From: Candidatus Copromonas avistercoris (nom. illeg.)
GTDB lineage: Bacteria; Bacillota; Clostridia; Lachnospirales; Lachnospiraceae
Direction of reading: 5' to 3'
DNA: 34,595 nt
NCBI GenBank assembly: GCA_018713185.1
Contig: DVFQ01000066.1
Span: 1-34,595, forward strand
A program made the translations under genes and the position numbers. Below, piece by piece: positions 1 to 34,595 of this stretch (positions are counted from its first letter, which is position 1; each line of letters starts with the position of its first letter). The notes under the pieces were generated by a model, which worked only from the letters and a program-made list of their open reading frames with translations, was not told the DNA's origin and searched no databases.

Positions 1-201
1 CAGAGTACACAACTTGCTACGGAGGGTGCTCTGGAACCCTTTTTCTTTCTGTATACTGATGACAGTATACAGGGCAATCCAGAGACATGCAAGCAGAGCA
101 GCATAATGCTAAACTATGAGGTCAAAAACAACTTCGCAAATGAATCCCCAAATGATAATGAAAACGGAATGACAAATAGTAAGGAGAACATGTATGCGTG
201 A
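1..201 (+). CDS. Possible 3' end of an upstream gene (partial, no start in window), overlapping the rho start
   Basis: Frame 1 is open from base 1 to TGA at 199-201 ([66 protein letters not shown]). It overlaps the rho ATG as ATGTATGCGTGA. No recognised family. Confidence 0.35.
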
Positions 202-1699
202 AAAACTGGAAACTTTACCGCTGGCGCAGCTTCGGGAACTGGCGAAGAGCCAAGGGATCCGCAATGTCAGCAGCCTGCGGAAATCGGAGCTGATCGACCG
301 GCTCTGCGCCATTTCTGAGCAGGAAGGCGAGAAGAAGGAGGAGGAGCAGACGCAGGCCCATACGCAGCGCGCAGGAAACGGCGAGGGGGCACAGGCCCAT
401 GCACAGCGCGCGGGAAACGGCGAGGCAGCACAGGCCCATACGCAGCGTGCGGGAAACGGCGAGGCGGCACAGGCCCATACGCAGCGCGCGGGAAACGGCG
501 AGCAGGCGCAGAATCATAGCAGCGCGGGAGGCGCTCCGGAACCCAGGAGCGAGCTTCAGGAACTGGACAGCGGCATCGAGGCTAACGGAATCCTGGAAGT
601 AATGCCCGACGGGTTCGGCTTTATCCGCTGTGAGAATTTTCTTCCCGGAGAGAATGACGTCTATGTGGCCCCGTCTCAGATCCGCCGGTTCAATATGAAA
701 ACCGGCGATATTGTCCGCGGAAGCCGCCGGGTGAAAACGGCGACGGAAAAATTTGCGGCCCTTCTTTATGTGACTTCGATCAATGGGTATCCCCCCTACG
801 CGGCGGAGCGGCGCCCCAATTTTGAGGATCTTACGCCGATTTTCCCCGACCAGCGTCTGAATCTGGAGGTGCGCGGCGGGAAAAATACGGTGGCCATGCG
901 GGTGATGGATCTTTTGGCTCCCATTGGAAAGGGCCAGAGAGGGATGATCGTTTCCCCGCCCAAGGCAGGAAAAACGACTCTGTTAAAGCAGGTGGCAAAG
1001 GCGATCACCACCAATTATCCGGATATGCACCTGATCATCCTTTTAATTGACGAGCGCCCCGAAGAAGTAACGGATATGAAGGAATCGGTGGTAGGCCCCA
1101 ATGTTGAGGTGATCTATTCCACCTTTGACGAGCTTCCGGAACGCCATAAACGGGTGTCAGAGATGGTAATCGAGCGGGCGAAACGCCTCGTGGAGCATGG
1201 CAGAGACGTTATGATTCTGTTAGACAGCATTACACGGCTGGCAAGAGCCTATAACCTGGTGGTTCCGCCCAGTGGACGGACGTTATCCGGCGGCCTGGAT
1301 CCGGCGGCCCTTCATATGCCGAAGCGGTTTTTCGGAGCGGCCAGAAATATGCGGGAAGGCGGGAGCCTGACCATCCTGGCGACGGCGCTGGTGGATACCG
1401 GAAGCCGGATGGACGATGTGATTTACGAGGAATTCAAGGGAACCGGAAACATGGAACTGGTGCTGGATCGGAAGCTTTCGGAGAAGCGGATCTTCCCGGC
1501 AATCGATATTTTAAAATCCGGTACCAGACGGGATGACCTTCTGTTAAACCGCGACGAGGCGGAGGCCGTAGATAATATCCGCAAGGCCACAAATTCCATG
1601 AAGGCGGAGGAATCGGTGGAGAAGATCCTGGATATGTTCTCCAGAACGAGAACCAACCGGGAATTTGTGGAAATGGCGAAAAAAATCCGATTTTATTAA
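194..1699 (+). CDS. rho: Transcription termination factor Rho
   Basis: 501 aa. Rho N-terminal helical motif ([28 protein letters not shown]), RNA-binding region ([34 protein letters not shown]), Walker [36 protein letters not shown] upstream. Confidence 0.97.
353..508 (+). repeat. Tandem repeat, 4 units of 39 bp, coding (13-aa unit [13 protein letters not shown])
   Basis: caggccca... begins at 353, 392, 431 and 470 (spacing exactly 39). Encodes [52 protein letters not shown]. Confidence 0.95.
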
Positions 1700-1716
1700 G
1701 ACCGGGAGGATAGAAG

Positions 1717-2505
1717 ATGGAAGAAACGGGGAAAAACCCGATCCAGGTGGCGGCCCGGCTGTTCCAGGTGATCGAGCTTTTGGCGGAGCACGGTCCCATG
1801 GGGATCATGGAGATCAGCGCCAGCCTGGGATTTCATAAAAGCACGGTTCACAGGCTGGTGTCTTCTCTGCAGCAGCTAGGCTATATCCGGCAGGATGAGG
1901 AAACGATGAAGTACGGTCTGTCCTTAAAGTTTTTGGAGATCAGCGGGCGGATCCTGGCGCAGACCAGCATGGCGTCCATTGCGCATCCGTATCTAAAAAA
2001 ACTGTCGGATCTGACCGGGGAGACGGTCCATCTGGTCCGCCGGGAGGGGACGGAAGCGGTTTATATTGATAAGGTGGAATCGAACGTAGGCTCGATCCGC
2101 ATGGTTTCCAGGGTCGGGAGCCGGATTCCGCTGTACTGCTCCGGCGTCGGCAAGGCGCTGCTTTCGGAGCTTTCGGAGGAGGAAATCCGCGCGGTTTGGA
2201 ACGAGTCGGAGATCAAAAAGCTGACTCCCCATACGATCACGGAGCTTTCGGAGCTTTTTGAGCGGGTCGGAGAGGTCAGAAAAAACGGCTATGCGGTCGA
2301 TGACGAGGAGAACGAGGCGGGAGTCCGCTGCGTGGCAGTGAGCCTTTTGGATTATCACCGGAGCCCGGTTTACGCGTTAAGTATTTCCGCGCCCGCAAGC
2401 CGGATGGACCGGGAGCGGATCCTGGAATTAAAGGACGCCTTGCTGGAGATAAAAGGCGAGCTTATGGCTGCCATGGGTTTGGAAGACGGACGGAGAAAAT
2501 TATGA
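1717..2505 (+). CDS. IclR family transcriptional regulator
   Basis: 262 aa. N-terminal HTH (MEISASLGFHKSTVHRLVSSLQQLGYIRQ) and IclR effector-domain pattern (YCSGVGKALLSELSEEE, VRCVAVSLLDYHRSPVYALSISAP). Confidence 0.93.
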   Translation: MEETGKNPIQVAARLFQVIELLAEHGPMGIMEISASLGFHKSTVHRLVSSLQQLGYIRQDEETMKYGLSLKFLEISGRILAQTSMASIAHPYLKKLSDLTGETVHLVRREGTEAVYIDKVESNVGSIRMVSRVGSRIPLYCSGVGKALLSELSEEEIRAVWNESEIKKLTPHTITELSELFERVGEVRKNGYAVDDEENEAGVRCVAVSLLDYHRSPVYALSISAPASRMDRERILELKDALLEIKGELMAAMGLEDGRRKL

Positions 2506-3146
2506 CGGAGAGAGATTCTGGAAAAGCGGAAGCACCGGGCGCCGCAAAAACGGAAGCGCTGGATAGGGAAAAAATGGATGCGCCGGCAAAAAGCAGGATT
2601 CTGGCCAAGCTTTTCTGGTCCACGCTTTATCTGAGCGCGTTTACGTTCGGCGGCGGTTATGTGATCGTAACGCTGATGAAAAAGAAATTTGTGGACGAAT
2701 ACGGATGGATCAAAGAGGATGAAATGCTGGATCTGGTGGCCATCGCCCAGTCTTCGCCGGGAGCCATCGCGGTCAATGGAGCGATCGTGATCGGCTATAA
2801 GCTGGCGGGGCTTTTGGGGGCGGCGACCGCGATTTTGGCGACCGTAATCCCGCCTTTTGTGGTAATTTCAGCGGTATCCCTGTTTTATAACGCGTTTCGG
2901 GAAAACCTGGTGATCGGCCTGATGTTGGAAGGAATGCAGGCAGGCGTGGGAGCCGTGATCGCCGTTGTGGTTTATGAAATGGGAAGCGGGATCGTCCGTG
3001 GAAAAAGCTGGACTTCCAATTTGATCATGGCGGGGGCGTTTCTGGCCTCCTGCGTCTTTGGAGTCAACGTGGTGCTGGTGGTGATCGTCTGCGGCCTGAT
3101 CGGCGCGGCGCGGACGTTTCTTGGAAGAAAGGAGGGCCGTTCATGA
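2502..3146 (+). CDS. chrA: Chromate transporter (half-size CHR domain)
   Basis: 214 aa. TFGGGYVIVTLMKKKFVDEYGW...DLVAIAQSSPGAIAVNGAIVIGYKLAG. Overlaps the IclR stop by ATGA. Confidence 0.9.
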   Translation: MTERDSGKAEAPGAAKTEALDREKMDAPAKSRILAKLFWSTLYLSAFTFGGGYVIVTLMKKKFVDEYGWIKEDEMLDLVAIAQSSPGAIAVNGAIVIGYKLAGLLGAATAILATVIPPFVVISAVSLFYNAFRENLVIGLMLEGMQAGVGAVIAVVVYEMGSGIVRGKSWTSNLIMAGAFLASCVFGVNVVLVVIVCGLIGAARTFLGRKEGRS

Positions 3147-3706
3147 TCTATCTTCAGTTGTTTTTGAGCTTTCTTCAGATCGGCCTTTTCAGCTTCGGCG
3201 GCGGCTACGCGGCGATGCCGCTGATCCAGGATCAGGTGGTGACGGCCCACGGCTGGCTGTCCATGCCGGAGTTTACGGATCTGATCACGATCTCCCAGAT
3301 GACGCCGGGTCCCATCGCCATCAACTCCGCCACCTTTGTGGGAATGAAAATCGCGGGAGTGCCGGGAGCTATCGCGGCGACAGTGGGATGCGTTTTTCCC
3401 TCCTGCGTTATCGTTACGCTGCTGGCGCGGCTGTATTTAAAATATCGGGATATGTCCCTTCTTCAAGGAATTTTGGGCTCGCTTCGCCCGGCGGTGGTGG
3501 CCATGGTGGCGGCGGCCGGAATTTCGATCTTGATCACCGCTTTCTGGGGCGGTGACCAGATTGGTTCTCTGGAAAGCACAAGGTGGTGGATGGTCGGGAT
3601 TTTTGCCCTTTGCGTTCTTTTCTTAAAGAAATTGAACTGGAATCCGATTGCCGTGATGCTGTCCGCCGGAGTGCTTAGGGTCCTTCTGGCAGTGCTTGGG
3701 ATCTGA
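3143..3706 (+). CDS. chrA: Chromate transporter (second half-size CHR domain)
   Basis: 187 aa. SFGGGYAAMPLIQDQVV...DLITISQMTPGPIAINSATFVGMKIAG. Overlaps the previous CDS by ATGA. Confidence 0.9.
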   Translation: MIYLQLFLSFLQIGLFSFGGGYAAMPLIQDQVVTAHGWLSMPEFTDLITISQMTPGPIAINSATFVGMKIAGVPGAIAATVGCVFPSCVIVTLLARLYLKYRDMSLLQGILGSLRPAVVAMVAAAGISILITAFWGGDQIGSLESTRWWMVGIFALCVLFLKKLNWNPIAVMLSAGVLRVLLAVLGI

Positions 3707-3791
3707 TCCTGACTGCGGCGGTATTTCGGGAAGAGGGCCGGGCGGCCTTAAAAAACATTGTCTGAATTTTGGCGCAATAGAGAAAATTTCC

Positions 3792-3820
3792 TTGCCATAC
3801 CATAATTTTAAGATTATAAT
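3792..3820 (+). promoter_or_regulatory. Sigma-70/sigA-type promoter upstream of the MATE gene
   Basis: TTGCCA (3792-3797), 17-nt spacer, TATAAT (3815-3820). Confidence 0.7.
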
Positions 3821-3871
3821 AGCAGTATCACGATGAATCGATATCGAATACGAAAAAGAGGAGCTGTGGGT

Positions 3872-5251
3872 ATGGAAGGGAATCTACAAAAGCGGATCGG
3901 GAAATTTATGGGCGGTTCAAAAAAAGGTTACCAGACGGCATTCCATATGGCGTGGCCTGCCGTTATGGAATCTTTTTTTATTGCTCTTGCGGGTATGGTG
4001 GACTCGCTGATGGTAAGCTCCCTTGGAGCCTATGCGGTGGCTGCCGTAGGACTTACGACCCAGCCCAAATTTATCGGTCTCTGCCTGTTCATTGCGATGA
4101 ACGTATCGGTTTCCGCGCTGGTTGCCAGGCGCCGGGGCGAGGAAGATAAGAAGGGCGCTAATCAGGTGCTTTTAATGGCGGTGACGTTCACGGTTCTTGC
4201 CGGAGCCGTGATCAGCCTGATCTGTGTTGCCTTTGCGAATCCCATTATCGCTTTCTGCGGAGCCAACGAAGATACCCATGAGAGCGCCGTGATCTATTTC
4301 CGTATTATCATGGGCGGCATGATGTTCAACATTATTACCATGGTGATCAACGCGGCCCAGAGAGGCGCGGGAAATACGAAGATCGCCATGCGCACCAACG
4401 TAACCTCCAACCTGGTAAACATGGTCTTCAACTATCTGTTGATCGGCGGAAATTTTGGCTTCCCCCGGTTGGAGATCGCCGGAGCCGCCATCGCGACGGT
4501 TCTCGGTACGGTTGTGGCCTGTGTCATGGCAGTCTGTTCCATTCTTCCCAAGGATCATTTTATCAGCATTCCATATATTATAAAGGAACGGGTGCGGATC
4601 ACGCTGGAGCCGGCGAAAAATATGGCCAAGATCGCTTCCAGCGTTTTCGCGGAGCAGGTGTTTATGCGGATCGGTTTCCTTACGGTTTCGATCATGGTGG
4701 CGAATTTGGGAACGGCGGCTTACGCGGCCCATCAGGTGGGAATGAATATTATGAACCTGTCCTTTTCCTTTGGAGACGGAATGCAGGTGGCGGCGGTCGC
4801 CCTCTGCGGCAGGAGCCTGGGAGAGGGCAAACCGGATGCGGCGAAAATGTACGGAACCATCTGCCAGCGGATCGGAAATATGATCTCTATCGTCTTGGCG
4901 GTGCTGTATTTGACCTGCGGCGCGCTGCTGTTCCACCTGTTTTTCGAGGAACCGGAGATTATCGCCATGGGCGTGGACATTGCCCGGGCGCTGACGATCA
5001 TCGTTCTCCTGCAGATCGCCCAGGTGATCTATATGGGCTGTCTAAGAGGAGCCGGCGACGTTATTTTTACGACCATTGCTTCTACCTTAAGCATTACCTT
5101 TATCCGCCCGATCTTCTCCTATCTTCTCTGCTATGCATGCGGGCTGGGATTGATCGGGATCTGGCTGGGAATCGCGGTGGACCAGTTTTCCCGGTTCTGC
5201 CTTACGACCTGGCGGTTCAAGAGCGGAAAGTGGATGAATATCAAGATATAA
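3872..5251 (+). CDS. MATE family efflux transporter
   Basis: ORF 3833..5251. The in-frame ATG at 3872 follows AAAGAGGAG and gives the better start (459 aa). Multi-TM MATE pattern (AWPAVMESFFIALAGMVDSLMVSSLGAYAVAAVGLTTQP). Confidence 0.92.
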   Translation: MEGNLQKRIGKFMGGSKKGYQTAFHMAWPAVMESFFIALAGMVDSLMVSSLGAYAVAAVGLTTQPKFIGLCLFIAMNVSVSALVARRRGEEDKKGANQVLLMAVTFTVLAGAVISLICVAFANPIIAFCGANEDTHESAVIYFRIIMGGMMFNIITMVINAAQRGAGNTKIAMRTNVTSNLVNMVFNYLLIGGNFGFPRLEIAGAAIATVLGTVVACVMAVCSILPKDHFISIPYIIKERVRITLEPAKNMAKIASSVFAEQVFMRIGFLTVSIMVANLGTAAYAAHQVGMNIMNLSFSFGDGMQVAAVALCGRSLGEGKPDAAKMYGTICQRIGNMISIVLAVLYLTCGALLFHLFFEEPEIIAMGVDIARALTIIVLLQIAQVIYMGCLRGAGDVIFTTIASTLSITFIRPIFSYLLCYACGLGLIGIWLGIAVDQFSRFCLTTWRFKSGKWMNIKI

Positions 5252-5276
5252 TGGAATCGATAATAAAATAAAAAAA

Positions 5277-5325
5277 GCCCCGGAATCCGCGCGGACAGAT
5301 GGTTCTGTTTACGGCGGGCTGGGGC
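5277..5325. terminator. Weak/bidirectional hairpin between the MATE gene and ftsH
   Basis: GCCCC (5277-5281) and GGGGC (5321-5325) with a possible inner CCGC/GCGG stem; poly-A before and a short T-rich tail after. Confidence 0.4.
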
Positions 5326-5369
5326 ATTTCTTAAAAAAGAATAACTTTTAGAATTTTCTGTGAACTTCC

Positions 5370-5398
5370 TTGACAGAAATTTTTTTTGGCGGTAAGAT
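5370..5398 (+). promoter_or_regulatory. ftsH promoter
   Basis: TTGACA (5370-5375), 17-nt spacer, TAAGAT (5393-5398). Confidence 0.75.
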
Positions 5399-5513
5399 AG
5401 GTCTGACACGAAGGTGACAGGTTGTCACTTTTGATCTGCTTCTCTTATGAAATCTGGATTCAGAGAAGGAAATAAAGAAAATTGATTGAAAATAACAGAA
5501 AAGGAGAACATGT

Positions 5514-7361
5514 ATGGGTGCGAAGGACGGCGGAAAGAAGCCGGGATCAGGATTTGACAACTACTATAAGAGCCTGATCATTTATATGGTCGTTATGCTG
5601 GTAGTGACGATTCTTTTAAATGGCCTGATTGTTCCCTCCATGACAAAGCGCCAGATCATTGAAGTGGGCTACAATGATTTTCTGGACATGGTAGAGAGCG
5701 GCCAGGTGGAGCGGGTACAGAAGGATACGGAAGAAATTTTATTTTTGGCCAAGGACGAACGGGGAAACGAGCAGGTGTATAAGACCGGCCTGTGGGATGA
5801 TCCGGATCTGACCAGCCGTCTGCGGGATGCGGACGTTCCCTTCGGCGAGGTGATCGTCGAGCAGGAATCGGCGATCATGGCTTTTTTTACCAACTGGATT
5901 CTGCCGATTGCGGTCATGGTGATTTTCTGGCAGCTTCTGACCCGGATGATGACGAAGCGGATGGGCGGCAACGCCATGACCTTTGGAAAAGCCAACGCGA
6001 AGATTTACGCGGAGAATGAAACGGGCGTTACCTTTGCGGACGTGGCCGGAGAGGAAGAGGCGAAGGAAGCTCTAAAGGAGATCGTGGATTTCCTGCATGA
6101 GCCGAAAAAGTATTCGGACATCGGCGCGACCCTTCCCAAGGGAGCTCTTTTGGTGGGCCCTCCCGGAACTGGTAAAACGCTGCTTGCCAAGGCGGTGGCC
6201 GGGGAAGCCCATGTGCCCTTTTTCTCGATCTCCGGTTCCGAGTTTGTAGAAATGTTCGTCGGTATGGGCGCGGCCAAGGTGCGGGATCTGTTTAAGCAGG
6301 CCAACGAGAAAGCGCCCTGTATCGTATTTATCGACGAGATCGATACCATCGGAAAAAAGAGGGACGGCGGCGGCCTGGGCGGAAATGATGAGCGGGAGCA
6401 GACCTTAAACCAGCTTTTGACGGAGATGGACGGCTTCGACGGACGAAAGGGCGTTGTTATCTTGGCGGCCACAAACCGGCCGGAATCCCTGGACCCGGCG
6501 CTTTTAAGACCGGGCCGTTTTGACCGGCGGATCCCGGTGGAGCTTCCGGATCTTAAAGGCCGGGAAGCGATCCTTAAGGTTCACGCCAAGGATGTCAAGA
6601 TGGATGATACGGTGGACTTTAACGCCATCGCAAGAGCGACCAACGGCGCCAGCGGCGCGGAGCTTGCCAATATTATCAATGAGGCGGCGCTGCGGGCGGT
6701 GCGGATGGGACGCCGGGTGGTCTGCCAGGCGGATTTGGAGGAGAGCGTGGAGACGGTAATTGCCGGTTACCAGCGGAAGGACGCGGCTGTATCCGAGCAG
6801 GAAAAGCGGATCGTCGCCTACCATGAGGTCGGCCATGCACTTGTGGCCGCCATGCAGAGCCACTCTGCCCCGGTTCATAAGATTACCATCGTTCCCAGAA
6901 CCTCGGGCGCTCTGGGCTACACCATGCAGGTGGAGTCGGGAGAAAAGTTCCTGATGAGCAAGGAGGAGGCGCTAAACAAGATCGCGACCCTTACCGGCGG
7001 CCGGGCGGCTGAGGAATTCATGTTCCACTCCATTACCACGGGCGCTTCCAATGATATCGAGCAGGCCACCAAGCTGGCCCGGGCCATGATCACCCGGTAC
7101 GGCATGAGCGACCAGTTTGGCATGGTGGCGCTGGAAACGGTGAATAACCAGTACCTGGGCGGAGATACTTCCCTGGCCTGCTCCCCGGAGACAGCGAAAG
7201 CCATCGACGACGAGGTGATCCGCACCGTAAGGCAGCAGTATGAGAAGGCGATGGGAATTTTGAAGGAGAACGCGGCGAAATTAAACGAGATCGCGGGCTA
7301 CCTGTTAGATAAGGAAACCATCACTGGAGAAGAATTTATGGAGATTCTAAACCGGGCGTAA
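5514..7361 (+). CDS. ftsH: ATP-dependent zinc metalloprotease FtsH
   Basis: 615 aa. Walker [32 protein letters not shown], zinc motif HEVGH. Confidence 0.97.
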
Positions 7362-7377
7362 ATTGTGTCGAAAATAG

Positions 7378-7426
7378 AATGCCGGAGATTTTGAGAATGG
7401 ATATTCTTAAGGTCTCCGGCATTTTT
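7378..7426 (+). terminator. Intrinsic terminator downstream of ftsH
   Basis: AATGCCGGAGA / TCTCCGGCATT perfect 11-bp stem, followed by a T tract (ATTTTT). Confidence 0.8.
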
Positions 7427-7547
7427 GACGATACGCCTGGATATGTTTTGGCGCGTCATCCGCATGGCATCCGGCGCGTGGTATTTGCTATAATTCCGCT
7501 TGCTTTTCTCGGAGAAAACCAATATACTGGGGAAAAAGGGGAGTCAA

Positions 7548-8078
7548 ATGAAGAAGAAATATTGTCCGTATTGTGACCAGGAAATAACAGGAATTTACTG
7601 CCGGGGCTGTAAGCGTTTGGTCCTTCATCCTTACGAGCAGGAGACGGATTATTATTTGAATACGCAGCATCCGGTGTGGGAAGAAATTTGCCAGTTCCAC
7701 GGGGATCTTCAAACGGGAGTTATGCCCAACCGGCAGCCGCAGGAAAACCGGCAGGTGAAGGAAAACCGGCGGCCGCAGGAAAATCGCGGCTGGAGAGAGC
7801 CGGGACGCGGTTTGAAAAAGGAGACGCAGACTGGCCGCGGGATCCGGGAAATTGTGGATCAAGGGAAGGAATTCCGTACCCAGTGGAGCGCGGCGCAAAG
7901 GAAAAAGCGAGCGCTAAAGGAGGAGAATGCCCGTCCCAAGCAGATGTCGGTATGGGTCTTTCTGTTCCTTGTGCTTGTGGTGATCTACGGCGGAGATATT
8001 ATCTGGCGGGGCGGCCTTACATTGATTTCGGAGATCATGGATTCCGCCGCTGAACTGATCAATGGACTGACTTCGTAA
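7548..8078 (+). CDS. Zinc-ribbon membrane protein of unknown function
   Basis: Start at 7548 after AAAGGGGAG. CPYC...CRGC zinc-ribbon pattern, charged Pro/Arg/Gln linker with NRQPQ-type repeats, one C-terminal TM (VWVFLFLVLVVIYGG). 176 aa. Confidence 0.75.
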   Translation: MKKKYCPYCDQEITGIYCRGCKRLVLHPYEQETDYYLNTQHPVWEEICQFHGDLQTGVMPNRQPQENRQVKENRRPQENRGWREPGRGLKKETQTGRGIREIVDQGKEFRTQWSAAQRKKRALKEENARPKQMSVWVFLFLVLVVIYGGDIIWRGGLTLISEIMDSAAELINGLTS

Positions 8079-8119
8079 CAGCAAAGCGCAGACGGGAACC
8101 ATCGTCTGCCTGGAGGAAA

Positions 8120-9001
8120 ATGACAATGGGAAATGGATATGTGATGGTAATCGCATCGGCGGTTTTATTTGGGCTGATGCCGCTTTTAGCAAAAGAAATT
8201 TATGCGATGGGCGGCACCGCCCTTTCTTTGTGCGTATATCGCTTTCTGTTTAGTATTCCATTTTTATGCGCGGTGGTAAAGGGAGAAAAGGGACAGACGT
8301 TTTCGATCACAAAAGAGGAAGCGAAAAAGATTTTTATTTTATCACTGGGCTGTGCGGGAACGCCGTTTCTGCTGTTCCAGTCTTATCAGTACATTTCTTC
8401 GGGAATGGCGACGACGATCCACTTTATTTATCCGGTATTGGTTTTGTTTGGAAGCGTTGTGCTGTTCCGGGAAAAATTTACGAAGGTAAAAGCCGTCTGC
8501 GCCGGTCTTTGCGCGGCGGGAATCCTATGCTTTTATACGCCGGGAGAGAAGGCGGGACTGACGGGAATGATTCTGGCCTTCAGCTCCGGGATCACCTATG
8601 CGTTTTATGTCCTTTACTATACGAAAAGCGGTTTGACGGCGCTGGATCCCTATAAGTTAAGTATTTATCTGTCCGCATTTGGGTCGGCTCTTCTTCTGGC
8701 GGCGGCTCTTGCCACAGGGCAGATGGTGATCCGGCTTCCGTTAAAGGCATGGGGGATGATTATTGGCTTTGCTTTTATGGTATCCTTTCTGGCCACTGTA
8801 TTTTTTCAGATTGGCGCGAAGAAGATCGGCCCGGAAAAAGCGTCGCTTCTCAGTACCTTTGAGCCGCTGACCAGTGTTTTGGCGGGCGTCGCTTTCCACG
8901 GCGAGCAGATGACGGGAAAAACAGTTCTTGGCGTCGTATGCATTTTGGCGTCGGTGGTGCTGCTGACGGCCAGCGGGCGGAAGCGGCGGCCGAGGAAGTA
9001 G
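8120..9001 (+). CDS. EamA/DMT family transporter
   Basis: 293 aa. Ten-TM-like hydrophobic pattern with two EamA halves (VIASAVLFGLMPLLAKEIY..., GPEKASLLSTFEPLTSVLAGVAFHGEQMTGKTVLGVVCILASVVLL). Confidence 0.88.
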   Translation: MTMGNGYVMVIASAVLFGLMPLLAKEIYAMGGTALSLCVYRFLFSIPFLCAVVKGEKGQTFSITKEEAKKIFILSLGCAGTPFLLFQSYQYISSGMATTIHFIYPVLVLFGSVVLFREKFTKVKAVCAGLCAAGILCFYTPGEKAGLTGMILAFSSGITYAFYVLYYTKSGLTALDPYKLSIYLSAFGSALLLAAALATGQMVIRLPLKAWGMIIGFAFMVSFLATVFFQIGAKKIGPEKASLLSTFEPLTSVLAGVAFHGEQMTGKTVLGVVCILASVVLLTASGRKRRPRK

Positions 9002-9009
9002 AAAAAGAG

Positions 9010-9063
9010 AATTACACCTATTCGGTTTGAAACATTGACAAAACAAACCGAATAGGTGTAATT
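9010..9063. promoter_or_regulatory. 20-bp perfect inverted repeat with an embedded promoter upstream of the toxin-antitoxin pair
   Basis: AATTACACCTATTCGGTTTG (9010-9029) and CAAACCGAATAGGTGTAATT (9044-9063). TTGACA at 9035-9040, TGTAAT at 9057-9062 (16-nt spacer). Confidence 0.8.
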
Positions 9064-9084
9064 TATATAGTAGGAGGTGAAAAT

Positions 9085-9390
9085 ATGGCGCAAATAACTT
9101 TTAGTGTACGGATGGATGAGACATTAAAACGTCAATTTGATTCTTTATGCGCAGATTTTGGGATGACAGCTTCAACAGCGATTAACGTATTTGCAAAGGC
9201 AGTAATTCGGGAGCGAAGGATTCCATTTGAAATAGCAGCGACGAAAACGGATATGACGCAGGAACAGGCGATACGCGCATTCGAGGCTCTTAGAGAACAG
9301 GCATCTCAAAATTTTCCGGAGGGAATGTCTTTGGAAGAAATAAATGAAGAAATACGCCAGGCCAGATATGGAGAGGAGGCGATAAAGTAA
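9085..9390 (+). CDS. RelB/DinJ family antitoxin
   Basis: 101 aa. MAQITFSVRMDETLKRQFDSLCADFGMTASTAINVFAKAVIRERRIPFEI is typical of RelB/DinJ RHH antitoxins. Confidence 0.92.
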   Translation: MAQITFSVRMDETLKRQFDSLCADFGMTASTAINVFAKAVIRERRIPFEIAATKTDMTQEQAIRAFEALREQASQNFPEGMSLEEINEEIRQARYGEEAIK

Positions 9391-9391
9391 A

Positions 9392-9817
9392 ATGCGATGT
9401 AACGCAGTGTTTGACACAAATGTGCTTGTTGCTGCGTTGCTTTCTCCCTATGAAGATTCTGCAACGGTTCAGCTTGTAAAAAGCATGTTTTTCGGAGAAA
9501 TAGTACCGGTTTACAGCAGAGAAATTATGGATGAATACAAAAATGTCCTGTATCGGGAGAAATTTAAATTTGATCCGCTGAAAATTTCATATATCTTATC
9601 TTGGATTGAGAATGTTGGGATCATGACGGTTTCGTTTAACAGCGGCATCGTTCTCCCAGATCCGAAGGATCTGCCGTTTTATGAGGCGATATGTGGAAAC
9701 AGAGAAAACCAGATTTATTTGGTGACTGGTAATTTAAAGCACTTTCCTAAAGACCAATACATCATATCGGCAAGAGAAATGCTCGATATACTGAGAAGAA
9801 AATTTACAGACCATTAG
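9392..9817 (+). CDS. PIN-domain toxin of a type II TA system
   Basis: 141 aa. AVFDTNVLVAALLS at the N-terminus, SREIMDEYKNVL, LPDPKDLPFYEAI, and YLVTGNLKHFPKD. Begins one base after the antitoxin stop. Confidence 0.88.
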   Translation: MRCNAVFDTNVLVAALLSPYEDSATVQLVKSMFFGEIVPVYSREIMDEYKNVLYREKFKFDPLKISYILSWIENVGIMTVSFNSGIVLPDPKDLPFYEAICGNRENQIYLVTGNLKHFPKDQYIISAREMLDILRRKFTDH

Positions 9818-9862
9818 GGCTATTATAAATAGGCAAACTATGGATTGCTCCAAGACAAAGAA

Positions 9863-9911
9863 AACCGCCTGCCTCACGGACCGATCGACTCGGCCGTCAG
9901 GACAGGCGGTT
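9863..9911 (-). terminator. Terminator of the hydrogenase operon, possibly bidirectional
   Basis: AACCGCCTG (9863-9871) / CAGGCGGTT (9903-9911) with further inner pairing. On the minus strand the stem is followed by TTTTCTTTG. Confidence 0.7.
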
Positions 9912-9940
9912 CGGATTTTCATAGGAGAAGCCAGCTTAAC

Positions 9941-11650
9941 TTAATCCTGCCCGGCTGCTCCATAATGAACGTGCAGCAGCTCATGAGCCCGGTATTTCAA
10001 GAGGCCGTCCTCATAAAGCTGCATGACGACGGGGTTCTCGTCGGAGCGCTTGACCAGGGCGCCTTTGTCGGCGGTGTAGAGTCCTTGGGAGCGCTTGACC
10101 TTATCGGCCATGAAGCCTTCGGGCTGTCCCGCTCCTCCGATACAGCCGGTGGGGCAGGCCATTACTTCGACAAAGTCGAAATGCTCTTCGCCGCTCTCAA
10201 TGAGCCGGATCAGATTTTCGGCGTTGCCCAGTCCGCTGACCACGGCGGCATGGACGGTGCGTCCGCCGATTTCAATGGAAAACTTCTTGGTTCCCTCAAC
10301 ACCCCGGACGCCGGAATACTGGATCTCCTGCAGCGCCGCGTTGGTTCTGGCGGCAAGCCGTCTTAAGGCGGCTTCCATAACGCCGCCGCTGGCGCCGAAA
10401 ATCAAGCCGCCGCCGGAACGGATGGAGAAGGGCATATCGGGAGCCATCGGCTCTAACTCCGGGAACTGGATTCCCAGCTCGCGGATCATGGAGGCCAGTT
10501 CCTTGGTGGTAATCACCGCGTCGATATCCGGCTTTCCGTCCCGGATAAATTCTTTTCTGCCGGCTTCCATCTTTTTGGCGGTGCAGGGCATGATCGCCAC
10601 ATTATAGGTTTCCAGACCGCATTCCTCGTCGGAGGGTTTATAGTATTCCTTTAAAACCGCGCCGAACATTTCCATAGGCGACTTGCTGGTGGAGATGTAG
10701 GGCATCAGCTCCGGATATTTTGTTTCCGCGAAGCGGACCCAGGCCGGGCAGCAGGAGGTAAAGAGGGGATATTTCCGTTCCCCGCCCTTTTCCAGGATCC
10801 CCGCCAGCTCGTTGGTCTCTTCGATAATGGTCATATCGGCGCTGACACTGGTATCAAAGGCCAGATCGAAGCCGATCATATGCAGAGCGGCATAGATCTT
10901 TCCGATGGTATTTTCGCCGGGAGCCATGCCGAATTCCTCACCCAGGGCTACCCGCACGGCCGGAGCCACCTGGGCGATGACCCGTTTTTTCGGATCGTAG
11001 ATGGCTTTCCAAACGTCGGCGATGCTCTTTCGAATGGTGATCGCTCCCGTCGGGCAGACGGCGGCGCATTGGCCGCAGTTGACGCATTCCGTTTCCGCCA
11101 GCTTCCGGTTAAAGGCGGGAGACACAATCACGTTGGCCCCCCGGTTGACGAAATCAATGGCACCCACATGCTGGATCTCGCTGCACATCCGGACGCAGTC
11201 GCCGCAGAGGATGCATTTGTTCATGTTGCGGACGATGGCCGGCGACGAGTCGTCGATGGGATAATCCGGCCGGTTATTTTTAAAGCGGATATGATCCAGG
11301 CCGAACCGGCGGGCCAGAAACTGCAGCTGGCATTTCTGGTTTTTCTCACAGACCGTGCAGTCCCGGCAGTGGGAGGCCAAAAGCAGTTCCAGGATCATCT
11401 TCCTGTGGTGGTGAAGCTTAGGTGTGTTGGTGCGGATCACCATTTTGTCCTTGGGAGGCGTGGAGCAGGAAGCGATAATGTTTCCTCGCTCATCCTCCAC
11501 CATGCACATCCGGCACGCGCCGTAAATGGACAGATCCGTATAGTAGCAGAAGGTCGGGATCGTAATGCCGACTTTCCGGATTACCTGTAAAATGTTCTTT
11601 TCATCCGTAAACTCCGCGCGGAGCCCGTCAATCATCATATATTTTGCCAT
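9941..11650 (-). CDS. hydA: [FeFe] hydrogenase catalytic subunit, HydA/HndD-type
   Basis: 569 aa. N-terminal [2Fe-2S], His-ligated cluster, two 4Fe-4S (CILCGDCVRMC, CVNCGQCAAVCPTGAI). H-cluster motifs FTSCCPAWVRF, MPCTAKKMEAGR, EVMACPTGCIGGAGQP. Confidence 0.95.
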   Translation of the reverse strand: MAKYMMIDGLRAEFTDEKNILQVIRKVGITIPTFCYYTDLSIYGACRMCMVEDERGNIIASCSTPPKDKMVIRTNTPKLHHHRKMILELLLASHCRDCTVCEKNQKCQLQFLARRFGLDHIRFKNNRPDYPIDDSSPAIVRNMNKCILCGDCVRMCSEIQHVGAIDFVNRGANVIVSPAFNRKLAETECVNCGQCAAVCPTGAITIRKSIADVWKAIYDPKKRVIAQVAPAVRVALGEEFGMAPGENTIGKIYAALHMIGFDLAFDTSVSADMTIIEETNELAGILEKGGERKYPLFTSCCPAWVRFAETKYPELMPYISTSKSPMEMFGAVLKEYYKPSDEECGLETYNVAIMPCTAKKMEAGRKEFIRDGKPDIDAVITTKELASMIRELGIQFPELEPMAPDMPFSIRSGGGLIFGASGGVMEAALRRLAARTNAALQEIQYSGVRGVEGTKKFSIEIGGRTVHAAVVSGLGNAENLIRLIESGEEHFDFVEVMACPTGCIGGAGQPEGFMADKVKRSQGLYTADKGALVKRSDENPVVMQLYEDGLLKYRAHELLHVHYGAAGQD

Positions 11651-11662
11651 GGCGTATCCCTC

Positions 11663-13561
11663 CTATCCTTCCTTTACCGCTCCGAAGGGACAGCCCTCCA
11701 GGCAGGCACGGCATTTGATGCATTTGTCCGGATCGATCACATGAGGCTTCTTTACGGAGCCGGTAATGGCGCCTACAGGACACATCCGGGCGCACTTGGT
11801 ACAGCCCCGGCAAAGCTCGGGATCGATGGAAAGGGTGATCAGGGCCTTGCATTGGCCGGCGGGACATTTTTTATCCACCACATGGGCTATATACTCGTCG
11901 CGGAAATATTTTAGGGTGCTGCTGACCGGCGACGGCGCGGATTTTCCCAGTCCGCAGAGGGCCGTCTCAGAAATCGTAGAGGACAGATCCTCCAAAAGCT
12001 CGATATGTTCCACGGTTCCCCGGCCTTCGACGATATCCGTCAAAAGTTCCAGCATCCGCTTGGTGCCCTCGCGGCAGGGAACGCACTTTCCGCAGGATTC
12101 GTTCTGCGTGAAGTTCATAAAGAATCTGGCTACTTCCACCATGCAGCTCTGGTCGTTCATGACCACCAGTCCGCCGGAGCCGATCATCGCGCCTACTTTT
12201 TTTAAGGAATCGAAGTCCAGATGGATGTCCAGATGATCCTCGGTAGCGCTGATGCAGAGACAGCCGCCGGAGGGGCCGCCGATCTGGACGGCTTTGAAAT
12301 TCCCGCCCTTTACGCCGCCTCCGATATCAAAGATGATCTTTCTTAAGGTGGTGCCCATGGGAACCTCAATGAGGCCAGTGTTGTTGACGTTGCCGGTGAG
12401 GGCGAAGGCCTTGGTGCCATGGTTGTTTTCCGGACCGATGGTCTGATACCAGGCGGCGCCCCGGTTGATGATGGGTGCCACGTTGCAGTAGGTTTCTACA
12501 TTATTTAATACGGTGGGTTTATCGAAAAGACCGTGTTCCACCGTTCTGGGCGGTTTTACCCGGGGCATTCCCCGGTTCCCTTCGATGGAAGCCGTAAGGG
12601 CGCTGCCTTCTCCGCAGACGAAGGCTCCGGCTCCCTGGCTGATCTTGATATCGAAATCAAAACCGGAATTTAAGATATTGGTACCCAGAAGCCCCCGCTC
12701 TCTGGCCTTTTCAATGGCGGTGGTCAGCCGTTCTACGGCTAAAGGATACTCGGCCCGCACATAAATGTAGCCGTGATGCGCCTGGGTGGCGATGCCGGCG
12801 ATCATCATGCCTTCGATGACCCGGTGGGGATCGCCTTCCATCATGGAACGGTCCATGAACGCGCCGGGGTCGCCTTCATCGCCGTTGCAGACGATGTACT
12901 TTTCCGGCTCCGTCTGGCGAAGCACCTGTTCCCATTTCTTTCCGGTGGGGAAGCCGGCGCCTCCGCGTCCCCGCAGCCCGGCGTCGGATACCTCTTTTAC
13001 GATTTCCTCCGGCGTCATATCAAACAGGGCCTTGGCGACGGCGCTGTAGCCGCCGACGGCGATGTATTCTACGATGGACTCGGCGTTGATATGGCCGCAG
13101 TGCTCCAGGGCCACCCGCATCTGCTGCTTATAAAAAGGAATGTCATCCTGCCGCTCGTAGGGGACTCCGTCCTTATCCCGGTAGACCAGCCGGTCCACTA
13201 CCGTATCGCCCAGAATGCTCTTTTCAATAATTTCCTCGCAGTCCTCCGGCTTTACCTTAATATAGAGCCAGCCCATGGGTTCGATCCTAAGGAGCGGGCC
13301 CATCTCGCAGAAGCCGTGGCAGCCGCTCTTTTTTAGGCCGACGGTATTGTCGTGGGGTTCCTTCTCCAGCTTGACCGCGCAGTGGATCCCCTGTTCTTCC
13401 ATTAATTCCTTCATCCGGTCATAGATCTTTAAAGAGCCGCCGGCGACGCAGCCGGTTCCGCCGCAGATCAAGATCTGCTTTTTTTGAGCGTTCAGCGCTT
13501 TGCGATATTCTTCCCGCTTCTGTTCCAGCTCTTCTCTTGTATGGATTTTCGTTACGCTCAT
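11663..13561 (-). CDS. hydB: NADH-dependent hydrogenase flavoprotein subunit, NuoF/HydB/HndC-like
   Basis: Likely start MSVTKIHTREELEQ at 13561 (632 aa). N-terminal thioredoxin-like 2Fe-2S domain, NuoF core (GLRGRGGAGFPTGKKWE, CNGDEGDPGAFMDRSMMEGDPH, ESCGKCVPCREGTKRM), C-terminal two 4Fe-4S. Confidence 0.94.
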   Translation of the reverse strand: MSVTKIHTREELEQKREEYRKALNAQKKQILICGGTGCVAGGSLKIYDRMKELMEEQGIHCAVKLEKEPHDNTVGLKKSGCHGFCEMGPLLRIEPMGWLYIKVKPEDCEEIIEKSILGDTVVDRLVYRDKDGVPYERQDDIPFYKQQMRVALEHCGHINAESIVEYIAVGGYSAVAKALFDMTPEEIVKEVSDAGLRGRGGAGFPTGKKWEQVLRQTEPEKYIVCNGDEGDPGAFMDRSMMEGDPHRVIEGMMIAGIATQAHHGYIYVRAEYPLAVERLTTAIEKARERGLLGTNILNSGFDFDIKISQGAGAFVCGEGSALTASIEGNRGMPRVKPPRTVEHGLFDKPTVLNNVETYCNVAPIINRGAAWYQTIGPENNHGTKAFALTGNVNNTGLIEVPMGTTLRKIIFDIGGGVKGGNFKAVQIGGPSGGCLCISATEDHLDIHLDFDSLKKVGAMIGSGGLVVMNDQSCMVEVARFFMNFTQNESCGKCVPCREGTKRMLELLTDIVEGRGTVEHIELLEDLSSTISETALCGLGKSAPSPVSSTLKYFRDEYIAHVVDKKCPAGQCKALITLSIDPELCRGCTKCARMCPVGAITGSVKKPHVIDPDKCIKCRACLEGCPFGAVKEG

Positions 13562-14043
13562 GGACAGAGGCCCTCCTTCTTGCGGATGTCTTCGATGATC
13601 TCTCTTGCCTTCTCCGGGGTCATGGCCGGATGGACATGGTCGTTGACGGTACATACCGGCGCCAGTCCGCAGGCGCCCAGGCAGGATACGGTTTCCACCG
13701 TAAACAGCATGTCATCGGTCGTCGGTTTCTTTTCGGTAACGCCTAAAATGCTTCGGATCTCCTCCAGAATGGGGACCGATTTTCTTACATGGCAGGCGGT
13801 TCCGTCACAGATTTTAATAATGTATTTTCCCTTTGGCTCCAGGGAAAAATTCTCATAAAAGGTAGCGACTCCATAAATTTTCGCTTCGCTGATCCCAAGC
13901 TTTTTCGCGGTATAGATCAGGGCGTCCTGGGGGAGATAGTGATATTCCTTCTGGATATCCTGCATGATGCCGATGACGAGAGTCGGGTCGTAATCATGGG
14001 CCTTCAGGATCCGGTCAAGGGTCTCGAGGTTAATCTGTGCCAA
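13558..14043 (-). CDS. hydC: NuoE/HydC/HndA-like [2Fe-2S] subunit
   Basis: Best start is TTG at 14043 after AAAGGAG (LAQINLETLDRILKAH). Thioredoxin-like 2Fe-2S Cys pattern (CDGTACHVR, CLGACGLAPV). Overlaps the next CDS by 4 nt. Confidence 0.9.
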   Translation of the reverse strand: MAQINLETLDRILKAHDYDPTLVIGIMQDIQKEYHYLPQDALIYTAKKLGISEAKIYGVATFYENFSLEPKGKYIIKICDGTACHVRKSVPILEEIRSILGVTEKKPTTDDMLFTVETVSCLGACGLAPVCTVNDHVHPAMTPEKAREIIEDIRKKEGLCP

Positions 14044-14272
14044 GCTAACAGCTCCTTTCTTGATTTTTACGGCGCCGGGGCGGGGGTTCCCTGAATTGCG
14101 GCCGTTTTGCCTGGAGGGAGTTGACATCTCTCCAGCCTCGTATTCGTTAATTTTACCACAAGAAACTGGATTTACACAAGATGGTTTGTACATTATAAAC
14201 AAAAGTTAAACATGGGGAAAAGGATAGAATCTTCATTTTTGGAAAGAAACTGGAAAATAGAAAGAAATTTCC

Positions 14273-14301
14273 TTGACTTATTGATTTTACTGTGATAAGA
14301 T
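14273..14301 (+). promoter_or_regulatory. rpoB promoter
   Basis: TTGACT (14273-14278), 17-nt spacer, TAAGAT (14296-14301). Confidence 0.75.
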
Positions 14302-14396
14302 GAGAAATGCACTATTGTGGTATCATGTGCCTTATGGTACCATTATGCCCAAAAACAGGATTGAATATAGAGAAAGAAAACAGGGGTGAAACGTCA

Positions 14397-18272
<3,876 letters not shown>

Positions 18273-18294
18273 TAAATAGAAGGGAGTACCGTTC

Positions 18295-21200
18295 ATGCCT
18301 GAGATAAATGAAACGTATCAGCCGATGACCTTTGACGCGATCCGGATCGGACTTGCTTCATCGGAAAAGATTCTTGAATGGTCCCACGGCGAGGTTAAAA
18401 AACCGGAAACCATCAACTACAGGACATTGAAGCCGGAGAAAGACGGCCTGTACTGCGAGCGGATTTTCGGACCCACCAAGGACTGGGAGTGCCATTGCGG
18501 AAAGTACAAGAAAATCAGATATAAAGGCGTGATCTGTGACCGCTGCGGCGTTGAGGTTACCAAATCCAGCGTCCGCCGTGAGCGTATCGGCCACATTGCC
18601 CTGGCGGCTCCGGTTTCCCATATCTGGTATTTCAAGGGGATCCCCAGCCGGATGGGACTGATCCTGGATATTTCTCCGAGAGTGTTGGAGAAGGTCCTGT
18701 ACTTTGCTTCCTATATTGTTCTGGATCCCGGAACCACCGGCCTGCAGTTAAAGCAGGTGCTGTCCGAGAAGGAGTACCGGGACGCCGTTGAGAAATACGG
18801 CTACGGCACCTTCCGGGTTGGAATGGGCGCCGAGGCGATCCAGGAGCTTCTTAAGAATATCGATCTGGAAAAGGATTCCGCCGAGTTAAGGAAGGCGCTT
18901 CAGGAGTCCACGGGCCAGAAGCGGGCGCGGATCATTAAGCGCCTGGAGGTAGTAGACGCCTTCCGCAATTCCGGAAACAAGCCGGAATGGATGATCATGA
19001 ATGTAATTCCGGTGATCCCGCCGGATATCCGTCCCATGGTACAGTTGGACGGCGGCCGGTTCGCCACCTCCGACTTAAACGACCTGTACCGTCGGATCAT
19101 CAACCGGAACAACCGTCTCGCCAGACTCCTTGAGCTGGGAGCGCCGGATATCATTGTCCGCAACGAGAAGCGGATGCTTCAGGAGGCGGTGGACGCCCTG
19201 ATCGACAACGGAAGACGGGGACGGCCGGTAACCGGTCCCGGAAACCGCGCCTTAAAGTCCCTTTCCGATATGTTAAAGGGAAAACAGGGCCGCTTCCGTC
19301 AGAACCTTCTGGGAAAACGAGTGGACTACTCGGGACGTTCCGTTATCGTTGTAGGACCGGAATTAAAGATCTATCAGTGCGGTCTTCCCAAGGAAATGGC
19401 CATCGAGCTGTTCAAGCCCTTTGTTATGAAGGAACTGGTAGCCAACGGAACCGCCCATAACATTAAAAACGCGAAAAAGATGGTGGAGCGCCTGCAGACC
19501 GAGGTCTGGGACGTGCTGGAGGATGTAATTAAAGAGCATCCCGTTATGCTAAACCGTGCTCCTACGCTGCACCGTCTGGGAATCCAGGCCTTTGAGCCGA
19601 TCCTGGTAGAAGGAAAGGCGATCAAGCTCCATCCGCTGGTATGTACGGCTTTTAACGCCGACTTCGACGGCGACCAGATGGCGGTTCATCTTCCGCTTTC
19701 CATGGAGGCTCAGGCAGAGTGCCGGTTCCTGCTCTTATCGCCCAACAACCTGTTGAAGCCCTCCGACGGCGGCCCGGTTGCGGTTCCGTCTCAGGATATG
19801 GTTCTCGGTATTTACTACCTGACCCAGGAGCGTCCGGGAGACAAGGGAGAAGGCAAGTTCTTCAAGAGCCCCAACGAGGCGATCCTCGCCTATGAGAACG
19901 GAGTCGTAACGCTCCATGCCCGGATCAAGGTTCGGGTAACCAAGACCATGCCCGACGGCACGGTAAAGAGCGGAATCATCGACACGACGGTGGGACGGAT
20001 CCTCTTTAACGAGATTATCCCGCAGGATCTGGGCTTTGTGGACCGTTCCATTCCTGGAAACGAGCTGAAGCCGGAAATCGACTTCCTGGTAAAGAAAAAA
20101 CAGTTAAAGCAGATCCTGGAGAAGGTTATCAATACCCACGGCGCGATCCAGACCGCCGTTACCCTGGACGATATCAAGGCCATCGGCTATAAATATTCCA
20201 CCCGGGCGGCGATGACGGTTTCTATTTCCGATATGACTGTTCCGGAAACGAAGAAGCAGCTTCTGGCGGACGCGGAAGCGACGGTGGATAAGATTTCCAG
20301 AAACTTCCGCCGCGGTTTGATCACCGAGGAGGAGCGCTATAAAGAAGTGATCGATACCTGGAAGGCCACCGACGACCAGCTGACCCACGACCTGCTGACA
20401 GGTCTTGATAAATACAACAACATCTTCATGATGGCGGACTCCGGAGCCCGAGGCTCCGATAAGCAGATCAAGCAGTTGGCCGGAATGCGCGGACTGATGG
20501 CGGATACGACGGGACATACCATCGAGCTTCCGATCAAGTCCAATTTCCGTGAGGGACTGGACGTACTGGAATACTTCATTTCCGCTCACGGCGCCAGAAA
20601 GGGTCTGTCCGATACGGCCCTTCGTACGGCGGACTCCGGTTATCTGACGAGACGTCTGGTAGACGTATCCCAGGATCTGATCATCCGGGAAACCGACTGC
20701 TGCGAGGGCAAGGGCGATATCCCGTATATGGAGATCACCGGCTTCTCCGATGGAAAAGAAACCATCGAGAGCCTGGAGGAGCGTCTCACAGGAAGATATA
20801 TTGCCGAAACCATTACGGATCCCGATACGGGAGAAGTGGTGGTGAAAGCCAACCATATGTGTACGCCTAAGCGCGCGGCCGCTGTGGTCAAGGTTCTGGA
20901 GAAGCTGGGACGGAATTCCGTAAAGATCCGTACCGTTCTTACCTGTAAGTGCCACATCGGCGTCTGCGCCAAGTGCTACGGCGCCAACATGGCGACGGGC
21001 CAGCCGGTCCAGGTCGGCGAGGCGGTCGGCATTATCGCCGCTCAGTCCATCGGTGAGCCGGGTACTCAGCTGACCATGCGTACCTTCCATACCGGCGGCG
21101 TGGCCGGCGGCGACATCACACAGGGTCTTCCCCGTGTCGAGGAGCTGTTTGAGGCCAGACGGCCCAAGGGACTGGCGATCATCGCTGAGTTCGGCGGCGT

Positions 21201-22113
21201 CGTGACCATTAAGGATACAAAGAAAAAACGCGAGATCATCGTGACGGATAACGAGACGGGCAATTCCAAGACCTATCTGATCCCCTACGGATCCAGGATC
21301 AAGGTGACCGACGGCCAGGTGCTGGAGGCCGGAGACGTCCTGACAGAGGGAAGCATTAACCCCCATGACCTGTTAAAGGTTAAGGGCGTGCGGGCCGTTC
21401 AGGACTACATGCTCCGCGAGGTACAGCGGGTTTACCGTCTCCAGGGCGTTGAGATCAACGATAAGCATATCGAGATGATCGTCCGCCAGATGCTTAAGAA
21501 GGTACGGGTAGAGGAGAGCGGAGATTCCGAGATCCTTCCGGGAACCTCCATGAGCGTTCTGGAATTCAACGAGATGAACGAGAAGCTGATCGCCGAAGGA
21601 AAGAAGCCGGCGGAGGGCAAGCAGGTGATGCTGGGAATTACAAAGGCGTCCCTTGCTACGGATTCCTTCCTGTCCGCAGCCTCCTTCCAGGAGACCACTA
21701 AGGTTCTGACTGAGGCGGCCATCAACGGCAAGGTGGATCACCTCATCGGCTTGAAGGAGAATGTTCTGATCGGTAAGCTGATCCCGGCCGGAACTGGAAT
21801 GAAGCGCTATAGAAGCATCCGGCTGAGCACCGACGTTAAGAAGGAGGAGCCGAAGCCGGAGGAGGAGCTCCAGGAGGAGACGGCTCCCCTTGGGGAAGCT
21901 GAGGAGATCATCCTGAACCAGGACGACACTGAAGAGGTGGAGCCGGCGGAGGATCCCGTTCTGGAGGAAGCTTCGGCAGATCCTAAGGATCCGGACGATT
22001 TCCAGGATGAGGACGGCGCTGAGGCTTTGAACGGTTCTGAGGATCCGGAGAACGGCGGAGAGCCGCTTCCGGAAGAAACTTCCGGGGAATCGGACACTCC
22101 TGACGGAGAATAA
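18295..22113 (+). CDS. rpoC: DNA-directed RNA polymerase subunit beta'
   Basis: 1272 aa. Zinc-binding [23 protein letters not shown], catalytic [12 protein letters not shown]. Confidence 0.98.
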
Positions 22114-22141
22114 ATTTAAGAAAAACGAATAAGGAAATTTT

Positions 22142-22203
22142 GGCAGGGGATGCCGCAGGATCGGATTGGAGCTTTCCATTTACGGCCGGCGGGGTCCCCT
22201 GCC
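22142..22203 (+). other. Structured leader candidate between rpoC and the CDF gene
   Basis: GGCAGGGGA (22142-22150) / TCCCCTGCC (22195-22203), perfect 9-bp arms around a 44-nt GC-rich loop. Confidence 0.5.
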
Positions 22204-22238
22204 GTACGTTATGGAAGGTTAGAAGAGGAAAACTAGTT

Positions 22239-23405
22239 ATGATAACCGTATTGTCACATTTTTTTATTAAAGACCGGGACCGGATGGAGGACGGAAGTGT
22301 CCGGCGGGCTTATGGAATGCTGTGCAGCATCGTGGGAATCCTTCTCAACGTGCTGCTGTTTGCGGGAAAATATCTGGCGGGCGTTTTAAGCGGCTCTATC
22401 GCCATTACGGCGGACGCGTTTAATAACCTGTCGGACGCGGGTTCCTCCTTTATTACGCTGGTGGGCTTCCGGTTTTCCGGGATGAAGGCGGACGCCAGCC
22501 ACCCCTTCGGCCATGGAAGGATCGAGTATATTTCCGGGTTCGGCGTGTCCGTGGTGATCATTTTGATGGGCGTGGAGCTTTTAAAGACCTCGGTGGAAAA
22601 GATCCTGCATCCGGAACCGGTAAACGCGGGACTTCTGCCGGCGGCAATCCTGGCGGCGTCGATCTGCGTCAAGCTGTACATGTCGTATTATAACCGGAAA
22701 ATCGGTGCCCGGATCGGCTCGGAAGCTATGAAGGCGGCGGGAATGGACAGCTTAAGCGATTCGGCGGCGACGGGAGCGGTCCTGTTTTCCATGGCGGTCG
22801 GCTATTTTACGGAGCTAAAGATCGACGGCTGGTGCGGCTGCCTTGTGGCCTGCTTTGTCCTGTACGCCGGCTATGAGGCGGCAAAGGATACGCTGAATCC
22901 TCTTTTGGGACAGCCGCCGTCGAAGGAATATGTGGAGCAGATCCGGGAGATCGTGATGAGCCATCCGGAGATCCTGGGGATCCATGACCTTGTGGTCCAT
23001 GATTACGGGCCCGGCCGGCGGATGGTATCTCTTCATGGGGAGGTTTCCGGAAACGGGGATATTTACGAGCTCCATGATGTGATCGACCGCATCGAGAAGG
23101 AGCTGAACCAGAAGATGGGCTGCGAGGCGGTGATCCATATGGACCCGATCCAGGCGGACGACTTAACGGTGTCGGAAACGAAGAAGGAACTGGTGAAGCT
23201 TCTGGCGAATGCCTATCCCGATGTTTCCATCCACGACTTCCGCATGGTCCAGGGACCGACCCATACGAATTTAATATTTGACGCGGTGGTTCCTTACGGT
23301 TATGATAAGAGTGACGGGGAAGTAAAAGAAGGGATTGAACGCCTGGTAGCGGAGCATTGGGACAACTATTTTGCCGTGGTCCAGGTGGAGCAGTCCTACA
23401 TATAA
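22239..23405 (+). CDS. Cation diffusion facilitator family transporter
   Basis: Likely start MITVLSHFFIKDRDRMEDG at 22239. SIAITADAFNNLSDAGSSFITLVGF, HPFGHGRIEYISGF motifs. Confidence 0.93.
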   Translation: MITVLSHFFIKDRDRMEDGSVRRAYGMLCSIVGILLNVLLFAGKYLAGVLSGSIAITADAFNNLSDAGSSFITLVGFRFSGMKADASHPFGHGRIEYISGFGVSVVIILMGVELLKTSVEKILHPEPVNAGLLPAAILAASICVKLYMSYYNRKIGARIGSEAMKAAGMDSLSDSAATGAVLFSMAVGYFTELKIDGWCGCLVACFVLYAGYEAAKDTLNPLLGQPPSKEYVEQIREIVMSHPEILGIHDLVVHDYGPGRRMVSLHGEVSGNGDIYELHDVIDRIEKELNQKMGCEAVIHMDPIQADDLTVSETKKELVKLLANAYPDVSIHDFRMVQGPTHTNLIFDAVVPYGYDKSDGEVKEGIERLVAEHWDNYFAVVQVEQSYI

Positions 23406-23422
23406 GGAGGGTTACAAGCAAT

Positions 23423-24640
23423 ATGAATCAAACGATCACGGTGTATCAGGGAAAACGGCCGGGCGGGACGCCGCCGTCCTTTCTTGGGGAGGACGCGGCA
23501 AAGAAGGTAAGGGCCTTTCACCGGTCCTTGGAGGAATACTGCGAAACGCCGCTGGTATCCCTGGATTCCATGGCGAAGCGGCTGGGCGTCGGCGGGATCT
23601 ACGTTAAGGACGAGTCCAAGCGGTTCGGGCTGAATGCCTTTAAAGCCCTGGGGGCGTCCTATGCGGTCCATGAGCTTTTGTCCGCCCAGTACGGACAGAA
23701 TGCGGAGAACGCCGGCGGGGCCGCGGGAATGAATGCTGGCTCGGCCGCGGGAACAGCTGCGGATACGGTCCATCCGGCGTTTCCCGGCGGAAAAGGGAAG
23801 GTGTTTGTGACCGCCACCGACGGAAACCACGGCAAAGGAGTCGCCTGGTCCGCCTGGAAAGCGGGGGGAAGAGCCTTTGTTTTTATGCCGAAGGGTTCCC
23901 GGACCTGCCGCGTGGAGGCCATCGCCGCCATTGGGGAGACGAAGGTGACGGTGACGGACTGGAATTATGATGATACGGTCCGCTATGCCTGGAATTTCGC
24001 GAAGGAGAACGGATATTATTTTGTCCAGGATACCGGCTTCGACGGCTATACGCAGATCCCGGATCTGATCGCCCAGGGCTATTTGACGATGATCGGGGAA
24101 GCCCTGGAGCAGCTTGCGAAAAAGGGCGTAGAGCGGCCGACCCATGTATTTTTACAGGCGGGCGTCGGCACCATGGCGGGAGGCGTCTTGGGCTATCTGG
24201 CAAACCGGTACGGCGAGAAGCTTCCGGTCACGTCGATCATCGAGGCGGATGAGTCCGCCTGCGTTCTGGCTTCCGCAAAGGCCGGGGAGCGGGTGGCCAT
24301 CGGAGGAAATCCGCAGACGGTCATGGCCGGATTGAACTGCGGCGAGGTCAGCATCTGCATCTGGCCCATCCTGCGGGATTTTGCCAGCTTCTATATTTCC
24401 TGCCCCGACTGGGTGACGGAGCTGGGAATGCGGACGTACGCCCATCCCGAGGGAAGCGACCAGCCGGTGATCTCCGGAGAATCGGGAGCTGTGGGCCTGG
24501 GGCTGATCATGAGCCTCTGCGAAAAGCCGGAGTATGAAGAGGCCCGGAAGGCGATGGGCCTGAATGAGGACGCCAGAATCCTTTTGATCTCCACGGAAGG
24601 GAATACGGATCCGGAACATTATGATGCGGTAACGAGATAA
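23423..24640 (+). CDS. dpaL: Diaminopropionate ammonia-lyase (PLP-dependent)
   Basis: Start MNQTITVYQG at 23423 after AAGGAGG. KDESKRFGLNAFKALGASYAV, TATDGNHGKGVAWSA, VGTMAGGVLGYL, GLNCGEVS. Confidence 0.88.
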   Translation: MNQTITVYQGKRPGGTPPSFLGEDAAKKVRAFHRSLEEYCETPLVSLDSMAKRLGVGGIYVKDESKRFGLNAFKALGASYAVHELLSAQYGQNAENAGGAAGMNAGSAAGTAADTVHPAFPGGKGKVFVTATDGNHGKGVAWSAWKAGGRAFVFMPKGSRTCRVEAIAAIGETKVTVTDWNYDDTVRYAWNFAKENGYYFVQDTGFDGYTQIPDLIAQGYLTMIGEALEQLAKKGVERPTHVFLQAGVGTMAGGVLGYLANRYGEKLPVTSIIEADESACVLASAKAGERVAIGGNPQTVMAGLNCGEVSICIWPILRDFASFYISCPDWVTELGMRTYAHPEGSDQPVISGESGAVGLGLIMSLCEKPEYEEARKAMGLNEDARILLISTEGNTDPEHYDAVTR

Positions 24641-24645
24641 AAAAG

Positions 24646-24674
24646 TTGCCTGTTTTTTGAATTTATGGTATGAT
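24646..24674 (+). promoter_or_regulatory. Promoter of the secreted Met-rich protein gene
   Basis: TTGCCT (24646-24651), 17-nt spacer, TATGAT (24669-24674). Confidence 0.6.
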
Positions 24675-24711
24675 CCTGATATAAAGTCTGTCAAAAAGGA
24701 GGAGGATTACA

Positions 24712-25749
24712 ATGAAAAGGTGGAAGATCGTGCTGGCCGCAGTTCCGATGACCATGGCTCTTGCGTTTCCGGCATTTGCGGGAGAGTGGCACCAGGATAT
24801 GAACGGCTGGTGGTATGAAACGGACGACGGCTCCTATTACCGCAACGGCTGGGAGTGGATCGACGGAGACCAGGACGGATGGGCGGAATGCTACTATTTC
24901 AATAACCAGGGATACGTGGCGATGCGCACCAGACAGGTAGATGGCTGGGAGATCAACGAGGGTGGAGCCTGGACCGTGGACGGCGAGGTCCAGAAAAAGT
25001 ACGTTCCGGTCCCGGGAATGGAAAATGATCCGGCCGCCGAGGAGGTGTACCGGGCTGCCTATGCGAAAAACGAAGCTCTGACCTCCGCGGATGTGGACGC
25101 CAGCTATGTGATGTCCATGGAGATGGAGGGAATGACCCTGGATATCGGAATGGATATGAACATGAAGATGAAGGGGCTTCCGGATAACATCGAATACGTA
25201 GCCAGCGGAACCATGGATCTTTTGGGAGCGGAGATCCCCATGACCATGTTCTATACGGACGGCTATATGTACACGGATACCATGGGACAGAAGACCAAAC
25301 AGCCGATGGAAGCCATGGAGGCGGTGGCTCAGGCCAACAGCACCATGTCCGGCGTCGAGGTGGATCTCTCCGCGATGCGCGGAATGCGGATGCATACGGA
25401 GAACGGAAATACGGTGATCTCCTATACGATGGATCCGTCGGCGATGAATTCCATTATGGATTCGGCGATGATGGATATGAGCGCTTATGACGCCATGGGA
25501 GCGGACTACCAGGTTGTTATCAACAGCTGCGAGGGCACCATGACCATCAACAGCGAAGGCTATTATGAAGCCGCCAGCATCTATATGGATATGTCGGCAA
25601 CGATCTCCGCGGAAGGCGAGAGCATGGATGTCGGCTATAAGATCGATATGGACATGACCTACAACAATCCCGGACAGGAAGTGAATTTTGAACTCCCGTC
25701 CACGGAAGGGTATCAGGAGATGTACGCTCTTTTGGAGGAAGCTGCTTAA
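24712..25749 (+). CDS. Secreted protein with cell-wall-binding-like repeats and a Met/Asp-rich C-terminal domain (DUF6612-like)
   Basis: 345 aa. Signal peptide MKRWKIVLAAVPMTMALAFPAFAG; WWYETDDGSYYRNGWEWIDGDQDGWAECYYFNNQGY resembles choline/glucan-binding repeats; C-terminal MSMEMEGMTLDIGMDMNMKMKG. Confidence 0.7.
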   Translation: MKRWKIVLAAVPMTMALAFPAFAGEWHQDMNGWWYETDDGSYYRNGWEWIDGDQDGWAECYYFNNQGYVAMRTRQVDGWEINEGGAWTVDGEVQKKYVPVPGMENDPAAEEVYRAAYAKNEALTSADVDASYVMSMEMEGMTLDIGMDMNMKMKGLPDNIEYVASGTMDLLGAEIPMTMFYTDGYMYTDTMGQKTKQPMEAMEAVAQANSTMSGVEVDLSAMRGMRMHTENGNTVISYTMDPSAMNSIMDSAMMDMSAYDAMGADYQVVINSCEGTMTINSEGYYEAASIYMDMSATISAEGESMDVGYKIDMDMTYNNPGQEVNFELPSTEGYQEMYALLEEAA

Positions 25750-25808
25750 AAATGCGTGAGCGCCGCTTTGACGGCGGCGCAGCGATAAAACGGCAGTGAA
25801 AAAAGGAG

Positions 25809-25860
25809 GCCCGCTTTGCAAAAACCGGTTGATCGGGTTTGTTGTAAAGCGGGCTGTTTT
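25809..25860 (+). terminator. Terminator downstream of the secreted protein gene
   Basis: GCCCGCTTT (25809-25817) / AAAGCGGGC (25846-25854) with further imperfect pairing, then TGTTTT. A separate GCGCCGC/GGCGGCGC hairpin lies just upstream (about 25759-25780). Confidence 0.75.
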
Positions 25861-25919
25861 GCGCGCGGCCAAGGAAACAGGCATATACTGGCAGTAAGCG
25901 AACCGATGGGAGTTTTTAC

Positions 25920-27020
25920 ATGGTTTCTGTCAGTCTATGCATGATCGTAAAGGATGAGGAAGCGGTTCTTTCCCGATGCCTTACGAGCGTTGGGGATTTC
26001 GCGGATGAGATCATCATCGTGGATACCGGTTCCAAAGACCGGACGAAGGAGATCGCCGGGCAGTTTACAGATAAGATCTATGATTTTTCTTGGAGGGATG
26101 ATTTTGCCGCCGCCAGAAATTTCGCCTTTGAAAAAGGGACGGGAGATTACCTGTTCTGGCTGGACGCGGATGATGTGATCCCCAAAGAGGAGCTTACGAA
26201 GCTAATGGATTTAAAGGCGTCTCTTGAGGATCCGCTGCCGGATGTTGTGATGATGAACTACGCGGTGGGATTTGACGAGTCGGGCCGGCCGGTTTTTTCC
26301 TTTTTCCGGGAGCGGATGATCAAAAGAGGCCCCAACGCCGTCTGGCGGGGCAGGATCCATGAGGTGATCCCGCCGTTTGGAACGGTGATCAAGAAAGAGA
26401 TCACCATCGAGCACCATAAGCGAAAAACCTCTGACGCGGGACGGAATCTGAGGATCCTTAAGGAGATGCAGAGGACGGAGGGCCTGGGGACAAGAGATCA
26501 GTATTATTATGGAAAGGAACTATATTACCATAAGCAATACCGGGAGGCGGAGCGGGCGCTGGCGGAATTTTTAAAGCGTCCGGACGGCTGGCGGGAGGAT
26601 CAGGTAGACGCCTGCCGCCACCGCGCCTACTGCCTGTATGGGCTGTCCGAGGAAGAAGAAGCGCTGTCCGCGCTCTTGGAGGGACTGCGGTTCTCCATTC
26701 CCCGCCCGGAGCTTTGCTGCGATATCGGCTGGTGGTTTTTTAGAAAAGAACGGTATCCGGAGGCGGCCTGGTGGTACCGGAGGGCGCTGGAGAACCGGAA
26801 AACAGCCGGAAACGAAGGCTTTATCCAGGAGGAGCTGCGGGGATACGTCCCCTGCCTCCAGCTTTGCGTCTGCTATGACCGGATGGGGAAACGGGGGCTT
26901 GCCGCCCGGTATAATGAAATGGCGGACCGCTTCCGGCCCGGTTCCGAGGTCTGCGAACAAAACCGGCGGTATTTTCGGAAGACCGGGGCAAAACCGGACG
27001 TCCCGCATATGATAAAGTAA
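25920..27020 (+). CDS. Glycosyltransferase family 2 with C-terminal TPR-like region
   Basis: 366 aa. [51 protein letters not shown]-terminal repeated alpha-helical region. Confidence 0.9.
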
Positions 27021-27040
27021 AACAAGCCAAGGAGAACAAC

Positions 27041-28306
27041 ATGTTTCATCCTTATGAATCTTTATCAAAAGTAATGCGGGGCTTTACGGGAAAAGAGACG
27101 GAGCGCTCCGATGAGAAATATTCGCCGGCGGAGACGGACGGCGGCCGGGAGGTCAGCGGATGCTCCTGCGGCTGCGGAAGACCGTGCTATCCCCGGTACT
27201 GCTGCTATGGCCCGACGGGTCCGACCGGCCCGATGGGTCCAATGGGGCCGATGGGACCAATGGGCCCGATGGGGCCTCAGGGCGTTACGGGAGCAACAGG
27301 AGCTACCGGTCCGATGGGCCCCATGGGATTTCCCGGCGCCGCAGGAGCGACAGGAGCGACGGGTGCGACAGGCGCAACAGGAGCTACTGGCCCGGCAGGA
27401 GCAGGACTGGAAAATGTTTCTGAATTTTCTGTCGGAACGCCCTACGCGAGAGGCGCGATGGTCTTTTATAACGGCGCTCTTTACCAGGTGGCCCAGAATA
27501 ACCCGACCGGCCTTCCTGGAATGTCTCCGGATTACAATCTGATCACGGTTGCAGGAGCGACGGGCGCGACAGGCCCGGCCGGAGCCACAGGCGCAACAGG
27601 AGCGACGGGTGCGACAGGAGCCACAGGAGCGGCAGGAGCCACGGGAGCGACGGGAGCCACCGGTCCGGCAGGTCCGGCAGGAGCCGCAGGCGCAGCGGGA
27701 GCCACAGGAGCGACGGGAGCAACGGGAGCCACCGGTCCGGAAGGCCCGGCAGGAGCCGCGGGGGCGGCTGGCGCCACCGGCGCAACGGGAGCAACGGGAG
27801 CAACCGGTCCGGAAGGCCCGGCGGGAGCCGCGGGGGCGGCGGGAGCAACCGGCGCGACAGGCGCAACGGGAGCAACTGGCCCCACGGGAGCCGCTCCGCC
27901 GTTAAACGCGTTATATGCCACCAATACTGGAACCCAGAATCCGGCGGCCACCGGCGATCCGCTGACCTTTGATACCACCCAGCTGGCGGAAGGAACGGCG
28001 GTCACCCATACGGGCGGCAGCAGCGACATTACGCTTACGGAAAACGGCGTGTACCAGATTTCCTACTCTACCGTAGGAACGGATACCACCGGCGCGGGCA
28101 CGACCAGCGTTCAGCTGCAGGAGGACGGCACGGAGATCCCGGGAACCACTTCCGCGGCCAACGTGGCCAACGCCAACGACCAGGCGGCTCTTTCGGGAAC
28201 GGCGATCGTCGACGTAACCTCGGCCCCGGTGACCATTACCTTAAATTCCATTGGAACCAACCAGCAGTTTTCCAATACGGGAGTTTCCGTGCGGAAGCTG
28301 GATTAA
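27041..28306 (+). CDS. Collagen-like protein with BclA-like C-terminal domain (putative exosporium/surface glycoprotein)
   Basis: 421 aa. Cys-rich N-terminus ([17 protein letters not shown]), long Gly-X-Y tracts (GPM, GAT, GPA), an internal non-collagen segment, and a C-terminal beta-rich BclA-type domain ([43 protein letters not shown]). Confidence 0.9.
27659..27874 (+). repeat. 72-bp coding tandem repeat (24-aa collagen cassette), 3 units
   Basis: accggtccgg at 27659, 27731 and 27803 (72-bp spacing), encoding [24 protein letters not shown]-type units. Confidence 0.85.
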
Positions 28307-28353
28307 CGAAAGAATCAGAACTTTTTGACAGGCGCTGCCGCGCGGTGAGCAAA

Positions 28354-28371
28354 GGCCGCCGCGCGGCGGCC
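28354..28371. repeat. Perfect 18-bp GC palindrome
   Basis: GGCCGCCGCGCGGCGGCC, self-complementary without spacer, intergenic. Confidence 0.85.
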
Positions 28372-28420
28372 AGACTGCGGCCTTAGAATACGGGGATAAA
28401 AAGAAGGAAGGGGAAAACGA

Positions 28421-28927
28421 ATGTTCAGAGAATTGCGGAGAAAACGGCAGGCGTTATCGGAAACGGACTGTTCGGATATTTTAAAGAGGGGAACGTCCGG
28501 CGTTCTCGCCCTCATGGGAGACGGAGGATATCCCTATGCCGTTCCCATGAGCTATGTCTATGACGGGGAGAAGCTGTACTTTCACTGCGCGAAAAGCGGT
28601 CATAAGCTGGACGCCATCGCGGGGAATCCCAAGGCTTCCTTTTGTGTCGTTGACCGGGATCAGGTGGTGCCGGAGGAATATACCACGTATTTTCGCAGCG
28701 TGATCGTGTTCGGCACAATGCGGATCATAGAGGAGGAACAGGAAAAACGGACGGCGATTGAAAAGCTGGCGCTTAAATACGCGCCGGAGGATTCGGCCCA
28801 AAACCGCGCGGCGGCGATCGAGAAGGATTGGAAGCCGCTATGTATGCTGGAGCTGACGCCGGAGCATATTACCGGCAAGGAAGCCGTCGAGCTTACGAAG
28901 CGGCGGGTACTTAAGACAGAGTCTTAG
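28421..28927 (+). CDS. Pyridoxamine 5'-phosphate oxidase-like / NimA-like flavin-binding protein
   Basis: 168 aa. GTSGVLALMGDGGYPYAVPMSYVYDGEKLYFHCAKSGHKLDAIAGNPKASFCVV. Confidence 0.88.
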   Translation: MFRELRRKRQALSETDCSDILKRGTSGVLALMGDGGYPYAVPMSYVYDGEKLYFHCAKSGHKLDAIAGNPKASFCVVDRDQVVPEEYTTYFRSVIVFGTMRIIEEEQEKRTAIEKLALKYAPEDSAQNRAAAIEKDWKPLCMLELTPEHITGKEAVELTKRRVLKTES

Positions 28928-28978
28928 ACCGGGATGAAAACCGGACAGGCACAGATGGATCGGGGAGGGAATCGATTT

Positions 28979-30484
28979 ATGGCGAAATACATTATGGCGC
29001 TGGACGCGGGGACCACCAGCAGCAGGTGCATCCTGTTTGATAAGAATGGAAGGATCTGCAGCATGGCCCAGAAGGAGTTTACCCAGTATTTTCCAAAGCC
29101 CGGCTGGGTGGAGCATGACGCCAACGAGATTTGGTCGACGCAGCTGGGAGTCGCGGTAGAGGCGATGCTAAAGATCGGCGCGTCGGCGGCGGACATTGCC
29201 GCCATCGGGATCACCAACCAGAGGGAAACGACGGTCGTATGGGACCGGAGTACGGGAAAGCCGGTCTGCCATGCCATCGTCTGGCAGTGCAGGAGAACGG
29301 CGGAAACCTGCGACGAGTTAAAGAAAAAGGGGCTCACGGAGGCGTACAGGAAAAAAACGGGCCTTGTGATCGACGCTTATTTTTCCGGGACGAAGTTAAA
29401 ATGGATCCTGGATCATGTGGAGGGAGCCAGGGAGCGGGCAAAAAAAGGGGAACTGCTCTTTGGAACTGTGGAGACCTGGCTGATCTGGAAGCTGACGGAA
29501 GGCGCCGTTCATGTGACGGATTATTCCAACGCGTCCCGTACCATGTTGTTTGATATCCATAAGCTGAAATGGGATGAGGAAATCCTGCGGGAACTGGAGA
29601 TCCCGGCTTGTATGCTGCCGGAGGCAAAGCCGTCCAGTTTCGTTTATGGACAAGCTTCTCCTAAATTTTTCGGAGGCGAGATCCCCATCGCCGGAGCGGC
29701 GGGCGATCAGCAGGCGGCGTTGTTTGGCCAGACCTGTTTTCAGCCGGGAGAGGCGAAAAATACGTATGGAACCGGCTGCTTCTTATTAATGAATACGGGA
29801 GAGCGCCCGGTGGATTCCAAGAACGGGCTGGTTACGACGATCGCCTGGGGTTTGGACGGAAAGGTGTCCTATGCGCTGGAAGGCTCGATCTTTGTGGCGG
29901 GAGCGGCGATCCAGTGGCTTCGGGACGAGTTAAGGCTGATCGATAGGGCCGCGGATTCGGAGCCAATGGCCAGGATGGTGGCCGACACCAACGGCTGCTA
30001 TGTGGTCCCGGCCTTTACAGGTCTTGGCGCTCCCCACTGGGATCCCTATGCCAGGGGAACGATCGTGGGCCTGACCCGAGGCGTCAACCGGTATCACATC
30101 ATCCGGGCGGTTTTGGAATCCATCGCCTATCAGACAAACGATGTGCTGCGTGCCATGCGGGCGGATTCGGGAATCCAGCTGGCGGCTTTAAAGGTAGACG
30201 GCGGCGCCAGCGCCAACGATCTTTTGATGCAGATCCAGGCGGATCTGATCCAGGCGCCGGTCCACCGACCAGTCTGCGTGGAAACGACGGCTATGGGAGC
30301 CGCGTATCTTGCCGGTCTGGCGGTGGGGTATTGGGAAGATAAGGAGGATGTGATCAAAAACTGGTCCATCGACCGAATCTTCCAGCCGGAAATCGGAAAC
30401 GAGGAGCGAGATCAGCGGCTCGCGGGATGGAACCGGGCCGTGGCCTGCGCCCGGGCCTGGGCGGCTGAGTGGACGGAGCGATAA
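28979..30484 (+). CDS. glpK: Glycerol kinase
   Basis: 501 aa from [28 protein letters not shown] kinase motifs: [67 protein letters not shown]. Confidence 0.96.
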
Positions 30485-30568
30485 ACAAAACAGACGGATA
30501 GACGGACGGAAAACGAGACAGACTACTAGACAGACAGAATCATGGATAAGATGGAGGAACGAACGGCA

Positions 30569-30976
30569 ATGACAGACAGAGGCTTTAACTACCTGGATAC
30601 GGAGGAATACTTAAACCATAATCCCTTTATGAAGTATAATCATATGGAGATCGTGACGATCTCGCCGGAGTGCAGCGAGATCCGCCTGCGGGTGAATCCG
30701 GACTCTCTGAACCTTGGCGGCCAGGTCCACGGCGGGCTCTTGTACGCGCTGGCGGACGTGGTGACGGGAATTACAGCCCGGGCCGACGGAAGGCGGTATG
30801 TGACCCAGAGCGCCCATATTAATTTTATCCGCAATGTTTCCGAGGGCGTCGTGACCGCGAAGGGCGAGATGATCCGGAGAGGGAAGACCATCTCCATCCT
30901 GCGCTCTGTGGTTACGGATGAGAAGGGGACTCTTTTGGCGGAGGCGACGGTGGACATGTTCTGCACCGGCGAGTAG
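30569..30976 (+). CDS. PaaI/hotdog-fold thioesterase
   Basis: ORF 30542..30976; the ATG at 30569 sits better behind a GGAGG. LNLGGQVHGGLLYALADVVTGITAR is the hotdog signature. Confidence 0.87.
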   Translation: MTDRGFNYLDTEEYLNHNPFMKYNHMEIVTISPECSEIRLRVNPDSLNLGGQVHGGLLYALADVVTGITARADGRRYVTQSAHINFIRNVSEGVVTAKGEMIRRGKTISILRSVVTDEKGTLLAEATVDMFCTGE

Positions 30977-31049
30977 ACGCAAGACAACCTATCCGGGCGT
31001 ATCATCAACGAAAAACCCGGAGATCTCAAAGAATTTTTAAGGTTTTTCC

Positions 31050-31078
31050 TTGACAGCTTTTTAAAGTCTGTATATAAT
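31050..31078 (+). promoter_or_regulatory. Consensus sigA-type promoter of the rpsL operon
   Basis: TTGACA (31050-31055), 17-nt spacer, TATAAT (31073-31078). Confidence 0.85.
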
Positions 31079-31190
31079 AAGGGGGCGTGCATGAAAGCGC
31101 GTTCCCTTTTTGTGTGGGAAAATGCGGGAAAATGCATGCAGAAGGCTGAAAAAAGGCAACCGACAGTCAATATCACAGGAGGTGAAACGA

Positions 31191-31610
31191 ATGCCAACAT
31201 TTAACCAGTTAGTAAGAAAAGGAAGAGAGACGGCAGTTAAGAAATCGACAGCTCCGGCCTTACAGAGAGGCTACAACTCCCTTCACAAGAAGGCTATCAA
31301 TGCATCCGCTCCCCAGAAGAGAGGCGTATGCACGGCTGTTAAGACTGCTACCCCGAAGAAGCCGAATTCCGCGTTGAGAAAAATCGCCAGAGTTCGTCTT
31401 TCCAATGGAATCGAGGTTACCAGCTATATCCCGGGCGAGGGCCACAACCTTCAGGAGCACTCCGTTGTCCTGATCCGCGGCGGCCGTGTCAGGGATCTTC
31501 CCGGTACCAGATACCACATCATCAGAGGTACTCTTGATACCGCCGGCGTAGCCAACAGAAAGCAGGCCCGTTCCAAGTACGGCGCAAAGAGACCGAAAGA
31601 TAAAAAGTAG
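31191..31610 (+). CDS. rpsL: 30S ribosomal protein S12
   Basis: 139 aa from [13 protein letters not shown] after [58 protein letters not shown]. Confidence 0.98.
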
Positions 31611-31763
31611 GACCACTAACAGCAGTAAAGTGTAAAGTTAGTGCCGGTGATATTGAACCTGTAGGTTGCAGGAAAGATAGAGAAGGACCGCGCGCGAACA
31701 CATTTTATGGAAACATGTGAGTACCGAAGAGCTAATCAATGAATGGTTAAGGAGGGAAGCAAC

Positions 31764-32234
31764 GTGCCACGTAAAGGACATACCCAGAAAAGAGATGTAT
31801 TGGCAGACCCGATGTACAACAACAAGGTCGTTACCAAGCTGATCAACAATATCATGCTGGACGGCAAGCGGGGAATTGCACAGAAGATTGTTTACGGCGC
31901 ATTTGAAGAGGTTGCAGCAAAGACCGGCAAGGACGCCGTAGAAGTATTTGAAGAAGCGATGAACAACATTATGCCTGTTCTCGAGGTTAAGGCAAAGAGA
32001 ATCGGCGGCGCTACCTATCAGGTGCCGATCGAGGTAAAGCCGGAGAGAAGACAGGCGCTGGCGCTCCGCTGGATGACCCAGTTCTCCCGCAAGAGATCTG
32101 AGAAGACCCAGATGGAGAGACTTGCAAACGAGATCATGGATGCGGCCAACAACACTGGCGCAGCCGTGAAGAGAAAAGAGGAAATGCATAGAATGGCCGA
32201 GGCCAACAAGGCATTTGCTCACTACAGATTCTAA
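31764..32234 (+). CDS. rpsG: 30S ribosomal protein S7
   Basis: GTG start at 31764 after AAGGAGGG ([28 protein letters not shown]). 156 aa. Confidence 0.97.
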
Positions 32235-32248
32235 AGGAGGAAAAATCC

Positions 32249-34372
32249 TTGGCTGGAAGAGAATATCCGTTGGAGAGAACCAGAAATATTGGAATTATGG
32301 CTCATATCGATGCGGGTAAGACCACATTGACCGAGCGTATCCTTTATTATACTGGCGTAAACTATAAGATTGGCGATACTCATGAAGGCACGGCTACCAT
32401 GGACTGGATGGAGCAGGAGCAGGAAAGAGGAATTACGATTACTTCCGCCGCTACCACCTGTCACTGGACTCTTCAGGAAAACTGCAAGCCGAAGGCGGGT
32501 GCCCTGGAGCATCGGATCAACATCATCGACACTCCCGGTCACGTAGACTTCACGGTTGAGGTTGAGCGTTCCCTGCGTGTTCTGGACGGCGCGGTCGGCG
32601 TATTCTGCGCCAAGGGCGGCGTTGAGCCTCAGTCCGAGAACGTATGGCGTCAGGCTGATACCTACAATGTACCGAGAATGGCATTCATCAACAAGATGGA
32701 TATCATGGGCGCCAACTTCTACGGAGCCGTTGAGCAGATCCGCACCAGACTGGGAAAGAACGCCATCTGCGTTCAGATCCCGATCGGAAAAGAGGATGAA
32801 TTCAAGGGAATCATCGATCTGTTCGAGATGAAGGCTTATATCTACAATGACGAGAAGGGCGAGGACATCAGCATCGTCGATATCCCGGAGGATATGAAGG
32901 ACGACGCGGAGCTTTACCGCAGCGAGCTGATCGAGAAGGTCTGTGAGCTGGATGACGACCTGATGATGCAGTATCTGGAGGGCGAAGAGCCGTCTGTTGA
33001 AGAGATGAAGAAGGTCTTAAGAAAGGCCACCTGCGAATGCCAGGCAATCCCGGTATGCTGCGGTTCCGCTTACAGAAACAAGGGCGTACAGAAGCTTCTG
33101 GACGCGATCCTGGAGTATATGCCGTCTCCCGTTGACATCCCGCCGATCAAAGGCGTTGATATGGACGGAAACGAGATCGTTCGTCACTCCTCTGACGAGG
33201 AGCCGTTCGCAGCTCTCGCGTTCAAGATCATGACGGACCCGTTCGTAGGAAAGCTTGCGTTCTTCCGCGTTTATTCCGGAACCATGAATTCCGGTTCCTA
33301 CGTGTTAAACGCAACGAAGGGCAAGAAAGAGCGTGTCGGCCGTATCCTTCAGATGCATGCCAACAAGAGACACGAGCTTGATAAGGTATATTCCGGCGAT
33401 ATCGCCGCGGCCGTAGGCTTTAAGATCACGACCACCGGCGACACCATCTGCGATGAGCAGCATCCGGTAATCCTGGAATCCATGGAGTTCCCGGAGCCGG
33501 TTATCGATATCGCCATCGAGCCCAAGACAAAAGCTGGTCAGGACAAGATGGGCGAAGCGTTAGCCAAGCTTGCCGAAGAGGATCCTACCTTCCGCGTTCA
33601 TACGGACAAGGAAACGGGACAGACCATCATCTCCGGTATGGGCGAGCTGCATCTTGAGATCATCGTTGACCGTCTCCTTCGCGAGTTTAAGGTAGAGGCC
33701 AACGTAGGCGCTCCGCAGGTTGCTTATAAAGAGACCATCACCAAGGCAGTCGACGTGGACAGCAAGTACGCGAGACAGTCCGGCGGACGCGGACAGTATG
33801 GACACTGTAAAGTACACTTCGAGCCCATGGATCCCAACGGCGAGGAGACCTTCAAGTTCGAGTCTTCCGTTGTGGGCGGCGCGATCCCGAAGGAGTATAT
33901 CCCGGCGGTCGGCGAAGGTATCGAAGAGGCGACCAAGTCCGGTATCCTCGGCGGATTCCCGGTACTGGGCGTTCATGCCAACGTGTTCGACGGTTCCTAC
34001 CATGAGGTTGACTCCTCTGAAATGGCCTTCCACATTGCCGGATCCATGGCCTTCAAGGATGCGATGGCAAAGGCAGGAGCGGTTCTTCTTGAGCCGATCA
34101 TGAAGGTTGAGGTTACCATGCCTGAGGAATATATGGGCGACGTGATCGGAGATATCAACTCCCGCCGCGGCCGTATCGAGGGTATGGAGGACATCGGCGG
34201 AGGAAAGATGGTAAAGGCGTACGTTCCGCTTGCGGAAATGTTCGGTTATTCCACCGACCTTCGTTCCAAGACTCAGGGACGCGGAAACTACTCCATGTTC
34301 TTTGAAAAGTACGAGCAGGTTCCCAAGAGCGTTCAGGAGAAGATCATCGCCGAGAGAAAAGGCGCGAAATAA
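32249..34372 (+). CDS. fusA: Translation elongation factor G
   Basis: 707 aa, TTG start after [40 protein letters not shown]. Confidence 0.98.
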
Positions 34373-34384
34373 GCAAGAATAGGC

Positions 34385-34413
34385 TTGAAAAACCTTTTTT
34401 AATAGAATATAAT
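34385..34413 (+). promoter_or_regulatory. Promoter upstream of tuf
   Basis: TTGAAA (34385-34390), 17-nt spacer, TATAAT (34408-34413). Confidence 0.7.
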
Positions 34414-34475
34414 GGTATTCAGCCTAGTTAATAAAGAATTGCCCAATGGGCACAAATTAAGGAGGACGTTTAAAA

Positions 34476-34595
34476 ATGGCAAAAGCTAAGTTTGAAAGAA
34501 CCAAACCGCATTGTAACATTGGTACCATTGGACACGTTGACCATGGTAAAACCACTCTGACAGCTGCTATCACCAAAACTCTTCATGAGAGATTA
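34476..34595 (+). CDS. tuf: Elongation factor Tu, 5' part (truncated by window end)
   Basis: [40 protein letters not shown] after AAGGAGG. Confidence 0.97.

Follow-up and report, generated by a model that had tools for sequence, protein, structure and literature searches.

The 34,595-nucleotide stretch of DNA analysed here (the window) carries a glycosyltransferase (GT) gene and a collagen-like gene that form a two-gene unit on the plus strand. The original prediction described a GT2 gene with a TPR-like C-terminus lying 20 bp before a collagen-like gene, and an ORF check found this arrangement (GT at 25920-27020, collagen-like gene at 27041-28306). The CBM5/12-like insert, the Cys-rich N-terminus and the promoter listed below were absent from that earlier reading. 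The features of the locus are:

25809 to 25854, plus strand: stem-loop lying after the DUF6612 gene and before the GT gene, a probable terminator
25863 to 25889, plus strand: candidate sigma-K-type promoter, with the -10 site CATATACT at 25882-25889 and the -35 site GCG at 25863-25865
25920 to 27020, plus strand: SgtA-type GT of 366 aa, with a GT-A domain at residues 1 to about 170 and a TPR-like C-terminus at about 191-355
26163 to 26174, plus strand: Asp-Ala-Asp-Asp (residues 82-85), the metal/nucleotide-sugar motif of the GT
27041 to 28306, plus strand: collagen-like, BclA-type fibre protein of 421 aa (PF01391, E 4e-26)
27041 to 27208, plus strand: Cys-rich N-terminal region (residues 1-56, 7 Cys), read from the sequence
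27209 to 27403, plus strand: first collagen segment, of GPT/GPM/GAT triplets (PF01391 and triplet count)
27404 to 27553, plus strand: CBM5/12-like (chitin-binding-type) insert, residues 122-171, which splits the collagen in two
27554 to 27895, plus strand: second collagen segment, rich in Gly-Ala-Thr (triplet count)
27896 to 28303, plus strand: C-terminal trimerising jelly-roll, predicted to have the BclA/C1q fold (AF2 pLDDT 92.8)
28334 to 28369, plus strand: GC-rich stem-loop, lacking a T run, 3' of the collagen stop codon

The GT stop codon ends at 27020 and the collagen ATG begins at 27041, and the 20-bp gap between them holds AAGGAG as a ribosome site (27029-27034); a scan of this intergenic gap for terminators found none. 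The upstream stem-loop consists of a 16-nt inverted repeat (88% complementary) followed by TGTTTTG, folds as RNA at -30.7 kcal/mol (z -4.5) and probably splits the pair from the DUF6612 gene as a separate transcription unit. The downstream stem-loop (-40.7 kcal/mol, z -2.4) was not picked up by the terminator scan and possibly marks the 3' end of the unit. Flanked by stem-loops on both sides, the pair appears to be transcribed as a unit of its own.

The window belongs to the chromosomal core, with rho and rpoBC on one side of the pair and glpK, rpsL and fusA on the other. The pair occupies a similar place among similar neighbours in the same-genus relative G001 and in G020, and the neighbours rpoC, glpK, rpsL and fusA are largely shared among close relatives. 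These observations argue against the reading of the locus as a phage or mobile-element tail-fibre cassette, which draws on GT2+TPR homologues in viral contigs and on the occurrence of CBM5/12-like inserts in phage tail fibres too. Adjoining collagen genes were present in 0 of the 18 viral loci checked (those of the closest viral GT homologues), and with the window placed between rpoBC and rpsL-fusA a phage origin was rejected as having a negligible probability. Elsewhere in the window are a homologue of the NimABCDEF-like 5-nitroimidazole reductases (28421-28927; 196 bits against a cut-off of 260), a RelB/DinJ-type antitoxin followed by a PIN-family putative toxin (9085-9817) and two adjoining short ChrA/ChrB-type chromate transporter halves (2502-3706).

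The GT matches PF00535 over residues 5-153 (E 3e-24), and in an AlphaFold (AF2) model built on 44 relatives (pLDDT 94.3) the N-terminal half is GT-A-like while helical repeats make up the C-terminal half. The GT2 plus TPR-like architecture proposed for the protein is thus seen in the structure prediction and in PF00535, while the Pfam match to TPR_16 (residues 198-255) is weak and below its cut-off. Residues D82, A83, D84 and D85 are invariant across 44 homologues and align with the DAD of GmaR and SunS, the nearest solved proteins by sequence. The nearest solved structures use protein or peptide acceptors, and the best PDB fold matches of the model are SunS and ThuS (E 2e-18). SunS, which S-links on peptides, is also the best NCBIfam model for the GT (E 3e-15). 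These matches, together with the Cys-rich N-terminus of the collagen, lend some support to a reading in which the enzyme class and the collagen substrate are the same and the sugar is a different one (for example glucose, GalNAc or a deoxysugar) or is S-linked to the N-terminal Cys. This reading is unlikely, however, as the GT falls below the curated cut-off of the SunS S-glycosyltransferase model TIGR04195 (56 bits vs 350) and as SgtA, a far closer characterised homologue, makes O-GlcNAc on Thr (PMC7157674).

The collagen-like protein contains 60 Gly-X-Y triplets, of which 34 bear Thr, in every case in position Y, and 29 are Gly-Ala-Thr. A repeat dominated by Thr-bearing, mainly Gly-Ala-Thr triplets had been noted from the sequence, and the count bears this out. 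The Thr residues in position Y of the second segment are proposed as the O-glycan sites. The N-terminal region is probably the anchoring part of the protein; several Cys within the first 60 residues are also found in most collagen partners of homologous GTs. Neither a signal peptide nor an LPXTG motif is evident in the protein. The model of the C-terminal domain resembles the C-terminal domain of F-BclA (9h38, TM 0.81) and that of Bacillus anthracis BclA (1wck, TM 0.75). In Pfam, BclA_C (PF18573) does not match the window collagen at E up to 1 and matches 11 of the 31 sequences scanned (window and partner collagens) at E up to 0.01. The "BclA-type domain" of the original prediction therefore stands by fold (TM 0.75-0.81) and fails by Pfam family. 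With a collagen repeat (PF01391) and a BclA-fold C-terminal domain, the protein has the make-up of the BclA-like exosporium collagens. The genome contains a second Thr-rich collagen-like gene (L160; contig C34, about 43400-44404, minus strand) that encodes 335 aa with Thr in 64% of triplets and, like bclA1 and bclA2 of C. difficile, has no adjoining GT. Its product is a possible second substrate of the GT. The counterpart of this gene in G001 (L162) has the same setting.

The insert that splits the collagen matches PF02839 (E 0.0017) at 18.8 bits, short of the gathering threshold of 26.2, so that CBM5/12 membership is not reached by the single sequence. A profile built from five inserts matches the chitin-binding domains of chitinases of solved structure (best E 7e-5). 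Besides the window collagen, the G001 protein and three further GT-linked partner collagens contain the insert. It may be regarded as the variant feature of the window pair within the SgtA-BclA3 kind.

The closest characterised counterpart of the pair is found in C. difficile, where sgtA lies directly upstream of bclA3 (PMC7157674). SgtA uses UDP-GlcNAc in vitro to place beta-O-GlcNAc on Thr of BclA3 collagen peptides, and the spore glycoprotein signal is lost in an sgtA mutant (PMC7157674). A C. difficile-type sgtA was located by means of the published forward primer; it encodes the published SgtA termini, and the gene next to it encodes the published BclA3 N-terminus. The published reverse primer has no exact DNA match in the Clostridioides loci, and its translation agrees with the protein end; thus, the SgtA reference may come from another strain or a sister species. 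The window GT is 47% identical to SgtA over 355 residues, its whole length (E 3e-122). It is an SgtA-type enzyme by full-length homology, by its GT-A domain joined to a TPR C-terminus and by a collagen-like gene adjoining on the same strand at 20 bp. In a tree of 111 GTs, the window GT and SgtA fall into one clade of 80 (SH-aLRT 99). A long branch (1.06, support 100) sets off 100 GTs that include all collagen-linked ones, and none of the GT2+TPR proteins sampled beyond it is collagen-linked. The sgtA-bclA3 precedent cited for the locus is thus a true homologue with a published activity on its collagen partner (PMC7157674). In SgtA, the TPR part (residues 265-354; L118:455-1528) resembles TPR_P4H, the domain with which prolyl 4-hydroxylase binds collagen peptides, at a score below threshold (19 bits, cut-off 27), which may hint at how an SgtA-type enzyme grips collagen; the window GT is without such a match. 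An order-wide primer search also yielded an SgtA-like GT (L125, in genome G219) with initial codons close to the sgtA primer sequence and no collagen ORF directly after it.

Conservation beside a collagen gene in relatives was the test named for the dedicated pairing, and such conservation is indeed seen over the Clostridia and as far as the Bacilli. In a set of 98 relatives, most of the closest full-length GT homologues have an adjoining collagen gene. Linkage was counted in 80 GT homologues from public genomes (about 41-53% identical, related loci included) that span Clostridia, Paenibacillus, Aquibacillus and Desulfosporosinus. In 51 of the 80, the distance to a collagen gene is no more than 500 bp, and 62 of the 64 such collagen genes are on the same strand as the GT. 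Collagen genes occur at 0.82 per kb within 500 bp vs about 0.01 per kb beyond 1.5 kb, a difference of about 80-fold. When only the 61 homologues with complete 1.5-kb flanks on both sides are considered, a collagen gene is found within 500 bp in 39 (none in 22) and within 1.5 kb in 44 (none in 17). With about one third of homologues lacking a neighbouring collagen gene, the linkage is strong rather than absolute, and the GT may therefore have further substrates among unlinked collagens or other proteins. The share of Thr triplets is higher in linked than in unlinked collagens (median 0.51 vs 0.25, p 0.01 in a small sample with kinship ignored), and in two-collagen operons, which have one collagen gene on each side of the GT, the upstream collagen is Thr-poor. 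In one clade of gut Clostridia (L047, L056, L057, L060, L061, L067-L070, L075, L076, L086 and L097), three genes stand together, a short Thr-poor collagen gene being followed by the GT gene and a long collagen gene; the long collagen has a GPAGPKGDQGP-type start and a Thr-rich later part.

The homologues without an adjoining collagen gene, together with GmaR among the solved relatives and the many relatives that carry GT2+TPR proteins of other clades, lend something to a different explanation. The GT could act on flagellin, teichoic acid or another coat protein, the two neighbours merely both being late sporulation genes. The tight same-strand linkage across very diverse genomes argues against this, as do the GT2+TPR paralogues outside the clade, none of which is collagen-linked, and we consider such a target quite improbable. 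The proposal of a dedicated GT for the collagen fibre is instead backed by the conserved linkage and by homology to SgtA, with glycosylation in the window itself being predicted.

The timing of expression is suggested by the regions upstream of the GT genes. Among 63 GT genes that lead their operon (related loci included; dinucleotide shuffles as the control), CATANNNT is present upstream in 50 vs 9.1 expected. Alignment on the CATANNNT box alone brings out an A-C-[C/A] element 16-17 bases upstream, and the combined motif AC-N16/17-CATANNNT occurs in 28 of the 63 (0.65 expected; a maximum of 3 in 200 shuffles). The motif is the sigma-K one reported for C. difficile; in that species, loss of sigK lowers sgtA expression to 0.09 of the normal level (PMC3789822). 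A sigma-E-type spacing with ATA is not enriched in the 63 upstream regions (2 vs 0.99 expected). GT genes preceded in their operon by another collagen gene mostly lack the motif (present in 5 of 25). In the window, the -10 site CATATACT fits, and its place and spacing are as in the motif enriched upstream of the 63 homologous GTs. The -35 site is weak (GCG vs the consensus AC[C/A]); the relative G001 reads ACC there. No sigma-70 promoter was found in this region. The genome itself encodes SpoIVA (598 bits, well above the cut-off) and two sigma-K/E-like factors, the better of which scores just under the sigma-K cut-off. Of the relatives, the 17 that carry an SgtA-like full-length GT all have SpoIVA, compared with 58 of the 81 others (p 0.01). 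The conserved sigma-K-type promoter upstream of the homologues suggests that the GT and collagen genes are a late mother-cell sporulation unit, and we infer that the mother cell would make both proteins late in sporulation.

The two surface settings originally envisaged can be weighed on this basis. A vegetative cell-surface collagen with its own GT, such as an Scl-type adhesin, finds a trace of support in sub-threshold matches to Scl1/Scl2 models, which come from the shared collagen repeat. The collagen protein, however, has the BclA fold and no evident signal peptide or LPXTG. The spore or exosporium is also favoured by the sigma-K-type promoter of the relatives and by the presence of SpoIVA, both in the genome itself and in each of the 17 relatives with a full-length SgtA-like GT. 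A vegetative role is accordingly a very remote prospect.

The pair is thus probably a unit of the SgtA-BclA3 kind, dedicated to glycosylating a spore fibre, the activity, donor, acceptor sites and spore location of the window pair being predictions. In the proposed mechanism, both genes would be transcribed from the sigma-K-type promoter in the mother cell late in sporulation, and the collagen protein, having no evident signal peptide, would stay in the mother-cell cytoplasm. The TPR half of the GT would hold the collagen chain while the GT-A half transfers a sugar to the Thr at position Y of Gly-X-Thr triplets. The sugar would most likely be GlcNAc; UDP-GlcNAc as the most likely donor is carried over from SgtA, which is only 47% identical. 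The chains would then trimerise via the BclA-fold C-terminal domain and the Cys-rich N-terminus would fix the trimers to the spore surface, giving a glycosylated hair-like layer.

A module of SgtA and collagen is already known from C. difficile, and a cassette of this type has so far been characterised only there. What appears to be new is the breadth of the pair and the sigma-K signature across lineages. The open-access literature yielded no report of the pair outside C. difficile, which is weak evidence given that open-access scope, and none of the pair's breadth, the cross-lineage sigma-K signature or the CBM-like insert. It is more likely than not that a sigma-K-controlled cassette of two genes for spore-fibre glycosylation is widespread, extending from commensal Clostridia into Bacilli, that the window carries one copy of it, and that a domain of GlcNAc-polymer-binding type sits inside the fibre in a subset that includes the window. 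Because of such a domain, GlcNAc-bearing fibres could bind one another, mucin or chitin. Many gut commensals reach new hosts as spores, whose outermost layer is the first part to touch the host. Should one cassette under sigma-K build the spore sugar coat in many gut Clostridia, the biochemistry of SgtA, established in a single pathogen, would become a general model that can be tested in commensals. A further use of the pair is as a simple, self-contained system to glycosylate recombinant collagen.

Several known systems resemble parts of the pair. GmaR is the flagellin GlcNAc transferase of Listeria. It is the best single-sequence PDB match to the window GT (E 1e-28 over the GT domain), a match limited to GT residues 4-94 in that search, and no flagellar genes lie beside the window GT. 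The peptide S-glycosyltransferases SunS and ThuS have the closest PDB fold to the window GT; they differ from it in sequence (17-22% identity) and in their acceptors, and are not known to have a collagen partner. The Bacillus proteins BclA and F-BclA (of the exosporium nap and the F-ENA tip fibrils) share the collagen stalk and C-terminal jelly-roll (TM 0.75-0.81), whereas the identity of the C-terminal domain is only 21-23%, Pfam BclA_C is not reached and the GT genes in Bacillus are different ones. The SgtA (CD3350) and BclA3 (CD3349) pair of C. difficile resembles the window in both genes. The two GTs combine GT-A and TPR parts at similar length (358 aa vs 366 aa in the window), and in both cases the GT gene directly precedes a Thr-rich collagen gene in the same orientation. 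The window collagen differs from BclA3 in being rich in Gly-Ala-Thr rather than Gly-Pro-Thr, in its CBM5/12-like insert and in being shorter. The two collagens are alike in having Cys in the N-terminus, and the CATANNNT box upstream is common to both pairs.
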